From the NCBI RefSeq assembly GCF_006443095.1, contig NZ_VFWZ01000001.1, forward strand, positions 372,001-436,000: a stretch of 64,000 bases of DNA. The letters run 5' to 3'. The DNA is from Aquimarina algicola. Lineage in GTDB: Bacteria; Bacteroidota; Bacteroidia; Flavobacteriales; Flavobacteriaceae. The notes beneath the pieces are model-generated. The model worked only from the letters and a program-made list of their open reading frames with translations. It was not told where the DNA came from and did no database searches. Made by a program: the position numbers and the translations under genes. Shown here piece by piece: positions 1-64,000 of this stretch; the first letter of the stretch is position 1, and every line of letters starts with the position of its first letter.

Positions 1-162
1 ATTAGTATGAAAAGCTTTTTTCAACATTTCAAAATCATTATTAGTGCCACCATCTAAATAAAAGGATACAGCTTTTTCTACTTTTTGATAATCAGAATTT
101 TGACTATACAGAATGGAGAAGGTACTCAAACAAAATACTAGTGTAAAAAGTGTTTTTTTCAT
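1..162 (-). CDS. Secreted NTF2-like (lumazine-binding-type) protein, 3' end outside the window
   Basis: An open frame of 54 codons runs from an ATG at 162 to the window edge without a stop. It begins with a Sec signal peptide (MKKTLFTLVFCLSTFS, then ILYSQ). The mature part contains YQKVEKAVSFYLDGG followed by NDFEMLKKAF, which resembles the N-terminal helices of the 'putative lumazine-binding' branch of the NTF2/SnoaL superfamily, found in many secreted flavobacterial proteins. Function within that family is mostly unknown. The gene is read in the same direction as the DJ-1 gene, whose stop lies 15 bp upstream, so the two are probably co-transcribed. The family call rests on about 30 residues. 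Confidence 0.6.
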   Translation of the reverse strand, partial: MKKTLFTLVFCLSTFSILYSQNSDYQKVEKAVSFYLDGGTNNDFEMLKKAFHTN

Positions 163-177
163 AAATTAAATTTTTGA

Positions 178-945
178 TTATTTATTTTTGAGAGATTCTA
201 TTATTTTTTGTGCAACCGAAGCTGATGCCGATGGATCTTGACCTGTGATCAATCGTCCATCGATAACAAAGTGATCATCCCAACCTTTTTCTGAGTATGA
301 GAATTTTCCACCATTTTGATTGATCATTTTTTCTATTGAAAAAGGAAATTGTTTGTAATATTCAGCTTTAGTATTTTCAAATTTGTCAGGAAAACCGCTT
401 ATTTTCTTTTCATTATAAAGATAGTTTCCGTTTTTAGTCTTTAGGTAAACAAGTCCTGCAGTACCATGGCATACAGCAGATACGACACCTTTGTTATTAT
501 AAATCGTCTTGGTAATGGTTTGGATTTGATTATTCTCTGGCACTCCAAACATAGCTGCTCCTCCCCCACTATAATATACTGCTTTGTATTCTGAAGCTTT
601 TATCTCGTCTGGGCTGTGAGTGTTTTTAAGTATATTCATAAAAGTAGTATCATAGATGTACTTTTTTTGGATAGGATCAGAAGTTTTTAGATATCCTATT
701 GGGATTGCACCACCTTTTGGACTTACAAAATCGACATGATATCCGGCTTTGGTCAATATATCATACGGTACAACAATTTCAGAGAAATGATTAGCCGCAT
801 TTAGTTTTGAGTCTCCGTAAGTATGTTGATTTGATACTACAAAAAGAATTTTTTCTTTAGTAGCTTTAGTATCCACATTTTGTGCGCCAACAAAATTGTT
901 GATCGATATAAAAATAGTTAAGATGATGTATTTGATTTTTTGCAT
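178..945 (-). CDS. Secreted DJ-1/PfpI family protein (class I glutamine amidotransferase-like)
   Basis: The product is 255 aa when started at the ATG at 945. An in-frame ATG seven codons upstream is less likely, because the 945 start opens directly into a signal peptide (MQKIKYIILTIF, ending near GAQ). The core is a DJ-1/PfpI fold: the strand KILFVVSNQ, an acidic residue in SEIVVPYDIL where the family carries its Glu, and a nucleophile elbow VSAVCHGTAG with Cys near residue 159 followed by His. Family members include glyoxalase III/Hsp31-type deglycases and chaperones. Export is unusual for the cytoplasmic members but common in Bacteroidetes relatives. The gene lies just downstream of an AraC-type regulator and upstream of an NTF2-like gene, an arrangement suggesting a small stress or detoxification cluster (inference). 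Confidence 0.85.
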   Translation of the reverse strand: MQKIKYIILTIFISINNFVGAQNVDTKATKEKILFVVSNQHTYGDSKLNAANHFSEIVVPYDILTKAGYHVDFVSPKGGAIPIGYLKTSDPIQKKYIYDTTFMNILKNTHSPDEIKASEYKAVYYSGGGAAMFGVPENNQIQTITKTIYNNKGVVSAVCHGTAGLVYLKTKNGNYLYNEKKISGFPDKFENTKAEYYKQFPFSIEKMINQNGGKFSYSEKGWDDHFVIDGRLITGQDPSASASVAQKIIESLKNK

Positions 946-1050
946 GCCGAAGTAATTTTTTGGCAATTTTAAAAATCATGATCATAAGTAGATTATAAAT
1001 TATAAATCAGAAGTACAGATTTATAATACTGAACTTTCATAATAAAAATA

Positions 1051-2079
1051 TTAGGATGTCTTTGCTTTGTAATTAGCTGGTGTTAAACCCGTTATTTTCT
1101 TAAAGGTAGTAAAAAAAGTAGATTTAGAATTAAAGCCACTTTCATAACCAATAGCTTCAATAGTATAGGATTCCTGGTCTTTTATTAACTGTTTTGCTTC
1201 TTTAATTCTATATTCGTTTATAAAAAGAGCAAAGCTTTTACCAAAATTATCATTCAGAAATTGAGATAAATAATGTGAGGTCACATTTAACTCATTGGCT
1301 ACATCCAACAATTTTAAATTAGGGTTTTTATACAACTTTTTAGTCGCCATTATTTGCATTAATGTTTCAGAAATTTGTGTGGCTTCCTGATCATTTATCT
1401 TTTTGTTATTATACTTTTTATGATCTTCAAAAAACGCAGTATTTTTCTTTCTATTAAATACTACAAGTAATAATAGTAAGAAAAACACGAAAGAAAATGT
1501 CAAAGCACCTACTATATAAGATGTATATGCCCCAATACTATACCCAATTAAAATGATTGCTACACCTATTAATACACTTAATAACCATATTTCTGTGTCT
1601 TGTAATTTTGCTTTACTTGAAAATAGTTTCTTAACTATTTCTTTTAATTGGATACCGCTATAAACAACATATATTAACCATTGTGTATAAATTATTTTAA
1701 CGATATAATATGACCAAACTTTTCTATGCTCCCAGTATGGATACATTATCCCTAATAGAATCATGATTATAACAAAAGGGAGAATATGTATCATCCACCT
1801 TTTATTTGTAACTTTTGTAATCTGAGAATTGAGATATAAAAAAAGAAATGGGCCTATGAGTACACAGGCAGAAAGCCCTATTTGTATAAATACTTCTGAT
1901 AAACCAGGATTAAAATACAAAAATACAGATTTGATGATCCTAACACCAATCACAAATAATAATGCTGATAAAAAATAATTGGATTGTTTAGGTTTTATAG
2001 CAAAATAGATACTCAAAAATAATGCATTAAAACCTCCTAATGCACTAAAAAGAAATAATAATTGCTGGTTTACATCCAT
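1051..2079 (-). CDS. Membrane-anchored AraC family transcriptional regulator
   Basis: The product is 342 aa. The N-terminal 210 residues form about seven hydrophobic segments (for example FLFSALGGFNALFLSIYFAI and the poly-Leu stretch near 200), with no recognisable periplasmic sensor domain. A short cytoplasmic linker leads to an AraC/XylS DNA-binding domain at about 240-340, with LLDVANELNVTSHYLSQFLN as the first helix-turn-helix and the family signature near IGYESGFNSKSTFFTTFKK. This 'membrane 7TM plus AraC' design is frequent in Flavobacteria. The ligand is unknown. The gene is on the same strand as the DJ-1 gene downstream (about 105 bp gap), which it may control (inference from proximity). 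Confidence 0.88.
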   Translation of the reverse strand: MDVNQQLLFLFSALGGFNALFLSIYFAIKPKQSNYFLSALLFVIGVRIIKSVFLYFNPGLSEVFIQIGLSACVLIGPFLFLYLNSQITKVTNKRWMIHILPFVIIMILLGIMYPYWEHRKVWSYYIVKIIYTQWLIYVVYSGIQLKEIVKKLFSSKAKLQDTEIWLLSVLIGVAIILIGYSIGAYTSYIVGALTFSFVFFLLLLLVVFNRKKNTAFFEDHKKYNNKKINDQEATQISETLMQIMATKKLYKNPNLKLLDVANELNVTSHYLSQFLNDNFGKSFALFINEYRIKEAKQLIKDQESYTIEAIGYESGFNSKSTFFTTFKKITGLTPANYKAKTS

Positions 2080-2152
2080 AAAAAGTATAAAAAAGTAAAT
2101 ATATCAAAAAATCACTTTTTATATGAATTTATATTTTATGTGGTTACAAAAA

Positions 2153-3259
2153 CTAAATATTTATTTTTCGTTTTCGTGCAGTGATTTCCCATTGATGAGT
2201 ATACTTTTGGTCACAAATTACATTAACGTTGTCATACAAATTGACAGTAGGACAGACATGATAAGGAACTCCATATAAGACATCTCCTACTTGTATCTTT
2301 TCCCATGATTTGACTTTAAGAACCCCATGCTCTTCACTTTGTGAGAGTAATTCGTAATCGTCTAAATTCAAAAATTTTACTCTTGATTGAACTGGGTTTT
2401 CTGCTGCTACCGACTTATGCCCCAGATCTATTGTAATAATATCTTTTGTTGGTTTTGAGATTACTCTTGTAATCAATAGTAGCGCGAATAAAAACTCTTG
2501 CTCTTTTAGCTTTTCATCATAACCCCAATCCCAAAACACACATGTACCCGGACTGCATATTCTTTCTTTATGATCTAAATGTGTTGTAAATGATGGTGTT
2601 CCTCCACAAACAAGTTGTATATCCTTATTATTTTGTCGTAATTGATCAAATAGATGTAATGTCCCTGATAAACCTTTTTCTATCTCGTTTTTACGCAATT
2701 GAAAGTCCTTATTACGTAAATGGCCATCATATGCATGTAAACCTTTAAAAAATAAATTTTTACTTGCTTGTAATGTTTCTATTAGTTGTAATAGCTCTTC
2801 TTTGGATTCTGAGCCAGAACGATTCATTCCTGTATTGATGTCAATAAAAACAGGTATAGCATGATGTAACTTTTGAGCTTTTTCTTGCAGTTGAAGTATT
2901 GAAGTTTTATTATCTACAATTGTAGCAAAAGATGTATCTGGATATGCTAGAATTAATGCAATAAACCTTTGAATCTTAGGCCCTACTAGTTGATGTGCAA
3001 TTAATATACTTTTTGCTCCTTCTATAGCGGCCATTTCAGCTTCGGCTATAGTAGAAGCCTTAAATTGTGTAATGCCCAAAGACAACATCTCACGCACAAC
3101 ATTTGGCATTTTATTGGTTTTAATATGTGGCATTAACTTGGATGTGTCGTTATCCACCATATGCAGCATTTTTTGTAAGTTATTCTGCAAACGTTCTTTA
3201 TACAATAAAATAGAAGGAGAATCTATTTTTGATTCATTTTCAATACGATACCAATTCAT
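2153..3259 (-). CDS. D-threonine aldolase / D-serine dehydratase-like PLP enzyme
   Basis: The product is 368 aa, the usual length for fold-type III (alanine racemase-like) D-threonine aldolases. The PLP lysine is in PHIKTNKM (Lys47), matching the family PHxKTHK motif. The C-terminal domain carries the metal site in PYHVCPTVNLYD (His and Cys), which is diagnostic of the DTA/DSD family. Such enzymes cleave D-threonine or related D-beta-hydroxy amino acids to glycine and an aldehyde, or deaminate D-serine; the sequence alone does not separate these. There is no signal peptide, so it should act in the cytoplasm. It sits alone between the AraC gene and a secreted protein gene. Confidence 0.85.
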   Translation of the reverse strand: MNWYRIENESKIDSPSILLYKERLQNNLQKMLHMVDNDTSKLMPHIKTNKMPNVVREMLSLGITQFKASTIAEAEMAAIEGAKSILIAHQLVGPKIQRFIALILAYPDTSFATIVDNKTSILQLQEKAQKLHHAIPVFIDINTGMNRSGSESKEELLQLIETLQASKNLFFKGLHAYDGHLRNKDFQLRKNEIEKGLSGTLHLFDQLRQNNKDIQLVCGGTPSFTTHLDHKERICSPGTCVFWDWGYDEKLKEQEFLFALLLITRVISKPTKDIITIDLGHKSVAAENPVQSRVKFLNLDDYELLSQSEEHGVLKVKSWEKIQVGDVLYGVPYHVCPTVNLYDNVNVICDQKYTHQWEITARKRKINI

Positions 3260-3402
3260 TATTCTATCGGAGCTTAAATTTTTCGATTTTAAAAATAAGA
3301 AATGAAATAAAATTATTAGCTGTTATCTCAGAATAGATTTACCAAATAATTTTATTGATAGGCGTTTACAAAAATAAAGAAGTATTGATTATCAATAGTA
3401 GT

Positions 3403-4065
3403 TTATTCTTTGACAACAATCATAGAGGCTTTTACTCCTGTGGCAAGATTCCATTCGTTACTAGTCATGAGGTTACCATACTCATCATAAAGTTGAAATG
3501 CAGCAGTGTTTGGACCAGAATCCCCTTGGTTAAGCGCTGTAATATCTATTTTATTAAATCCTTTAATGAGATCGATTTCTATACCCTGGAATTGACTTGA
3601 CAAAAATACTTTACTTAAAATAACTTCATCATTAACCGAAATTCTTACAATATCACCATCAACAAATTGATGATCTCTATAGATTAATTTAACAACACTT
3701 CCTCCACTTTTAAAGTCACCAAAATATTGATCGCTTTTAAATTTTTCTTCAAAAGCTTTATCTTTTTCAAACCATTTAGGTGTATCTTTTGCATGCGGTT
3801 GAAGAAGTCCGTTGTCATCTATCATGCTAAAAGCTTTTGGTTGTCTACCATATTTTGATAAATCAGCAGGTTCGCTTATTGAAGGTAAATCAGCATTAAG
3901 ATTAGAGTTTAATGTCGCTCCGGATATACTATACTTATCTGTATTGAGATTACTTTCTGCATCAATACGCAAAGAAGTAGATTTTTCAATCTGCGCATGA
4001 GAAATCCATATACTAAATAATAAGGATATTGAGAAAAATACAATCTTTTTACTAATCAGCAACAC
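3403..4065 (-). CDS. Secreted protein of unknown function
   Basis: The product is 220 aa with a clear signal peptide (ISKKIVFFSISLLFSIWISHAQ). I recognise no named domain. The middle section (residues 60-120) is polar and rich in Lys, Asp and Phe. The last hundred residues look like a beta-sandwich: alternating strands such as VVKLIYRDHQFVDGDIVRIS, IEIDLIKGFNKIDITALN and AAFQLYDEYGNLM, compatible with a carbohydrate- or protein-binding module. There are no catalytic motifs. It is separated from neighbours on both sides and is probably a single gene. Real coding is supported by the signal peptide and the uninterrupted length. Confidence 0.75.
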   Translation of the reverse strand: MLLISKKIVFFSISLLFSIWISHAQIEKSTSLRIDAESNLNTDKYSISGATLNSNLNADLPSISEPADLSKYGRQPKAFSMIDDNGLLQPHAKDTPKWFEKDKAFEEKFKSDQYFGDFKSGGSVVKLIYRDHQFVDGDIVRISVNDEVILSKVFLSSQFQGIEIDLIKGFNKIDITALNQGDSGPNTAAFQLYDEYGNLMTSNEWNLATGVKASMIVVKE

Positions 4066-4262
4066 AATTAAAGTTTTTATAAAGGTAAAAAATAATGCTA
4101 TTTTTTACTGTTAATAGCTTGTTATTTAGTTTTTATAACAAACATCTATATATGATAAAGACGAAATAAGTCTTTGATCATTACATATTTTGTAACAAAT
4201 TATGATAAAAAAGACTTAAATTGTATAACAAATCTTATATTAATTATTTCTTCAAAATAGTT

Positions 4263-5501
4263 ATGGTCTACTTTATTATTATAGGTGTACTACTTTTATG
4301 CATTATAGTAGTACTTATTAGATTTCAAAAAGCAAATAAGGAACTCAAAACGCTAAAAAAAGAAGCAGAGCAACGATTTGATATGCAACAAAGTTTTATT
4401 TCTTCTCTCAGTCAGGAATTGAGAACACCTCTCTATGGAATCATGGGGCTTACTAATCTACTAGTTGAAGAATACCCTGATTTAAAAGAAGATAAAAACC
4501 TAAAATCACTAAAGTTTTCTGGTAACTATCTGCTAACGCTTATTAGTAACGTATTGCATGTTAACTTTTTGGAGTCTGATGATGTTGTGGTTCAAAATAA
4601 TACATTCGACTTGAAAGAAATGAGTCAAAATGTTCTCAATTCTTTTAGCTATGCTACAGAAAATAGTGGAAATGTGTTACATTTTGATTTTGATCCTGAA
4701 ATTGATGAAACAGTAAATGGGGATTCTTCGATTTTATCACAAATTCTAATCAATTTGATCAGTAATGCATTACGATTTTCACAAAATGGTAATGTCTATT
4801 TTTCTGTAAACCTCATTAGAAAATTTGAAAAAACATCTAAAATATCTTTCAAAATAAAACATGATGGGTCTGAAGTCTCTCCCGAAGAACATCAATCTAT
4901 ATATAGAGAATTTATTAATATAGAAAAAGCACAAAAATCATATTTGAATACAGCAGGAATAAACTCTAAAATAGTTAAGCGGTTGACTAAAGCAATACAA
5001 GGAGAAATTATTATTCAGAACAAAAATCGTGTAGGATCAGAATATGTATTAGTCACAGAGCTCAATATTCCTGAAGTCAAAAAGAGTAGTGATCAAAATC
5101 ACCCCTTATCCATGGCTCCAAAATCATCTTTTACAGCATTAATTGTAGATGATAATAAACTTAATCTTTTGGTTGCTGACAAAATATTGTCTAAAGAGAA
5201 TTTTAAATGTACAACTATAGACAATGGTTTTGATGCCATAGAATTAGTAAAAAATAATGATTATGATATTATTTTGATGGATATCAATATGCCTAAATTA
5301 AATGGTATAGGCACTACAAAAAGAATACGTGAATTTAATATAACAACACCTATTATAGCACTTACTGCAGTTGATGTAACACAATTAAATAAACAGATTA
5401 TGCAAGCTGGGTTAAATGATTATATATTAAAACCTTACGACAAGAATCATTTGTTAGAAATGATTTACAAACATTTAGCTAATAATCCGATATATAATTA
5501 A
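4263..5501 (+). CDS. Degenerate hybrid histidine kinase with intact receiver domain
   Basis: From the ATG at 4263 the product is 412 aa; an upstream TTG at 4221 would add 14 residues. One N-terminal membrane segment (VYFIIIGVLLLCIIVVLI) and a short coil lead to a HisKA-like dimerisation helix, an HATPase-like domain (about 95-280) and a C-terminal receiver (about 291-412). The H-box reads SLSQELRTPLYGI: Gln51 stands where the phospho-accepting His should be. In the ATPase domain the N-box survives (INLISNALRFS), but the G1 box is KHDGSEVSPEE instead of DTGIGIPEE and the G2 box lacks GxGLGL. The receiver is complete: acid pair at 296-297, phospho-Asp in MDINMP (340), Thr368 and Lys390. It is best described as a pseudokinase scaffold delivering or sensing phosphate through its receiver (inference). 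There is no partner kinase gene next to it. Confidence 0.85.
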   Translation: MVYFIIIGVLLLCIIVVLIRFQKANKELKTLKKEAEQRFDMQQSFISSLSQELRTPLYGIMGLTNLLVEEYPDLKEDKNLKSLKFSGNYLLTLISNVLHVNFLESDDVVVQNNTFDLKEMSQNVLNSFSYATENSGNVLHFDFDPEIDETVNGDSSILSQILINLISNALRFSQNGNVYFSVNLIRKFEKTSKISFKIKHDGSEVSPEEHQSIYREFINIEKAQKSYLNTAGINSKIVKRLTKAIQGEIIIQNKNRVGSEYVLVTELNIPEVKKSSDQNHPLSMAPKSSFTALIVDDNKLNLLVADKILSKENFKCTTIDNGFDAIELVKNNDYDIILMDINMPKLNGIGTTKRIREFNITTPIIALTAVDVTQLNKQIMQAGLNDYILKPYDKNHLLEMIYKHLANNPIYN

Positions 5502-5513
5502 AATCTATTTAGA

Positions 5514-6458
5514 TTAATTAATGATAATCTGTTGACCAATCTTGAGAACAGAGTTCTTTTTGATAGCGTTTAATTTACAGATTTGTGACACAGCTAAACC
5601 ATATTTATTAGCTATTCTGCTTAAGGTATCTCCTTTTCTAACAGTATAGACTTCCTTTTTCTTCATTTCCAAAGGGTCTATATCATCTTCTGTTTGATGT
5701 AAAACAATTTTACTTTTGCGATGTGATCTATGCAATCTGGGAGTTGTCCATTTTGGAGTTACGTACACCAACTCTGACCTTACTTTTGTGCTATCAGAAA
5801 AATCAAATAGATATTCTGGATGTATGCTTTTACCATGATATTTAACTTCGAGGTGTAAGTGACTCCCACGAGCATTGCCAGAAACTCCTCCTTTACCAAT
5901 GATTTCACCTTTTTCTACTTCCTGGTTCGTTTCAACTAATAATTTTGATAAATGCGCATATACTGTTTCTAAACCATTGTAATGCCTAACTATAACCGTT
6001 TTTCCATATCCTCTTGTATATCCTGCATATCTAATTTTACCTCCAAGAATTGTTTTTACACTATCTCCAACCTGTAAATCAATATCAATTCCTCTATGAG
6101 GCCTTCCTCTTCGTAGTCCATAACGTGAAGTAACTACCATCTTGCCTTGAACCGGAGAAGCAAAATTTGTATCTGTAAACGATATAGGAACCGGAAATGA
6201 CAACTCTTTTGTATACGGATTAAAATTTTTGTTATCCCAATTCACATCTAATTCTTTATTAACTGAAACGTGTTCTACCTCTTCTGGAGGATTAGTAGAT
6301 ATGAAAATATTTTTTTTGTAAATAGGTAAATAATTAATCTTTCCTTTAATAGCTATAGTCTTACGCTGTAAAATTTCACCCAAATTTTGAGCCGAAGTAT
6401 TTGAAGACATTAAAAAAACAAGAATTCCAAAAAATATAAAACAAGATTTACTCTTCAT
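5514..6458 (-). CDS. Secreted M23 metallopeptidase with C-terminal LysM
   Basis: The product is 314 aa with a signal peptide ending at TSAQ. A lysostaphin-type M23 domain spans about 100-220. It contains the zinc ligands His121 and Asp125 in PHRGIDID and His200/His202 in GSHLHLE, so it looks catalytically competent. The conserved loop AHLSKLLVETNQEV also matches the family. A single LysM peptidoglycan-binding motif occupies about 268-313 (YTVRKGDTLSRIANKYGL). The predicted role is peptidoglycan endopeptidase in the periplasm, in wall remodelling or division. A TAnnTTTG promoter element lies about 90 bp upstream, in the divergent region shared with the OmpA gene, which fits two envelope genes controlled from one intergenic block. 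Confidence 0.92.
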   Translation of the reverse strand: MKSKSCFIFFGILVFLMSSNTSAQNLGEILQRKTIAIKGKINYLPIYKKNIFISTNPPEEVEHVSVNKELDVNWDNKNFNPYTKELSFPVPISFTDTNFASPVQGKMVVTSRYGLRRGRPHRGIDIDLQVGDSVKTILGGKIRYAGYTRGYGKTVIVRHYNGLETVYAHLSKLLVETNQEVEKGEIIGKGGVSGNARGSHLHLEVKYHGKSIHPEYLFDFSDSTKVRSELVYVTPKWTTPRLHRSHRKSKIVLHQTEDDIDPLEMKKKEVYTVRKGDTLSRIANKYGLAVSQICKLNAIKKNSVLKIGQQIIIN

Positions 6459-6805
6459 TATTAAAAAAACTCAATTTAATTTTCCCTTTTGATTATTATA
6501 AAGTAGATCTGGTTCAAATTATATTCTATTTACTGTTAAGTAGGACTGCAAAAATAAGACCTTGTTACAGAAAAATCCTATTATGAAATGAAATTTTGTT
6601 AAATGTTAAATTTAATCAATTGATATACAGTATTATAAGTGTTGATTTTTTAAATATTTTTTTTCTTGATTTATTGTTTTGAAAGGTTTTTAAAAAAAGA
6701 TATTAACATTTTTTAAGAAAGTGATGTGAAAAAATTAATAATTACAAAAACAATAAAAGAATTAAGGAATAGTTAATGTAAGTGAAATTTTAAAATTAAA
6801 TAACC
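6459..6805. other. Divergent intergenic region between the M23 and OmpA genes
   Basis: This 347 bp gap separates two divergent genes and is extremely AT-rich. The only recognisable element is a candidate minus-strand promoter at 6549-6556 for the M23 gene. The OmpA side is nearly all A/T with no convincing TAnnTTTG match. I find no ORF or RNA gene. Confidence 0.7.
6549..6556 (-). promoter_or_regulatory. Candidate -7 element (TATTTTTG) for the M23 peptidase gene
   Basis: On the minus strand the bases read TATTTTTG, an exact match to the Bacteroidetes -7 consensus TAnnTTTG. No clear TTG lies at the -33 position. The predicted transcript start would be about 80 nt upstream of the M23 start codon. 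The motif is short and AT-rich, so chance matches are possible. Confidence 0.4.
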
Positions 6806-7639
6806 ATGAAAAGATCTTTCACATTAATCGCGTTAACAGGAGCTGTGATCATGACTTCTTGTGTATCAAAAAAGAAATACGTTGCACTAGAGCAAGAATT
6901 ACAAGATACTAGAAGTAATTTACAGAAAACTACTGTAGAAAAAGAAGAGCTAGAGGATAAATTTGCGAAGATCGAGGCAAGAGTAGCAGACTACAATGCT
7001 AAAATAAATTCCTTAAGAGATTCAAACGATGAAAAAATGGTAATGGTAGACGATGTAGCTGCTATATCTAATAAAACTAAGGAAAAAATGAGAGAAACTT
7101 TAGCAAAAGTTGATCAAGAAAAACTTAGTGGAGCAAAATCTCTTAAAGATTCTATGAACTTAGCCTTGTCTTATAATCTTAAAAATTCTCTAGATGATAG
7201 TCTTAAAGAGGACGAGGATATTTCTATCAACTTGGATAATACGGTTGTAATGATTTCTATTTCTGACAAGTTATTATTTAAAACTGCTAGTTACAGAGTT
7301 AATGACAAAGCAAGTGATATCTTAGGAAAATTAGCAAACGTTATTAATTCTGAGCCAAGTATAGAAGTTATGGTAGAAGGACATACAGATTCTAGAACAA
7401 TCAGCAATGCTGTTGTATCAGATAACTGGGATTTGAGTGTTAAAAGAGCTACTTCTATCGTTAGAAAACTTCAAAAAGACTATGAAGTTGATCCTGCTAA
7501 ATTAATTGCTTCAGGAAGAAGTAGCTATAAGCCTCTTGTAGAAAATGATACAAAAGAGAATATGGCAATAAACAGACGTACAAGAATTGTATTGTTACCA
7601 AATATGGATAAGTTTTTTGCTTTACTTTCTTCTAACTAA
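6806..7639 (+). CDS. OmpA family lipoprotein
   Basis: The product is 277 aa. The N-terminus is a lipoprotein signal with a lipobox at MTSC (Cys19), so it should be anchored in the outer membrane. Residues 25-120 form a charged coiled coil (KKKYVALEQELQDTRSNLQK and onwards). The C-terminal OmpA/MotB peptidoglycan-binding domain (about 145-270) has the typical VMVEGHTDSR strand with the Asp, the LSVKRATSIVRKL helix, the LIASGRSSYKPL loop and the NRRTRIVL Arg, which together bind diaminopimelate in peptidoglycan. The likely role is tethering the outer membrane to the wall. A strong terminator follows 46 bp after the stop, so it is probably monocistronic. Confidence 0.92.
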   Translation: MKRSFTLIALTGAVIMTSCVSKKKYVALEQELQDTRSNLQKTTVEKEELEDKFAKIEARVADYNAKINSLRDSNDEKMVMVDDVAAISNKTKEKMRETLAKVDQEKLSGAKSLKDSMNLALSYNLKNSLDDSLKEDEDISINLDNTVVMISISDKLLFKTASYRVNDKASDILGKLANVINSEPSIEVMVEGHTDSRTISNAVVSDNWDLSVKRATSIVRKLQKDYEVDPAKLIASGRSSYKPLVENDTKENMAINRRTRIVLLPNMDKFFALLSSN

Positions 7640-7685
7640 AATACACAATAACTCACTCACAATTTATTATTAACCACTTGTATTC

Positions 7686-7730
7686 AAAAACCAGATGAGA
7701 TTTAAAATCTCATCTGGTTTTTGTTTTTAT
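7686..7730. terminator. Strong intrinsic terminator between convergent genes
   Basis: A perfect inverted repeat (ccagatgagatt, 3-base loop, aatctcatctgg) is flanked by A5 on the left and T5 g T5 on the right. The A and T tracts make it work in both directions, serving the OmpA gene (+) and the methyltransferase gene (-). Confidence 0.9.
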
Positions 7731-7754
7731 CAAATCAGTGTTATTTATTTTAGT

Positions 7755-8969
7755 CTACATTATTTTATAATACCCACATTTTAAATACTCTCCCTCTGAA
7801 AATATAATTGGATGATCTATATCATGCCCTGTTTTTTCTATGATTTCAAAAGACGTATTAGTTTCAAGTATACTGTTTTCAGATATTTCAAAAAATTCTT
7901 CTGGAGATACTCTTGATGAACAAGAAGCTAAAATTAAAATCCCATTTTTGGCAACTAATTTTGACCCTAGTTTTGCTAACCTAGCATAGCTATTCTTTGC
8001 TCTATTAATTTCGCTTTCTTGTTTAGCAAAAGAAGGAGGATCAATAACAACAATATCGAACTTATTCTGTGAAGTAATTAATTTTTGAAGGCCTTCGAAA
8101 GCATCAGCAACGATTATTTTATGTGTTCCTGAGTGAGAATTCAAACTAGCATTGCTTTTTGCCATGTCTAGAGCATGTTTGCTGATATCAAGGCTTGTTA
8201 CTTCTTTAGCTCCTCCATGCAATGCATGTACCGAAAAACCTCCTGCATATGAAAACACATCTAAAACTGTTTTGTCTTTAGCCATTTCCCCTACTCTTTT
8301 CCTATTGTGTCTATGGTCTAAAAAATATCCTGTTTTATGACCTTTAATCACATTAGCCGAAAAGTTTACGCCATGTTCTTTGAATATCACAACCTCATCG
8401 TGTAATTTTCCATACAAAACCTGACCATCTTTTAGACCAAATGTTTCTCCTTTTGATTGTAATGATCTACTAAGCCGTATGACTACAGTACTACAATTAC
8501 TCTGCTGAATCAAGTGCTTTACAATCCAATTCAAATAAGGAAACCAAATATGAGAATATAGTTTTATGACTAAAACGGTATCATAAACATCCGCAATACA
8601 ACCCGGAAAATGATCATTTTCGCCAAATAATAAGCGATAACTGTTTGTTACCGTTTCTAGTAAAGGGAGTCGTTTTTGATATGCATGTTTTATTTTTTTG
8701 GCAAACCAATCTTTATCTATTTTTTCTGGTTTTTTAAACTGTATAAGCTTAATTCGTATGGGAGAATAAGGATCATACAAACCACAAGCCAAAAATTTAT
8801 TCTTTTTTTGATCATATATAATTACCAAATCTCCTGCATTCCCCTCAATATTTTGTTTTGTGATACTATTTTCAAAAATCCAAGGATGTTCTTTTTTGAT
8901 CATCTTTTCTGCTGCGGATTTTACTTTTACAGCAAGCCTTTTGGTTTCTATAGATGCTAATATATTCAT
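7755..8969 (-). CDS. Class I SAM-dependent rRNA methyltransferase, RlmI/RlmK-like
   Basis: Started at the ATG at 8969 (three codons inside the longest frame) the product is 404 aa. An N-terminal PUA domain covers roughly 1-85 (for example KKEHPWIFENSITK). A central linker domain follows, then a Rossmann methyltransferase domain with the SAM-binding motif VLDVFSYAGGFSVHAL, the acidic loop VTSLDISKHALDMAK and the catalytic DPPSFAK motif. This is the architecture of YccW/RlmI, which makes 5-methylcytosine in 23S rRNA. The family assignment is firm; the exact target base is inferred. A stand-alone hairpin with a U-tract sits 66-97 nt upstream of the start codon. Confidence 0.9.
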   Translation of the reverse strand: MNILASIETKRLAVKVKSAAEKMIKKEHPWIFENSITKQNIEGNAGDLVIIYDQKKNKFLACGLYDPYSPIRIKLIQFKKPEKIDKDWFAKKIKHAYQKRLPLLETVTNSYRLLFGENDHFPGCIADVYDTVLVIKLYSHIWFPYLNWIVKHLIQQSNCSTVVIRLSRSLQSKGETFGLKDGQVLYGKLHDEVVIFKEHGVNFSANVIKGHKTGYFLDHRHNRKRVGEMAKDKTVLDVFSYAGGFSVHALHGGAKEVTSLDISKHALDMAKSNASLNSHSGTHKIIVADAFEGLQKLITSQNKFDIVVIDPPSFAKQESEINRAKNSYARLAKLGSKLVAKNGILILASCSSRVSPEEFFEISENSILETNTSFEIIEKTGHDIDHPIIFSEGEYLKCGYYKIM

Positions 8970-9034
8970 ACAAAACAAGAATACTAATTATTTTCAGAAT
9001 TCTAAAAGAACTTTGACTAAATGATAACATTAAA

Positions 9035-9066
9035 AAAGCACTTACCTTAACTATGGTAAGTGCTTT
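9035..9066 (-). terminator. Terminator-like hairpin upstream of the methyltransferase gene
   Basis: The arms aaagcacttacc and ggtaagtgcttt pair perfectly (12 bp) around an 8-base loop. Read on the minus strand the hairpin is followed by a run of six T, so it looks like an intrinsic terminator for a minus-strand transcript. No convincing protein gene ends here, because the region up to 9206 is only about 140 bp. It may end a small RNA or act as a leader attenuator for the methyltransferase gene. Confidence 0.55.
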
Positions 9067-9206
9067 CATGTATTGTTAAAGCTAAATATTTATAAACAAG
9101 AATAATTAATGTCCTCGTTTTTTATGTAAGACGCATACCTTTAATTTTTGTTACATGTATTTTATATTTAATTTTAAAAGATATTTATAAAATCAAAAAT
9201 AAGATT

Positions 9207-9806
9207 ATGAAAATACTAGTTATTGGAGCGACAGGAACGATAGGAAAGGCTGTTTATGACAGTTTGATTAAAGAGGGCGAAGAAGTTTATGGAGCACATA
9301 GAAATAGCACTGATTACCCTGTAGATATCACAGATTCCCTTTCGATAGAAAACCTATTTAAGAAATTACCAAAATTGAATGCAGTGATTAATGCTGTAGG
9401 CACTGCAACTTGGAAACCTTTTTCTGAATTGAAAGAAGAAGATTATTATGTGGGGATCAAAAGTAAATTAATGGGGCAGGTTAATCTGGTCCATGTGGCA
9501 CAAAATTATATTTCTGATAATGGATCTATTACATTAACTACAGGAATTTTAGCAGAACATTATGAACCTAACGCTGTTGGGTTATCATTAGTAAATGGAG
9601 CGATACAGAGCTTTGTTATGGCTGCTTCAAATGAATTACAAAGAAGAATTAAGCTTAATGTTGTTGCTCCGGGAGCTATAATTGGCGATTTTCCTAAAGA
9701 CAAAAAATTTGCAGATCACTTTCCGATACCCATCGAAGAAGTAATAAAACTCTACAAAGAATCCATCCATAAAAGCGATACGGGTCAAGTTCTGAAAAAA
9801 TATTAA
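9207..9806 (+). CDS. Short-chain dehydrogenase-like protein lacking the YxxxK active site
   Basis: The product is 199 aa, short for an SDR. The nucleotide-binding motif GATGTIGKAV is at residues 8-17 and NAVG occurs near 64-67. The catalytic tetrad is absent: where YxxxK should be, the sequence reads GLSLVNGAIQSF, with no Tyr and Asn in place of Lys. This matches the Lin1944-like SDR subgroup known from established knowledge, which binds nucleotide but lacks the usual residues and has no known function. It is probably a nucleotide-binding protein or an enzyme with another mechanism. It stands alone, convergent with the helicase gene (32 bp gap). Confidence 0.85.
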   Translation: MKILVIGATGTIGKAVYDSLIKEGEEVYGAHRNSTDYPVDITDSLSIENLFKKLPKLNAVINAVGTATWKPFSELKEEDYYVGIKSKLMGQVNLVHVAQNYISDNGSITLTTGILAEHYEPNAVGLSLVNGAIQSFVMAASNELQRRIKLNVVAPGAIIGDFPKDKKFADHFPIPIEEVIKLYKESIHKSDTGQVLKKY

Positions 9807-9838
9807 ATCAAAAATAGTTACGGATATTTTTAATCTAC

Positions 9839-11338
9839 TTATTGTTCCATAAAAAGTTGATTGATTTTTGAACGTAGTTTTCTTTTGTAATCTTCTTCTA
9901 ACCAATCTCTATAATTTTTTGTACTCTTGCTAATACAATACGAATATCTTCGTACCCTGTACTCAATATCTTGATCTAGTAGTCGACTTAGAATTCTTGC
10001 GTCAAAAACGTCTTCACTATTTTGTGCGCACATTGTAGCATGTTGATCGATCGATTTTTCCAGAACAGTAAGGCTACGGAGTCCATATTTCTTGGTTTTA
10101 GAATATTCTTCTTCAATATCAAAATCAATATCTTCAGACTTAGAAAATTCTTTTCTTAGTTCATCAGGTAAGACGTACTTAAAATTCCTTTCAATTTCTT
10201 CATCATCAATCAAGTTGTCGTAATAGAAATCAGGAGATCTAAAAATAGATTGCCAGTCCATCTCAGAGTTCCACAACCCAAATCGAGCTGTATTATTACC
10301 CAAATCAATGATTGTAAAATCTTTTTTATCAGAAAGAATACGAGATCCTCGACCAATCATTTGAAAATATAATGTCAAAGACTTTGTAGCACGATTTAAA
10401 ATTACGGTTTCTACAGTAGGTTCATCAAATCCGGTGGTCAAGATACTAACAGATGTCAATATAGCATTATCTGTTTCTCTAAACCATTGTAAAATATCTT
10501 CTCGCTCTTGTTTGCTATTTGTGTTATCTAAGTGACGAATAGGATATCCTGCTTTTTTAAATGTATCGTACACATAAATTGAAGTATTAATCCCATTATT
10601 AAAGATTAATGTCTTTTTGTTTTTAGAACGTTCTTCATAAGCATGCAATAGTTTATCCTGCATCTGAAGATTAGTATACAATTCTTCTGATGATTTAACG
10701 GTGTAATCACCATTCATACCTATTTTTAGAGAACCTAATCCTACATCATAAGTATATGTGATTGGTTTTGCCAAAAAACCTTTGTTAATAAGAGCATTTA
10801 TCGTATCGCCAACAATAAGTTCATTATAATTGTCCTTCATAGGAAGCTTCATATTCGAACTTAAAGGAGTAGCTGTTACTCCAAGAATAAAACAATTTTT
10901 AAAAAATCTGAATAGTTTTCTAAATGAATTGTAATGTGCTTCATCTATAATGACCATCCCTACATTATAAAGCTCTAGATGATCTTCATTGAGTCTGTTG
11001 TTCAAAGTCTCTACCATCGCAACAAAACACATATATTCGTTTTGGTCATCTAATCCTTTTACAGAGCTATTGATGATTTTGTTTTTTACACCAAACTCAT
11101 TTAGCATTTTAGAAGTTTGTCCACAAAGCTCAATACGGTGTGTAAGTACAACAACTTTTTTACGAGTAGCTTCAATATATCTTCTTACAATTTCAGAGAA
11201 AATAACTGTTTTTCCTCCTCCTGTAGGAAGTTGATAGAGTAAATTGTACTTCTCTGAGAATTCTTCTAATCGACTAAAAATTTTGTCTATATCACGACTT
11301 TGATAGTCATAAAGTACTTTTTGCTCTTTTTTTTGCAT
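9839..11338 (-). CDS. DEAD/DEAH-box superfamily 2 helicase
   Basis: The product is 499 aa from the ATG at 11338; an ATG 21 bp upstream is also in frame. The Walker A motif is LPTGGGKT, the DEAH box is VIIDEAH, motif III is GVTATP and motif VI is FQMIGRGSR, so both RecA-like lobes are complete. The overall plan resembles RadD/YejH-type and type III restriction-like helicases that open duplex DNA or RNA. The C-terminal 130 residues are acidic and charged with no recognised domain. There is no nuclease or methyltransferase partner adjacent, so a restriction role is not supported. A TAnnTTTG-like element (minus strand, 11384-11391) lies about 46 bp upstream. Confidence 0.88.
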   Translation of the reverse strand: MQKKEQKVLYDYQSRDIDKIFSRLEEFSEKYNLLYQLPTGGGKTVIFSEIVRRYIEATRKKVVVLTHRIELCGQTSKMLNEFGVKNKIINSSVKGLDDQNEYMCFVAMVETLNNRLNEDHLELYNVGMVIIDEAHYNSFRKLFRFFKNCFILGVTATPLSSNMKLPMKDNYNELIVGDTINALINKGFLAKPITYTYDVGLGSLKIGMNGDYTVKSSEELYTNLQMQDKLLHAYEERSKNKKTLIFNNGINTSIYVYDTFKKAGYPIRHLDNTNSKQEREDILQWFRETDNAILTSVSILTTGFDEPTVETVILNRATKSLTLYFQMIGRGSRILSDKKDFTIIDLGNNTARFGLWNSEMDWQSIFRSPDFYYDNLIDDEEIERNFKYVLPDELRKEFSKSEDIDFDIEEEYSKTKKYGLRSLTVLEKSIDQHATMCAQNSEDVFDARILSRLLDQDIEYRVRRYSYCISKSTKNYRDWLEEDYKRKLRSKINQLFMEQ

Positions 11339-11529
11339 CGTTATTGGGTATAAACCCATTTGAAGGTTAAATTAAATAAGCTACAAAATTAAATACTTTA
11401 AAAGGTTAAATGAAAAAAAACCTTAAAAAGATTTTTCTATGCGTATTTTCAAATGTTAATTATTCATAATTTATCAATTAAAAGATCCTGTTATTTTAAT
11501 TTTAAAATCCTATGAATTAATATTGTTTC

Positions 11530-12399
11530 ATGAATAAGAAAGATAAAAACCTCATTCCTGTTCAAACACTTTTAATACCAAAATATATTATTTATTCTGG
11601 GAAATTACTCAACTTTATTTCGCCTCTTCTAGCATCAAGATTTGCTGCAAGGATTTTTTTAACTCCATTTGGATATAAAATGCCCGAACGTGAACGAAAA
11701 ATGTATGAAAACAGTAAAAGAGAAGAAATTTTTGTACAAAAAATTAAAAGAAAAATAATTGTTTATAATTATGGTGTTTCTGAAAAGAAAGTATTGTTAG
11801 TTCATGGTTGGTCAGGTAGTGGTACTCAACTTTCCATGATTGCAGATCAATTAGTGAAACATGGGTATAGCACAGTTAGCTTTGATGCTCCTGCTCATGG
11901 TCATTCACCAGGAAAAAGAAGTATGCTGCCCCACTTTATAGAAATCATATATCAATTAGAAAAAAGTCATGGCCCATTTGAGGCTGCTATAGGACATTCT
12001 TTGGGAGGAATGTCTTTGCTAAGAGCTATTAAATTTGATGTATCGGTAAAAAAACTAGTGATTATAGGAACTGCAAATAGTATTACAGCGATCACCAAAA
12101 ATTTTGTCAATAACTTACAACTAGATACCAAAGTAGGAATACTTTTGAAAGCTTATTTTGATGATAGGTACGGTGAGAATTTAGATAATTATTCGGGTTC
12201 GGTATCTGCAAAAGGGGTTACTATCCCCACTTTGGTCATACATGATCAAGATGATGTAGATGTACACTACAGCTCGGCACATGAAATTATTAAGAATTTA
12301 GAAAAAGGAAAACTTTTAATAACCAAAGAATTAGGACATCGTAGAATTTTAGGAAATAAAAATGTCATTGATTCAATATCCGAATTTATTTTGGAATAA
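11530..12399 (+). CDS. Alpha/beta hydrolase
   Basis: The product is 289 aa without a convincing signal peptide. The oxyanion motif is HGWSGSGTQ, the nucleophile elbow is GHSLGG (Ser157), an acid candidate lies in HDQDDVDV and the catalytic His is in ELGHRRIL. All three triad positions are therefore present. The segment VSFDAPAHGHSPGK is typical of the small esterase/lipase-like clade found in many bacteria. Substrate unknown. It precedes the msrB pair, which has its own promoter, so it is probably a separate unit. Confidence 0.85.
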   Translation: MNKKDKNLIPVQTLLIPKYIIYSGKLLNFISPLLASRFAARIFLTPFGYKMPERERKMYENSKREEIFVQKIKRKIIVYNYGVSEKKVLLVHGWSGSGTQLSMIADQLVKHGYSTVSFDAPAHGHSPGKRSMLPHFIEIIYQLEKSHGPFEAAIGHSLGGMSLLRAIKFDVSVKKLVIIGTANSITAITKNFVNNLQLDTKVGILLKAYFDDRYGENLDNYSGSVSAKGVTIPTLVIHDQDDVDVHYSSAHEIIKNLEKGKLLITKELGHRRILGNKNVIDSISEFILE

Positions 12400-12402
12400 T
12401 TA

Positions 12403-12431
12403 TTGATAAACAGTTATTCTAGATACATTTG
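12403..12431 (+). promoter_or_regulatory. Candidate Bacteroidetes promoter for the msrB pair
   Basis: TTG at 12403-12405 and TACATTTG at 12424-12431 are separated by 18 bp. Both boxes match the Bacteroidetes consensus (TTG and TAnnTTTG) exactly. The first msrB start codon is 38 nt downstream of the -7 box. Confidence 0.65.
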
Positions 12432-12469
12432 TACGACTATTAAGAGACTTAATATAAAAAAATAAAGCT

Positions 12470-12964
12470 ATGAATCGTTTATTATGTTTGCTTATAGGAT
12501 TACTTTGTATTAGTTGTACTAGTGTAGCGCAAAAAGAAAAATATAAAAAAGAAAAAGTTTATACTGTTTCAAAAACAAATGCAGAGTGGAAAGAAATATT
12601 GACTTCAGAACAATACTATATTTTGAGGCAAGCCGGTACTGAGAGACCTTATTCGAGTCCGCTTAATAAAATTTATAAATCAGGTACTTTTCACTGCGCA
12701 GCATGTGACTCTCCTTTGTATGAGAGTAAATATAAATTTGATAGTGGTACAGGATGGCCAAGTTTTGATAGAGCTGTAGAAGATGCGGTAGATAAAGATG
12801 TTGATTATAAATTGGGATATGCCAGATCAGAATTACTATGTGCTACTTGCGGAGGGCACCTTGGTCATGTTTTTAATGACGGCCCTAGAGAAACAACTGG
12901 AATGAGACATTGTATAAATGGAGACGCACTTGTTTTTAAACATAAAGAATCAAAAAATGAATAA
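12470..12964 (+). CDS. msrB: Peptide-methionine (R)-S-oxide reductase, lipoprotein form
   Basis: The product is 164 aa. A lipoprotein signal (LLCLLIGLLCISC, Cys16) precedes the MsrB domain at about 35-160. Zinc is bound by two CxxC pairs, FHCAACDSP and LLCATCGGHLGH. The catalytic Cys lies in MRHCINGDAL. The classical recycling-Cys region reads SGTGWPSF, with Thr where the neighbouring paralogue has Cys, so resolution must use another thiol or an external donor (inference). It repairs R-methionine sulfoxide in proteins outside the cytoplasm. It overlaps the second msrB by 8 nt, so the two are translated from one message. Confidence 0.92.
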   Translation: MNRLLCLLIGLLCISCTSVAQKEKYKKEKVYTVSKTNAEWKEILTSEQYYILRQAGTERPYSSPLNKIYKSGTFHCAACDSPLYESKYKFDSGTGWPSFDRAVEDAVDKDVDYKLGYARSELLCATCGGHLGHVFNDGPRETTGMRHCINGDALVFKHKESKNE

Positions 12965-13352
12965 ATATCCAATTCATAAACCTGAAGCTGAATGGAAAGA
13001 ACAACTTACTGATGAGCAATATAGGGTTTTGAGACAAAAAGGGACAGAAAGACCCTTTACAGGAAAATATAATATGCATTTTGATAAGGGAACATACACT
13101 TGTATGGCATGCAATACTCCCCTATTTGAAAGTAAGACTAAATTTGATTCAGGATGTGGCTGGCCTAGTTTCGACGAATCGATCGAAGGGGCAATAGAAT
13201 ATGTAAGAGATACATCTCACGGTATGATTCGTACAGAAATTTTATGCACAAATTGTGGAAGTCATTTAGGACATGTCTTTAATGATGGACCGACAGCAAA
13301 AGGACAACGATATTGTGTTAATTCTGTAAGTATAGATTTTAAAAACAAATAA
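12957..13352 (+). CDS. msrB: Peptide-methionine (R)-S-oxide reductase, cytoplasmic form
   Basis: Started at the ATG at 12957, which overlaps the end of the upstream msrB by 8 nt, the product is 131 aa with no signal peptide. The domain begins immediately (HKPEAEWKEQLTDEQYRVLR). The zinc pairs are YTCMACNTP and ILCTNCGSHLGH, the catalytic Cys is in QRYCVNSVSI, and SGCGWPSF supplies the resolving Cys missing in its partner. Upstream in-frame ATG codons would only add residues encoded inside the neighbour. Together the two genes give one exported and one cytoplasmic reductase from a single transcript. Confidence 0.92.
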   Translation: MNKYPIHKPEAEWKEQLTDEQYRVLRQKGTERPFTGKYNMHFDKGTYTCMACNTPLFESKTKFDSGCGWPSFDESIEGAIEYVRDTSHGMIRTEILCTNCGSHLGHVFNDGPTAKGQRYCVNSVSIDFKNK

Positions 13353-13378
13353 ACATATACGTATAAACCTTAACATTT

Positions 13379-13939
13379 ATGAAAAAAATTTTCACACTCT
13401 TATTAGTATTGGCCGCTATTTCAATTTCATGTGAAGGAGATCAAGGACCTCCGGGACCAGAAGGAATACCGGGCCTAGATGGAGCTCCTGGTGAAGATGG
13501 CGGTTTGCTTCTGGCTGCAAATTTTATAACCGATCCTATTGATTTTGTATCAACTAACGGTTTGGACGCTGCCATAGATTTTCCTATTCCTGATAATATC
13601 AATGTAGAAGAAGGTGATGTTCCTTTCGTTTTTATACTTGATCCTATTGCCAGTCAAGCTAATGGTGCAGATGTGTGGGAACCTTTACCACGTGTATTTA
13701 GTCTAGCTGGTGCAGGCTTTACGCAATACAGAAACAATTTTATTTTTGATCAGGCAACCGGTATTTTTGATATTGAAATTATTCTAGAAGCAGATGACTT
13801 TACACAATTAGGAATAGAGTTTACAGATGATCAAGTTTTTAGAGTGATTATTACTCCTGGAGAGTTCGCTCAAAATACCGATATCGACGTAACTAATTTT
13901 AATGAGCTTTCTAAAGCTTTACATTTAGTAACACCATAA
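13379..13939 (+). CDS. Lipoprotein with short collagen-like repeat, paralogue A
   Basis: The product is 186 aa. The lipobox is SISC (Cys18). It is followed by a short Gly-X-Y run of about eight triplets (GPP GPE GIP GLD GAP GED), a collagen-like stalk. The remaining 140 residues match the next gene's product, with shared phrases such as IDFVSTNGLDA, DVPFVFILDP, VWEPLPR and FIFDQATGIFDI. The domain is not one I can name; it looks like a beta-rich surface module. It probably sits on the cell surface or in the periplasm. Tandem with its paralogue (28 bp gap), so the two are one operon. Confidence 0.8.
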   Translation: MKKIFTLLLVLAAISISCEGDQGPPGPEGIPGLDGAPGEDGGLLLAANFITDPIDFVSTNGLDAAIDFPIPDNINVEEGDVPFVFILDPIASQANGADVWEPLPRVFSLAGAGFTQYRNNFIFDQATGIFDIEIILEADDFTQLGIEFTDDQVFRVIITPGEFAQNTDIDVTNFNELSKALHLVTP

Positions 13940-13967
13940 ATTATAACACCATATAAACACATTAACA

Positions 13968-14483
13968 ATGAAAAAAATTTTTGTTTTACTATTTTCTACA
14001 ACTTTGCTTTTTACAGCATGTTCAGATGATGATGATTTTATAGATACAGACACAATTGCAAGAACCTTTGAAATTGATAATGTAGATTTTGTATCAAATG
14101 ATGGTCTAGATGCCAGAGTTACCATACCGGTTCCCAATACTATAGAGGTATTTGAACAAGATGTACCTTTGGTATATGTTGTAGATCCTGTAGCAACTGC
14201 AGATACTGGATCAGAGGTATGGGAACAACTACCAGCAACCTATTTTTTGGATGGAGGTTTAACTGTACAATACAGACCGACATTTATATTTGATGCTCAA
14301 AGAGGAATTTTTGACATCATCGTTACATTAGAGTCAAATGATTTTGTTGCTGTTCCTAATACTTTTACTCAAAACCAAATATTTAGAATCGTAATAATAC
14401 CATCTGACTTTGCTGCTCAAAACCCTAATATTGATTTGTCAAATTTAGATCAAGTACAATCCGCATTAAATTTAGAATTCTAA
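13968..14483 (+). CDS. Lipoprotein of unknown function, paralogue B
   Basis: The product is 171 aa. A lipoprotein signal ends at FTAC (Cys18), followed by the acidic stretch SDDDDF that often marks surface-exposed Bacteroidetes lipoproteins. The body aligns with the preceding protein over its whole length (VDFVSNDGLDARVTIPVPN, DVPLVYVVDPVA, FIFDAQRGIFDI), but the collagen-like run is absent. It is a tandem duplicate. A strong terminator follows 29 bp after the stop. The function is unknown. Confidence 0.8.
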   Translation: MKKIFVLLFSTTLLFTACSDDDDFIDTDTIARTFEIDNVDFVSNDGLDARVTIPVPNTIEVFEQDVPLVYVVDPVATADTGSEVWEQLPATYFLDGGLTVQYRPTFIFDAQRGIFDIIVTLESNDFVAVPNTFTQNQIFRIVIIPSDFAAQNPNIDLSNLDQVQSALNLEF

Positions 14484-14512
14484 ACATAAAAAGAATCAAT
14501 TTTATATTTTTT

Positions 14513-14547
14513 AAAAAGCCTCTAATAAAATTTATTAGAGGCTTTTT
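14513..14547 (+). terminator. Intrinsic terminator after the lipoprotein pair
   Basis: Near-perfect inverted repeat with arms aaaaagcctctaataaa and tttattagaggcttttt. The stem core is agcctctaa/ttagaggct and the 3' arm ends in T5. Confidence 0.88.
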
Positions 14548-14591
14548 AATTTTCAAAATTCATAATTAACATGACATTATCTAATTCCTTT

Positions 14592-14620
14592 TTGGATTCA
14601 ACGAATTATGCTTAAATTCG
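14592..14620 (+). promoter_or_regulatory. Candidate promoter for lpdA
   Basis: TTG at 14592-14594 and TAAATTCG at 14613-14620 (7 of 8 against TAnnTTTG) are 18 bp apart. The ATG of lpdA is 21 nt beyond the -7 box. Confidence 0.5.
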
Positions 14621-14641
14621 TCACTTGAAAAATTGAGATTT

Positions 14642-16033
14642 ATGAACACATATGATATCATTGTTTTAGGAAGCGGTCCTGGTGGATATGTTACCGCTAT
14701 TAGAGCGTCACAACTTGGATTTAAAACAGCTATAGTAGAAAAAGAAAGCTTAGGAGGAGTATGCCTTAATTGGGGATGTATACCTACTAAAGCCTTATTA
14801 AAAAGTGCACAAGTTTTTGAGTATCTTAAGCATGCTTCAGACTATGGATTAACCGTAGATAATGTAGATAAAGATTTTGATGCTGTTGTAAAACGTAGTC
14901 GTTCTGTGGCAGAAGGAATGAGCAAAGGAGTTCAGTTCTTGATGAAAAAGAACAAAATTGACGTTATCAATGGTTTTGGTAAGTTAAAGGCAAATAACAA
15001 GATTACAGTTACAGACGCTGACGGAAAAGCTACAGATTATGAAGCAAAACATATTGTTATTGCTACAGGAGCACGCGCCAGAGAGTTACCTAATCTACCT
15101 GTAGATGGTAAAAAAGTTATAGAATACCGCAAAGCTATGAGCTTAGAATCTCAACCAAAGAAAATGATTGTTGTAGGTTCTGGAGCCATAGGGGTAGAAT
15201 TTGCTCACTTTTATAATGCGATGGGAACAGAGGTTACAATTGTAGAATTCTTGCCTAATCTCGTTCCATTAGAAGATGAAGAAGTATCTAAACAATTTGA
15301 ACGCAGTTTCAAAAAAGCAGGAATCAAAGTGATGACAAACTCTTCTGTAGAAAGTGTAGATACTAGTGGAGATGGTGTCAAAGCAACTGTAAAAACCAAA
15401 AAAGGAGAAGAAATTTTAGAAGCAGATGTGGTTTTATCAGCAGTTGGGATCAAAACTAATATTGAAAATATCGGATTAGAAGAATTAGGAATTGCTACTG
15501 ATAGAGATAAAATTGTAGTTAATGATTGGTATCAAACCAATATTCCCGGGGTTTATGCTATTGGTGATGTTGTTGCAGGTCCTGCACTTGCGCATGTTGC
15601 TTCTGCAGAGGGTATTACCTGTGTAGAAAAAATAGCAGGCTTACATGTCGAAGCTATTGACTATGGTAATATACCCGGTTGTACTTATGCAACACCAGAA
15701 ATTGCTAGTGTTGGTATGACAGAAAAACAGGCAAAAGAAGCCGGTTATGAAATAAAAGTAGGTAAATTTCCTTTTTCTGCTTCAGGAAAAGCAAGTGCAT
15801 CAGGAAATAAAGATGGTTTTGTAAAAGTAATTTTTGATGCCAAATATGGAGAGTGGTTAGGCTGCCATATGATAGGTGCAGGAGTTACAGATATGATTGC
15901 TGAAGCTGTATTAGGTAGAAAGCTAGAAACTACAGGTCATGAAGTACTTAAAGCCATACACCCTCACCCTACTATGAGTGAAGCTGTTATGGAGGCCGTT
16001 GCAGATGCTTATGATGAAGTTATTCATCTATAA
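14642..16033 (+). CDS. lpdA: Dihydrolipoyl dehydrogenase (E3)
   Basis: Started at the ATG at 14642 (a TTG nine bases earlier is less likely) the product is 463 aa, normal for E3. The FAD motif is GSGPGGYVTAIRA. The redox-active disulfide is in GGVCLNWGCIPTKALL. The NAD-binding motif is VVGSGAIGVEFAHFYN, and the C-terminal interface carries the catalytic His in HPHPTMSEAVMEA. It reoxidises dihydrolipoamide in the pyruvate and 2-oxoglutarate dehydrogenase complexes and in the glycine cleavage system; gcvT of that system is also in this window at 42.5 kb. It is a single gene bounded by its own promoter and terminator. Confidence 0.97.
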   Translation: MNTYDIIVLGSGPGGYVTAIRASQLGFKTAIVEKESLGGVCLNWGCIPTKALLKSAQVFEYLKHASDYGLTVDNVDKDFDAVVKRSRSVAEGMSKGVQFLMKKNKIDVINGFGKLKANNKITVTDADGKATDYEAKHIVIATGARARELPNLPVDGKKVIEYRKAMSLESQPKKMIVVGSGAIGVEFAHFYNAMGTEVTIVEFLPNLVPLEDEEVSKQFERSFKKAGIKVMTNSSVESVDTSGDGVKATVKTKKGEEILEADVVLSAVGIKTNIENIGLEELGIATDRDKIVVNDWYQTNIPGVYAIGDVVAGPALAHVASAEGITCVEKIAGLHVEAIDYGNIPGCTYATPEIASVGMTEKQAKEAGYEIKVGKFPFSASGKASASGNKDGFVKVIFDAKYGEWLGCHMIGAGVTDMIAEAVLGRKLETTGHEVLKAIHPHPTMSEAVMEAVADAYDEVIHL

Positions 16034-16059
16034 TTAATAATATTAGCTATAATTATAAT

Positions 16060-16096
16060 AAAATAAGGCTGGGATATTTTATCCCAGCCTTATTTT
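16060..16096. terminator. Bidirectional terminator between lpdA and aroQ
   Basis: A perfect 17 bp inverted repeat (aaaataaggctgggata, loop ttt, tatcccagccttatttt) with A-rich and T-rich ends. It lies between convergent genes. Confidence 0.9.
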
Positions 16097-16131
16097 ATTA
16101 TATAAGAGAGTATAGACAAGATCAAACTTAT

Positions 16132-16545
16132 TTATAAAAAGCTTTGTATTCCTAAAATATAACTTTGCATACCAAAACCAAGAATAACCCCTTTTGCATT
16201 TGGAGAAATAAATGATTTATGTCTGAAGGCCTCACGGTTATATGTATTTGAAATATGTACTTCTACTACGGGTACAGAAACAGCTTTTATAGCATCTGCT
16301 ATAGCTATCGATGTGTGAGTATAAGCTCCTGCGTTTAATACAATCCCATCATATAATTCATCGGCCTCTTGAATTTTAGTAATTAATTCTCCCTCTATAT
16401 TAGATTGATGATAAGACAAACTGATGGTATCAAATTTATCTTGTAACTCTAAAAAAAAGTCATTGAATGTCTGGCTACCATAAATTTCAGGTTCTCTTTT
16501 GCCCAATAAATTTAGGTTAGGACCATTTAGTATTAAAAGTTTCAT
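16132..16545 (-). CDS. aroQ: 3-dehydroquinate dehydratase, type II
   Basis: The product is 137 aa, typical of the small dodecameric type II enzyme. Family motifs are LLILNGPNLNLLGKREPEIYG with the catalytic Tyr, the active-site Asn/His regions LNAGAYTHTSIAI and VEVHISN, and the Arg in NREAFRHKS. It catalyses dehydration of 3-dehydroquinate to 3-dehydroshikimate in the shikimate pathway, which ends with aroC in this window at 50.1 kb. Only 3 bp separate it from the upstream beta-barrel gene, so it is co-transcribed with that gene. Confidence 0.96.
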   Translation of the reverse strand: MKLLILNGPNLNLLGKREPEIYGSQTFNDFFLELQDKFDTISLSYHQSNIEGELITKIQEADELYDGIVLNAGAYTHTSIAIADAIKAVSVPVVEVHISNTYNREAFRHKSFISPNAKGVILGFGMQSYILGIQSFL

Positions 16546-16548
16546 TAA

Positions 16549-17178
16549 TTATTCTTCAAATTGATTATTAATACGTCTGTTGTTTTTTGTTTTAAATAAA
16601 TATCCTGCAGAAATCTGTATAACAGTGTTGTTATCTGTAATCATATCAATTTCACTGAGATTACTTAATCCTAAATTATACCTTGCCTGGATAAACACTC
16701 CACTTTCAGCTTTATACTCGATTCCAAAAACCCAACTAAAATCAAAATCACTAAAAGAATCAAAAAACTCATCGGGAGAATTATCAAAAGATTCTGATAC
16801 ATTAGCCAAATTAGAAAACTGTGGCCCTGTTTCAAGACCAAACCGTGGAGTAAAAAATAATTTAGTAATGATTGGGAGCGATAAATAATTTAAACTGATT
16901 TTATTCTCCCCTCTCTCCTCTTCTATCTTATATCCTTGCGCAGAATATAGTAATTCTGGTTGTATATAAATTCGTTGTGTAATAGGAAATTCTATAACGG
17001 CTCCAAGGTGCATACGTACTCTTGCGTCAGTATCTTCTGTGTCTCCGGTAATATTTGAATAATTAAGCCCAAATTTAAAACCTGCTCTTGTGTATAAAGG
17101 TTCTTCATCTTGTTGTCCATAAGAAGCACTTAACATACAAAAAACAAGAGAGCCAAATATTAAAAACTTTTTAATCAT
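16549..17178 (-). CDS. PorT-like outer membrane beta-barrel protein
   Basis: The product is 209 aa with a signal peptide ending at ASYG. Alternating amphipathic strands (AGFKFGLNYSNITG, QPELLYSAQGYKIE, LNYLSLPIITKLFFTPRFGLETGPQFS, VFIQARYNLGLSNLSEI) and the C-terminal ISAGYLFK are typical of the outer membrane beta-barrel family seen in many copies in Bacteroidetes. No specific role can be assigned. It is the first gene of a two-gene unit with aroQ. A TATTTTTG element (minus strand, 17201-17208) lies 22 bp upstream. Confidence 0.85.
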   Translation of the reverse strand: MIKKFLIFGSLVFCMLSASYGQQDEEPLYTRAGFKFGLNYSNITGDTEDTDARVRMHLGAVIEFPITQRIYIQPELLYSAQGYKIEEERGENKISLNYLSLPIITKLFFTPRFGLETGPQFSNLANVSESFDNSPDEFFDSFSDFDFSWVFGIEYKAESGVFIQARYNLGLSNLSEIDMITDNNTVIQISAGYLFKTKNNRRINNQFEE

Positions 17179-17200
17179 AATATAAGTAGTGTTAATGATT

Positions 17201-17208
17201 CAAAAATA
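17201..17208 (-). promoter_or_regulatory. Candidate -7 element for the beta-barrel/aroQ unit
   Basis: The minus strand reads TATTTTTG, matching TAnnTTTG, 22 bp ahead of the start codon. A -33 TTG is not clear. Confidence 0.4.
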
Positions 17209-17631
17209 AGTTTATTTTTCGAATTCAGTGTATTTATAAAATCTTACAAAATACTTACAGCGCATTAAGATACTTTGTTTTACTTTCAATTTTAGTATTC
17301 CCTCCTTTAAGTAAGGGATATTCAATAAAATACGATACTTTAAGAATACTAAATAGTTATTTTATAATTATAGTTTGATTAAATACGATTCGACAAAATC
17401 ACTTTTAAAATCGTTATAAAACAAAATTAACATATTATTGTCAAAAATTAACAATACTGTAACTTATGTATTTATAATCTCCAAACCTTTGTTATATCTA
17501 TGTTTTAAAAAATTATTAAACTTTTTTCGTAGTTGTTTGATTTACAATAACAAAACCTGTGTTAGCTTTTTTTTATCGATAAACGGCAAAAAATTTAGAT
17601 TTTATTAACGTCTTAGAAGGATAAAGTAGCC

Positions 17632-17639
17632 TACATTTG
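17632..17639 (+). promoter_or_regulatory. Candidate -7 element for the 17667 beta-barrel gene
   Basis: TACATTTG matches TAnnTTTG exactly and lies 27 bp upstream of the ATG at 17667. The -33 region (about 17610) has no clear TTG. This placement also argues against the TTG at 17637 as the start codon. Confidence 0.5.
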
Positions 17640-17666
17640 ACCCGAAATTTTAAACAAACAGTTATT

Positions 17667-18266
17667 ATGAAAAAATTAATTTTATCCGCAATTGCAGTAT
17701 TTGCTTTTACTTTTGCTCAAGCTCAAGAAGAAAGTGGTACTCCTGGATTTGCAAAAGGAGACCTATTTATTTCTGGTGCTATAGGAATTAATTCTGAAGA
17801 AACAGGAGATTTTAAAACATCTTCATTTACAATTGCTCCTAGAGCTGGTTATTTTTTAACAGAAAATATAGCTGCTGGTCTTAGACTAGGGTATACTGCT
17901 AGAAATGTTGAGCAAGGAAATGCTGATTTTGATGTTAATACTTTTCAAATTGGGGCATTTGGTCGTTATTATGCTACTCCTACAAACAGATTTTCTTTGT
18001 TTGGTGAGCTAGGGTTTGGATACTTTTCTACAGATGACGAAAACTTTAATGGAAGTGGACAAGACGTAACTGTAGATGGTTTTGACATCGGTGTAAGACC
18101 TGGTATTAGCTATTTCTTTAGTAATAATTTTGCTGTAGAAGCTTTAATCGGAGCATTAAGTTATAGAACTTCTGAGCCAGATATTAATGGAGCAGAGTCT
18201 ACAGATACTTTTGATTTTAGCCTAGATTTAGAAAACATTAATCTTGGATTAATTTATAAGTTCTAA
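17667..18266 (+). CDS. Outer membrane beta-barrel protein
   Basis: The product is 199 aa from the ATG at 17667. The signal peptide MKKLILSAIAVFAFTFAQAQ is textbook. The mature protein is an eight-strand-like OmpA/OmpX-type barrel: GDLFISGAIGINSEE, FTIAPRAGYFLTENIAAGLRLGYT, FQIGAFGRYYATP, RFSLFGELGFGYFS, GFDIGVRPGISYFFSNNFAVEALIGAL, and the closing strand INLGLIYKF with the C-terminal aromatic. This family is abundant in Flavobacteria and usually of unknown role. A terminator follows 32 bp after the stop. Confidence 0.88.
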   Translation: MKKLILSAIAVFAFTFAQAQEESGTPGFAKGDLFISGAIGINSEETGDFKTSSFTIAPRAGYFLTENIAAGLRLGYTARNVEQGNADFDVNTFQIGAFGRYYATPTNRFSLFGELGFGYFSTDDENFNGSGQDVTVDGFDIGVRPGISYFFSNNFAVEALIGALSYRTSEPDINGAESTDTFDFSLDLENINLGLIYKF

Positions 18267-18298
18267 TTCTTATAAGTATATAAACACTTTTATAAAAT

Positions 18299-18334
18299 AA
18301 AAACCACCCTGTGAATTATCTCAGGGTGGTTTTT
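18299..18334 (+). terminator. Intrinsic terminator just upstream of xerD
   Basis: The arms aaaaaccaccctg and cagggtggttttt pair perfectly around a 10-base loop and end in T5. It closes the beta-barrel gene. The xerD start codon follows after only 15 bp. Confidence 0.9.
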
Positions 18335-18349
18335 GTTATTTTAGCTATA

Positions 18350-19246
18350 ATGAAATGGAAACATGCCATACAGGATTTTGAAAACTACTTACGAATAGAA
18401 AGAGGATTATCTGATAATTCGATTATTAATTATATACTTGATATACAACGACTATTAAAATATCTAGAACATCAAGATAATTCATCAACCCCTTTATCAA
18501 TAAAAAAAGAAACGCTACAACAATTTGTATTTGAAACGGCAAAATTGGTAAATCCAAGATCACAATCAAGGATTATTTCAGGTCTGAAAAGCTTTTTTAA
18601 CTATCTTGTTTTTGAAGAATATAGAGAATCTAATCCAATGGAGCTTATAGAAGCTCCTAAAATAGGTAGAAAATTGCCAGATACGTTATCAGTTGATGAA
18701 ATCGATACAATTATTTCACAAATTGATTTAGGAAAACCAGAAGGAGAAAGAAACAGGGCTATCATAGAGACTCTTTATGGCTGCGGTCTACGAGTTAGTG
18801 AATTAATCACATTACGATTATCAGATCTTTTTTTTAAAGAAGGTTTTATAAGTATTACGGGTAAAGGAGATAAACAAAGATTTGTTCCTATTGGGGAAAC
18901 TACTCAAAAATATATCAATATTTATATTAATGATATTAGATGTCATCTGGATATTAAAGATGGCCATGAAGATACATTATTCTTAAACCGAAGAGGTAGA
19001 CAACTCACAAGAGCTATGATATTTACAATCATTAAAAAACTTGTAGAAAAATCCGGTATCCGGAAACAGATAAGCCCACATACTTTTCGACATTCTTTTG
19101 CCACACATTTATTAGAAAACGGTGCTGATCTTAGAGCAATTCAACTAATGCTCGGCCATGAAAGCATTACTACAACTGAGATTTATATGCATATAGATAG
19201 AAGTCATTTAACTGAAGTAATACATAGTTTTCATCCTAGAAAATGA
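18350..19246 (+). CDS. xerD: Site-specific tyrosine recombinase XerD
   Basis: Started at the ATG at 18350 the product is 298 aa, exactly the classical XerD length; the upstream GTG lies inside a terminator hairpin. The N-terminal SAM-like DNA-binding domain (WKHAIQDFENYLRIERGLS) is followed by the catalytic domain with all active residues: Arg in GCGLRVSELI, Lys in TGKGDKQR, His and Arg in HTFRHSFATHL, His in MLGHESITTTEIY and the nucleophilic Tyr. It resolves chromosome dimers at dif together with a XerC-type partner. Its stop overlaps the next start (ATGA), so the downstream gene is translationally coupled. Confidence 0.93.
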   Translation: MKWKHAIQDFENYLRIERGLSDNSIINYILDIQRLLKYLEHQDNSSTPLSIKKETLQQFVFETAKLVNPRSQSRIISGLKSFFNYLVFEEYRESNPMELIEAPKIGRKLPDTLSVDEIDTIISQIDLGKPEGERNRAIIETLYGCGLRVSELITLRLSDLFFKEGFISITGKGDKQRFVPIGETTQKYINIYINDIRCHLDIKDGHEDTLFLNRRGRQLTRAMIFTIIKKLVEKSGIRKQISPHTFRHSFATHLLENGADLRAIQLMLGHESITTTEIYMHIDRSHLTEVIHSFHPRK

Positions 19247-20205
19247 AAGATCGGTATCCCTTCAACTTCACTCTACTATTTTTTTTGGCATTGTTCATTA
19301 GCACTACTAATGCTTATACACAAGTTTTAAAAGCTAATGGAGGTGTTCTATTAAATGCAGAAATTACAATTGGTAATCAAAATCAATGGCTCAAATTAGG
19401 AGTTTTTGGTTTTGGAACATTACAATACAAAGATTTATCATTAGAAAGTGGACTATCAATTGCTTCTTATACATTTTTAAAGCGTCATACAATTGCATCT
19501 CCCGGAATTGCCTATTCATATGAGTTTTTTGCTCTAGGCGGAATAGGAAAAAACAGTAATCTATTAGGTTCTTCTATATCAAATATGAATACTAATCTAT
19601 TATTTAATCCTAATGGAGAGGGAGGGTTCAATGGATTAGGGTTTGGTTTTGGAAAAGATTATTTACCTGGTAATTTAAAATCATACGGACTTCGAAGAGG
19701 AGCTTTCCTGATGCGTTTTAGTAATTCGAATCACAATCTGCATCTTGCTTTCTTAAATGATTTTAAGATAGGATGGTTTAATGGTTCACGTACTGATTAT
19801 GGAGTAACCGGTAGTTTAGATATAGGTTTTACCAAAATCAAAGATCTTACAACTATTTATCAATTAGGTTTTGGAGTAGATCTTTTTACCCCTAGGCCTA
19901 ACTATAGTTTATCTCCAAGAAAAACAATCAATTCTGATGATGGGCGTAAAAATGTATGGTATATGCTTCCACCATACAAAGATTTATTTTATGGAAATCT
20001 TTACCTATATGGCACATTACAAGGAGAACATCTCATGGCACATACAAAACTGGGAATCAATAGTCAAAAAGCAGGAGCGTTTATACAAAATACATTACAC
20101 GATGGCATTGGACTTAATCCTCGTTTTCCCTGGGCGGTAGAAACAAAAGATAAACTTTATATAGAAATTAGTGGTAATGCTATATATAAAAATATTTCAG
20201 AATGA
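19243..20205 (+). CDS. Secreted beta-barrel-like protein, possibly Ntox23-like
   Basis: The product is 320 aa with a signal peptide ending near NAYTQ. The rest is rich in aromatic and glycine residues alternating in beta strands (GVFGFGTLQYKDLSLESGLS, AYSYEFFALGGIG, GLGFGFGKDYL). The central part, with LAFLNDFKIGWFNGSRTDYG and then GFGVDLFTPRP, recalls proteins labelled 'polymorphic toxin type 23' in Bacteroidetes; that resemblance is from memory and weak. No catalytic site is evident. A barrel in the outer membrane is as likely as a toxin. It overlaps xerD by 4 nt and the next gene by 4 nt, so all three form one coupled unit. Confidence 0.6.
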   Translation: MKDRYPFNFTLLFFLALFISTTNAYTQVLKANGGVLLNAEITIGNQNQWLKLGVFGFGTLQYKDLSLESGLSIASYTFLKRHTIASPGIAYSYEFFALGGIGKNSNLLGSSISNMNTNLLFNPNGEGGFNGLGFGFGKDYLPGNLKSYGLRRGAFLMRFSNSNHNLHLAFLNDFKIGWFNGSRTDYGVTGSLDIGFTKIKDLTTIYQLGFGVDLFTPRPNYSLSPRKTINSDDGRKNVWYMLPPYKDLFYGNLYLYGTLQGEHLMAHTKLGINSQKAGAFIQNTLHDGIGLNPRFPWAVETKDKLYIEISGNAIYKNISE

Positions 20206-21134
20206 AAATGCAGTACTACATGTATATAATATTACTATTCATCGCTAGTGGATGTAATACTTATAAAACATTTTATCAAACTACTTTTTCGTCAATACCG
20301 GATACAGATATTTCAAAAATATATAGGTTGAATCTTAGCGATCAAAATTTGGAGACATTACCCCTATCTGCTTCAAAATTGAGTTCATTAAGAATGTTAG
20401 ATTTAAGTGGAAATACAGACCTTAATCTAGAAACTGTTTTTGAGCAATTGCATTATAAAGATCATATTGAAGTACTCATTCTTGATCATTTGACTATTGA
20501 TAAATTACCAAAATCAATTAGTGCTTTTACAAGCCTAAAACACATTTCTTTAGCATATAATCCAAATCTTGACCTGAAACATACTTTAGAACTTTTAAAA
20601 ACACTTCCTATAGTGTTTTTGAATCTTCAAGGAAACCAAATTACTGATCTTCCTGAAGAAATAGCTGGGTTACATCATCTTAGAGATCTTAATTTGTCTT
20701 ATAATAAGATCCATAATGAAAAAAGTTATGAATATTTAGGAACATTGCCAAAACTCTATTCTGTTTGGATTGATCATAATGAGTTCGATGAACTTCCCAA
20801 AACTATTGGTACACTGGATCAGATTCGTTTTTTGTATATCGATCATAATCATCTAAAAACACTTCCAAAAGAAATGTCACAGCTTAAAACCTGGGTAATA
20901 CATGCAGGATATAACAATTTTGATACGCTTCCTGAAGTGTTTACAGATATGCAATCATTATTTATGGTGCATATCAATCATAATCAAATCTCAACCATTC
21001 CAAAAGCCTATGAAACTAAAAAATACCCTTTAGCTGGTCTTATTTTGGATGGTAATCCTCTACCATCAACAGAGAAAAAAAAGGCACAAAAATTATTTAA
21101 AAGTTTTTTTCTACTGTCTTTTGAGCAAAAATAA
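20202..21134 (+). CDS. Leucine-rich repeat lipoprotein
   Basis: The product is 310 aa. The lipobox is IASGC (Cys18 or so). From about residue 40 to 290 there are roughly ten leucine-rich repeats, for example LRMLDLSGN, LKHISLAYNPNLDL, VFLNLQGNQITDLPEEIAGL, LRDLNLSYNKI, RFLYIDHNHLKTLPKEM and FMVHINHNQISTIPK. The bacterial LxxLPxx pattern suggests a solenoid used for protein binding at the cell surface. The start overlaps the stop of the preceding gene (ATGA). A small hairpin follows directly. Its partner is unknown. Confidence 0.88.
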   Translation: MKMQYYMYIILLFIASGCNTYKTFYQTTFSSIPDTDISKIYRLNLSDQNLETLPLSASKLSSLRMLDLSGNTDLNLETVFEQLHYKDHIEVLILDHLTIDKLPKSISAFTSLKHISLAYNPNLDLKHTLELLKTLPIVFLNLQGNQITDLPEEIAGLHHLRDLNLSYNKIHNEKSYEYLGTLPKLYSVWIDHNEFDELPKTIGTLDQIRFLYIDHNHLKTLPKEMSQLKTWVIHAGYNNFDTLPEVFTDMQSLFMVHINHNQISTIPKAYETKKYPLAGLILDGNPLPSTEKKKAQKLFKSFFLLSFEQK

Positions 21135-21152
21135 ACTCCCAAAAAGGGAGTT
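21134..21152 (+). terminator. Short hairpin after the xerD unit
   Basis: The arms aactccc and gggagtt form a 7 bp stem with an A5 loop, starting at the last base of the LRR stop codon. There is no strong T-tract, so its strength as a terminator is doubtful. Confidence 0.45.
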
Positions 21153-21200
21153 CTGCTTTATTTGATCAAAAAGTTGAATGATTTTGAATTTTAAAGAAGG

Positions 21201-22094
21201 TTACTTCTCCAACGTACCTGTGATAAAAAAGTTATTGGTACTCATAGTATTTACCTGATTTGCCGTTGCATTATTTGTCGATAATACTTGTATATCAAAA
21301 GGTTCATTACTATTATCACCATTTTCTGGCTCTACAGTAATAAACACATTTCTATTTGTGATATCAGCAGGAAAAGCAATATTAATTAGGTTTCCAGCAG
21401 AAGTGTTCAAGAAATCTTCACCGGGAATTTGAGGCGCATCACCTTGTCCACTAAAAATGTCATTCTCATCTGATTGACTTGTATCACTAAATTTCCCCAA
21501 AGAAAGATTTACATTATTACCGTTTCTATCGCTTAGTACTACCCATGCTTCGTATTTCCACCCAGGATTCAAAGTTGGTAATGATAATGCTGATGATAGA
21601 TTTGTAGTAGCACTCAACTCATTTGTAAACCATATACCATTAGGTTCGTTACTTGGAGCACTGCCCGTAAATGTTCTTAAAACAAAACTCCCCGAAATCG
21701 AAGAAAAATCTCCAATAGCATCTACAGATGATATTTGCGCGGTATTACTATTAGTACTCAATCTGGCAGAAGCAATTCTGGTACTTGATGGAGTATTGCT
21801 ATTAGCAGTATTATCTTCTATTGTGATAAAGAAATCAGTAGCAGCATCCAGTTCATCAGAAACTACTTCAAAATTCTTTGGAAAATCAACATCCTGAAAA
21901 GTACCTAATTCAATAGTATTCGAATTAGTTCTGATCCATGCTTTATAAACAACATTACCCTCGAGCATGTTTAGATTAAGAATGTTTATTGTTAATGTAG
22001 TTGTAGCTGGCCCATCATCATCACTAGAACATGAGGTAAATAACATCCCGGTAAAAATAATTGCTATGAATAAAATCTTTTTAGTTGTCATCAT
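21201..22094 (-). CDS. Lipoprotein with two RskA_C-like repeats
   Basis: The product is 297 aa. The lipobox is LFTSC (about Cys22) followed by SSDDDG. The body seems to contain two similar halves. The first has VYKAWIRTNSNTIELGTFQDVDFP and FFITIEDN; the second has KYEAWVVLSDRNGNNVNLSLGKFSD and VFITVEPENGDNSNEPF. Both look like the extracytoplasmic 'anti-sigma-K' (RskA_C) sandwich, in which a YxxWL strand is followed by a VxLGxF strand and a VTxEP strand. It has no transmembrane segment or sigma-binding part, so an actual anti-sigma role is not supported. It stands alone. Confidence 0.7.
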   Translation of the reverse strand: MMTTKKILFIAIIFTGMLFTSCSSDDDGPATTTLTINILNLNMLEGNVVYKAWIRTNSNTIELGTFQDVDFPKNFEVVSDELDAATDFFITIEDNTANSNTPSSTRIASARLSTNSNTAQISSVDAIGDFSSISGSFVLRTFTGSAPSNEPNGIWFTNELSATTNLSSALSLPTLNPGWKYEAWVVLSDRNGNNVNLSLGKFSDTSQSDENDIFSGQGDAPQIPGEDFLNTSAGNLINIAFPADITNRNVFITVEPENGDNSNEPFDIQVLSTNNATANQVNTMSTNNFFITGTLEK

Positions 22095-22192
22095 TTGTTT
22101 CTTTATATGTTATAATAAAATTAATGATATTACATTTGAGTAAACTTTAAAATTTACATAAAATTGTAACAGAATGTTAGCTTTTATAAATG

Positions 22193-22350
22193 AAGTGGTT
22201 TAAACTTTTTTAATTGAAGCGAGAAATCGTTAGTTTTTGATCATTTTGAAGCTTTTTTTGCGTTGCATAGCAGCGCTACGGAACAATAAAAAATCAAAAA
22301 AGGGCGAAAAGAAACATTTTATAACCAATTGAAAAAAGTTTAAACCACTT
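22193..22350. repeat. Long-hairpin repeat, copy A
   Basis: A 158 bp element with terminal inverted arms of 24-25 nt (aagtggtttaaacttttt and its complement, with one extra G in the right arm), so the transcript can fold into a long hairpin. The inner part contains additional pairing (tttttgat/atcaaaaa) and the motif gttgcatagcagcgcta. A second copy at 51658-51788 shares gtttaaactttt, the aagcga and gcttttt blocks, gttgcatagcag and attgaaaaagtttaaac. The right end lies 11 nt after the nnr stop codon. Confidence 0.85.
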
Positions 22351-22361
22351 TAATATTAATA

Positions 22362-23897
22362 CTATTGATTTTTATCAACATTCTTTGAATTTTTAAACAA
22401 TTCTAGGAAAGCATTTCCGATATGATCTATGATATCACTTGCAATTAAAGCTTCGAATCCATTTTTTTGTGCGACAAGATCTCCTGCACTTCCATGTAAA
22501 TATACTCCAAATATAGCGGCATGTAAAGGAGTATACCCTTGAGATAATAGCCCTGTAATTATCCCTGAGAGGACATCGCCACTACCTGCAGTTGCCATAC
22601 CGGGATTTCCATTATTATTTACAAATAATTGATCATTATAAATAACCATAGAATTAGCTCCTTTTATAATAACGATACAATTATTTTCTTTTGAGAAGGA
22701 TTTTACTTTTTCAATTTTTTCAAAATCATCATCCCATTCCCTTATTAAACGTTCTAATTCTTTTGGATGTGGTGTCAAAATCGTTTCAGGAGCAAGTTTC
22801 TTTAATAACTTAGGGTTTTTGGCTAAAATGTTCAATCCATCCGCATCGATTACTAATGGATGCGTATTAGTATTCAAAAAAGATTCAAAAGCTTTTATTG
22901 TTTTTTCATGCGTACCAATTCCCATACCAATTCCTATAGCGGTAGGCTCATAATCAAACGTAATTTCTTCTATTAAATCTTCATTATCATCTGTAATAAC
23001 CATAGCTTCCGGCAATGCAGTTTGTAATATACTATAACCACACTCAGGCACGTATGTACTTGCTAATCCTGCACCAGTTCTTAATGCGGCTTTGGTCGCT
23101 AGAACAACACTTCCGATTTTACCATAACTCCCTCCTATCAATAAGCAATGCCCATAGGTTCCTTTATGGCTAAATTTAGCTCTGTTTTTATATAAAGATA
23201 CTGCTTCATATGGACCAATTAACTCTCCTACTCCAGATTCGTTGACTATAAAGTTACGATCAAGTCCTATATCAATTACCTGTACATCTCTAGTATAATT
23301 TCCTGTTTGAGGAAGAAAAAATATCAATTTAGGTAATTGAAAAGTAACTGTTATATCTGCAAATATTACGGCTTCTGCGTCTTCTGGAACCTTATTAGTA
23401 TACAATCCAGAAGGAATATCAATAGAAAGCGTAAAACACCTTAATGTATTGAGGCGTTTAATTGATTGAGCAACCCAAGGTACTAGAGGTCTATTAAGGC
23501 CAATCCCAAAAATTGCATCTATAACGATACTTTGTGGTTCTATCTCAGGAAAATCTTCTTCGCTTTTTAATTGTATTGGCCATTCGTTTGTTGTCTCCTT
23601 TAAACGATCATAATTTGCTAAAAAATTTTTTGATCGATTTTCGCTAAAATTCACAATGTATGTCTTTACATGATATCCATGTGTGATTAATAACCTTGAT
23701 ACGACTAGACCATCGCCTCCATTATTGCCAATACCACAAAATATGTGTATCGGTACCGCTGCTCCATTAAGTTTATTATGGATGATATTAAAAACCTGAG
23801 TAGCGGCACGTTCCATTAGTTCTAGAGAGGTCAATTGTTGATTTTGCATAGTCGCATGATCAGCTTTTTGCATTTGTTTTGCCGAGAATATTTTCAT
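22362..23897 (-). CDS. nnr: Bifunctional NAD(P)H-hydrate epimerase / ADP-dependent NAD(P)H-hydrate dehydratase
   Basis: The product is 511 aa, the full length of the fused enzyme. The N-terminal YjeF domain (1-215) has IFCGIGNNGGDGLVVSRLL and the acid in VIDAIFGIGLNRPL. The C-terminal ribokinase-like dehydratase domain (230-500) has GTYGHCLLIGGSYGKIGSVVLA, the strand TILTPHPKELERL and the nucleotide-binding GNPGMATAGSGDVLSGIITGLL. It repairs damaged NADH and NADPH hydrates in the cytoplasm. A TATATTTG element (minus strand, 23933-23940) lies 35 bp upstream. Long-hairpin repeat A follows its stop codon directly. Confidence 0.96.
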   Translation of the reverse strand: MKIFSAKQMQKADHATMQNQQLTSLELMERAATQVFNIIHNKLNGAAVPIHIFCGIGNNGGDGLVVSRLLITHGYHVKTYIVNFSENRSKNFLANYDRLKETTNEWPIQLKSEEDFPEIEPQSIVIDAIFGIGLNRPLVPWVAQSIKRLNTLRCFTLSIDIPSGLYTNKVPEDAEAVIFADITVTFQLPKLIFFLPQTGNYTRDVQVIDIGLDRNFIVNESGVGELIGPYEAVSLYKNRAKFSHKGTYGHCLLIGGSYGKIGSVVLATKAALRTGAGLASTYVPECGYSILQTALPEAMVITDDNEDLIEEITFDYEPTAIGIGMGIGTHEKTIKAFESFLNTNTHPLVIDADGLNILAKNPKLLKKLAPETILTPHPKELERLIREWDDDFEKIEKVKSFSKENNCIVIIKGANSMVIYNDQLFVNNNGNPGMATAGSGDVLSGIITGLLSQGYTPLHAAIFGVYLHGSAGDLVAQKNGFEALIASDIIDHIGNAFLELFKNSKNVDKNQ

Positions 23898-23932
23898 AAA
23901 TAAACTTTAATGATTAGTTATTTTTTCGGGAT

Positions 23933-23940
23933 CAAATATA
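23933..23940 (-). promoter_or_regulatory. Candidate -7 element for nnr
   Basis: The minus strand reads TATATTTG, an exact TAnnTTTG match, 35 bp ahead of the nnr start codon. There is no TTG at the expected -33 distance. Confidence 0.4.
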
Positions 23941-24069
23941 TTCAATTTTGAATTTGCTATTTTATGCTATCTTATTGTAAATTATTCAACAAAATAAGCT
24001 AATAATTAGAGAATACATAAAAGTTTATGAATACCCTTAAATTAAGTTTTCTCTTAGATCAAAAACATA

Positions 24070-24077
24070 TACATTTG
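24070..24077 (+). promoter_or_regulatory. Candidate -7 element for the threonine operon leader
   Basis: TACATTTG matches TAnnTTTG exactly. About 19 bp upstream there is TTT rather than TTG. A start about 7 nt downstream would give a leader RNA of about 230 nt before thrA, beginning about 20 nt ahead of the leader ORF. Confidence 0.55.
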
Positions 24078-24103
24078 ATTCAGCAAAAATTAAATAAGAT
24101 CTA

Positions 24104-24208
24104 ATGTTTAGCATGGTCACAATATTAGTTTTAATTTTAGGTTCGATTATGATTATCGACGCTACTTCTATTACACGTATTTTTTCTACGATTACCCTTA
24201 GGGGTTAA
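24104..24208 (+). CDS. Ile/Thr-rich leader peptide upstream of thrA
   Basis: This ORF of 34 codons begins with ATG at 24104 (a second ATG is at 24113) and stops at 24206-24208. It encodes 8 Ile and 5 Thr, concentrated in the second half (DATSITRIFSTITLRG). Threonine and isoleucine are the two end products that control the thr operon through leader-peptide attenuation in enterobacteria (ThrL), so the composition and position immediately ahead of thrABC strongly suggest the same logic here. The antiterminator and terminator folds are not obvious by eye. The -7 promoter box lies 26 bp upstream. It is too short for most gene callers. Confidence 0.65.
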   Translation: MFSMVTILVLILGSIMIIDATSITRIFSTITLRG

Positions 24209-24313
24209 TTACATTTATATCACCACCGCTATTATCTTTTTGTTGTTTTAAGAAAACAAATAAAAGACCACCAATAAACAATCAATTTATTTCAACTTTA
24301 AAACATACTTTTT

Positions 24314-26758
24314 ATGAACGTTCTAAAATTTGGAGGTTCGTCTGTTGCTAATGCTGCAACAATAGAAAACGTAATAGAAATCATTCAAAAACAATCAAAC
24401 TCCTCTCCTATTTATGTAGTTGTCTCAGCAATGGGAGGCGTTACAGATTTATTATTAAAGGCCGGAAAACAAGCATCTCATAATGATGAAGAGTATAAAA
24501 ATACTTTGGCAGAAATAGAACAAAGACATTTTGAAGCAATTAAAACTCTTATTCCTGTTTTATCACAAAGTGCTATCATAAGTAAAGTAAAATCAGAGCT
24601 TAATGCTTTAGAATCTATCTGCGAAGGTATTTACTTACTAAGTGAGCTATCACCAAAAACAATAGCAGTGATTTCTAGTTTTGGTGAGATGTTATCTTCA
24701 TACATTATTTCTGAAGCTGCAAAAGCAAAAGGATTAGATATTACATTAAAAGATTCAAGAGATCTTATTGTAAAAGCAGAAAATGGAAAAGTAGCAATCC
24801 ATTATAATGAAACAAATAAAAGAATACAAGAGTTTCAAAAAAACAATACACATAGAGTTACTTTATTTCCTGGTTTTGTTGCCAGAACACAAGAGGGTGA
24901 GCCTACAACATTAGGCCGAGGAGGATCAGATTTTACTGCAGCTATTCTTGCAGCAGCCTTAGAAGCAAATGAGCTACACATTTGGACTGATGTAAGTGGT
25001 ATGTATACAGCAAACCCAAAACTAGTAAAACAAGCTAAGCCTGTATCACATATTTCTTATCATGAGGCTATGGAATTATCACATTTTGGTGCTAAAGTCA
25101 TTTATCCTCCAACCATACATCCTGTGCTCGAGAACAATATTCCGATTCTGATCAAAAATACCTTTAATCCTTCAGACAAGGGTACACTTATAACCAGAAC
25201 TGTCGATGATAGAAAAAAACCGGTTACAGGAATAAGTCATATCGAAAACATCGCTATTATCTCATTAGAAGGTAGTGGTATGGTAGGTATTCCAGGGTTT
25301 TCAAAGCGTTTATTTGAAACTTTATTTTTAGAGAATATTAATATTATACTAATCACTCAAGCTTCCTCAGAACATTCAATATGTTTGGCTGTAGAAGCAG
25401 AAGATGCCGAAAAAGCTAAACATGTTCTTGATATTGCTTTTGAGTTTGAAATTTCGAAAGGAAAACTAGACCCCGTAAAAATTGAGCATCATGCAGCTAT
25501 TGTTGCTTTGGTTGGTGATAACATGTATCATCATCAAGGATTAAGTGGTAAAATGTTTAGTACCCTTGGTAAAAACAATGTAAATATAAGAGCAATAGCA
25601 CAAGGAGCTTCAGAAAAAAATATATCTGTAGTCATAGAGAAAAAAGATATTAAAAAAGCACTCAATGTTTTACATGAACGCTTTTTTGAAGTAAAAACAA
25701 AACAGCTCAATCTTTTTATTACCGGTGTAGGAAATGTAGGGAGTAAACTTTTGGAGCAATTAGAACAACAAAAAGAATATTTAAAAAATAAATTACAACT
25801 AAAAATTAGAGTAGTTGGACTCTCTAACTCCAGAAAAATGATTTTTGACGAAAGTGGAGTGAACTTAAAAAAATGGCAAGAAGTACTCACATCGGGAGAA
25901 ACAGCAGATGCAACCGCTTTTTTCAATAGAGCAAAAGAAATGAACTTACGGAACTCCATTTTTGTAGACAATACTGCTAATCCTGATATCGCAAATGTGT
26001 ATAAGCATTACCTCAAAGAAAGTATGGCAGTTGTAACTTGTAATAAAATCGCTTGCGCAGATGCTTATATTCATTATGAAGAATTACAAAACTTATCAAG
26101 AAAATTTAGTGCTTCTTTTTTATATGAAACTAATGTTGGTGCAGGTTTACCGATAATTGATACATTAAATAACCTTATCGCTTCCGGAGATAATATTCAT
26201 AAAATTCAGGCTGTATTATCAGGAAGTTTAAATTTTGTTTTTAATAATTACAAAGAAGATATTTTATTTCATGATGTTGTACAACAAGCTAAAGAAGAAG
26301 GATATACAGAACCAGATCCCAAGATAGATTTAAGTGGTGTGGATGTAGCTCGAAAAATATTAATCTTAGCCAGAGAAAGTGGTAAAGTTATGGAACTTGA
26401 AGATATCGAAAATGATGCATTTTTACCAAAAGAAACCTTGAACACAAAATCAGTAGAAGAATTTTTTGTATCTCTACAGAAAAATGAAGAGCATTTTAAA
26501 GCTATTTTGCAAGAAGCTTCTCAAAAAGATTGTAGGTTGAAATATGTAGCTCAGTACGAAGACGGAAAAGCAAAAGTAGGATTACAACACATACCTGCTG
26601 ATCATCCATTTTATAACTTAGAAGGAAGTGATAACATTGTATTATTTTATACGGATAGATATCCACAACAACCTCTTATTGTAAAAGGAGCCGGTGCCGG
26701 AGCAGCCGTAACAGCTTCAGGTATTTTTGCAGATATTATTAGGATCGGGAAAAAATAG
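24314..26758 (+). CDS. thrA: Bifunctional aspartate kinase / homoserine dehydrogenase I
   Basis: The product is 814 aa, the length of ThrA. The N-terminal kinase domain has VLKFGGSSVANAATIENV and the substrate loop TTLGRGGSDFTAAILAAAL. Two ACT regulatory domains occupy about 310-460. The homoserine dehydrogenase half begins with LFITGVGNVGSKLLEQL and contains VVTCNKIACA and the catalytic region YTEPDPKIDLSGVDVARKILILARE. It catalyses the first and third steps from aspartate to threonine and is usually inhibited by threonine through the ACT domains. It is followed by thrB after 10 bp. Confidence 0.97.
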   Translation: MNVLKFGGSSVANAATIENVIEIIQKQSNSSPIYVVVSAMGGVTDLLLKAGKQASHNDEEYKNTLAEIEQRHFEAIKTLIPVLSQSAIISKVKSELNALESICEGIYLLSELSPKTIAVISSFGEMLSSYIISEAAKAKGLDITLKDSRDLIVKAENGKVAIHYNETNKRIQEFQKNNTHRVTLFPGFVARTQEGEPTTLGRGGSDFTAAILAAALEANELHIWTDVSGMYTANPKLVKQAKPVSHISYHEAMELSHFGAKVIYPPTIHPVLENNIPILIKNTFNPSDKGTLITRTVDDRKKPVTGISHIENIAIISLEGSGMVGIPGFSKRLFETLFLENINIILITQASSEHSICLAVEAEDAEKAKHVLDIAFEFEISKGKLDPVKIEHHAAIVALVGDNMYHHQGLSGKMFSTLGKNNVNIRAIAQGASEKNISVVIEKKDIKKALNVLHERFFEVKTKQLNLFITGVGNVGSKLLEQLEQQKEYLKNKLQLKIRVVGLSNSRKMIFDESGVNLKKWQEVLTSGETADATAFFNRAKEMNLRNSIFVDNTANPDIANVYKHYLKESMAVVTCNKIACADAYIHYEELQNLSRKFSASFLYETNVGAGLPIIDTLNNLIASGDNIHKIQAVLSGSLNFVFNNYKEDILFHDVVQQAKEEGYTEPDPKIDLSGVDVARKILILARESGKVMELEDIENDAFLPKETLNTKSVEEFFVSLQKNEEHFKAILQEASQKDCRLKYVAQYEDGKAKVGLQHIPADHPFYNLEGSDNIVLFYTDRYPQQPLIVKGAGAGAAVTASGIFADIIRIGKK

Positions 26759-26768
26759 AGAACATATC

Positions 26769-27698
26769 ATGAGTAAAAGTCTAAAAATATTTGCTCCGGC
26801 AACAGTAGCTAATTTATCGTGTGGTTTTGATGTCTTAGGGTGTTGTTTGGATACTGTAGGTGATGAAATGGTGATTTCACTTTCATCTACGCCTGGTGTA
26901 AAAATCACTAAAATTGTTGGAGCAACACTTCCTTTCGAAACACATAAAAATGTTGCAGGTGTTGCTACAGAAGCACTTCTAAAAGAATATGGAAAAAACA
27001 TTGGAATCGAGATAGAGATTTACAAAAAGATAAAAGCCGGTAGTGGTATTGGTAGCAGTGCTGCAAGTAGTGCCGGAGCTGTTTGGGCTGTAAATCATTT
27101 ACTCGATTCTCCTTTTACTCCAAATCAATTGATCCCATTTGCAATGGAAGGTGAAAAACTGGCAAGTGGTAATGCCCATGCAGATAATGTGGCTCCTGCC
27201 CTACTTGGTGGTTTTACATTGGTTAGAAGTTACTCGCCTTTGGATGTAATCAAATTACACACTCCAAAAGATCTTTTTATGACAGTTATCCACCCACAAA
27301 TAGAAGTAAAAACCTCTGATTCTAGATCAGTGATTAAAAATAAAGTATCATTACAAAAAGCAATTCATCAGTGGGGTAATGTAGGAGGATTAGTCGCCGG
27401 TCTATATACAGAAGATTATCAACTTATCGGTCGCAGTCTTGAAGATGTAATTATAGAACCATTACGTTCTATTTTAATTCCAGAATTTGATACTGTAAAA
27501 ACAACAGCGCTCAAAAATGGGGCTTTAGGTTGCGGAATATCAGGTTCAGGCCCTTCTATTTTTGCATTAAGCCGAGGAAATCAAAATGCTATTGTAATTG
27601 CAGAACACATCAAAAAAATATATGATACAACGGGAATTGATTTTGATATTCATGTTTCAAAAATTAATAATAACGGAGTTAAAATTTTAAATAACTAA
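26769..27698 (+). CDS. thrB: Homoserine kinase
   Basis: Started at the ATG at 26769 (10 bp after thrA) the product is 309 aa, as expected for a GHMP homoserine kinase. An ATG at 26727 would lie inside thrA. Motifs are APATVANLSCGFDVLG at the N-terminus, the GHMP ATP loop GSGIGSSAASSAGAVWAV and the C-terminal GALGCGISGSGPSIFAL. It phosphorylates homoserine for ThrC. It is followed by a Rid-family gene after 3 bp. Confidence 0.96.
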   Translation: MSKSLKIFAPATVANLSCGFDVLGCCLDTVGDEMVISLSSTPGVKITKIVGATLPFETHKNVAGVATEALLKEYGKNIGIEIEIYKKIKAGSGIGSSAASSAGAVWAVNHLLDSPFTPNQLIPFAMEGEKLASGNAHADNVAPALLGGFTLVRSYSPLDVIKLHTPKDLFMTVIHPQIEVKTSDSRSVIKNKVSLQKAIHQWGNVGGLVAGLYTEDYQLIGRSLEDVIIEPLRSILIPEFDTVKTTALKNGALGCGISGSGPSIFALSRGNQNAIVIAEHIKKIYDTTGIDFDIHVSKINNNGVKILNN

Positions 27699-27701
27699 AG
27701 C

Positions 27702-28064
27702 ATGCAGCAACGTAAAAAAGTAAGCAGCGGAGCACCTTGGGAAGATATTGTTGGATATTCTAGGGCAATACAAGTAGGAAATACAATAGAAATTGCAGGC
27801 ACTACAGCAAAAGGTAATGATGAATATGAGCAAACTCATGCTATCATTAAAATTGCTGAAAAATCACTTCACGAACTTGGCGCAGATTTAAGCCACGTGA
27901 TTCGTACACGAATATATTGCACAAACATTGCTAATTGGGAGAAAATTGGCAAAGCACACGGAGAATTCTTTAGAACTGTAAAGCCTGTATCGACAATGGT
28001 AGAAGTTTCTAAATTAATAAATCCGGATATTTTGGTAGAAATAGAGTTTTCTGCTGTCTTATAA
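27702..28064 (+). CDS. Rid family (YjgF/YER057c) protein lacking the canonical Arg
   Basis: The product is 120 aa. The Rid fold is clear: GYSRAIQVGNTIEIAGTTA, KSLHELGADLSHVIRTRIY, and the C-terminal VEVSKLINPDILVEIEFSAV. RidA proper deaminates 2-aminoacrylate and uses an Arg in PARSCVEVARL. Here the corresponding segment is PVSTMVEVSKL, with Ser in place of the Arg, so it belongs to a Rid subgroup that probably lacks imine deaminase activity or uses another residue (inference). Its place between thrB and thrC suggests a role linked to threonine or isoleucine metabolism. Gaps are 3 bp upstream and 25 bp downstream. Confidence 0.9.
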   Translation: MQQRKKVSSGAPWEDIVGYSRAIQVGNTIEIAGTTAKGNDEYEQTHAIIKIAEKSLHELGADLSHVIRTRIYCTNIANWEKIGKAHGEFFRTVKPVSTMVEVSKLINPDILVEIEFSAVL

Positions 28065-28089
28065 ATACTAAAAATAATCATAATAAACA

Positions 28090-29379
28090 ATGAACTATTA
28101 TAGTTTACATAACCATACCTTAAAAGTATGTTTTTCTGAAGCAGTCATACAAGGATTAGCTCCTGATAGAGGGCTATACTTTCCTGAAGATATTAAACCT
28201 TTACCAACATCTTTTTTTGAAAATATAGACAAATTAGATAATACCGAAATAGCGTTTCAGACCATAAAACAATTTGTTGGAGATGAAATCCCTGAACAGG
28301 AATTAAAAAATATCTTGTCTGATGTGTTAAGTTTTGATTTTCCTATTGTACCAATTTCGGATAATATAGCAAGTTTAGAACTTTTTCATGGGCCAACTAT
28401 GGCTTTCAAAGATGTGGGCGCACGTTTTATGGCTAGATGTCTAGGGTATTTTAATAAGGATAATGATAACAATGTAACAGTTTTGGTTGCAACTTCTGGA
28501 GATACAGGAGGCGCAGTTGCAAAAGGTTTTTTAGGAGTAAAAGGAGTTGACGTGGTTATTTTGTATCCATCCGGAAAAGTGAGTGACATTCAAGAAAGAC
28601 AATTAACTACACTTGGTCAAAATATCACCGCTTTGCAGGTAGATGGCGTTTTTGATGATTGCCAAGATATGGTGAAAACAGCATTTTTGGATACAGAAAT
28701 AACCAATCATAGACAACTTACTTCTGCCAATTCTATAAACATTGCAAGATGGTTGCCTCAATTATTTTACTTCGTATTTGCTTACAAACAATTGAAAAAC
28801 AATCATAAAGATCTTGTTTTTTCTGTGCCTAGTGGAAATTTTGGAAATATTTGTGCTGGTATTGTTGCTCACAAGTTAGGTCTGCCTGTTAAGCATTTTA
28901 TAGCTTCGACAAATAGTAATGATACAGTAGTGAGGTATCTCGAAACATCAAATTATGATCCTAAACCTTCTAAAGCTACAATCTCGAATGCAATGGATGT
29001 AGGTAACCCTAGTAATTTTGTTAGAATTCAAAAATTATTTAATGATAGTTTTCAAGAACTAAAGAATGATTTTTCTGCATATAGCTTTGATGACGATCAG
29101 ACTAGAGAAGGAATGAAAGAAATATACAACAAAACCCAATATATCGCTGATCCACATGGTGCAATTGGGTATTTAGGTCTTAAAAAACATCAGCTTTCTG
29201 ATGATGAATATGGCGTTTTTCTTGAAACAGCGCATCCTGTAAAGTTTTTAGACACAGTAAAAGATACTTTGGATACTACTATTGAAATCCCTCCTCAAAT
29301 TGAGAAAGTGATGAACAAGGAAAAGAAAAGTATTGCAATAAAAGGATATAAAGAATTAAAGGAGTTTTTATTACAATAA
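28090..29379 (+). CDS. thrC: Threonine synthase
   Basis: The product is 429 aa, matching the shorter bacterial ThrC class. The N-terminal signature is LHNHTLKVCFSEAVIQGLAPDRGLYFP. The PLP lysine is in FHGPTMAFKDVGARFM. The phosphate loop is VATSGDTGGAVAKGF. Further conserved are SANSINIARWLPQLFYFV and FSVPSGNFGNICAG. It converts O-phosphohomoserine to threonine. It is the last gene of the operon and its stop codon lies inside a strong terminator hairpin. Confidence 0.97.
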   Translation: MNYYSLHNHTLKVCFSEAVIQGLAPDRGLYFPEDIKPLPTSFFENIDKLDNTEIAFQTIKQFVGDEIPEQELKNILSDVLSFDFPIVPISDNIASLELFHGPTMAFKDVGARFMARCLGYFNKDNDNNVTVLVATSGDTGGAVAKGFLGVKGVDVVILYPSGKVSDIQERQLTTLGQNITALQVDGVFDDCQDMVKTAFLDTEITNHRQLTSANSINIARWLPQLFYFVFAYKQLKNNHKDLVFSVPSGNFGNICAGIVAHKLGLPVKHFIASTNSNDTVVRYLETSNYDPKPSKATISNAMDVGNPSNFVRIQKLFNDSFQELKNDFSAYSFDDDQTREGMKEIYNKTQYIADPHGAIGYLGLKKHQLSDDEYGVFLETAHPVKFLDTVKDTLDTTIEIPPQIEKVMNKEKKSIAIKGYKELKEFLLQ

Positions 29380-29407
29380 AAACTCCTTTAATCAATTATT
29401 TTTTTTT
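29356..29407 (+). terminator. Terminator overlapping the thrC stop codon
   Basis: The arms ttaaaggagttttta and taaaaactcctttaa (15 bp) enclose a 6-base loop. The thrC stop codon is at the right arm. A run of ten T lies 7 nt downstream. It ends the thr operon. Confidence 0.85.
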
Positions 29408-29421
29408 CGAAAAGATGTTGT

Positions 29422-30306
29422 TTACTGGTTTGCCAGTGACTTCATTACTTTGTACACAATATCTGTAGTAGAAGCTAAATATTTAAAATTAACGGTGGTG
29501 TATTTATCTTCACTTTGTCTTACAAAAGGAGAATTATCAGCATTTTTTAGTTCTGCTGTAAGTGTTACTGTCTCATAACCAAAGTTTGCAAAAAATCTAC
29601 TTTCAGGTGTTGCAACAGTTCTTTTGTAGACAGGAACAGGAGATTCTATACGATACAAAGACTCTAAACTAATATTTGAAGCTAGAAGTTCAATAGCTCG
29701 ATCCTCGTCATTATCCCATCCCATATAATCTGCTCTATGCATAGAATGAATTTTATAACCATCTTCTTTTAATTTTTTGGTAAACATTCTGGTTCCCACC
29801 ATATTACTTTTCCAATGATCAAAGAATACGACCATAAAATTTTTATTCCTGTTTTCTAATTTTGCGATTTTTTGAGCAACATAATAAGCTATGGCAACTC
29901 CTGTTGCGTTATGAACAGCTCCCGGGCTGTCTTCAACAGTATCATAATGTGCTGCAATCACAACATATTCATCTCCTCCATTGGTTGAAGGAATTTCAGC
30001 GTAGATATTTACTCCATTAAATATTTCTCCTTTCTTGTTTTTTACGTTATACGTATGTCTTTCTGGTTTAAGTCCACTCTCTTTTAGAGAATTGTATAAA
30101 AAATCTGCAGAAACTTTTCGTTCAGAGCTACTAAACCTGCTCGAAAGCTTCTTTCGTCCTTTTATAGGTTCATGTCCTGTGAGTTTAGCAACAATATTCC
30201 GCTGAATATTGAAGATCTCAGCTTCTATTCGGTCTTGTTCAGATTGAGCTGGGGCTATCTGAGTTATAAAAACGAATAATAGTAGAATTGTTCTATAATA
30301 CTTCAT
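29422..30306 (-). CDS. M28 family peptidase-like protein with altered metal site
   Basis: Started at the ATG at 30306, directly before a signal peptide (MKYYRTILLLFVFITQIAPAQ), the product is 294 aa. The M28 fold is recognisable: AAHYDTVEDSPGAVHNATGVA, then VVFFDHWKSNMVGTRMF, and ADYMGWDND. The first His-x-Asp is kept, but the bridging Asp of GAxDNASG is His (GAVHNATG), and the Glu-Glu pair of the general base is replaced by Trp-Lys. It may bind a different metal set or be inactive. Location is periplasmic or secreted. It is convergent with thrC. Confidence 0.82.
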   Translation of the reverse strand: MKYYRTILLLFVFITQIAPAQSEQDRIEAEIFNIQRNIVAKLTGHEPIKGRKKLSSRFSSSERKVSADFLYNSLKESGLKPERHTYNVKNKKGEIFNGVNIYAEIPSTNGGDEYVVIAAHYDTVEDSPGAVHNATGVAIAYYVAQKIAKLENRNKNFMVVFFDHWKSNMVGTRMFTKKLKEDGYKIHSMHRADYMGWDNDEDRAIELLASNISLESLYRIESPVPVYKRTVATPESRFFANFGYETVTLTAELKNADNSPFVRQSEDKYTTVNFKYLASTTDIVYKVMKSLANQ

Positions 30307-30404
30307 TTTGTAGGTTTTGTACACTTTCCTTTTTTAACACAAAATTATGAAAAAAATGTTATTGATGCAATTTTGTATTTTAGGGGCGAAAATTAATAAT
30401 TAAA

Positions 30405-30986
30405 ATGAACATCTCAAAAACCATACCTTTTATTATTTTGGCTATTTTATTGACACAATGCCAGACAACCAAAAATAACGAAAACCTTTTAATAGCACCT
30501 GATGGCTGGAAATCTGAAATCATAGCGTTTCCTTTAAGCTTCGCTCCTGATTTACAATACACAGGTAATGAACATGTTAGGTTTACTCCAGAATGGGCAA
30601 ATAAAGATTCAAATGATTATTTTTCATACGTTTTTTTATGGAACATCGATCAAAAACCAAATTTGTCTGCTGAAAAACTAGAAAATGAACTTGAAGAATA
30701 TTATGATGGACTGATGCAATCGGTATCAAAAGGCCAGAATATAGAGGTTCCTATCAAATCCAAAGCTTTTTTTGAGCAATTGAACGAATCTTCTTTTGTA
30801 GGTAAAGTGCTTACTTACGATGCTTTTATCACAAAAGATAAAGTCAATTTAAATATTATTGTCAACTATTCGTTTTGCGAAAAATCAAAAAAATATCAAG
30901 TATTATTTAAAATCTCTCCTCAAACCCCTGAACATGCTGTCTGGAAAAAATTAGATAAAGTTTCTCTTCTCGAAAATTGTCGTTGA
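30405..30986 (+). CDS. Lipoprotein of unknown function
   Basis: The product is 193 aa. The lipobox is LLTQC (Cys19 or so). After a short linker come FTPEWANKDSNDYFSYVFLWNID and a charged helix (EKLENELEEYYDGLMQS). The second half has strands such as LTYDAFITKDKVNLNIIVNYSFC and KYQVLFKISPQTPEHAVWKKLD. I recognise the overall pattern from flavobacterial hypothetical proteins but cannot name a domain. No active site is visible. It is divergent from the M28-like gene and convergent with the NUDIX gene. Confidence 0.75.
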   Translation: MNISKTIPFIILAILLTQCQTTKNNENLLIAPDGWKSEIIAFPLSFAPDLQYTGNEHVRFTPEWANKDSNDYFSYVFLWNIDQKPNLSAEKLENELEEYYDGLMQSVSKGQNIEVPIKSKAFFEQLNESSFVGKVLTYDAFITKDKVNLNIIVNYSFCEKSKKYQVLFKISPQTPEHAVWKKLDKVSLLENCR

Positions 30987-31019
30987 TACCTGTCAGTTTT
31001 AAATATATATATTATATCA

Positions 31020-31592
31020 TTATTTATGTAATAGAAACCATTGTAAAGCTATTATCGTTTTAGCGTCATTAATTTTACTATTATTGAGCAAAGAGTCTAT
31101 CTCTGATATAGGATATTTACAAAGTTGTATATCTTCGTTTTCTTCTTTTACCCCTCCTCCTTCTGCTATCTTATCATTTGAGGTTACTTCTGCATAATAA
31201 AGATACATACGTTCTGAGGACACCCCGGGCGTGGCATAAAATTTTGAAATTAACTGTAATTGACTAGCCCTATAACCTGTTTCTTCTTCAACTTCTCGAA
31301 TAGCACAGGTTACAGGGTCTTCATCTTTTTCAATTCCTCCCGCCGGAAGCTCTACAAGCCAACCATCATTATCTCGTTGAGTGGTTGGATATCTAAATTG
31401 ATTAATCAATAACACGTTTTGGGTATCTTTTTCGAAAAGCAAAACAGCAACACAATCACCTTTATCCAACATCTCACGCGAATAAGATATTGTATTTTCA
31501 TTATGAAAACGATCATGAGTAATCGTCGCTTTTTTTATTTTTAAAAATCCCTCATATACTAGATTTTCTTTGTCGATTTTATATTTCATCAA
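31020..31592 (-). CDS. NUDIX hydrolase (ADP-ribose pyrophosphatase-like)
   Basis: The product is 190 aa, starting at a double Met; either may be used. The NUDIX box GGIEKDEDPVTCAIREVEEETGY fits G(x5)E(x7)REUxEExGU exactly and supplies the Mg-binding Glu residues. The flanking LVELPAGG and FYATPGVSSERMYLYYAEV are typical of the ADP-ribose/GDP-mannose pyrophosphatase (NudF/NudK) group. It cleaves nucleoside diphosphate sugars to a nucleoside monophosphate and a sugar phosphate; the substrate is not decided by sequence. It lies 85 bp downstream of the M20 gene on the same strand. Confidence 0.9.
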   Translation of the reverse strand: MMKYKIDKENLVYEGFLKIKKATITHDRFHNENTISYSREMLDKGDCVAVLLFEKDTQNVLLINQFRYPTTQRDNDGWLVELPAGGIEKDEDPVTCAIREVEEETGYRASQLQLISKFYATPGVSSERMYLYYAEVTSNDKIAEGGGVKEENEDIQLCKYPISEIDSLLNNSKINDAKTIIALQWFLLHK

Positions 31593-31677
31593 TTATATCT
31601 TAAAATCAAAATAGTATTTACAATATATTGATTTTTTGACATGAAAACTTTTAAATATATATCAAACTTATTTTAAA

Positions 31678-32973
31678 TTATTTAGACATTCCTGCTTGTG
31701 ATATTAAAATCAATAGTGCCATTTTTATATTTTTACTTCCTTCTATATTTGACCATGATTCATTTAAAGAATGTGCTCCTTTTCCCTTTCCTCCTCGGCT
31801 AATTGTTATTGCAGGTATGTTTTTTGCAATAGGAATATTACTATTTGTAGAGCCTGTTCTTACTTTTGGTTTAATATCCAAATATGTAGCGACACTAATA
31901 GCTCTTTGTATTAAAGGTAAATCTTCTGATAATTGTCCGGATGGCCTATCACCTATCGGAATCATTTCTAAAGTTACTTTATCTTTTATACCAGAAGCAT
32001 TATAATCGGATTCTGCTTGCTGCATACATTTTTTTAGGATTGCATCGATCTCAACTAATCTTTCAGGGCTTAGAGATCGCATATCAATTTCCATCCAGGA
32101 CTCAAAAGGAATAGAGTTTACAGAAGTCCCTCCTCCTATTCTACCAATATTAAATGAGGTTTTCAGACCCTTTTGATTTGTATATTCGCTAGCTGCTTTT
32201 GTAAACAATTGTATTGCATTACCTAATGCATGGTGCGGATTAGCAAGACCAAAAGAACCCCAAGAATGGCCTCCTTTACCTTTAAAAACAACTTTGTAAC
32301 GTTTAGACCCCAACCCCCCATTAATAATACGTCCTTTACTGCCTCCATCAATGGAGATCCAAGAGTCAATTTTGATATCAGAAGCTTCGCTGAATAAATG
32401 CTTTACCCCTCTTAAGTCTCCTAAGCCTTCTTCTCCAACACTGCCTACAAAGACAATATCTGCCTCCGTCTTTATTTTTGCAATATTCATAGCTTTTAAT
32501 ACGGTAAGTAACATCGCCATAGCTCTTGTATTATCACCAATCCCCGGTGCAGTATAGGTGTTACCCTCTATTTTAACTTTTACATCTGTTTCTTCAGGAA
32601 AAACAGTATCAATGTGTGCATCTAATACAACGGTAGTGTCATTATTTTTACCTTTTCGAAGTGCTAATACATTACCTACAGCATCGATCCAGACACTATC
32701 TACTCCTATTTCAGCAAACATTTCTACATATTTTTTTGCTCTTTTGGTTTCTTTGAATGGAGGAGCAGGGATTTCATTAAGAGTAATCATATTTTTAATA
32801 GTCTCTTCATCGAGATCATCAATTTTTTGTAGAGCTGTTTGTATCGTTTTATCTTTTGTTAATTTGTTAATTTCTTTACTATATTCTTTTTTTGGTATTA
32901 CGGGTTCACTTTGTGAATACATTGTGAAACAAAATAATGTTGTTAAGATTGTTATATATATATATTTATCCAT
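31678..32973 (-). CDS. Secreted M20 family metallopeptidase
   Basis: Started at the ATG at 32973 the product is 431 aa and begins with a signal peptide (DKYIYITILTTLFCFTMYSQ). Upstream codons lie in a hairpin and are unlikely to be translated. Metal ligands of the di-zinc site are visible: VVLDAHIDTVF, PGIGDNTRAM, the catalytic Glu pair in GSVGEEGLGDLRG and the C-terminal His in KGAHSLNESW. The dimerisation domain is inserted in the middle. It resembles the tripeptidase T and carboxypeptidase G2 group. It follows the Sus-type operon on the same strand, so the imported ligand may be peptide-like (inference). Confidence 0.9.
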   Translation of the reverse strand: MDKYIYITILTTLFCFTMYSQSEPVIPKKEYSKEINKLTKDKTIQTALQKIDDLDEETIKNMITLNEIPAPPFKETKRAKKYVEMFAEIGVDSVWIDAVGNVLALRKGKNNDTTVVLDAHIDTVFPEETDVKVKIEGNTYTAPGIGDNTRAMAMLLTVLKAMNIAKIKTEADIVFVGSVGEEGLGDLRGVKHLFSEASDIKIDSWISIDGGSKGRIINGGLGSKRYKVVFKGKGGHSWGSFGLANPHHALGNAIQLFTKAASEYTNQKGLKTSFNIGRIGGGTSVNSIPFESWMEIDMRSLSPERLVEIDAILKKCMQQAESDYNASGIKDKVTLEMIPIGDRPSGQLSEDLPLIQRAISVATYLDIKPKVRTGSTNSNIPIAKNIPAITISRGGKGKGAHSLNESWSNIEGSKNIKMALLILISQAGMSK

Positions 32974-32988
32974 TAGAATAGCATTAGA

Positions 32989-33027
32989 ATAAGCTCGGAA
33001 TAATGACGGATCATTGACCGAGCTTAT
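32989..33027 (-). other. Hairpin between the Sus lipoprotein and M20 genes
   Basis: Outer arms ataagctcgg and ccgagcttat (10 bp) enclose a second stem aatga/tcatt. There is no U-tract, so this is more likely an mRNA processing or stability element, or a weak terminator, at the end of the Sus operon. Confidence 0.5.
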
Positions 33028-33055
33028 CATTGGTTAACTCAAATTATATGTGATG

Positions 33056-34177
33056 TTATTTAATTCCTTTTATGGAGATAGAATCTATAATAATAGTTTC
33101 AGAACCAGCGCCATTAAACATGGTTACCACTAATCGACCAGTTGCTAGTCGATCCTCTGGAATAGGAATTCTTAATTCTTGCCAGACACCTTCTATATCT
33201 TCGGCATCATCATCAAAAACAGACAATAAAGGTTGTCCTCTTCCTTCTGCTGTTTCAAAATACACTGCAAGTCCGTCTGTAGATTCCCAGCTAGTAGTTC
33301 TAAAAAAGAATTTGATATCTAGTACAGGGTCAGCAACATCAGGATTTAATCCAGTAATCTCATCAAAAGTTAATGTTAACTCTCCATCTAGATCAGAAGT
33401 GATATATGCTTGATCACCATCTATGAAAGTTGTTTCAAAATCATCTGGGTTAGCGGCTGCTACTGTATTGTTGTATACGCCCATCCTTTCTTCTTCTATA
33501 TCAGTAACACTTGATGCAATAAATGATGCTGTAAAACCTAATTCGTCACCTGTACTTACAAAGCTTACATATGGAGCTTCTGAAGAAGGGTCTGTATCCT
33601 GCACATTTGGTAAAGGATTGGTAGACGCTGCTGGTCTCGGATAAGTAGTTAGTGTTCCAAAAGTTGGAACGTCTTCAAAACTTGTAAAACCAAACTCAAA
33701 AAGATCATCTTCCTGAATAGTGATTTCTACGCTTTTGGACTCTCGTTCTCCTGGTTTACCTAATGTAAAACCTTCTACAGCTGATAAATTAAAAATTATT
33801 GATCTTGATCCTACTGAGAGGTCATCATTTACCAAATCAAAAAGAGGTACTTCTACCGTAGATTGTCCTGCTGGTAATATAAAGCTTCCTGAATTAGAGG
33901 GTAAAATAAAATCGACACCTTCTTGTGCTGCATTTTCTTCAGGAAATGTTATGGTATAGTTAATCGTAAGATCTTGTGCAGGAAGTGTACTTGATGAGTA
34001 TATAAATGTTACTGTAGCAGGTTCTGTATCATTTTCATTGACACTTTTGTTTGACGCATCAAAAGATATATAACTAAATCCTTCGGGAAGTATTGGTTCA
34101 TTTTCTGCATCATCATCACATGCGCATAGTAACAGTATAAAAACCAAAAATATATGGATTGAATTTTTCATAATCAT
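33056..34177 (-). CDS. Surface lipoprotein with Calx-beta-like domain
   Basis: The product is 373 aa (371 from the second Met). The lipobox is LLCAC followed by DDDAENE, the acidic tag typical of surface-exposed Bacteroidetes lipoproteins. Residues 35-150 form a Calx-beta-like sandwich shared with the upstream gene's product (INYTITFPEENAAQEGVDF, SFILPAGQSTVEVPL, FTLGKPGE). The C-terminal 200 residues look like a jelly-roll binding module (DIKFFFRTTSWESTDGLAVYF, VWQELRIPIPEDRL, IIIDSISIKGIK). It occupies the SusE/SusF position of the operon, so a ligand-binding role on the cell surface is likely. No enzyme motif is seen. Confidence 0.82.
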   Translation of the reverse strand: MIMKNSIHIFLVFILLLCACDDDAENEPILPEGFSYISFDASNKSVNENDTEPATVTFIYSSSTLPAQDLTINYTITFPEENAAQEGVDFILPSNSGSFILPAGQSTVEVPLFDLVNDDLSVGSRSIIFNLSAVEGFTLGKPGERESKSVEITIQEDDLFEFGFTSFEDVPTFGTLTTYPRPAASTNPLPNVQDTDPSSEAPYVSFVSTGDELGFTASFIASSVTDIEEERMGVYNNTVAAANPDDFETTFIDGDQAYITSDLDGELTLTFDEITGLNPDVADPVLDIKFFFRTTSWESTDGLAVYFETAEGRGQPLLSVFDDDAEDIEGVWQELRIPIPEDRLATGRLVVTMFNGAGSETIIIDSISIKGIK

Positions 34178-34209
34178 TTATGTTTTTTAAAATGTAAATT
34201 TTGTTTGGA

Positions 34210-35667
34210 CTATTTTCTAAAAGCATATAATCTGCCTAATTCAGATTGAAACATTCCTTCAGAATTATGTCCCACATCAGGAACAGTTTCCATAGTTTGT
34301 GTATTTTCTATAACAGTTCCATAGAAATCTTTTAAGTAATCATAATAAAAGATTCCTCTTTCTAAACGATGATTACCTTGAAGCATAGCTTCACAAGAGG
34401 TATCCAGACTAGAACTGTTGGGGTTATTATCTCGGGCTCCTACTAAGTAAGTAACAGTTCGTTTAGAAAATTGTTCTGTAATTTTAGAAACTCCTATTTC
34501 TCTTAAATAGCTTGGTAAATCTTCTAACCCATATTTATATTCATTATACTGGGTACAAGAAGTCGTGGGTACCTCATAAGTAGATGTACCGCTCACCCTT
34601 CTTTTGTCATCTAAATAAAGGTAACTGCTGGGATTATTTACAATAAAGTGTATTCTGATTCCTTGACTCTCAAGTTGATCATACATTGGAGTTGTAGCAG
34701 CATACCTATTTGTATATTGCCCACCTGCAGAATGCCCCGATAATACAATGGTTTTTAGATTTGTGTAATTACGGGTTAATCTAGCGATCAAAGAATCCAT
34801 CATAGTAAACGAAGAGATTCGCTCTAATCTTGGATTTTGTTCTTCATTTCTAGATAAAAAACCAATTTTCCACCCTCCTTCACTCCAATATAAATGCTCA
34901 TTGTCTAAATTATAAGATGCAATATCGTTTTCTATAAGAAATTGAGGAGCAATAATAAGAAGCGTATCTAATTGTGTACTTTCCATTTGTGCGGCAGCAA
35001 GCATTCTATCATAATAAATATCTGCATTTCTATCTTGACCATGTTGTGCTATGACCACTCGTGTGATCTTTGTATTTGGTTCATCTATTGATGTAACATT
35101 AGCATAATATGGGATTTTAAAAGCATTACCGTTTTTTGTAATCGATAATTTTTTATCTCCTATCTCATCATTTGGATCACTGGATATAGGATCTATATCC
35201 AAACCTATTATTACTTGCGTATTAACTCCACTGTTATCATCGGGTTTACCTAAGGTAAATCCATTTATGGGTTCTAAATCAAAATATATAGATCGATTAC
35301 TGTCTCGAGCTTCTGTGTTTGTAAATACTGAAGCTATAAGTTCGACACTGACAGAAGATTGCCCCGCAGGTATATTGATAACTCCAGAATTTGCAGGCAG
35401 CTCAAAATCATCCCCTTCAATTGCTGCATTTTGATTTGGATATGTGATCTTATAATTTACCGAGAGATCTGTATCAAGCACTTTTCCGGTATATCTAATG
35501 GTTGTTTTTACCGATATCCCTTCTTTTCTTTCTATAGTTAGAATTTCATTCTCAAAAAAAAGATATCTGGTTTCCCCTATATTTTCGGCATCATCTTTTT
35601 CATTATCACTACAATTTAAAAAAGAGAATGATAGCAACCCTAGAAATAGATATTTCAAAAATTTCAT
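34210..35667 (-). CDS. Lipoprotein alpha/beta hydrolase with Calx-beta-like N-terminus
   Basis: The product is 485 aa. The lipobox is SFLNC. Residues 30-150 match the Calx-beta-like domain of the next gene (VNYKITYPNQNAAIEGDDF, VINIPAGQSSVSVEL, FTLGKPDD). Residues 180-485 are an alpha/beta hydrolase: RVVIAQHGQDRNADIYYDRML, the nucleophile elbow LSGHSAGGQYTNRYAA and a late His in TVPDVGHNSEGM. It is probably a surface esterase or feruloyl-esterase-like enzyme acting on the substrate of the Sus system. It is encoded between susD and the second lipoprotein with gaps of about 18 and 32 bp. Confidence 0.85.
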   Translation of the reverse strand: MKFLKYLFLGLLSFSFLNCSDNEKDDAENIGETRYLFFENEILTIERKEGISVKTTIRYTGKVLDTDLSVNYKITYPNQNAAIEGDDFELPANSGVINIPAGQSSVSVELIASVFTNTEARDSNRSIYFDLEPINGFTLGKPDDNSGVNTQVIIGLDIDPISSDPNDEIGDKKLSITKNGNAFKIPYYANVTSIDEPNTKITRVVIAQHGQDRNADIYYDRMLAAAQMESTQLDTLLIIAPQFLIENDIASYNLDNEHLYWSEGGWKIGFLSRNEEQNPRLERISSFTMMDSLIARLTRNYTNLKTIVLSGHSAGGQYTNRYAATTPMYDQLESQGIRIHFIVNNPSSYLYLDDKRRVSGTSTYEVPTTSCTQYNEYKYGLEDLPSYLREIGVSKITEQFSKRTVTYLVGARDNNPNSSSLDTSCEAMLQGNHRLERGIFYYDYLKDFYGTVIENTQTMETVPDVGHNSEGMFQSELGRLYAFRK

Positions 35668-35685
35668 GACTATCGCTTTTATTAA

Positions 35686-37083
35686 TTAATACCCAGGGTT
35701 TTGTTGACCTTGTACTCCTGGGTTTACATTTATCTCATCTATGGGTATAGGCAGAATTGTAAAATTATCCGGTGCATTGATCGTAATATTACCCAAAAGA
35801 ATCCTGAATTTTGTAAAAGTTGTTGCTGTTCTGGCCAAATCATGCACTCTAAATCCTTCAAAAGCAAGTTCTTTACGTCTTTCTAATAAAATTCTATTGA
35901 TCAAAGATTGTCCCGATAATGCAACTGGATCAGCATCCGGATCTCTTATTTCTACCAAACTATTCAATGCGATCAATGCATCTCCGGACTGATTCATTCT
36001 CGCATGTGCTTCTGCCTTAATCAAATACATCTCTGATAGTCTTACGACCTCAATATTATCAGTACCATTGATTCTAGGATATTTAGAAATCAAATGTTGA
36101 TTTACCCCTTCATCCAAAGGATATAATCCTAATCTTACGTCTGTGTCAGAAAAATTAGAAATAAAATCAGGAGTAGCAAATGCTTCTTTATCGCTCAAAA
36201 AGAAAAAACCTGCCGATGCATCTCCGGAATTGTCAGTTGGTGTATTGATCAATTTTAAAATACTTTCGCTGGATTGATCTAAATTCCAACTATTTACATA
36301 TTCGTCTGTAGGGATTAATCCTCCTTCAAACTCATCAATTGTTTCTGTAGCCAATATTTCTGCATTGACCCAATCCTCCATATGAAGATAAGTTCTCGCT
36401 AATAACGCTTTTGCCGCTATTCTATCGATTCTCCCCGAATTATTTTCATTTACATCCAACAAATCTATTGCCGTTGTAAGGTCATTTACGATTTGATCAT
36501 AAACAAGCGCAGTGGTAGTACGAGAAGGTTCTAAAACTTCTAATCCAACTTTTTCAAAATCAGGCAGAATTACTCCCAAGTGGCTTGCATCTGAAGTAAA
36601 ATTGTAAGGTTGTGCATAATACTGTTGAAGTAACAAAAGTGCTAATGCTCTAAGTGTATACGCTTCTCCAACAAATTGATTTGCCTGACTAATTTCATTT
36701 TCTGTAAACTCTAATTTTGCAGTTTCTCTAATGATTATAGCTGTTTGAGCCACAGACCTATATAAATCGTCCCATAATGCATCGGCTCTAGGATCATTAT
36801 CTGTAACAGTATAATTATTGTATTCTACAAATCGACCTCGATTATCAAAAGGGTCTAGCGATGCATTATCAGAAAGTAAAGCAGGAATAACAATAAGCCC
36901 ACGGTTATATACGTCTCCCGTTGCAAAACGACTATACGAACCATTTACGGCAACATTTAATGTTTCCAGATCTACAATAGTCTGATTAAGTTCAACTTGA
37001 TCTGATAGATTTGCTTCTAATGCATCATCACAAGAAGTAAATAATATTGTGATAAAAATGAATAATAATATGATATGTTTCAT
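35686..37083 (-). CDS. SusD/RagB family nutrient-binding lipoprotein
   Basis: The product is 465 aa. The lipobox is LFTSC followed by DDALEANLSDQ. The TPR-rich SusD fold is evident: the N-terminal LNVAVNGSYSRFATG, the middle GEAYTLRALALLLLQQYYAQPYNF, AKALLARTYLHMEDWVNAE, and the C-terminal RLSEMYLIKAEAHARMN and LLERRKELAFEGFRVHDLAR. It is the surface lid that delivers ligand to SusC. The stop of susC is 11 bp upstream. The ligand is unknown, because no glycosidase is encoded nearby. Confidence 0.95.
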   Translation of the reverse strand: MKHIILLFIFITILFTSCDDALEANLSDQVELNQTIVDLETLNVAVNGSYSRFATGDVYNRGLIVIPALLSDNASLDPFDNRGRFVEYNNYTVTDNDPRADALWDDLYRSVAQTAIIIRETAKLEFTENEISQANQFVGEAYTLRALALLLLQQYYAQPYNFTSDASHLGVILPDFEKVGLEVLEPSRTTTALVYDQIVNDLTTAIDLLDVNENNSGRIDRIAAKALLARTYLHMEDWVNAEILATETIDEFEGGLIPTDEYVNSWNLDQSSESILKLINTPTDNSGDASAGFFFLSDKEAFATPDFISNFSDTDVRLGLYPLDEGVNQHLISKYPRINGTDNIEVVRLSEMYLIKAEAHARMNQSGDALIALNSLVEIRDPDADPVALSGQSLINRILLERRKELAFEGFRVHDLARTATTFTKFRILLGNITINAPDNFTILPIPIDEINVNPGVQGQQNPGY

Positions 37084-37094
37084 AATGCTTTTTT

Positions 37095-40000
37095 TTAAAA
37101 TGAAAGATCTAAACCAAAGAATATCGTTTTAACAAGAGGTATGTTTTGATCTAACCTCCCCCTTAGTCCTGCTTCAGGATCTCTTTCTAACCTATCATCA
37201 TGTATATATGTCCATAAATTATTTGCTTTTAGATACATTTTCAAGTTGGTTAACGAAAGACGAGAAATAACATCTGGTTGAAAAGTATATGCTAATTCAA
37301 CTTCTCTAAGTCTAACATAACTACCATCATATAAAAACCTTGTAGAAGCCTGATTAGACTCACCTGTTTGTGAGTTTCCAAAAACAAAGGCAGGAACATC
37401 TGTTACATCACCAGGTTGTCTCCATCTTCTTTCAAAAGTTCCTCTGTTTACATTTCCAATTGGTGAATTTGCTCGGCTACCATCACTATTTGTAAATCTT
37501 CCCCATGTATCATAAATATTTCCTCCCCAAGAAGAATAAAATTGAAATCCTAAAGTAAAACCCTTGTATCTAAATGTGTTACGTAAAGCTGCATAAAAAT
37601 CAGGAGAGGCATTTCCTGCAATTGCCCGCTCGGCATCTCCATAATTATTGGTTACTTCTGTTCTTGTTCCATCGGTATACCACAAGGCTTCTCCATTTGC
37701 AGGATCTACTCCCGCATAAATAGGTAAAAAGAAAGAATTGATATCTTCTCCAACGGCAATAATTGATGTTCCGTTTATAATTGGTAATCCCGACTCTGTA
37801 TTGTCTAGTATTTTTACTTCATTTTTGTTGGTACTGAAAGTTAAATCTGTATCCCATTCAAAACCACTACCATTACTTGACACAATATTTTTTGTGTTTA
37901 ACTCGATTTCGTATCCCGAGTTTTCTACTTCTCCAATATTTTCTGTGATAAATAAACTAGCATTTACAGCCGATATTTGTCTCTCTCTTAATAATCCATC
38001 TGTAGTACGAGTATACCAATCAAAAGTTCCTCTTATTCTAGAATTAAACAAAGAAAAATCCAAACCAAGATCTAATGTTTTGTTTTCTTCCCATTTTAGA
38101 TCAGGATTACCTAATTGCTGAAAGAAAAAGCCTGGCAAATCATTATAATTATTGGTTGAAAAAGTAGTTAAAAAACCATTACGTCTTATATTATCATTAC
38201 CATTGATTCCATAACTTCCTCTAAATTTTAGGTCATTAAAGATATTCTGATTTTGCATAAAGTTTTCTTTTGCCAAATTCCATCCTAAACCTACAGACCA
38301 GAAAGTTCCAAATTGATTAGCATCAGAAAATCTTGAAGAACCATCTCGGCGTAAAGAACCACTAATCAGGTAGGTATCATTGAAGGAATATTCTCCATTT
38401 ATAAATACAGAATTAATCCCGTCTCTTATCGTTCGCGTAGAAGCTTCTATGGGTTGCGTAGCATTTTCGAGATCATTAAACGTATCTAGTATTTGATTGA
38501 CCTCGATATCTGTTCTTTTATCATTTGATTTTGTGACTTCGTACCCTCCGAAAGCAGTAATCGAATGATTTTCTCCAAATGTATTTGTATATCGAATCAG
38601 TCCTCGAGCTGTATAATCAAAAAGAATATCAGTATCTTGCTCACCAATACCATTAAAATCAGCAGAATCACTAAATGTTGCTGGGAGTCTTATAAATTCA
38701 TCCAATACAGTAGTATTCATACTTACTAATCCTTGTAAACTCAGCCCTTTCGCAATTTGAAACACTCCATTAAACCCTCCTAGAATTCTATGCCTTATAT
38801 CTCTTCGAGTTTCTGCTTCAGCTAATGCCAAAGGATTATGCTCATCATTAAAACTTAAATTAAAACTACCATCGGGATTAAATACTGATTGATCTGATCG
38901 TACTCTATACAAAGCTCTTATCGGATTTTCATCATTACCTCCATCCGGCCTTGTATTGGTTATGTCTTTGTTATAAGAAAGATTAGCATCAAATTTTATT
39001 CTATCATTTAGTTTATGATTAATTCTTAATCGTGCATTCATCCTTTCAAAATCAGACGATGCTACAACACCTTCCTGATTAAAATACCCTCCTGAAAGAA
39101 AAAACTGAGTATTATCTCCACCTCCGGAAATAGATAAATCATGTTGGGTATACACTCCTGTTCTTATAATTTCATCATACCAATCTGTATTGACATCAGG
39201 ATTAAAATTGGCATTATCAATGATAAACTGAAGCGCTTCTGATTGATTATTAGCAAACCCTGCGTTGATAGCCCCTTCTGTCAATAATTCTTGTAATTCT
39301 GGTGTAGAGAGAGGTTTAAATTGGCTCGCAACAGTGGGAGACGAAAAACCAGTTTGTGTACTATACCGAACGACTGTCTTACCGGCTTTTCCTTTAGCAG
39401 TCGTTACTACAATAACTCCATTCGCCCCTCTTGCTCCATAAATAGAAGTAGAAGCAGCGTCTTTTAATACTGTTATATTTACGACATCCCCAGGATTTAT
39501 AGAAGCTATAGTAGCTGAACTAACTTGTAAACCATCAAGGATATAAAGAGGTGCAGAAGTATCGTTTCCATCTCCAAAATCGTCATCAAAAGATCCTGTT
39601 CCTCGTATTCTAACATCAGGATTCACACCAGGTTGACCAGTTCCAGAAACAATTTGTAACCCTGCAACACTTCCTTGTAAACTTTCTTGAATTACAGATC
39701 TTGGATTTCCTTGAATTAAATCTGCTTTTACAGTTACTGCTGCACCGGTAACTCTAGATTTTCTTTGTACAGCATATCCCGTTACAACAACTTCTCCAAG
39801 GTCACTTACATCTGCTTTGAGTGTAATATTTACAGTTCTGGTATTTATAATGACTTCTTCTGTGGTAAATCCCACATAAGAAAACACTAGAGTATCTCCT
39901 ATATTAGCTTCTAAAGAATATTTACCATCAAAATCTGTTAATGTTCCTTTATTTGAGTTTTTTACAACAACATTAACTCCTGGCAGGGGTAGTCCTTCTT

Positions 40001-40484
40001 CTGAAATGACAGTTCCAGATACTTTATTTTGTACCGTACTCTTTTTGGGAGGGCTATTTACCACTATAGAACTTCTAGAATTTTTGGCTACCAAATCGAT
40101 AAGGTTTTTCATTGTCTGCCCAGTTGATTTTACATTTTTGGGAAACAAAACGATTTGATTTTTATAAATCTTGAAGTTGATATTTGTATCACTAAGTAAT
40201 TCTCTAAGGATTTTCTCTATTCTTTCATTTTTTGCTTTGAGTGATACTTTTTTAGAGATATCAATCAAATTGTTATTATAGAAAAAATGATATTCACTCT
40301 TACCTTCTATCTCTTTAATTGCATTTTGTAGTGTTACTTTGTCTAAATGAATTGAAATATTTTGAGAATATGTAGTAGATGAAAACAACTTCGCAATAGT
40401 AATACAAATAAGAAGCGAATAGATTTTCATAATTCTAATAAGATGTTTTTTAGGTATAAAAACACCATGAAAGTTTTTTTTCAT
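37095..40484 (-). CDS. SusC/RagA family TonB-dependent receptor with STN signalling domain
   Basis: The product is 1129 aa. After a signal peptide (ending SSTTYSQ) comes an STN domain (about 45-125: LDKVTLQNAIKEIEGKSEYHFFYNN), which contacts the FecR protein encoded upstream. A carboxypeptidase-regulatory-like domain follows (VSGTVISEEGLPLPGVNVVVK), then the plug with PLYILDGLQV and VLKDAASTSIYGARGANGVIVV, and the 22-strand barrel ending in IFFGLDLSF. It imports a ligand with TonB energy and signals its presence. The start is the ATG at 40484; the signal peptide proper begins at the internal MKIYSLL, as is common in this family. Confidence 0.95.
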   Translation of the reverse strand: MKKNFHGVFIPKKHLIRIMKIYSLLICITIAKLFSSTTYSQNISIHLDKVTLQNAIKEIEGKSEYHFFYNNNLIDISKKVSLKAKNERIEKILRELLSDTNINFKIYKNQIVLFPKNVKSTGQTMKNLIDLVAKNSRSSIVVNSPPKKSTVQNKVSGTVISEEGLPLPGVNVVVKNSNKGTLTDFDGKYSLEANIGDTLVFSYVGFTTEEVIINTRTVNITLKADVSDLGEVVVTGYAVQRKSRVTGAAVTVKADLIQGNPRSVIQESLQGSVAGLQIVSGTGQPGVNPDVRIRGTGSFDDDFGDGNDTSAPLYILDGLQVSSATIASINPGDVVNITVLKDAASTSIYGARGANGVIVVTTAKGKAGKTVVRYSTQTGFSSPTVASQFKPLSTPELQELLTEGAINAGFANNQSEALQFIIDNANFNPDVNTDWYDEIIRTGVYTQHDLSISGGGDNTQFFLSGGYFNQEGVVASSDFERMNARLRINHKLNDRIKFDANLSYNKDITNTRPDGGNDENPIRALYRVRSDQSVFNPDGSFNLSFNDEHNPLALAEAETRRDIRHRILGGFNGVFQIAKGLSLQGLVSMNTTVLDEFIRLPATFSDSADFNGIGEQDTDILFDYTARGLIRYTNTFGENHSITAFGGYEVTKSNDKRTDIEVNQILDTFNDLENATQPIEASTRTIRDGINSVFINGEYSFNDTYLISGSLRRDGSSRFSDANQFGTFWSVGLGWNLAKENFMQNQNIFNDLKFRGSYGINGNDNIRRNGFLTTFSTNNYNDLPGFFFQQLGNPDLKWEENKTLDLGLDFSLFNSRIRGTFDWYTRTTDGLLRERQISAVNASLFITENIGEVENSGYEIELNTKNIVSSNGSGFEWDTDLTFSTNKNEVKILDNTESGLPIINGTSIIAVGEDINSFFLPIYAGVDPANGEALWYTDGTRTEVTNNYGDAERAIAGNASPDFYAALRNTFRYKGFTLGFQFYSSWGGNIYDTWGRFTNSDGSRANSPIGNVNRGTFERRWRQPGDVTDVPAFVFGNSQTGESNQASTRFLYDGSYVRLREVELAYTFQPDVISRLSLTNLKMYLKANNLWTYIHDDRLERDPEAGLRGRLDQNIPLVKTIFFGLDLSF

Positions 40485-40535
40485 AATTTTATATGATTTT
40501 AATTATTCTACTTTGGATCTAATTAAATGACTTTT

Positions 40536-40565
40536 AAAGAGAGTGTTGCCGCACTCTCTTTTTGT
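40536..40565 (-). terminator. Hairpin between fecR and susC
   Basis: The arms aaagagagtg and cactctcttt (10 bp) enclose a 6-base loop, a few bases after the FecR stop codon. On the minus strand only a short T3 follows, so it could be a partial terminator that separates regulator from receptor expression. Confidence 0.5.
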
Positions 40566-40570
40566 TTTTA

Positions 40571-41545
40571 TTATTCAGAATTGAGCATAATTTTATTATT
40601 TATGTGTTTATAATTAATTGGAGAAGATATTTTTAATACTTCCAGAACTTCTTCTAATGATAGGTTATCAAATTCTCCTGTGTATTTATATTGCAAAAGT
40701 GAATCTGATTTGATTACAAATTGTATATCATATTTTCTACTTAGATCAGAAACTACATCTTTAAGAGGTGTTTTATCAAAAATCAGTTTTCCTTGTCGCC
40801 AGGCAACTATCTTTTGAGAATCAACTTGATCAACTTCAATTTTGTTTTGAGTTTTATTAAAAATTGCTCTTTGAGATGGTAATAAAGTCACAGGGGCTTT
40901 GTTTTTCTGTTCATGGACTTCAACTTTACCGCTGACTAATGTAGTTTCTATATTTTCATCTTTTGGATATGATTTAATATTAAAAGATGTACCTAAAACT
41001 TTAATTTTTAGCGTTTCTGTTGTAACAATAAAGGGTTTGCTAGAATCTTTTTTTACATCAAAAAATGCTTCCCCCGTAAGCGTTACGGCTCGAATAGTAT
41101 CATTAAAGGTTTTTGGATATTCTAATTGGCTTCCAGAATTCAAAATTGCAATAGAACCATCAGGAAGCTTTATTGTTTTATGATCCCCATACTCTGTATG
41201 AATTATTTCTGTATTAAAATTAAATAAGTTGGATACATCAGCAATAAGAGTGTTACTTGAAGAAGAGGAAAAATACCATCCCAAAGCCGGTAATACCAAT
41301 AGCATGACTACCGCTGCAACATAATAGTTCTTTTTCTTCTTTTTCCTTTTTGAAAGCACAGTATGGAATGGTTCATCAATATTAATATCATCCAAAGTTT
41401 CTATAGTAGATGCTATATAATTTGCTTTGAGCAAATTAAACTCTTTTTGATGCGCTACATCTTCTCTAATCCATTCAATTACAGCTTTTTTATCCTCTGG
41501 ATGTAGGGTTCCTTTGATATATTGTATAAGATGTGATTTTTGCAT
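40571..41545 (-). CDS. FecR family anti-sigma factor
   Basis: The product is 324 aa. The N-terminal cytoplasmic part (1-70) binds the sigma factor. One transmembrane helix (YVAAVVMLLVLPALGWYF) follows. The periplasmic FecR domain spans about 115-215 (TEYGDHKTIKLPDGSIAILNSGSQLEYPK, AFFDVKKDSSKPFIV, VLGTSFNIKSYPKDE). A C-terminal DUF4974-type STN-interacting domain covers about 250-324 (PLKDVVSDLSRKYDIQF, YTGEFDNLSLEEVLEVL). It relays the receptor's ligand-bound state to the ECF sigma factor encoded 67 bp upstream. Confidence 0.94.
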   Translation of the reverse strand: MQKSHLIQYIKGTLHPEDKKAVIEWIREDVAHQKEFNLLKANYIASTIETLDDINIDEPFHTVLSKRKKKKKNYYVAAVVMLLVLPALGWYFSSSSSNTLIADVSNLFNFNTEIIHTEYGDHKTIKLPDGSIAILNSGSQLEYPKTFNDTIRAVTLTGEAFFDVKKDSSKPFIVTTETLKIKVLGTSFNIKSYPKDENIETTLVSGKVEVHEQKNKAPVTLLPSQRAIFNKTQNKIEVDQVDSQKIVAWRQGKLIFDKTPLKDVVSDLSRKYDIQFVIKSDSLLQYKYTGEFDNLSLEEVLEVLKISSPINYKHINNKIMLNSE

Positions 41546-41612
41546 TTTTTATCGCCTTATACTAATAAAGACGTATAAAAAAGATTTAACCCCTAGAGAG
41601 TTTTCTGTTTTT

Positions 41613-42185
41613 TTAGAAAAATGATAAGAATTCTCTAAGATGTAGTCTCATATGCTTGATGGCTTTAGACATATGATTCTCTACCGTTTTAATTGAAATA
41701 TCAAGTTCATCTGATATTTCTTTGTTTTTTAACCCTTCGATTCTACTTTTTATAAACACACGTTTACATTTTTCTGGAAGTAGTGATAAACTAGCATAGA
41801 TTTTTTGTTCTAGTTCCTTTTCTAAAAGTAAAGAGGCAGACGAATCACTAAGTGCATTATAATTAATAACCGCTTCTAATTGTAGCGTATTATTAGAACG
41901 GCTTAATTTATTTTTTTTAGATCTTAGATAATCGAGGCAAGAGTTTTTGGTGCTCTTAAACAGGTAACCATTAATATTTATACTGATGTCAGCTCTTTTT
42001 TTCCAGATTTTTACAAATACATCTTGTACAATTTCTTCGGCATCTTCTTTATTAGAAATATAGTTCTGAGCCACGTACAACAATTTGCTATAATAGAGTT
42101 CAAAAAGAATTTTGAATGCTTCTTCATTTCCCTCTCTTATATTCTTAATTAAAAAGTCGCTTGTTATTTGTGATTCCCTATTCAC
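41613..42185 (-). CDS. ECF sigma-70 family sigma factor (FecI-like)
   Basis: The product is 190 aa. Region 2 is FKILFELYYSKLLYVAQNYISN and EDAEEIVQDVFVKIWKKR. Region 4 is LLPEKCKRVFIKSRIEGLKNKEISDELDISIKTVENHMSKAIKHMR, a good helix-turn-helix. It belongs to the Bacteroidetes FecI-like group that is paired with FecR and a SusC receptor. It should drive expression of the susC-susD operon when the STN domain reports ligand. It is the first gene of the minus-strand locus. Confidence 0.94.
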   Translation of the reverse strand: MNRESQITSDFLIKNIREGNEEAFKILFELYYSKLLYVAQNYISNKEDAEEIVQDVFVKIWKKRADISININGYLFKSTKNSCLDYLRSKKNKLSRSNNTLQLEAVINYNALSDSSASLLLEKELEQKIYASLSLLPEKCKRVFIKSRIEGLKNKEISDELDISIKTVENHMSKAIKHMRLHLREFLSFF

Positions 42186-42528
42186 ATCAAGAATAATTCA
42201 TCCTAAAGATAAATATTTTTTTTAACGACACCGAAACAAATAATTAACATTAATAATATTGAAGCTCTTTTTTTGATACTTTTTTGTTTGTTTGATATAC
42301 AAATGATACGGTAATCCCTTCATTATTAGTGAATAATTTACAGTATAAGCACGGTATACTTACTATATATAATTAGATGAAATTTTAACAGTAAATCATT
42401 ATAAATAAAAGAGATAGAGAAATTACTTATTATATTTTATAGGGATTATAACATAAAAGCATTGTATAGCTACTCAAAGTTTTTTACTTTCGGCATCGGT
42501 TTTTTAATCCTATAAAAATATCCTTATT
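42186..42528. other. Divergent region between the sigma factor gene and gcvT
   Basis: This 343 bp gap is AT-rich. It contains the candidate gcvT promoter at 42462-42492 and nothing else that I can identify. No riboswitch-like structure ahead of gcvT was recognised by eye. Confidence 0.65.
42462..42492 (+). promoter_or_regulatory. Candidate promoter for gcvT
   Basis: TTG at 42462-42464 and TACTTTCG at 42485-42492 (7 of 8 against TAnnTTTG) are 20 bp apart. The start codon lies 36 bp further on. Confidence 0.5.
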
Positions 42529-43611
42529 ATGCAAAATACTGCTTTGACAGAAACTCATATAGAATTAGGTGCCAAAATGGTTCCTTTTGCCGGCTTTAAT
42601 ATGCCAGTATCTTACGAAGGTGTGAATATCGAACATGAAACAGTACGATCGGGCGTTGGTGTTTTTGATGTTTCTCACATGGGAGAATTTCTCATCACAG
42701 GTCCTAATGCATTAGAACTTATTCAAAAAGTAACAACAAATGACGCTTCGAAACTCGTTGTAGGAAAAGCTCAGTATAGTTGTTTTCCTAATGAAAAGGG
42801 AGGAATCGTGGATGATCTGATTGTTTATAAAATAGATGAAGAAAAATATCTTTTGGTTGTTAATGCTTCAAATATCCAAAAAGACTGGGATTGGATTAGT
42901 AGTCAAAATAGTATGAATGCTGATATGAGAGATTTATCAGATCAATATTCATTGCTAGCAATACAAGGACCTAAAGCTATAGAAGCGCTGCAAAAATTAA
43001 CATCTGTTGATCTTAATGAGATAAAGTTTTATAATTTTAAGGTCGCAGATTTTGCAGGAATAGAAAATGTGATCATATCTGCAACCGGATATACTGGTAG
43101 CGGTGGTTTTGAAATCTATTGTAAAAACTCTGAAGTCAAACAAATATGGGATAAAGTTTTTGAAGTGGGAGCTTCTTTTGGAATCAAACCTATTGGTCTT
43201 GCTGCTAGAGATACCTTACGCTTAGAAATGGGATATTGTTTATATGGAAATGATATTAATGATACAACCTCTCCTCTTGAAGCCGGATTAGGTTGGATCA
43301 CTAAATTTTCAAAAGATTTTATTAATTCTGAAGCACTAGCCATACAAAAAGAACAAGGAGTAAAAAGAAAACTAGTTGGTTTTGAATTAGATGAACGTGG
43401 GGTTCCTAGAAAAGATTACCTTATTGTTGATGAAGACCAAAATGAGATTGGAGTTGTAACTTCTGGTACGATGTCTCCTTCGTTAGGTAAAGGTATTGGA
43501 TTGGGATATGTACCCACCTCTCTTGCCGCTCCCGGAAACAAGGTTTACATACAAATTAGAAAAAAAGTTATACCCGCTACAATTGTAAAATTACCTTTTT
43601 ATAAAGGATAA
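42529..43611 (+). CDS. gcvT: Glycine cleavage system aminomethyltransferase (T protein)
   Basis: The product is 360 aa, the standard length. Signature segments are [50 protein letters not shown] with the folate-binding Glu region, and [20 protein letters not shown]. The C-terminal barrel ends with GIGLGYVP and [16 protein letters not shown]. It releases ammonia and passes the methylene group from aminomethyl-lipoyl-H-protein to tetrahydrofolate. The other gcv genes are not adjacent. Confidence 0.97.
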
Positions 43612-43691
43612 ACTATTTATAATAAAAATAAGTATGTTAAGTTTCAGGGTTACGACAGTAATTACTTGAAGCTTAATTTTTTTATATCAGT

Positions 43692-44507
43692 TTGAAAAAG
43701 ATTTTGATCATAGGTGCCAGTGGATTTGTAGGAAAGGCTCTTTATAAAGAGCTGAACTCTTACTTTGATACCTATGGTACCTATTGTACTGATAATGATT
43801 TTTACGAAAAAAATCAGAAGTTTTTTCAATTTGATATGGAGTTAGAAGATATCACTATTTTACTCGATAATCTTAAACCTTCTATTATAATTACTGCTAT
43901 AAGAGGAAATTTTAATTCTCAACTTTATTTTCATCAGCAAGTTATTAAATGGATACAACATCATAAATCAAAAATGATTTTTGTATCTAGCGCCAATGTA
44001 TTTGATGCATTTATCAATTATCCTTCTTACGAATATGACAAAACATTAAGTGAAAGTGTATATGGTAGGTTTAAAATTAAGATAGAAAATGCTTTAATGC
44101 GATTGCCTAACCATAAATATGTTATAGCAAGAGTTCCAATGATTTTTGGTGCTTCTACTCCGAGAGTACAGGAAATTAAAACACTTTACGAATTAAAAGC
44201 TCCTATAGAAGTTTTTCCAAATGTGATTATTAACGCTACTTCAATTTCTAAATTCACACAGCAAATTCATTATATAATAAATCGAAATAAAAAAGGAGTT
44301 TTTCATCTTGGTAGTACAGATTTGATCTACCATTTGGACCTGATCAAAGAAATTTGTGATATTCTAGAATTAGATGATCCCATTTTCAAGCAAGTCTATG
44401 ATTCTAATAATGATCGATATCTTGCTGTTATTCCAAAAGATAATAAATTACCAAAAAATTTACAGATTACCACACAAGAAGTCATCGATTCTATTATCGT
44501 AAATTGA
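43692..44507 (+). CDS. NAD-dependent epimerase/dehydratase (RmlD-like SDR)
   Basis: The product is 271 aa. The nucleotide-binding motif is KKILIIGASGFVGKALYKEL. The SDR active-site Ser region is FVSSANVFDAF; the usual YxxxK is represented by YEYDKTLSE. VIARVPMIFGAS and NATSISKFTQQIHYII match dTDP-4-dehydrorhamnose reductase-like (RmlD) sugar-nucleotide enzymes. The start is a TTG at 43692, because no in-frame ATG lies ahead of the Rossmann motif. The product may act in surface polysaccharide synthesis, but no sugar genes are adjacent. Confidence 0.85.
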   Translation: MKKILIIGASGFVGKALYKELNSYFDTYGTYCTDNDFYEKNQKFFQFDMELEDITILLDNLKPSIIITAIRGNFNSQLYFHQQVIKWIQHHKSKMIFVSSANVFDAFINYPSYEYDKTLSESVYGRFKIKIENALMRLPNHKYVIARVPMIFGASTPRVQEIKTLYELKAPIEVFPNVIINATSISKFTQQIHYIINRNKKGVFHLGSTDLIYHLDLIKEICDILELDDPIFKQVYDSNNDRYLAVIPKDNKLPKNLQITTQEVIDSIIVN

Positions 44508-44568
44508 TGGTTCTTAACAATTTCATAATTAATTATAGGGTTTTCTATTTTAGAATTATCTTTGTGAT

Positions 44569-44985
44569 ATGCTAGAAGAAGGGAAAAAAATTATTTTATT
44601 TGATGGAGTTTGTAATCTTTGTAACAATGCGATCAACTTTATCATCAAACATGATAAGAAAGATACTTTTCGGTACGCCTCTTTACAAAGTGATATAGGT
44701 AAAGAATTAATTGAACAAAGAAATATTGACACTTCAAAACTGGATTCTATACTCCTTATTGAACAGAAAAAAATGACATATTTCCATAAGTCGACAGCTG
44801 CTTTGCATATAGCAAAACAACTGTCTGGTTTATATCCTTTTTTATCTGTTTTCCTTATTCTTCCTAAATTTTTACGAGACTGGGTTTATGATATCGTTGC
44901 TAAGAACAGATATAAGTGGTTTGGCAAAAAAGAAAGCTGTATGATACCAACCCCCGAACTTAGAGCTCTTTTTATTGATCAATAG
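44569..44985 (+). CDS. DCC family thiol-disulfide oxidoreductase-like protein (DUF393)
   Basis: The product is 138 aa. The defining DxxCxxC motif is in IILFDGVCNLCNNAINFII, and the family's FRYASLQSDIGKELI and STAALHIAKQLSGLYPFL follow, with RYKWFGKKESC near the C-terminus. Family members are thioredoxin-like proteins of unclear role. There is no signal peptide. It lies 61 bp after the epimerase gene on the same strand and may be co-transcribed. Confidence 0.9.
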   Translation: MLEEGKKIILFDGVCNLCNNAINFIIKHDKKDTFRYASLQSDIGKELIEQRNIDTSKLDSILLIEQKKMTYFHKSTAALHIAKQLSGLYPFLSVFLILPKFLRDWVYDIVAKNRYKWFGKKESCMIPTPELRALFIDQ

Positions 44986-45007
44986 ATAAAGAATCATCTT
45001 TTGTTAT

Positions 45008-45190
45008 TCATTTAATCTTTGCTTCTATCATAGAAGAATCTCCTTGTTCAATATCTACACTGTGATTTTCATGTTTTTTTCTTAATTCGTTAGACTGTAC
45101 ATCTAATTTATTTACATTATCAATATGGATAATACTTAAACATACAATAGCAAATGCTATCAAAATTGTGGGTAGTAAAAGCCTTTTCAT
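45008..45190 (-). CDS. Small membrane-anchored protein of unknown function
   Basis: The product is 60 aa: a hydrophobic N-terminal helix (RLLLPTILIAFAIVCLSIIHI) followed by a polar tail rich in Asn, Glu and Lys. It could be a single-pass inner membrane protein or an uncleaved signal anchor. Support for real coding is a TATTTTTG promoter element (minus strand, 45225-45232) 34 bp upstream, and a position in a gap with no other gene. I recognise no family. Confidence 0.45.
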   Translation of the reverse strand: MKRLLLPTILIAFAIVCLSIIHIDNVNKLDVQSNELRKKHENHSVDIEQGDSSMIEAKIK

Positions 45191-45224
45191 TTTAAAAAAG
45201 TTTGGTGTGTGATGAATTATGTCT

Positions 45225-45232
45225 CAAAAATA
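45225..45232 (-). promoter_or_regulatory. Candidate -7 element for the 60-aa gene
   Basis: The minus strand reads TATTTTTG (exact TAnnTTTG), 34 bp ahead of the ATG at 45190. The -33 box is not clear. Confidence 0.35.
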
Positions 45233-45468
45233 AGACCAGAAATAATACTATGTAAGGGGGCTTTAACTAAAAATGAAAGGGGTGTTTTCCCCTAAATACA
45301 ATTACGGTAAAACCATAATTATTGATAATCAAATATATACACTTTTTTGATGTACTGTTATTTTGATATAAAAACTATAAAAAACACAATAGATCAATAA
45401 AATTATGCATTTTTGCAATCACACATATCTTACATTTAGTAGTATTCTAACTTTAAAATTGATTTTAA

Positions 45469-46050
45469 ATGAGACATTTTTTCTTACTATGTTTAAGTTT
45501 CTTAAGTATCTCTATGTATTCACAAAATAAAGATTTACCATATCATGAAATACCGCAATATCCTGAAAACTATACTGCCGGATCTGTTGTTTCAAGATTA
45601 ATAGATGGTTTAGGTTTTAGATACTATTGGGCTACAGAAGGGCTAGTTAAAGATGACCTCATGTATAAACCAAGTGACAAAGCAAGAAGCACAGAAGAAA
45701 CCATTCAGCATATTCATGGTTTATCCATATTTATCCTCAACATAGCAACTAAAACTCCAATAGATACAAATGTTAAAGAACCCAAATTACCATATGCCGA
45801 AGCGCGTAAAAAAACACTAGAAAATTTTAAAAAGGCAAGTGAAATTCTTATGAAAAGTAATAATTTGGAGGAATATAAGATTATTTTTAAAAATAATGAG
45901 AATACCTCAGAATTTCCATTTTGGAACAGTATAAATGGCCCTATAGCAGATGCTATATGGCACGCAGGGCAAATTGTATTGATGCGCAGAGCTTCTGGAA
46001 ATCCTTTTAATTCAAAAGCGAGCGTATTTACAGGAACAGTCAGAAAATAA
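45469..46050 (+). CDS. Secreted DinB-like protein
   Basis: The product is 193 aa with a signal peptide ending at SMYSQ. The body resembles the DinB/YfiT four-helix bundle: RLIDGLGFRYYWATEGLV, the helix STEETIQHIHGLSIFIL with His residues, and the C-terminal IADAIWHAGQIVLMRRASGNP, whose His would complete the metal site. DinB-fold proteins are often metal-dependent thiol transferases or of unknown role; an exported one is common in Flavobacteria. It stands alone, bounded by a hairpin. Confidence 0.8.
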   Translation: MRHFFLLCLSFLSISMYSQNKDLPYHEIPQYPENYTAGSVVSRLIDGLGFRYYWATEGLVKDDLMYKPSDKARSTEETIQHIHGLSIFILNIATKTPIDTNVKEPKLPYAEARKKTLENFKKASEILMKSNNLEEYKIIFKNNENTSEFPFWNSINGPIADAIWHAGQIVLMRRASGNPFNSKASVFTGTVRK

Positions 46051-46112
46051 ATATTGACACTATGTAAAGTTCTATATCAATTAATAAAATTTTGTTTAAA
46101 ATAATTAAGAAA

Positions 46113-46144
46113 ACGGGCATCTAAATCTTTGTTTAGATGCCCGT
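46113..46144 (-). terminator. Terminator between the DinB-like and decarboxylase genes
   Basis: The arms acgggcatctaaa and tttagatgcccgt (13 bp) enclose a 6-base loop. On the minus strand the stem is followed by a T-rich tract (ttttctt), so it mainly serves the decarboxylase gene. The plus-strand side has only a weak T-tract. Confidence 0.8.
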
Positions 46145-46173
46145 TCTACAATGATAAAAGAAACAATATTATT

Positions 46174-47613
46174 TTAATGTGATGTTAGTGCAATTATATT
46201 AATCTCCTCTAAAAGCTCTAGCAAATCTTGCTCTGTTGTTAGAGGATTCATTAGCGTTGTCCTTAAATACAAATTATCATTAATTGTTGTTTGTACGATA
46301 TAAAACTTACCCGACTCCAATAGTCTTTTTCTGATGTTACTATTCAACGTATTAAGGTCACCATTTTCACTTTGTATATATCTAAAATTAACGATGTTTG
46401 CCTCAGGAGTCATAAAAAGCTCAAAATCTGTCCTATCTTCTAGCATTTTTGCAAACACTCTTGCCATTTTGTATAAATGATCTACATTTTCTTCAAAAAC
46501 TTCTGTTCCATATGTTTTAAGAATACTATATACTTTAATAGACATCATAAATTTAGTACACTCAAAAGTTCTTTTTCCTGAATTATACCATTCTCTTGTA
46601 TTCTGAGATTCCCAAAGGTATTGTGCTTTCTGTGCAAATGTACTGTATGCATCATCAGCATTTTTGAAAAGTAAAGCAGTGTTTAATGCAGGTGTCATTA
46701 GCATTTTATGAAAATCTATTGCCACAGAGTCGGCATGTTCTATACCATTGATCAAGTGTTTATATTGATTAGAAAATACTACGGCAGCACCATGTGCTCC
46801 ATCAACATGAAACCATATATCATGTTTTGTGGCAAAGTTTGCCAGTTCTTTTAGATTATCATAAGAGCCTGTAGCAGTAGAACAAGCACATCCAATCACT
46901 GCGATCACATGTAATCCTTTTGACTGTGCCAGACTAAAACTGTGTTCTAATTCTTTTATATCTATTTTATAATATTCATTCACAGGAACCTTAATGATCC
47001 CTTCATCTCCCAATCCCATGATTCTTGCTGCTCTGTCAATACAATAATGAGCTTCTTCAGAAACAAGTATTGCTAATTTTTCGTTAGTTCCGTTATTCCA
47101 AACATCATTTGGTGCTTTTGTTTTTCTTGAGGCTAATAAAGCAGTTAGATTGGCTAGGGTACCTCCTGAAGTTAAAAAACCAGAAGCATTAGAAGTAAAT
47201 CCAATCTTTTTAGACACAAAATCAGTGATTATTTTTTCTATTGCATTAGATGCAATCCCCATTTCATATACTCCCGTACCATTACTTAATAGGTCCGAAA
47301 TCAAACCTGTCAATGCAGAAATAGGAGCCGGTACAGCAACTTGATGCCCCATATTTCTCGGATGATGTACATGTATAGAGCGATTAATTATATTCTTAAA
47401 TACATCAGAAATATCAGAATTAGAGGCAAAGTCTTGTTTCCAATATTCTAATTCTTCTTCAGGATTTGTATAAGGAATAACAGGCTGATCTTTATTTGTC
47501 GTTACATCTTCTAAATAATTAGCTAATGTATCAATCAATTCATGCCCTGTTTTTCTAAATTTTTGGGTATCATAAACATGATTTAATATAGAAGTTGATT
47601 CTAACTTTTGCAT
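46174..47613 (-). CDS. Group II PLP-dependent amino acid decarboxylase
   Basis: The product is 479 aa. The PLP lysine is in SVAIDFHKMLMTPALNTALL. The cofactor-binding region includes GFLTSGGTLANLTALLASR, and the aspartate region is IWFHVDGAHGAAV. HHPRNMGHQVAVPAPI is the substrate-side loop. The family includes L-2,4-diaminobutyrate, glutamate, tyrosine and aromatic amino acid decarboxylases; the sequence alone does not fix the substrate. It is divergent from a LysR gene at 47728, which is its likely regulator. A dicarboxylate/amino acid symporter gene follows the regulator, so an acidic amino acid is a reasonable substrate guess (inference). Confidence 0.9.
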   Translation of the reverse strand: MQKLESTSILNHVYDTQKFRKTGHELIDTLANYLEDVTTNKDQPVIPYTNPEEELEYWKQDFASNSDISDVFKNIINRSIHVHHPRNMGHQVAVPAPISALTGLISDLLSNGTGVYEMGIASNAIEKIITDFVSKKIGFTSNASGFLTSGGTLANLTALLASRKTKAPNDVWNNGTNEKLAILVSEEAHYCIDRAARIMGLGDEGIIKVPVNEYYKIDIKELEHSFSLAQSKGLHVIAVIGCACSTATGSYDNLKELANFATKHDIWFHVDGAHGAAVVFSNQYKHLINGIEHADSVAIDFHKMLMTPALNTALLFKNADDAYSTFAQKAQYLWESQNTREWYNSGKRTFECTKFMMSIKVYSILKTYGTEVFEENVDHLYKMARVFAKMLEDRTDFELFMTPEANIVNFRYIQSENGDLNTLNSNIRKRLLESGKFYIVQTTINDNLYLRTTLMNPLTTEQDLLELLEEINIIALTSH

Positions 47614-47727
47614 ATGGCATTCAAATTTAGACTTGATTGTACTCTTACTTTTATGATGCTAAATTAGCAAAGCTTAGTTATAATAAAAAATACTTAATTT
47701 TGATCAACTTATAACAAAAGTGTATTA

Positions 47728-48612
47728 ATGAATTTGCAACAATTAAAAAATGTTGTGGTTTTGGCAGAAAAACTCAACTTTACTCGTGCTGCGACCACAC
47801 TTAATATTGTACAACCTGCTTTAAGCAGGCAAATCAAACAATTAGAAGAAGAAATCGGAGCAATTATCTTCAAAAGAGATAAACGTAATGTGTCTTTAAC
47901 GCCTAGTGGGATATATTTTGTAGAAGAAGCAAAAAAAATAATTCGTCAGTTAGAAAAAACCAAAAAACAAACTGCTAATATCCATAATGGTAAAGCAGGT
48001 GAAATAAAAATAGGGTTTACACACTCTATAATGCAGACGATACTACCTGATATTCTAAAAACGATAAATCAACAAATACCAGGGATAAAATCAGTACTAA
48101 AAGAAATGAACAATCGTGATCAATATGTTGCATTACAACAAAATGAAATCGATATCGGTTTTGCTACGAATCCTATGGTTCCTTTTAATTTAAATAGTAA
48201 AGTCATACATATAGATAATTTTGTTGTTTTATTACCGGAAACACATATAATATCTAAGGCAAATTATTCTGATTTTTCTGTTTTTGCTAATGAAGAGTTT
48301 ATTTTTCCATCGATAACTGATGGGCCTAATTATGTACATATTCTAAGATCAATATGTATTGATGCAGGTTTTTCTCCTAAAATTGTGCACGAAACAGACT
48401 CGGCCAGTACTAGTTTTAGACTTGTAGAAGCAGGATTAGGAATATCATTAGAACCAATATCTTCTCTTCATAGACAAGAACTACATATAAAAACTATAGA
48501 ATTGGATAAAATCAAGCAAAAAGCACAACTAACCATGATCTGGAATCCAGATAGAGAGTTCGAATATCCTTTTTTATTCGATGTACTCAAAAACTGGAGA
48601 TTTAAAAAATAA
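47728..48612 (+). CDS. LysR family transcriptional regulator
   Basis: The product is 294 aa. The N-terminal winged helix-turn-helix is LQQLKNVVVLAEKLNFTRAATTLNIVQPALSRQIKQLEEEIG, followed by LFKRDKRNVSLTPSG-like residues. The C-terminal periplasmic-binding-like effector domain starts at about residue 90 (GEIKIGFTHSIMQTILPDIL). LysR proteins typically control a divergent neighbour, here the group II decarboxylase gene 114 bp away. The inducer is unknown. Confidence 0.93.
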   Translation: MNLQQLKNVVVLAEKLNFTRAATTLNIVQPALSRQIKQLEEEIGAIIFKRDKRNVSLTPSGIYFVEEAKKIIRQLEKTKKQTANIHNGKAGEIKIGFTHSIMQTILPDILKTINQQIPGIKSVLKEMNNRDQYVALQQNEIDIGFATNPMVPFNLNSKVIHIDNFVVLLPETHIISKANYSDFSVFANEEFIFPSITDGPNYVHILRSICIDAGFSPKIVHETDSASTSFRLVEAGLGISLEPISSLHRQELHIKTIELDKIKQKAQLTMIWNPDREFEYPFLFDVLKNWRFKK

Positions 48613-48625
48613 AACTCCCTAGAAT

Positions 48626-49948
48626 CTATCCGTTATAGTTATCATCCCAGTTTTTGACCTTTGGATTTCCCAGTTTCCCTACAGATTTCGCTACAATCAT
48701 AGAAACCGTAGCATCACCCGTAACATTAACTGTGGTACGCAACATATCCAGTGGTCTATCTACCGCAAATATAAGCGCTAATCCAATTGGTAATTTGTCT
48801 GTCGGAAAACCAACTGCTTCAAGAACAATAACAAGCATTACCATACCTGCCCCAGGAACTGCCGCAGAACCTATAGATGCCAGTAAAGCTGTTAATACAA
48901 TTGTTATTTGATTACCAAATGTTAATCCTTCAGGCCAAAGAACCTGCATAATAAATACCGAAGCTACTGCTTGGTAGAGACTTGTTCCATCCATATTAAT
49001 AGTGGCCCCTACAGGTAGTACAAAACTAGATACTTCTTTATCTACACCGATGTGTTCTTCTACTCTTTCCATAGTTACCGGTAAAGTGGCTGCACTAGAA
49101 CTTGTAGAAAATGCTAATAATTGCGCAGGACTAATTTGTTTTAAAAACCATATCGGTGATTTTTTTGTAAAAATAGCAACTAGGATACAATAGAAAATTA
49201 TCATTAACCCTAATCCAATAACAACATCTTTTGCATATCGCAATAGCGCCAATAAAATATCTGGATCATCAGAAGTTACTACTACATTCGCCAAAAGTGC
49301 AAAAACAGCAAAGGGAGCAGTAAGCATAATAAGATCTACCATTTTTAAAACCACTTCATTGAGGCTATCAAAAAACTTCTTGAGAGGTTTTGCTTGTTCT
49401 GGTTTTATCAATAGCATACTAATACCTAGAAAAATAGCAAAGAATATTACTTGCAACATCATCTTATTATCGCTCATTGCCTTTATAGCATTTTGTGGAA
49501 CCATATCTATCACAAATTGTAAAGGCCCATTATTCTGTTGTTTCCCCGCTTCAGCAATACGTTCAGAAATTTTAGTATTGCCGGCATATTCTTGTGTAAG
49601 TTTTTCTATCGTTTCAGGAGTGATTCCATTTCCAGGCTTAAAAGTATTTACAATCAGTAATCCAATTGTAATAGCGACTACTGTAGTAAGTATATATATT
49701 AGTATAGTTCGCCCTCCTATAGTTCTAAATTTTGAAATATCTTGAAGATCAGAAATTCCTTTAATGAGAGAAGCCAAAATTAATGGTACTGCAATTAGTT
49801 TTAATAAATTGACAAAAATAGTTCCAAAAGGAGCTATCCAATCGCCTGTAAACCCTTTACCCCAAGATACAGTTGTCATTAAAAACCCAAATAGTACCCC
49901 AAGTACCATTCCGATCATGATTTGCCAATGTAATGCAATTTTCTTCAT
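48626..49948 (-). CDS. Dicarboxylate/amino acid:cation symporter
   Basis: The product is 440 aa with about eight membrane helices and two re-entrant loops. Family hallmarks of the GltP/DctA (EAAT) fold are the serine-rich loop LLAFSTSSSAATLPVTMERVEE, the helix TINMDGTSLYQAVASVFIMQ and GMVMLVIVLEAVGFP. It imports glutamate, aspartate or C4-dicarboxylates with protons or sodium. It converges with the LysR gene (13 bp gap) and could supply the substrate of the nearby decarboxylase (inference). Confidence 0.94.
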   Translation of the reverse strand: MKKIALHWQIMIGMVLGVLFGFLMTTVSWGKGFTGDWIAPFGTIFVNLLKLIAVPLILASLIKGISDLQDISKFRTIGGRTILIYILTTVVAITIGLLIVNTFKPGNGITPETIEKLTQEYAGNTKISERIAEAGKQQNNGPLQFVIDMVPQNAIKAMSDNKMMLQVIFFAIFLGISMLLIKPEQAKPLKKFFDSLNEVVLKMVDLIMLTAPFAVFALLANVVVTSDDPDILLALLRYAKDVVIGLGLMIIFYCILVAIFTKKSPIWFLKQISPAQLLAFSTSSSAATLPVTMERVEEHIGVDKEVSSFVLPVGATINMDGTSLYQAVASVFIMQVLWPEGLTFGNQITIVLTALLASIGSAAVPGAGMVMLVIVLEAVGFPTDKLPIGLALIFAVDRPLDMLRTTVNVTGDATVSMIVAKSVGKLGNPKVKNWDDNYNG

Positions 49949-50106
49949 AAGAATTCTTTAAAATTTTAAGACAAACAGCGTCGAAGATATAAATTAAAAA
50001 CAAAAAAAGTACACATAAATTAAGATTTACTCAATTATCTAGATGTAAATGCTACGTATGCTATGATTAAAATAAAGTTACTTTGAGTATTTAATTTGGA
50101 AGAAAT

Positions 50107-51171
50107 TTATTTTTTAATAGTTCTGTTCATTAACCAATAATCTACAAGAACTAAAGCCGCCATAGACTCAACGATAGGTACGGCTCTAGGAACTACGCAA
50201 GGGTCATGTCTTCCTTTTCCTTGCATTGTAACTGTGTTACCATCCTTATCGATAGTTTCTTGATTTTGCATTATAGTAGCCACAGGTTTAAAGGCAACAT
50301 TAAAATAAATATCCATCCCGTTAGAAATCCCTCCTTGAATCCCTCCAGAAAGGTTGGTCTTTGTGGTACCATCATTATTAAAAAGGTCATTATGTTCACT
50401 TCCTTTTAATTGAGCACCTTCAAAACCACTGCCATATTCAAAACCTTTTACGGCATTGATAGAAAGCATGGCTTTTCCTAATTCTGCATGTAGTTTATCA
50501 AATACAGGTTCGCCCAATCCAACAGGAACTCCAGAAATTACACAACTTACAATCCCTCCTACGGTATCACCTTCTTTTCTAATTTGTTTGATATAATTTT
50601 CCATAGTTTGAGCCATTTCTGGATCGGGGCAACGTACTATATTTTGCTCTGTATGTGAAAGATCAAGCTCAGTATATGGTTTTTCTAATTTTAAATTTCC
50701 TACACCACTTACATAAGCATTTATGGAAATATTAGGTAGAATTTGTTTGGCAATTGCACCCGCTACTACCCTACTTGCAGTTTCTCTTGCAGAAGACCTA
50801 CCTCCTCCTCTATAATCTCTGATTCCATATTTTTGATCATAGGTATAATCAGCATGCGAAGGGCGATAAGAATCCTTAATATGAGAATAATCCTTTGATT
50901 TTTGATTCGCGTTTTTAATTACAAAACCTATGGGAGTACCTGTTGTAATACCATCAAAAATACCAGAATAAAACGCAACAGTATCAGGTTCTTTACGTTG
51001 TGTAACAATAGCAGATTGACCGGGTTTACGTCGATTTAATTCTTCTTGAATAGCCTCTAGATCTAGCTTTACCCCAGATGGACACCCATCTATGACGCCT
51101 CCAATAGCTTCTCCATGTGATTCTCCAAACGTAGTGAGTTTAAAAATACTTCCAAAAGTGTTTCCTGCCAT
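50107..51171 (-). CDS. aroC: Chorismate synthase
   Basis: The product is 354 aa. Signatures are [29 protein letters not shown], the FMN-binding [25 protein letters not shown] and the C-terminal [23 protein letters not shown]. It converts 5-enolpyruvylshikimate-3-phosphate to chorismate, the last shikimate step, and needs reduced FMN. An excellent promoter lies 18 bp upstream (51189-51217 on the minus strand). It is a single gene. Confidence 0.97.
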
Positions 51172-51188
51172 GAATTTTGAATTTTAGA

Positions 51189-51217
51189 CAAATGTAATTG
51201 TTAATCTTTAGATACAA
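51189..51217 (-). promoter_or_regulatory. Promoter of aroC
   Basis: On the minus strand TTG (51217-51215) and TACATTTG (51196-51189) are 18 bp apart. Both boxes match the Bacteroidetes consensus exactly. The transcript start would be about 10 nt before the start codon. Confidence 0.7.
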
Positions 51218-51470
51218 AACAAGTATCAGTAGTTTGATAAGAGTAAAATACAAGAACAATGATTCTTTTATTTATAAGAGAGTTAAGATTAGAATTTTTC
51301 AGTTAAAGTATTGCTTTTACATTAAAACATTAAAAATGGGTTTATTTTAATCAAATTTTTATGAAAAATGAATCCTACACTATTTCTACTATTTCTAGTG
51401 GAGGATAATGTTTAGAATACAAATAATTTTAAAACATAGAATATTTATTAATCTAAAAAAAGTACAAATC

Positions 51471-51602
51471 ATGCTTAAAAACTTATTAGAAGTATCAGGT
51501 ATTGAAGTGTTAGAAAAAAGCCAACAACAAATGATCGCCGGAGGTAGGCTTATCAAAAATTGTGATGCTAATCTTGGACAACAATGTCATACATCAAAAT
51601 GA
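51471..51602 (+). CDS. Double-glycine leader peptide precursor (bacteriocin/pheromone-like)
   Basis: Started at the ATG at 51471 the precursor is 43 aa. The first 25 residues are a typical Bacteroidetes GG-leader: LKNLLEVSGIEVLEKSQQQ, then MIAGG. Cleavage after Gly-Gly would release an 18-residue core, RLIKNCDANLGQQCHTSK, basic overall with two Cys that could form a disulfide or thioether. Precursors of this kind are normally exported and trimmed by a peptidase-containing ABC transporter (PCAT), but no such gene or modification enzyme is in the window. A terminator follows 24 bp after the stop. Length and composition make it easy to miss. Confidence 0.7.
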   Translation: MLKNLLEVSGIEVLEKSQQQMIAGGRLIKNCDANLGQQCHTSK

Positions 51603-51626
51603 GACCAATCAATTTTTGATCGTAAT

Positions 51627-51654
51627 GAAGATGAGGGTGTATACCCTCATTTTC
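51627..51654 (+). terminator. Terminator after the GG-leader peptide gene
   Basis: The arms gaagatgagggt and accctcattttc pair over 12 positions (one G-T) around a 4-base loop, with tttct at the 3' side. Confidence 0.75.
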
Positions 51655-51657
51655 TAT

Positions 51658-51788
51658 TGAACTCGTTTAAACTTTTCGGATTTAAGCGAAAATTAGAAGT
51701 TTTTAGTTTTGTTACAGGCTTTTTTGAGTTGCATAGCAGGGCTAAAAAGAGCAATTTTTAGCAAATTGAAAAAGTTTAAACGAGTTCA
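51658..51788. repeat. Long-hairpin repeat, copy B
   Basis: A 131 bp element with arms tgaactcgtttaaacttttc and gaaaaagtttaaacgagttca (20-21 nt, one base difference). It shares gtttaaactttt, aagcga, gcttttt, gttgcatagcag, gcta and the attgaaaaagtttaaac end with copy A at 22193-22350. The outer arm bases differ from copy A but remain complementary to each other. The right end is 11 nt from the stop of the GntP gene, the same distance as copy A has from nnr. Confidence 0.85.
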
Positions 51789-51799
51789 TTGTATAAAAA

Positions 51800-53146
51800 T
51801 CAAAAAATCATCCATAATATAAGCGATACTAGTACCCCTGTACATGCAATCAAGGTAGTCATAACTGTCCACGAACGAAAGGTTTGTTTTTCTGTAAGTC
51901 CAAGATATTGTCCTACTAGCCAAAATCCACTATCATTTACATGAGATAAAATTGTAGCCCCAGAAGCAATTGATATTACAAAAAGTGCCGTTTGTATAGT
52001 ACTAAAATCTCCTTTTGCTATAATAGGAGCCGTAATACCTGCTGCTGCTATCATTGCTGTAGTTGCTGACCCTTGCAATACTCTTACTAATGCTGCTAAT
52101 ATAAATGCAAATAACAAGGGATTAATATTTGAACTCTCTATAGAAGAAGCTAATAATTCTCCTGCTTTGGTATCTACTAATATTTGTTTAAAAGCTCCCC
52201 CAGCTCCAGTGAGCAATATAATTGCCCCGGCGGGTTGAAAGGATTTCATTGATAATTTTAGTAAATCATCTTTACTCGTACCTCTTTGTATTCCTAATAC
52301 ATACCATGCAATTACATTTGCAATGATCAGTGCTGTAAATGGATGCCCCAAAAGTGATATGGTGTAGATAATAGATTGAGGAAGCATGTTTTGATCAAAC
52401 CAATCTCCTAACAAAACTGTTTTTAAAACGATCAATAAAATAGGTAATGCTATGATTACTATAATAATAATAGGATTAGGATAATTATCCTGTTCTATAG
52501 CTTTAACAACATTTTTATCTGGTAACGAAAGTTGTATTTTTTGTGAAATATACTTAGCGAATACAGGACCACTAATAATAGCGGCAGGAATCCCACAAGC
52601 AAACCCAAGAATGATAACCCATCCTAAATTTGCTCCGATAATGTCTGCAACCGCCACAGGACCCGGAGTCGGTGGAATAAAACTATGCGTAATAGCCAAT
52701 CCGGCTAACAATGGTATAGCATATAGCAATAATGATTTTTTCGTTTTTCTGGCAATAGCATAGACAATAGGAACCAATATAATAAAAGCAACATCAAAAA
52801 ACACAGGGATGGCAATGATAAATCCTGTAATCATAAGCGCCCATGAAGCATTTTTTTCTCCGGCTATTTTCAAAATATAGTTAGCTAAACCTTGTGCTCC
52901 TCCAGAATGTTCTAGTAATCCTCCAAAAAGAGCTCCTAGTCCTACAACAGTAGCTACAAAACCCAAGGTACTACCCATTCCGTTTTTTATGCTGTTCAAA
53001 ATTTCATCCACAGGTAAGCCTACCATAATTCCTACTTGAATACAAACGATAAGCAAAGCAATAAAAGCTTGCATTCTGAGCTTTAAAATCAAAAAAAGTA
53101 GCAAGCAAACTCCTGTAATAACTGCTATCAATAATCTGTACTCCAT
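51800..53146 (-). CDS. GntP family gluconate:H+ symporter
   Basis: The product is 448 aa with about twelve membrane segments. GntP hallmarks are GLGALFGGLLEHSGGAQGLANYIL, FVIPVFFDVAFIILVPIVYAIA-like residues, HSFIPPTPGPVAVADIIGANLG and the C-terminal ILSHVNDSGFWLVGQYLGL. It transports gluconate or related sugar acids across the inner membrane. The kinase/dehydrogenase fusion gene ends 4 bp upstream, so the two are certainly co-transcribed and the substrate is most likely gluconate. Confidence 0.93.
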   Translation of the reverse strand: MEYRLLIAVITGVCLLLFLILKLRMQAFIALLIVCIQVGIMVGLPVDEILNSIKNGMGSTLGFVATVVGLGALFGGLLEHSGGAQGLANYILKIAGEKNASWALMITGFIIAIPVFFDVAFIILVPIVYAIARKTKKSLLLYAIPLLAGLAITHSFIPPTPGPVAVADIIGANLGWVIILGFACGIPAAIISGPVFAKYISQKIQLSLPDKNVVKAIEQDNYPNPIIIIVIIALPILLIVLKTVLLGDWFDQNMLPQSIIYTISLLGHPFTALIIANVIAWYVLGIQRGTSKDDLLKLSMKSFQPAGAIILLTGAGGAFKQILVDTKAGELLASSIESSNINPLLFAFILAALVRVLQGSATTAMIAAAGITAPIIAKGDFSTIQTALFVISIASGATILSHVNDSGFWLVGQYLGLTEKQTFRSWTVMTTLIACTGVLVSLILWMIF

Positions 53147-53150
53147 AATA

Positions 53151-55064
53151 TTATGCTTTCCAATCTGTATGAAAGTGTTCTGATAAAGGTTTATCTACGC
53201 GTTGATATGTATGTGCCCCAAAATAATCTCGTTGTGCTTGTAGAAGGTTAGCCGAAGATTGCGAAGCGGTATAGGTCAAAAAGTAATTAACCGCAGCAGA
53301 CATAACCGGCAATGGATACCCGGCTTCTATTCCTTTTGAAACACTGTAAGTAAGGCTATCTAAGTTTTTTTTGAAGGTTTCAACGATATCGGGCAACAAT
53401 AACAAAGATGTGTCTTTTTTATCTGAAAATAAATCTGCTATTTTTTCCATCAAATCACTTCTAATAATGCATCCATTTGTCCAGATTCTAGCAATTTCAG
53501 ATACATTAAGCTCCCATCGATACTCTTCTGAAGCTTTTTGAAGTATATCAAACCCGATCGCATGATTGATAATACTTGTTAATTGAAATGCTTTTTGAAG
53601 ATGATTCATTAATACAACTTCGTCAACCTCTTTTTGTTTTTTGAATTGATATATTTCTGAGGCATTATTCCGTTGTGTTTTCATTCCAGAAAGATTTCTG
53701 GCCATAACAGCTTCAGAAATAGTGTTGATTGGCATTCCTATTTCTAGTGCTGCCACAGTAGACCATCCACCTGTACCTTTTTGTCCTGCTTTATCTAAAA
53801 CCTTATCAATCAAAAATGCGTCATTTTCTTTTTTACGAAGAATTTGAATTGTAATTTCTAAAAGAAAACTACTATTCCCCGAAGCTTTCCAAGAAGAAAA
53901 AACATCACTAATTTGTTCAGGTGTTTTTTTTAGAAGAAATCTTTGTATATGATAGATTTCAGCTAATAGCTGCATCTCTGCATATTCGATACCATTATGT
54001 ATCATTTTCACATAATGTCCTGACCCATTTGGACCTACATAAGAACAACAAGGATTATTACTTTTGTCTTTTGCTGCAATTGCTTCTAAAAATCTTCCTG
54101 AAATACGATACGCTTCTTTTGACCCTCCGGGCATTATCGATGGGCCTTTTAAAGCTCCTTCTTCTCCTCCCGAAATCCCTGCTCCTATAAAATGTATTTC
54201 TTTTTCTTCTAAATATTTCTGTCTCTCGATCGTTTTTAGATAATGTGAATTTCCTCCATCTACAATACAATCTCCCTTTGAGAGGATTGGCAATAGAGCT
54301 TCAATAACCGAATCAACAGGTTTGCCCGCATTAACCATTAAAATTATAGTTCTGGGGCTTTTTATAGAAGATACAAAAGGCAAAAGTTCATCAAAACCTA
54401 ATACATTGTGAGTTTTTGATTGTGTTTCTACAAAATTTTTGGCAATGTCTTCTTCTTGATCTTTAACATGCCGATTGTATACTGAAACATGAAAGCCTTT
54501 AGATAATAAATTTGTAGCAAGACTCTTTCCCATAACACCTAGTCCTATAAGTCCTACTTCTGATTTTGGTGGATTCAACATTGATTCTATTTGATTAATA
54601 ACAGTATCTATATCTTTATTTGCATTGATAACGAAACCACTTTCCGGCCTTTCGAGATCATCAAATTGAGAAGCTAATAACTCTTTTTTAAAAAAATGCC
54701 CTTTTCTTTGTTCTAATCGAAAAGCAATATTCTCTATAGTAACGTCCAAAAAAATCCATTTTATATATTGATCGTCAATAGACTGAAGCATTTTTCTATA
54801 CTTCTTTTTCAAAGCAGAACACGCTAGCACAGCCCCTTTCTCTACATGCCATTCTTTGATTTGATTCGCTAATATCGTTAGCCAGGGTTCTCTATCCATA
54901 TCATTAAGAGGAAAACCTTCAGACATCTTTTCAATATTGACTTGAGGATGAAAATCATCTGCATCATAAAAAGGAAGAGACAGAAGTTGCGCTACTCTTT
55001 TTCCAACAGTAGTTTTACCACAACCTGAAACTCCATAAACGATATAAATATAATTTTTATTCAA
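53151..55064 (-). CDS. Gluconokinase fused to 6-phosphogluconate dehydrogenase
   Basis: The product is 637 aa and joins two normally separate enzymes. Residues 1-165 are a GntK-type gluconokinase: Walker A GVSGCGKTTVG, DADDFHPQVNIEKM, PLNDMDREPWL, CSALKKKYR. Residues 168-637 are a complete 6-phosphogluconate dehydrogenase (about 470 aa, the usual size): VGLIGLGVMGKSLATNL, GGNSHYLKT, VGPNGSGHYVKMIHNGIEYAEMQ with the catalytic Lys and Asn, GTGGWSTVAALEIGMPI, and the C-terminal RDYFGAHTYQRVDK. It would convert gluconate to 6-phosphogluconate and on to ribulose-5-phosphate. The start overlaps the GH3 gene by 8 nt. Confidence 0.94.
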   Translation of the reverse strand: MNKNYIYIVYGVSGCGKTTVGKRVAQLLSLPFYDADDFHPQVNIEKMSEGFPLNDMDREPWLTILANQIKEWHVEKGAVLACSALKKKYRKMLQSIDDQYIKWIFLDVTIENIAFRLEQRKGHFFKKELLASQFDDLERPESGFVINANKDIDTVINQIESMLNPPKSEVGLIGLGVMGKSLATNLLSKGFHVSVYNRHVKDQEEDIAKNFVETQSKTHNVLGFDELLPFVSSIKSPRTIILMVNAGKPVDSVIEALLPILSKGDCIVDGGNSHYLKTIERQKYLEEKEIHFIGAGISGGEEGALKGPSIMPGGSKEAYRISGRFLEAIAAKDKSNNPCCSYVGPNGSGHYVKMIHNGIEYAEMQLLAEIYHIQRFLLKKTPEQISDVFSSWKASGNSSFLLEITIQILRKKENDAFLIDKVLDKAGQKGTGGWSTVAALEIGMPINTISEAVMARNLSGMKTQRNNASEIYQFKKQKEVDEVVLMNHLQKAFQLTSIINHAIGFDILQKASEEYRWELNVSEIARIWTNGCIIRSDLMEKIADLFSDKKDTSLLLLPDIVETFKKNLDSLTYSVSKGIEAGYPLPVMSAAVNYFLTYTASQSSANLLQAQRDYFGAHTYQRVDKPLSEHFHTDWKA

Positions 55065-57336
55065 TGATACTGATGTTTAATTCATTAGACGTATCATGAG
55101 CATTTTTAGCAATCCAAAACTTAAAATCTCCGGGTTCTGTGATCCAATTCTTTTCGGGTCCATAAAAAGAAAGGTCATTTGTAGAGAATCTAAATTCAAT
55201 AACTTCTTTTGTATTAGGTTTGAGTTCTAATTTTTTAAATCGCAATAATTCTTTAACAGGTCTCGTCACACTTCCTACCATATCTCTAAAATACAATTGA
55301 ACTGTTTCTTTTGCTTTTCGGTCTCCCGTATTTGTAACGGTCACTTTAATTATAATCGTATCTCCCAATTTTGGTTCTTTAGAAGAAATTTGAATATCAG
55401 AAAACGTAAAATTACTATACGACAACCCGTATCCAAATGGATATAGTGGTAAGTACCCTGTATCTAGATAATGAGAAGTATTCCCTAGAGAACTTTGCCA
55501 AGCTCCAACAGGAATAGAATCCATAGAAACAAACTCTTCGGGAATAACGGGCCTTCCTGTATTTTTATGGTTATAATGTATTGGTATTTGCCCTACTTCT
55601 TTGGGCCATGTGATTGGTAATTTTCCCGAAGGGGAAACGTTGCCTGTAATCAATTCTTTTATTGCAGGACCACCCATAGTACCGGGATGCCATGTCATGA
55701 GTACCGCATCTACTTTATCTATAATATTGGTAAGTGTAATGGGTCTACCAGCCATAAGGACCAATACAATTGGTTTTCCTGTCTTATGTAGTTCTGTAAT
55801 TAATGCTTCTTGAGCGCCTGGTAAATCGATATTAGCCCTGCTATGTGCTTCACCGGATAGAATAGCTTCTTCTCCGGCAAAAAATAGTATTATTTCAGAT
55901 TTTTGAGCAGTCGTTATCGCTTCTTGAAATCCTTTTGTCGATTTGTCTCTGCTAAACTCAAGTCCTCTTGCAAAAGAAACAACAAACGTACTATCTTTCT
56001 TAAAAGCATCAAATGGAGTAACGGTATGTTCTTTTTCACCGTCAAATGTCCATGTACCTAATTGTTCATGTGGAGCATCTGCCAAAGGACCTACAATGGC
56101 TATTTTACGCTTATTTTTGAGCGGTAATATATTGTTGTTATTTTTTAATAATACGGTGCTTTCTATAGCGGCTAATTTTGCTGCGTCTAGGTGTTCTTGG
56201 GTATAAAGAACACTATCATCAGGATCAAAATATGGATTTTTAAATAAACCTAACTTAAATTTCACCCTTAAAATATTTTTTACAATTTCATCTAATTGTT
56301 TTTCAGAAAATTTTCCTTCTTCAATTAACGTTTTGAGATGATCTTGATAGGTAATGCTTGTCATTTCCATATCCAGCATTGCATTAATAGCTTTTTCAGC
56401 AGCTTGCTTTTCATCTTTAGCATATCCATGATTGACCATTTCTAAGATAGAATTCCAATCACTTACTACAAAACCATCAAACCCCCATTGATCTCTCAGA
56501 ATATACTGATTTCCTGACGCAGGTATGCCATTAAGTTCGTTAAACCCTGTCATAAAAGTAGCAGAACCAGCCTCTACAGCACTTTTAAATGGTTTCAAAT
56601 ACACATTATGCAACAAATTATCATTAATATTTGCAGTATTATAATCCCTACCTCCTTCTGCGGCTCCATATCCTATAAAATGCTTTGCACAAGCTGCCAT
56701 ACTATTGGGAGAAGATAAATCTTTACCTTGAAACCCTTTTATATATGCCTGAGCCATTATTGAGGTCAAGTATGGATCTTCTCCTGCTGACTCTGCAATT
56801 CGTCCCCACCTTGGATCTCTTGATATATCAAGCATTGGAGCAAATGTCCATCGTATACCATTTGTAGTTGCCTCAATCGCTGCAATTCGAGAACCTTTTT
56901 CTACAATTTCAGGATTAAAAGAAGCCGCCTGTCCCAAAGGAATTGGAAATATAGTCTTAAATCCATGTATGACATCTCTTGCAAAAATCAATGGAATATG
57001 ATTAGGACTCTCCTCTATAGCGATTCTCTGTAGTTCTTTGGCATCTTCTTTATTCATGATGTTCAAAAAAGACCCTATTTGTCCTTTTCTTACTGCTTCT
57101 TTCAACTCCGGAGGTAGTTCTTTTACTCTACTGGATTTACCTCTTTGAGCGGTTTGTCCTATTTTTTCTTCCAAAGACATTTTAGAAACTATACTATCAA
57201 TCTTAATTTCAATGGCATCTTGAGAGCGATCTTTGACAGCTTGTTTTTCTTCAGTATTACAGCTGTATATACTAATGCACAAGCAAAAAAACAGTAATAC
57301 ATAAAACAATTTATTGTAGTATCTAGTTTGAGTCAT
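55057..57336 (-). CDS. bglX: Glycoside hydrolase family 3 beta-glucosidase, lipoprotein
   Basis: The product is 759 aa, the size of E. coli BglX. The lipobox is CISIYSC (about Cys26), so it is anchored in a membrane outside the cytoplasm. GH3 features are PLIFARDVIHGFKTIFPIPLGQAASFN, the KHFIGYGAAEGGRDYN substrate loop, the nucleophile in FDGFVVSDWNSI, the second domain with IVLLKNNN-type residues, and a fibronectin-III-like C-terminus. It releases glucose from beta-glucosides. Downstream genes handle gluconate, which suggests that the natural substrate may contain an aldonic acid end (inference). Confidence 0.93.
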   Translation of the reverse strand: MTQTRYYNKLFYVLLFFCLCISIYSCNTEEKQAVKDRSQDAIEIKIDSIVSKMSLEEKIGQTAQRGKSSRVKELPPELKEAVRKGQIGSFLNIMNKEDAKELQRIAIEESPNHIPLIFARDVIHGFKTIFPIPLGQAASFNPEIVEKGSRIAAIEATTNGIRWTFAPMLDISRDPRWGRIAESAGEDPYLTSIMAQAYIKGFQGKDLSSPNSMAACAKHFIGYGAAEGGRDYNTANINDNLLHNVYLKPFKSAVEAGSATFMTGFNELNGIPASGNQYILRDQWGFDGFVVSDWNSILEMVNHGYAKDEKQAAEKAINAMLDMEMTSITYQDHLKTLIEEGKFSEKQLDEIVKNILRVKFKLGLFKNPYFDPDDSVLYTQEHLDAAKLAAIESTVLLKNNNNILPLKNKRKIAIVGPLADAPHEQLGTWTFDGEKEHTVTPFDAFKKDSTFVVSFARGLEFSRDKSTKGFQEAITTAQKSEIILFFAGEEAILSGEAHSRANIDLPGAQEALITELHKTGKPIVLVLMAGRPITLTNIIDKVDAVLMTWHPGTMGGPAIKELITGNVSPSGKLPITWPKEVGQIPIHYNHKNTGRPVIPEEFVSMDSIPVGAWQSSLGNTSHYLDTGYLPLYPFGYGLSYSNFTFSDIQISSKEPKLGDTIIIKVTVTNTGDRKAKETVQLYFRDMVGSVTRPVKELLRFKKLELKPNTKEVIEFRFSTNDLSFYGPEKNWITEPGDFKFWIAKNAHDTSNELNISIIE

Positions 57337-57702
57337 TATTTATATTTTAATATTCCCTTCATCTATATATAAAGAGTGTTTTATGAAAAATATAGACAGT
57401 AATACGCTAAAATATTATACTACCCATGGTGTATTTAGGAAAAGTTGTGCAAGCTAGTGAAAGGTAGTAAATTTAAAGTACGGACAGCACTATTAGGTTG
57501 GACACCCCAATGCGCAACAACCAAAACAATTACAGGTAACAGCCCTATATCTTCAAAAGAACAAAAAAAGAATAGAGACTCTGTTCTCGCAATTGTAGGA
57601 ACAGTTCATAATACGAAGAAGTAACGTCAAAATCTTTGAAGGATTTAAAACCAGAATATTATCTAAAATCAAAGCATTGACTGTGGTATAGTGCCTCAAC
57701 CA

Positions 57703-57729
57703 GTTCATCTTTGACAGAAAAATCAACAA
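57703..57729. repeat. Degenerate direct repeat, left copy
   Basis: The tract gttcatctttgacagaa plus its continuation matches 24 of 27 bases at 59065-59091. Weaker similarity extends on both sides (gtggta upstream; aaatgcac and ggtatta downstream), so the homologous block is about 90-100 bp. The two copies flank the alpha/beta hydrolase gene. Confidence 0.55.
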
Positions 57730-57740
57730 CATTAAAATCA

Positions 57741-57760
57741 ATAGTGCATAAATGCACTAT
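57741..57760 (-). terminator. Hairpin downstream of the alpha/beta hydrolase gene
   Basis: Perfect 9 bp arms (atagtgcat / atgcactat) with a 2-base centre. On the minus strand it is followed by tgatttt, so it may terminate the hydrolase transcript. Confidence 0.5.
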
Positions 57761-57796
57761 GGGGTTGGTATTAGTTTTTTAATAATTGAAAAACCA

Positions 57797-58906
57797 TTAC
57801 TCTTTCTTGATATATTTTGCAGCACCTGCTTTGAGCATGTCTAACTGCATATTCAGCATGTCTATGTTTGCATCGTGGCCTGAATTCTCTATTTGTATGT
57901 ACTCTTTGTCTGGCGCTACGATTTTTTCAAAAAATTCTTTTGTGACTTTCGGCACCGTTAATAAATCTTTATTCCCTTGTATAATATATATAGGTATTTT
58001 CAAATCGGTGCAACATTCATCTAGAGCTACATCATTTATCATTCCATCACCATTCAATCCTATATATTTCAAAAATGAAAATTCCTCTGAAAACACAGCA
58101 TATCTAGAGTCTGAAAATTCAGAAGTATACTCTTTTGAGACCTTCCATTGCACAGGGTTACTTGCTGTCTCGTTTTCATACCTTCTTATAATTCTACGCA
58201 ACTTACCAAAGCTGGATGGATGGCTCCAACTTGGTGGCCCCATTTTATTTAAAATATCTAGAGCAGCTTTATCACCTCGTTCTACTGCAATCGCTTTAAC
58301 TTTTTTATAACTCTCCATATACGTTTTATCCCCATTAACAAGTTGAGATAAACCAACATAAAAATGAAACTTATTCGGCGCGGCATGTACCATTTTTGTA
58401 GCTAAGAACGATCCCCATGATGAGCCCGAAATGATTATTTTTTCTTGACCTAATCTATTTCTAATGTAATCACTTACTTCAAGACCATCCTTTACCAGAA
58501 TATCTACACTCAATTTATCGTTGGTAAACATATCTAAAGTGAGCTTTTCTGCCTTGAATTGCGCTTGATATGTTTTTCCTGAGCCTCTCTGATCCCAATG
58601 AACAATAGTAAAGTTTTCTTCAAAATCTTGGAAAAGACTATCATGATACATGCTCAAAGGATTTCCTGGACCTCCATGTACCATCAAAACTATAGGATTC
58701 GAACAATCCTTACCTTTTATTGTAACCCACTGTGGTACACCCCCGATAAGCACAAATTGAGCTTCGTTCAACTCAGATTTTATATTGCTTTTGGATTGGC
58801 AAGATTCGTGAAGAAATACTTTTTCTTTTATTTGAGCTTGATTTGAAAAACAAGAGAACAAGCTTATAAGCAACATAATAATTAGAGATCTACCTTTTAA
58901 ATTCAT
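57797..58906 (-). CDS. Secreted alpha/beta hydrolase, proline iminopeptidase-like
   Basis: The product is 369 aa with a signal peptide (LIIMLLISLFSCFSNQAQ). The oxyanion region is MVHGGPGNPLSMYHDSLF, followed by the family's IVHWDQRGSGKT, the nucleophile elbow SGSSWGSFLA, the acid in IQGNKDLLTV and the His in ENSGHDANID. This HGGPG...WDQRG combination is typical of prolyl iminopeptidases and related esterases. An exported version suggests peptide or ester breakdown outside the cytoplasm. It is flanked by two copies of a degenerate repeat. Confidence 0.88.
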   Translation of the reverse strand: MNLKGRSLIIMLLISLFSCFSNQAQIKEKVFLHESCQSKSNIKSELNEAQFVLIGGVPQWVTIKGKDCSNPIVLMVHGGPGNPLSMYHDSLFQDFEENFTIVHWDQRGSGKTYQAQFKAEKLTLDMFTNDKLSVDILVKDGLEVSDYIRNRLGQEKIIISGSSWGSFLATKMVHAAPNKFHFYVGLSQLVNGDKTYMESYKKVKAIAVERGDKAALDILNKMGPPSWSHPSSFGKLRRIIRRYENETASNPVQWKVSKEYTSEFSDSRYAVFSEEFSFLKYIGLNGDGMINDVALDECCTDLKIPIYIIQGNKDLLTVPKVTKEFFEKIVAPDKEYIQIENSGHDANIDMLNMQLDMLKAGAAKYIKKE

Positions 58907-59294
58907 GATTTACCTTTTACGTTATGAACCCAAGACGAACGTGAAGACAAAATGTTACAGGTTCTTAAAAAAATATTGAGGTGCAGTCTAATCACTTTTT
59001 TATATAATTTGGTAAAGTCATCCAAATTCAAATAAGTAAACCCGTGGTAAAATACATCAAATAGGTTCTTCTTTGACAGAAGTATCAACAATATACCTAA
59101 ATGCACCACAGGTATTATACTATTACGGTTTAATATCTCTTGAACTTGTTTATAACTTTTGTAAAAAAAGGAACGTTTAATGTTCTGTTAACAAAAGATC
59201 AAAATGGTTAAATTTTCATAACAATATACTCATAAATAGATAATTACATTCTAAGAAACGTATTCGTAATTTGTAGTTATTATCCATTTTTCTT
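58907..59294. other. Intergenic region between the hydrolase and metallophosphoesterase genes
   Basis: This 388 bp divergent gap holds the right copy of the degenerate repeat (59065-59091). I see no ORF with coding character and no clear TAnnTTTG promoter for either neighbour. Confidence 0.6.
59065..59091. repeat. Degenerate direct repeat, right copy
   Basis: The tract beginning gttcttctttgacagaag matches the copy at 57703-57729 at 24 of 27 positions and is also followed by aaatgcac and ggtatta. No complete gene is associated with either copy. Confidence 0.55.
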
Positions 59295-60146
59295 ATGAAA
59301 AAACGTACTGTAGAACTTGTTGTTATTTCAGACATTCATTTGGGAACTTATGGTTGTCAAGCAAAAGAACTTTTAAATTACTTAAACAGTATTAAGCCCA
59401 AGACTCTTATACTCAACGGAGATATTATTGATATTTGGCAATTTAGAAAGCGATATTTTCCAAAATCACATCTGAAAGTGATTAAAAAAATCATTTCGTT
59501 TGCTTCAAAAGGTACTGATGTTATTTACATTACAGGAAATCACGATGAGATGCTCCGTAAGTTTAGTGACACTCAGATAGGAGATTTTAAATTAGTTGAC
59601 AAACTTGTACTGGAATTGGATGGAAAAAAAGCATGGTTTTTTCATGGGGATGTTTTTGATGCTTCTATACAAAATGCCAAATGGCTTGCTAAATTAGGAG
59701 GATGGGGATATGATATGCTTATTCTTTTGAACCAAGCCATTAATTGGTTTTTATTACAGATGGGAAAAGAAAAGTTTTCGTTATCTAAAAAAATAAAAAA
59801 TAGTGTAAAAAAAGCCGTAAAGTACATTAATGATTTTGAAGATGTTGCTGCAGAATTAGCAGTACAAAACAAATATAACTATGTAATTTGTGGACATATC
59901 CATCAACCTCAAATGAGAGAGTTTGTAAATAAAAACGGCTCTTGTTTGTATCTCAATTCGGGAGATTGGATAGAGAATCTTACTGCTCTCGAATATCATG
60001 ATAAAGAGTGGAAACTTGTACATTATCAAGAACAACAAATGCAGGCTTACGAAGAAATTAATGAAGAAATTGAAAATATAACACTCAATCCAGAAGACCT
60101 ACAAACTTCTTTGTTAATGGATCAGATATTTTTGAAAAAATCGTAG
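59295..60146 (+). CDS. UDP-2,3-diacylglucosamine diphosphatase-like metallophosphoesterase
   Basis: The product is 283 aa, with no signal peptide. All calcineurin-type metal motifs are present: VVISDIHLGTYG, LILNGDIIDIW, ITGNHDEM, FFHGDVFD and CGHIHQPQM. The Arg in FRKRYFPKSH and the layout resemble LpxH/LpxG relatives, which hydrolyse UDP-2,3-diacylglucosamine in lipid A synthesis. The family also contains members with other phosphoester substrates. It is followed by a lipoprotein gene after 55 bp. Confidence 0.88.
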   Translation: MKKRTVELVVISDIHLGTYGCQAKELLNYLNSIKPKTLILNGDIIDIWQFRKRYFPKSHLKVIKKIISFASKGTDVIYITGNHDEMLRKFSDTQIGDFKLVDKLVLELDGKKAWFFHGDVFDASIQNAKWLAKLGGWGYDMLILLNQAINWFLLQMGKEKFSLSKKIKNSVKKAVKYINDFEDVAAELAVQNKYNYVICGHIHQPQMREFVNKNGSCLYLNSGDWIENLTALEYHDKEWKLVHYQEQQMQAYEEINEEIENITLNPEDLQTSLLMDQIFLKKS

Positions 60147-60201
60147 TAATTCCTTTAATAAATTTCTTATTCAATCTTTTAATCACCACAAAACTATCTT
60201 A

Positions 60202-61500
60202 ATGAAAACTTTTAAAACCGCAATTTTGCTGATGGTATCAGTCCTTATTTTTTCTTGCCAATATCTTGATGATTATTCGGGATCCCCTATTTCTGTACCT
60301 CCCCAATTAGTATTGAAAGAAAACATTCAATATGAGTTACCGTTCGAAGTATTAACTACCATCGATAATGATGTCGAAATACGTAATGGCGGATATGGTT
60401 CGGGAGCAACTGCACATCCAACCAAAAAAGGGATGTTTTATGCTATTACTGATCGCGGGCCTAATACAAACTTTTTAGAAGGTAAAAAATTTCCTGTATC
60501 AGATTTTACTCCGCGTATCGGACTCTTCTCGATTCGATCAAATGCAGAAATTGTTCTTGAAAAAGAAATTCTTCTCAAAAACCCAAGCGGAACTCCTATT
60601 TCTGGAATTCCAAATCCGGAAGGGAAAGGTGCTACCGGTGAAATTCCTTATGATTTAGAAGGAAATCAACTACCTTTTGATGATTTTGGATTAGATTCTG
60701 AAGGTATTGTAGCCATGCATGATGGTACATTTTGGGTTTCTGATGAATATGGACCACATATTGTACACTACTCTGATCAAGGTGTAGAATTAGAAAGGAT
60801 TTCTCCTATTGGAGTTAATGAAGGTAATGGTGGACGAAAAATCCCTGCTGTATTTGCAAAGCGTAGGCCTAATCGCGGTATGGAAGGGCTTGCGATTACT
60901 CCAAATGAAAAAACTCTTGTAGGAATCATGCAATCTACCCTATATAACCCTGTAACAATACGTACAGATCTTACTCGTATTTTAACTTTTGACCTTACAA
61001 CAGGTAAAACAAAACAATTTTTATATAGACAAGAAGGAGCAAATCTTTCTAATTCTGAAATTGTAGGGCTTTCTAGCTCAGAGTTTCTTGTAATCGAAAG
61101 AGATGGGAATTTCTCAGGAAATGGAATAGCGCAAAAACATATTTATAAGATAGATATTTCTGAAGCAACTGATGTAACCGGAGATGATATTTCTGCTGAG
61201 TTTGGTTTGTTAATTGAAAACAAAACTATAGAAGAATCCACCTGGGAAGAAATTGAAGCAGCAGGAATTGTACCTGTCAAAAAACAACTTATCGCGGATC
61301 TGGTTGAAAAAACAGGGTATTTACATGACAAACTAGAAGGGATCTGGCTTATAGATGACCATACATTAGGATGTATCAATGATGATGATTTTGCTGTTTT
61401 TGATGAAAACGGAGATGGGATCATTGAACAAAAAATACTTCCCGGTACTTCTCAAAAAAATGATGCAAGCTCTTTGTATATGATACGAGTACATTTCTAG
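60202..61500 (+). CDS. Esterase-like phytase family lipoprotein
   Basis: The product is 432 aa. The lipobox is VLIFSC (about Cys19). The body matches the 'esterase-like activity of phytase' beta-propeller family: GGYGSGATAHPTKKGMFYAITDRGPN, DLEGNQLPFDDFGLDSEGIVAM, FWVSDEYGPHIVHYS, GMEGLAITPNEKTLVGIMQS, ILTFDLTTGKTKQFLY and the C-terminal LEGIWLIDDHTLGCINDDDF. Asp- and Glu-rich loops fit calcium-dependent phosphoester hydrolysis. It is probably periplasmic or surface-anchored. Its stop codon shares a CTAG with the stop of the convergent oxidoreductase gene. Confidence 0.88.
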   Translation: MKTFKTAILLMVSVLIFSCQYLDDYSGSPISVPPQLVLKENIQYELPFEVLTTIDNDVEIRNGGYGSGATAHPTKKGMFYAITDRGPNTNFLEGKKFPVSDFTPRIGLFSIRSNAEIVLEKEILLKNPSGTPISGIPNPEGKGATGEIPYDLEGNQLPFDDFGLDSEGIVAMHDGTFWVSDEYGPHIVHYSDQGVELERISPIGVNEGNGGRKIPAVFAKRRPNRGMEGLAITPNEKTLVGIMQSTLYNPVTIRTDLTRILTFDLTTGKTKQFLYRQEGANLSNSEIVGLSSSEFLVIERDGNFSGNGIAQKHIYKIDISEATDVTGDDISAEFGLLIENKTIEESTWEEIEAAGIVPVKKQLIADLVEKTGYLHDKLEGIWLIDDHTLGCINDDDFAVFDENGDGIIEQKILPGTSQKNDASSLYMIRVHF

Positions 61501-64000
61501 ACCAGCGCTTCTTTCAAAATACTAATGGGATGCAATGCTTTACGTTGTGTCCCATCAAATATTTGATGCCTGCAACTGGTTCCTACTGCTGCTATAATTG
61601 TATCTTGCGGAGCATTGCGAACAGCTGGAAAAAGCGTTTGCTCTCCTATTTTCATACTTACCTCATAATGTTCTTTTTCGTATCCAAAAGATCCCGCCAT
61701 ACCACAACATCCCGAAGGTATGATCGTGACCTTAAAATTTTCGGGTAAATTAAGCAATGAAAATGTAGTCTGTACATTCGATAACGCTTTTTGATGACAA
61801 TGACCATGCAATTTGATCGTTTTTGAATCAGTCGTAAATTTATGTTTATTTATGTTTCCCTTTTTAACCTCATTAGCCAAAAATTCATCAATCAGAAATG
61901 TATTTTCAGCTATTTTTTGTGCATATTCTTTATGATTAGCAAGTTTTATGTATTCATCTCTAAATGTTAATATTGCAGAAGGTTCTAAGCCTATTAGCGG
62001 TGTATTTTCATTAATGATATCCTTAAAAATATGGATATTGTCGTTTGCAAGTTTTTTTGCTTGCCCCAATAATCCTTTTGAGATAAAAGTCCTGCCACTC
62101 TCTTTATGATCTATGATTTTGATTTCATAATTTAAATGAGTCAATAATTCAATAGCATCAATCCCAATAGTCGTATCTAGATGATTTGTAAACTCATCAA
62201 TAAAAAAATAAACAGATTGTATTGGGTTACTAGGTTGTAGTTTTGGTAATTTCTTTTTTATCCAACTCTTAAGGGACTGTTTACTCAATAATGGCAAATC
62301 TCTTTCTTTTGCAACTCCTAAAGAAGATTTTAAAATTTGTGCTGTTACTCTATTTTTGAAAAAGAAATTAGTGAGTCCGGGAGCTGTTCTCCCCAGATTA
62401 TTTAATCTGTTATTGTAGGCAAACAATTTTGTTCTCAAAGACGTGCCGTTTTCTTTTTGGTATTGATATTCGAACTCGGCTTTTAGTGTTGCAACGTCTA
62501 CATTAGAAGGACATTCACTAGAACACCCTTTACAACTGATACATAGATCAAAAACTTCTTTGAGTTCTTTGTGATCAAATTTATTAGCCTTTTCACTATT
62601 GGTCAAAAATTCTCTTAGTGCATTAGCTCTTCCTCTAGTTGTATCTTTTTCATTTTTAGTGGCTCTGTAACTTGGGCACATTGTACCTCCTGCCTCAACA
62701 GATTTACGACAATCACCGCTTCCATTACATTTTTCTGTGGCTCTCAAAATGCCTAGAGAATCGCTAAAATCCAGTAACGTTTGTACTTGTGGTTCTTTGC
62801 GATCAACTTCATACCTAAGTTTTTGATCCATTGGGTAGGCATTTACAATTTTACCGGGATTAAAAATATAATCAGGATCAAAAACAGTTTTGATATTTTC
62901 TATAATCTTGTAATTCGCTTCTCCTATCATATATGGGATATATTCAGCTCTTACGATTCCGTCCCCATGCTCTCCACTCATTGATCCATTATATTTTTTT
63001 ACAAGAGCAGCAACATCATCAGTTATTTTTTTGAATAACACCACATCTTCACTCTTTTTCAAATCCAAAATAGGGCGCAAATGTAATTCTCCAGCTCCTG
63101 CATGCGCATAGTAAACAGATTTTTGACCGTGCTTGTCCATTAAATCAGTAAACTCATGTATATAATTATCCAAATCAGATATGGCTACAGCGGTATCTTC
63201 AATACAAGCAACCGCTTTTTTGTCACCTACAATGTTTCCCAATAAACCCAATCCGGCTTTTCTGAGTTCTAGAGCCTGATCTATTTCTTTTCCGATAAGA
63301 ACGGGGTTAGCATAACTTAAGTCGGAAAGATTCAGCGTTTGTAATAATTCATCTTTTTGTATTTGAAGACTTTCTTTATCATGACTTCTAAGCTCTAACA
63401 TTAGTATCGCCTGTGGATCATCAACGATAAAAAATCTATTTTTGAGCTGTGATATGTTATTTTTTGTACAATCCAAGATGGTTTTATCCATCATTTCGCA
63501 AGTATATAACCCATGTTTCATTACAGGGGCAACTGCTTTCATACAATCTTCTATAGTTTTAAAATGGGCAGCGATCATCAACGCTTCTTTTGGAGGAAGA
63601 TCATCTATTTTTAGCGTAATTGCTGTTGTAAAAGCAAGAGTTCCTTCACTACCGGTCAAAAGTTCACACATATTAAACATTTTGTCTGTATTTGTGAATA
63701 TTTGAGTGTCAATTAGAGCATCTATCGCATATCCGGTATTACGACGATGTATTTCAGGCTTAGGGAAATGCTCAATAATCTGTTCTTTTATTTCTTCAGG
63801 AAAAAGTTCCTGATATATTGTATCGTAAATTTTACCTTCTAAGGTGTCTTGCTCTCTTTTTTTATCAAATGTTTCTTTTGTAATATTATTAAAAATAGCT
63901 TCGCTCCCATCTGATAAAATGGTTTGTATCTCAACAACTTTATCTCTTGTGACTCCATATTTAATAGAAGTGGTACCGCTACTATTATTACCAACCATAC
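61497..64000 (-). CDS. FAD-binding and Fe-S oxidoreductase (D-lactate/glycolate dehydrogenase type), N-terminus outside the window
   Basis: At least 833 aa of an open frame run to the window end on the minus strand, so the start lies beyond 64000. The visible part begins within the FAD-binding (PCMH) domain at GNNSSGTTSIKYG. The FAD-oxidase C-terminal domain follows (SVYYAHAGAGELHLRPI, SGEHGDGIVRAEYIP), then two Fe-S clusters (CNGSGDCRKSVEAGGTMCPSY and CISCKGCSSECPSNVDV). It ends with two CCG-type halves (HGHCHQKAL and IPSGCCGMAGSFGYE). This single-chain layout is that of GlcD/GlpC fusions and D-lactate dehydrogenases that feed electrons to the membrane. Confidence 0.9.
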   Translation of the reverse strand, partial: MVGNNSSGTTSIKYGVTRDKVVEIQTILSDGSEAIFNNITKETFDKKREQDTLEGKIYDTIYQELFPEEIKEQIIEHFPKPEIHRRNTGYAIDALIDTQIFTNTDKMFNMCELLTGSEGTLAFTTAITLKIDDLPPKEALMIAAHFKTIEDCMKAVAPVMKHGLYTCEMMDKTILDCTKNNISQLKNRFFIVDDPQAILMLELRSHDKESLQIQKDELLQTLNLSDLSYANPVLIGKEIDQALELRKAGLGLLGNIVGDKKAVACIEDTAVAISDLDNYIHEFTDLMDKHGQKSVYYAHAGAGELHLRPILDLKKSEDVVLFKKITDDVAALVKKYNGSMSGEHGDGIVRAEYIPYMIGEANYKIIENIKTVFDPDYIFNPGKIVNAYPMDQKLRYEVDRKEPQVQTLLDFSDSLGILRATEKCNGSGDCRKSVEAGGTMCPSYRATKNEKDTTRGRANALREFLTNSEKANKFDHKELKEVFDLCISCKGCSSECPSNVDVATLKAEFEYQYQKENGTSLRTKLFAYNNRLNNLGRTAPGLTNFFFKNRVTAQILKSSLGVAKERDLPLLSKQSLKSWIKKKLPKLQPSNPIQSVYFFIDEFTNHLDTTIGIDAIELLTHLNYEIKIIDHKESGRTFISKGLLGQAKKLANDNIHIFKDIINENTPLIGLEPSAILTFRDEYIKLANHKEYAQKIAENTFLIDEFLANEVKKGNINKHKFTTDSKTIKLHGHCHQKALSNVQTTFSLLNLPENFKVTIIPSGCCGMAGSFGYEKEHYEVSMKIGEQTLFPAVRNAPQDTIIAAVGTSCRHQIFDGTQRKALHPISILKEALV

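Follow-up and report, generated by a model that had tools for sequence, protein, structure and literature searches.

The threonine operon thrA-thrB-rid-thrC of Aquimarina algicola is preceded by a candidate leader-peptide attenuator that would sense how much charged Thr-tRNA and Ile-tRNA is available and whose off-switch would be gated by Rho and not by an intrinsic terminator, a combined reading that we place just short of an even balance. Its sensing half, in which ribosomes stall on Thr and Ile codons, is very likely, because of the codon content, position and conservation of the leader. Judged from sequence comparisons, the leader element is real and widely conserved, and its form is new while the principle it follows is not. 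The features of the element and operon in the 64,000-nucleotide stretch at 372001-436000 of contig NZ_VFWZ01000001.1 that was analysed (the window) are collected in Table 1.

Table 1 Features of the thr leader and operon, numbered from the first base of the window.
Feature	Coordinates	Strand	Basis
-7 promoter box TACATTTG	24070-24077	+	fits flavobacterial consensus TAnnTTTG
Leader peptide ORF, 34 codons, 8 Ile and 5 Thr, ending ITLRG-stop	24104-24208	+	
HP1 hairpin GAUUACCC-UUAG-GGG(U)UUAAUU	24190-24210	+	fold
YATAT(C) motif, then C-rich stretch (TATATCACCACCGC)	24216-24229	+	conserved in relatives
Untranslated trailer, rich in C and poor in G, proposed to belong to a Rho loading region	24220-24313	+	composition
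HP2, A/T-rich hairpin without U run	24235-24267	+	70-nt stretch holding HP2 folds with z -3.1
thrA, bifunctional aspartate kinase / homoserine dehydrogenase I	24314-26758	+	NF006959, 1068.7 bits (cut-off 726)
thrB, homoserine kinase	26772-27698	+	NF002288, 399.7 bits (cut-off 194)
Rid-family protein gene, between thrB and thrC	27702-28064	+	PF01042, 76.7 bits (cut-off 27.3)
thrC, threonine synthase	28090-29379	+	TIGR00260, 281.5 bits (cut-off 167.1)

Profile matches to all four genes agree with the gene order given in the initial annotation of this DNA. The Rid-family gene fell below the TIGR00004 cut-off (46.9 versus 106.25 bits) and is therefore not a typical RidA. The consensus promoter element that had been proposed also holds up: TACATTTG matches the flavobacterial -7 box TAnnTTTG, which according to the available text of PMC9723704 lies at -12 to -5, giving a predicted transcription start near 24082, and a box of this type is found 10-45 nt ahead of the leader start in 85 of 92 leader loci. 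In three relatives (L067, L100 and L107), a TAnnTTTG box stands directly ahead of thrA and the leader is absent, as if it had been wholly lost.

The leader ORF at 24104-24208 translates to MFSMVTILVLILGSIMIIDATSITRIFSTITLRG, exactly the 34-codon frame with eight Ile and five Thr that had been described. Thr and Ile make up 13 of its 34 residues, compared with 15.0% in 39 long ORFs of the window (binomial probability 8e-4, which is modest taken alone as many short ORFs exist). The same ORF is present in all 18 other Aquimarina thrA loci compared, which share 79-83% identity with the window; L020, a distant thrA locus from a MAG in which such a leader was not seen, was left out before counting. 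The peptides in these loci are 34-37 residues long and begin 199-209 nt ahead of thrA (210 nt in the window). Their C-termini are equally constant, with ITLRG in 17 of the 19 leaders including that of the window, ITPRG in L013 and TTLRG in L015, and the ORFs end in the nucleotides ACCC(T/C)TAGGGGTTAA. Among codons with a single difference, 41% of changes are synonymous, where equal base changes would give 27%, and differences between pairs are most frequent at the third codon position (1288, 1476 and 1896 for positions one to three, in pairs that are not independent). From these coding signatures in Aquimarina, we infer that the ORF is translated.

Enrichment in the control residues extends beyond the genus, with Thr and Ile together forming 41% of residues in the 19 Aquimarina leaders and 32% in 95 others over a background of 15%, in leader sets that were chosen by rules seeking the hairpin described below and, partly, Thr/Ile. 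Thr on its own accounts for 21% of leader residues across 92 loci and 30% of the last 18, an enrichment that exceeds that of Ile.

The part of the element that is kept across genera is HP1, a hairpin at the end of the leader ORF that the initial annotation had missed. In the window, the leader stop codon TAA (24206-24208) lies within its 3' arm, and the CCC of its 5' arm begins inside the last Thr codon. This arrangement recurs widely: in 112 of 114 leaders, the second base of the last Thr codon is the first C of CCC, and 84 of the 95 non-Aquimarina loci have their stop codon 5, 11 or 14 nt beyond that C. The control codons thus run into a hairpin near the leader stop, as a classic thr attenuator requires. 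The outer pairs of HP1 covary, with a mean of 2.07 consecutive further pairs versus 1.69 +/- 0.09 (n = 95) when the 3' flanks were exchanged 2000 times (maximum 2.0), a comparison in which relatedness remains in the data. For example, the second outer pair alternates between A-U (28 loci) and U-A (23). A count on 53 loci aligned with MAFFT showed no covariation in the core, because the CCC:GGG pairs are nearly invariant and differences in loop length put the columns out of register. In L121, L122 and L126, the arms appear by eye to be swapped (GGG, then CCC), with the stop codon in the loop.

These properties bear on the idea that the ORF is translated without a sensing role, or that its many Thr and Ile codons simply follow from a leader that is AT-rich, G-poor and unstructured. 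Ile codons are AT-rich and the region is G-poor, as this idea would predict, but the stronger enrichment of Thr, the coding signatures in Aquimarina and the Thr/Ile codons that by eye adjoin HP1 in distant families too all speak against it, and we regard it as very improbable.

A survey of the family, in which 149 genomes were searched and 123 gave a strong thrA match, yielded 121 upstream regions that were all inspected, the own genome and a partial match (G108) being left out. By script and eye, 99 of the 121 carry a leader ORF whose end lies in a CCC/GGG hairpin. In three (L099, L111 and L221), a Thr/Ile leader is combined with an intrinsic terminator, two (L112 and L220) have a terminator-like hairpin but no such leader, and 17 have neither leader nor terminator; given these last two groups, the leader device is dispensable. 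A uniform rule, which asks for a CCC or CCA followed by GGG in a hairpin that overlaps a short ORF at its end, likewise matches 99 of the 121 loci, compared with a mean of 4.7 in shuffled copies (maximum 8 in 15 rounds) and 15 on the reverse strand; relative to script and eye, it adds L208, a chance match that was not counted, and misses L075. With the further requirement of at least four Thr or Ile in the last 16 residues, the rule retains 96 family loci, against 1.0 in shuffled copies (maximum 4) and five on the reverse strand. L106, L207 and L213 are weak members, with leader ends poor in Thr and Ile. The comparison with relatives that had been suggested as a check thus finds the short ORF, its Ile/Thr richness and its place ahead of thrA all kept, lending support to the earlier reading of Thr/Ile leader attenuation ahead of thrA.

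In samples of the class and order, both of which include the own family, a strong thrA match was obtained in 27 of 129 and 44 of 98 genomes, respectively. Sorted by eye, 39 loci of other families comprise 17 of the hairpin type, 8 of a terminator type and 14 without a leader. Several leaders outside the family (L122, L125, L126 and L132) also hold a number of Met codons, which would fit sensing of methionine supply as well, Met being a further product of this pathway. A model of the element that uses sequence only and was made from 40 loci, of which several come from the very genomes searched, matches thrA in 39 of 60 family genomes under stricter filters, and in the own genome thrA is its sole match. 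Away from thrA, the model gives five weak matches (E 5e-4 to 0.01), and the two that were inspected lie inside a coding sequence (L226) and between two genes (L225).

The initial annotation had doubted that a standard terminator is present, and this doubt was borne out. No terminator-like site was found in 23000-25500 of the window, and among the 114 thr leaders only four pass the terminator rule ahead of thrA, the hit being HP1 itself each time; one of 18 further hairpin-type loci also passes. In contrast, terminator-like sites are present in all 15 hisG leaders (11 of the genus, own genome included, and four of other families of the order), each of which on inspection combines a His-codon leader with a terminator. 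The his leader of the own genome, MKNLFIHHHHSYISAQAW (L168, upstream of hisG near 187469 of contig C1), contains four His codons together with a terminator and an antiterminator duplex of -18.9 kcal/mol, and is by these signals a textbook his attenuator. It resembles the thr element in being a control-codon leader before a biosynthetic operon and differs from it in having a terminator and antiterminator, so the signals of a terminator mechanism exist in the same genome, but not at thr.

The same contrast appears among the thr leaders of relatives. Eleven loci, comprising the three family members named above and eight of the 39 outside the family (L123, L125, L128, L130, L143, L144, L151 and L152), share with the window element a Thr/Ile leader before thrA but differ in carrying a terminator (10 of 11 by the rule) and in lacking the excess of C over G in the trailer (10 tested). 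Their hairpins are followed by a T run, except for a weaker tail in L125; in L221, the first match printed by the terminator rule is the leader-end hairpin, and the downstream hairpin with a T run was recognised by eye. In L143, L144 and L152, and with one change in L151, a segment past the Thr codons by eye duplicates the terminator's 3' arm and could for that reason pair with the 5' arm as an antiterminator.

Such relatives lend weight to classic attenuation at the window locus as well, with HP1 serving either as a 1:2 hairpin alongside an atypical 3:4 terminator or as a U-poor intrinsic terminator in its own right. HP1 occupies the place of the 1:2 hairpin in classic attenuators, and a T-rich stretch follows it in L025, L046, L064 and L215. 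Yet the rarity of loci passing the terminator rule and the empty window scan argue against this account, as does the weakness of HP1 (about -5 to -12 kcal/mol among the loci listed). Alternative pairing was also sought without success: duplex matching of leader against trailer revealed no antiterminator (mean rank 0.50, n = 87), and a block covariation scan of 87 loci gave no convincing alternative helix, its top scores joining invariant bases of HP1 to invariant thrA codons. A pairing of leader ACGGAC with trailer GUCCGU, noticed by eye in some loci, was rejected, as matched pairs were no better than mismatched ones across 87 loci. Five long-trailer loci were left out of these duplex and covariation tests and of the composition, C over G and start-masking tests described below. 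Overall, classic attenuation seems unlikely here.

Control of thrA translation, which the initial annotation had offered beside Rho, would have leader stalling open the start region of thrA. There are precedents for such a device: Flavobacterium johnsoniae sets initiation by mRNA structure and not by Shine-Dalgarno pairing, as stated in the available text of PMC6847099, and the E. coli leader toiL opens a start site, with Rho acting later, in that of PMC12121999. At the thr loci, the folding test gave no sign of start masking, with a mean unpaired probability of the thrA start of 0.523 in the free RNA and 0.525 with a modelled ribosome stalled on the last Thr codon (n = 109), and pairing between leader and thrA start was not found in the covariation scan (n = 87). 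We consider translational attenuation improbable, and Rho the better fit of the two mechanisms offered.

Downstream of HP1 lies a second conserved feature, the YATAT motif. YATAT occurs within 28 nt past the G run in 77 of 95 non-Aquimarina loci, compared with 36.9 +/- 4.3 in shuffles (maximum 50), and its position is narrowly set, most often 8 nt (36 loci) and mostly 8-12 nt (66 loci) from the G run, or mostly 18-26 nt past the first base of the last Thr codon. By eye, it is absent at that place in L132, L149, L122 and L126. The HP1-to-YATAT spacing would suit a hairpin-linked polymerase pause, but the motif has no G at the two positions, -10 and +1, where the known consensus pause carries one. 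That YATAT and its spacing are kept beyond the needs of HP1 alone would also be expected if stalled ribosomes altered mRNA stability, or if HP1 and YATAT bound a trans-acting protein; nothing specific points to either, however, and both leave unexplained why the codon run adjoins HP1 and why his and a minority of thr leaders have terminators, so that this explanation appears quite unlikely.

Further downstream, the region is structured beyond shuffles (mean z -0.81, standard error 0.12, n = 92). The A/T hairpin reported there earlier does exist as HP2, but one base away from the 24234-24266 given for it, and it is a weaker element than HP1: its sequence is not conserved, and its position and distance to thrA vary among relatives. 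As a terminator, HP2 was rejected for its lack of a U run and its variable position and sequence.

The trailer itself is rich in C and poor in G. In the window it contains 18 C and 5 G, a pseudocount ratio of 3.17 that exceeds those of all 47 control upstream regions (maximum 2.8). Over the last 60 nt, the median log2 of C over G is 0.87 in Aquimarina (19 loci) and 1.20 in the other family members (68), versus 0.16 in leaderless controls (24) and 0.10 in terminator types (10). The bias in the 68 family loci is significant relative to both the leaderless (p = 6e-7, or 9e-7 after dropping 4 of the 24 that enter an upstream gene) and the terminator controls (p = 1e-5), though it is a composition hint drawn from related sequences that are not independent. 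In loci of other families the bias is weak (median 0.87, p = 0.019, 17 loci) and rests largely on one group, the related Weeksellaceae-like L133-L139; with these counted as one, the median falls to 0.58 (p = 0.17, 11 loci), in a recount that omits L147, which had been placed with the outside-family set in the C over G and terminator counts and belongs to the same family as the window.

The proposal of Rho as the output, gated by ribosome occupancy, is reached by exclusion, as terminator, antiterminator and start masking were not found, and from the C-rich, G-poor trailer and the HP1-to-YATAT spacing; it is our best guess, at a little under even odds. When Thr and Ile are plentiful, the ribosome would reach the leader stop codon and depart, HP1 would then form behind the polymerase and favour a pause near YATAT, and Rho would load on the leader and trailer RNA, now free and poor in G, and terminate transcription before translation of thrA begins. 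Under a shortage of Thr or Ile, the ribosome would stall on the codon run and cover the 5' arm of HP1 and the leader RNA, blocking both HP1 folding and Rho loading, and the polymerase would continue into thrA. Rho might still load during starvation, since about 60-105 nt of trailer would be free downstream of the stalled ribosome.

The closest known counterpart is the enterobacterial thr operon attenuator, with the leader peptide thrL (Rfam Thr_leader). Both have a Thr/Ile-rich leader before thrA, thrB and thrC, with control codons that enter a hairpin near the stop codon, but thrL has a 2:3 antiterminator and a 3:4 U-run terminator, neither of which was found at the Aquimarina thr leader. The Aquimarina element also differs in its flavobacterial promoter, in the Rid gene inside the operon and in matching no Rfam family (none at the gathering threshold, the best chance match having E 0.58). 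The output proposed here has other counterparts, as tnaC and mgtL are Rho-dependent leader ORFs. A further E. coli short ORF, toiL, is coupled to Rho according to the available text of PMC12121999, where Rho differs in acting inside the gene once translation is shut off. In all three, as in our proposal, the position of the ribosome in a short ORF decides Rho termination, with the difference that at thr we infer sensing of starvation for the operon's own product and propose Rho.

Upstream of ilvD, the Aquimarina loci have no clear leader. In L153-L165, strings near AGTGATTGTAAA and GGATRTTGTAAG recur in many Aquimarina loci without a leader ORF and could be regulator sites. L157, upstream of ilvD in G276, holds a short ORF rich in Ile, Leu and Val (MRVNNVILSIIILLCQL) with a terminator-like hairpin behind it, and is likely an ilv attenuator.

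Leader peptides ahead of amino-acid operons were already suspected in flavobacteria. For Flavobacterium psychrophilum, the authors of PMC9723704 report strong signs of attenuation by leader peptides ahead of amino-acid operons, in a main text that names neither thrA nor threonine, although its supplementary tables may hold thrA. Similarly, leader-peptide-like short ORFs are mentioned for Bacteroides in the available text of PMC7366714, and the terms thrA, threonine and attenuat do not occur in that of PMC6847099. We found no description of a terminator-free thr leader in the openly accessible full-text literature.

Amino-acid operon control in Bacteroidota is little known, and the thr element is of interest because it differs from the his leader of its own genome and from the terminator-type thr leaders of relatives. 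Taken together, the comparisons could point to a second class of amino-acid attenuator across several Bacteroidia families, in which a stalling ribosome would gate a stop-codon hairpin, a YATAT pause site and Rho; a single genome would then hold a textbook his terminator and a terminator-free thr leader, and related lineages would have switched types on the same gene. We advance this tentatively, with somewhat less than even confidence. If it is true, thrA is controlled by two different off-switches among related lineages, so that the change from intrinsic to Rho-dependent attenuation could be tested directly, and threonine sensing in most of a large environmental family would be invisible to terminator-based genome scans.
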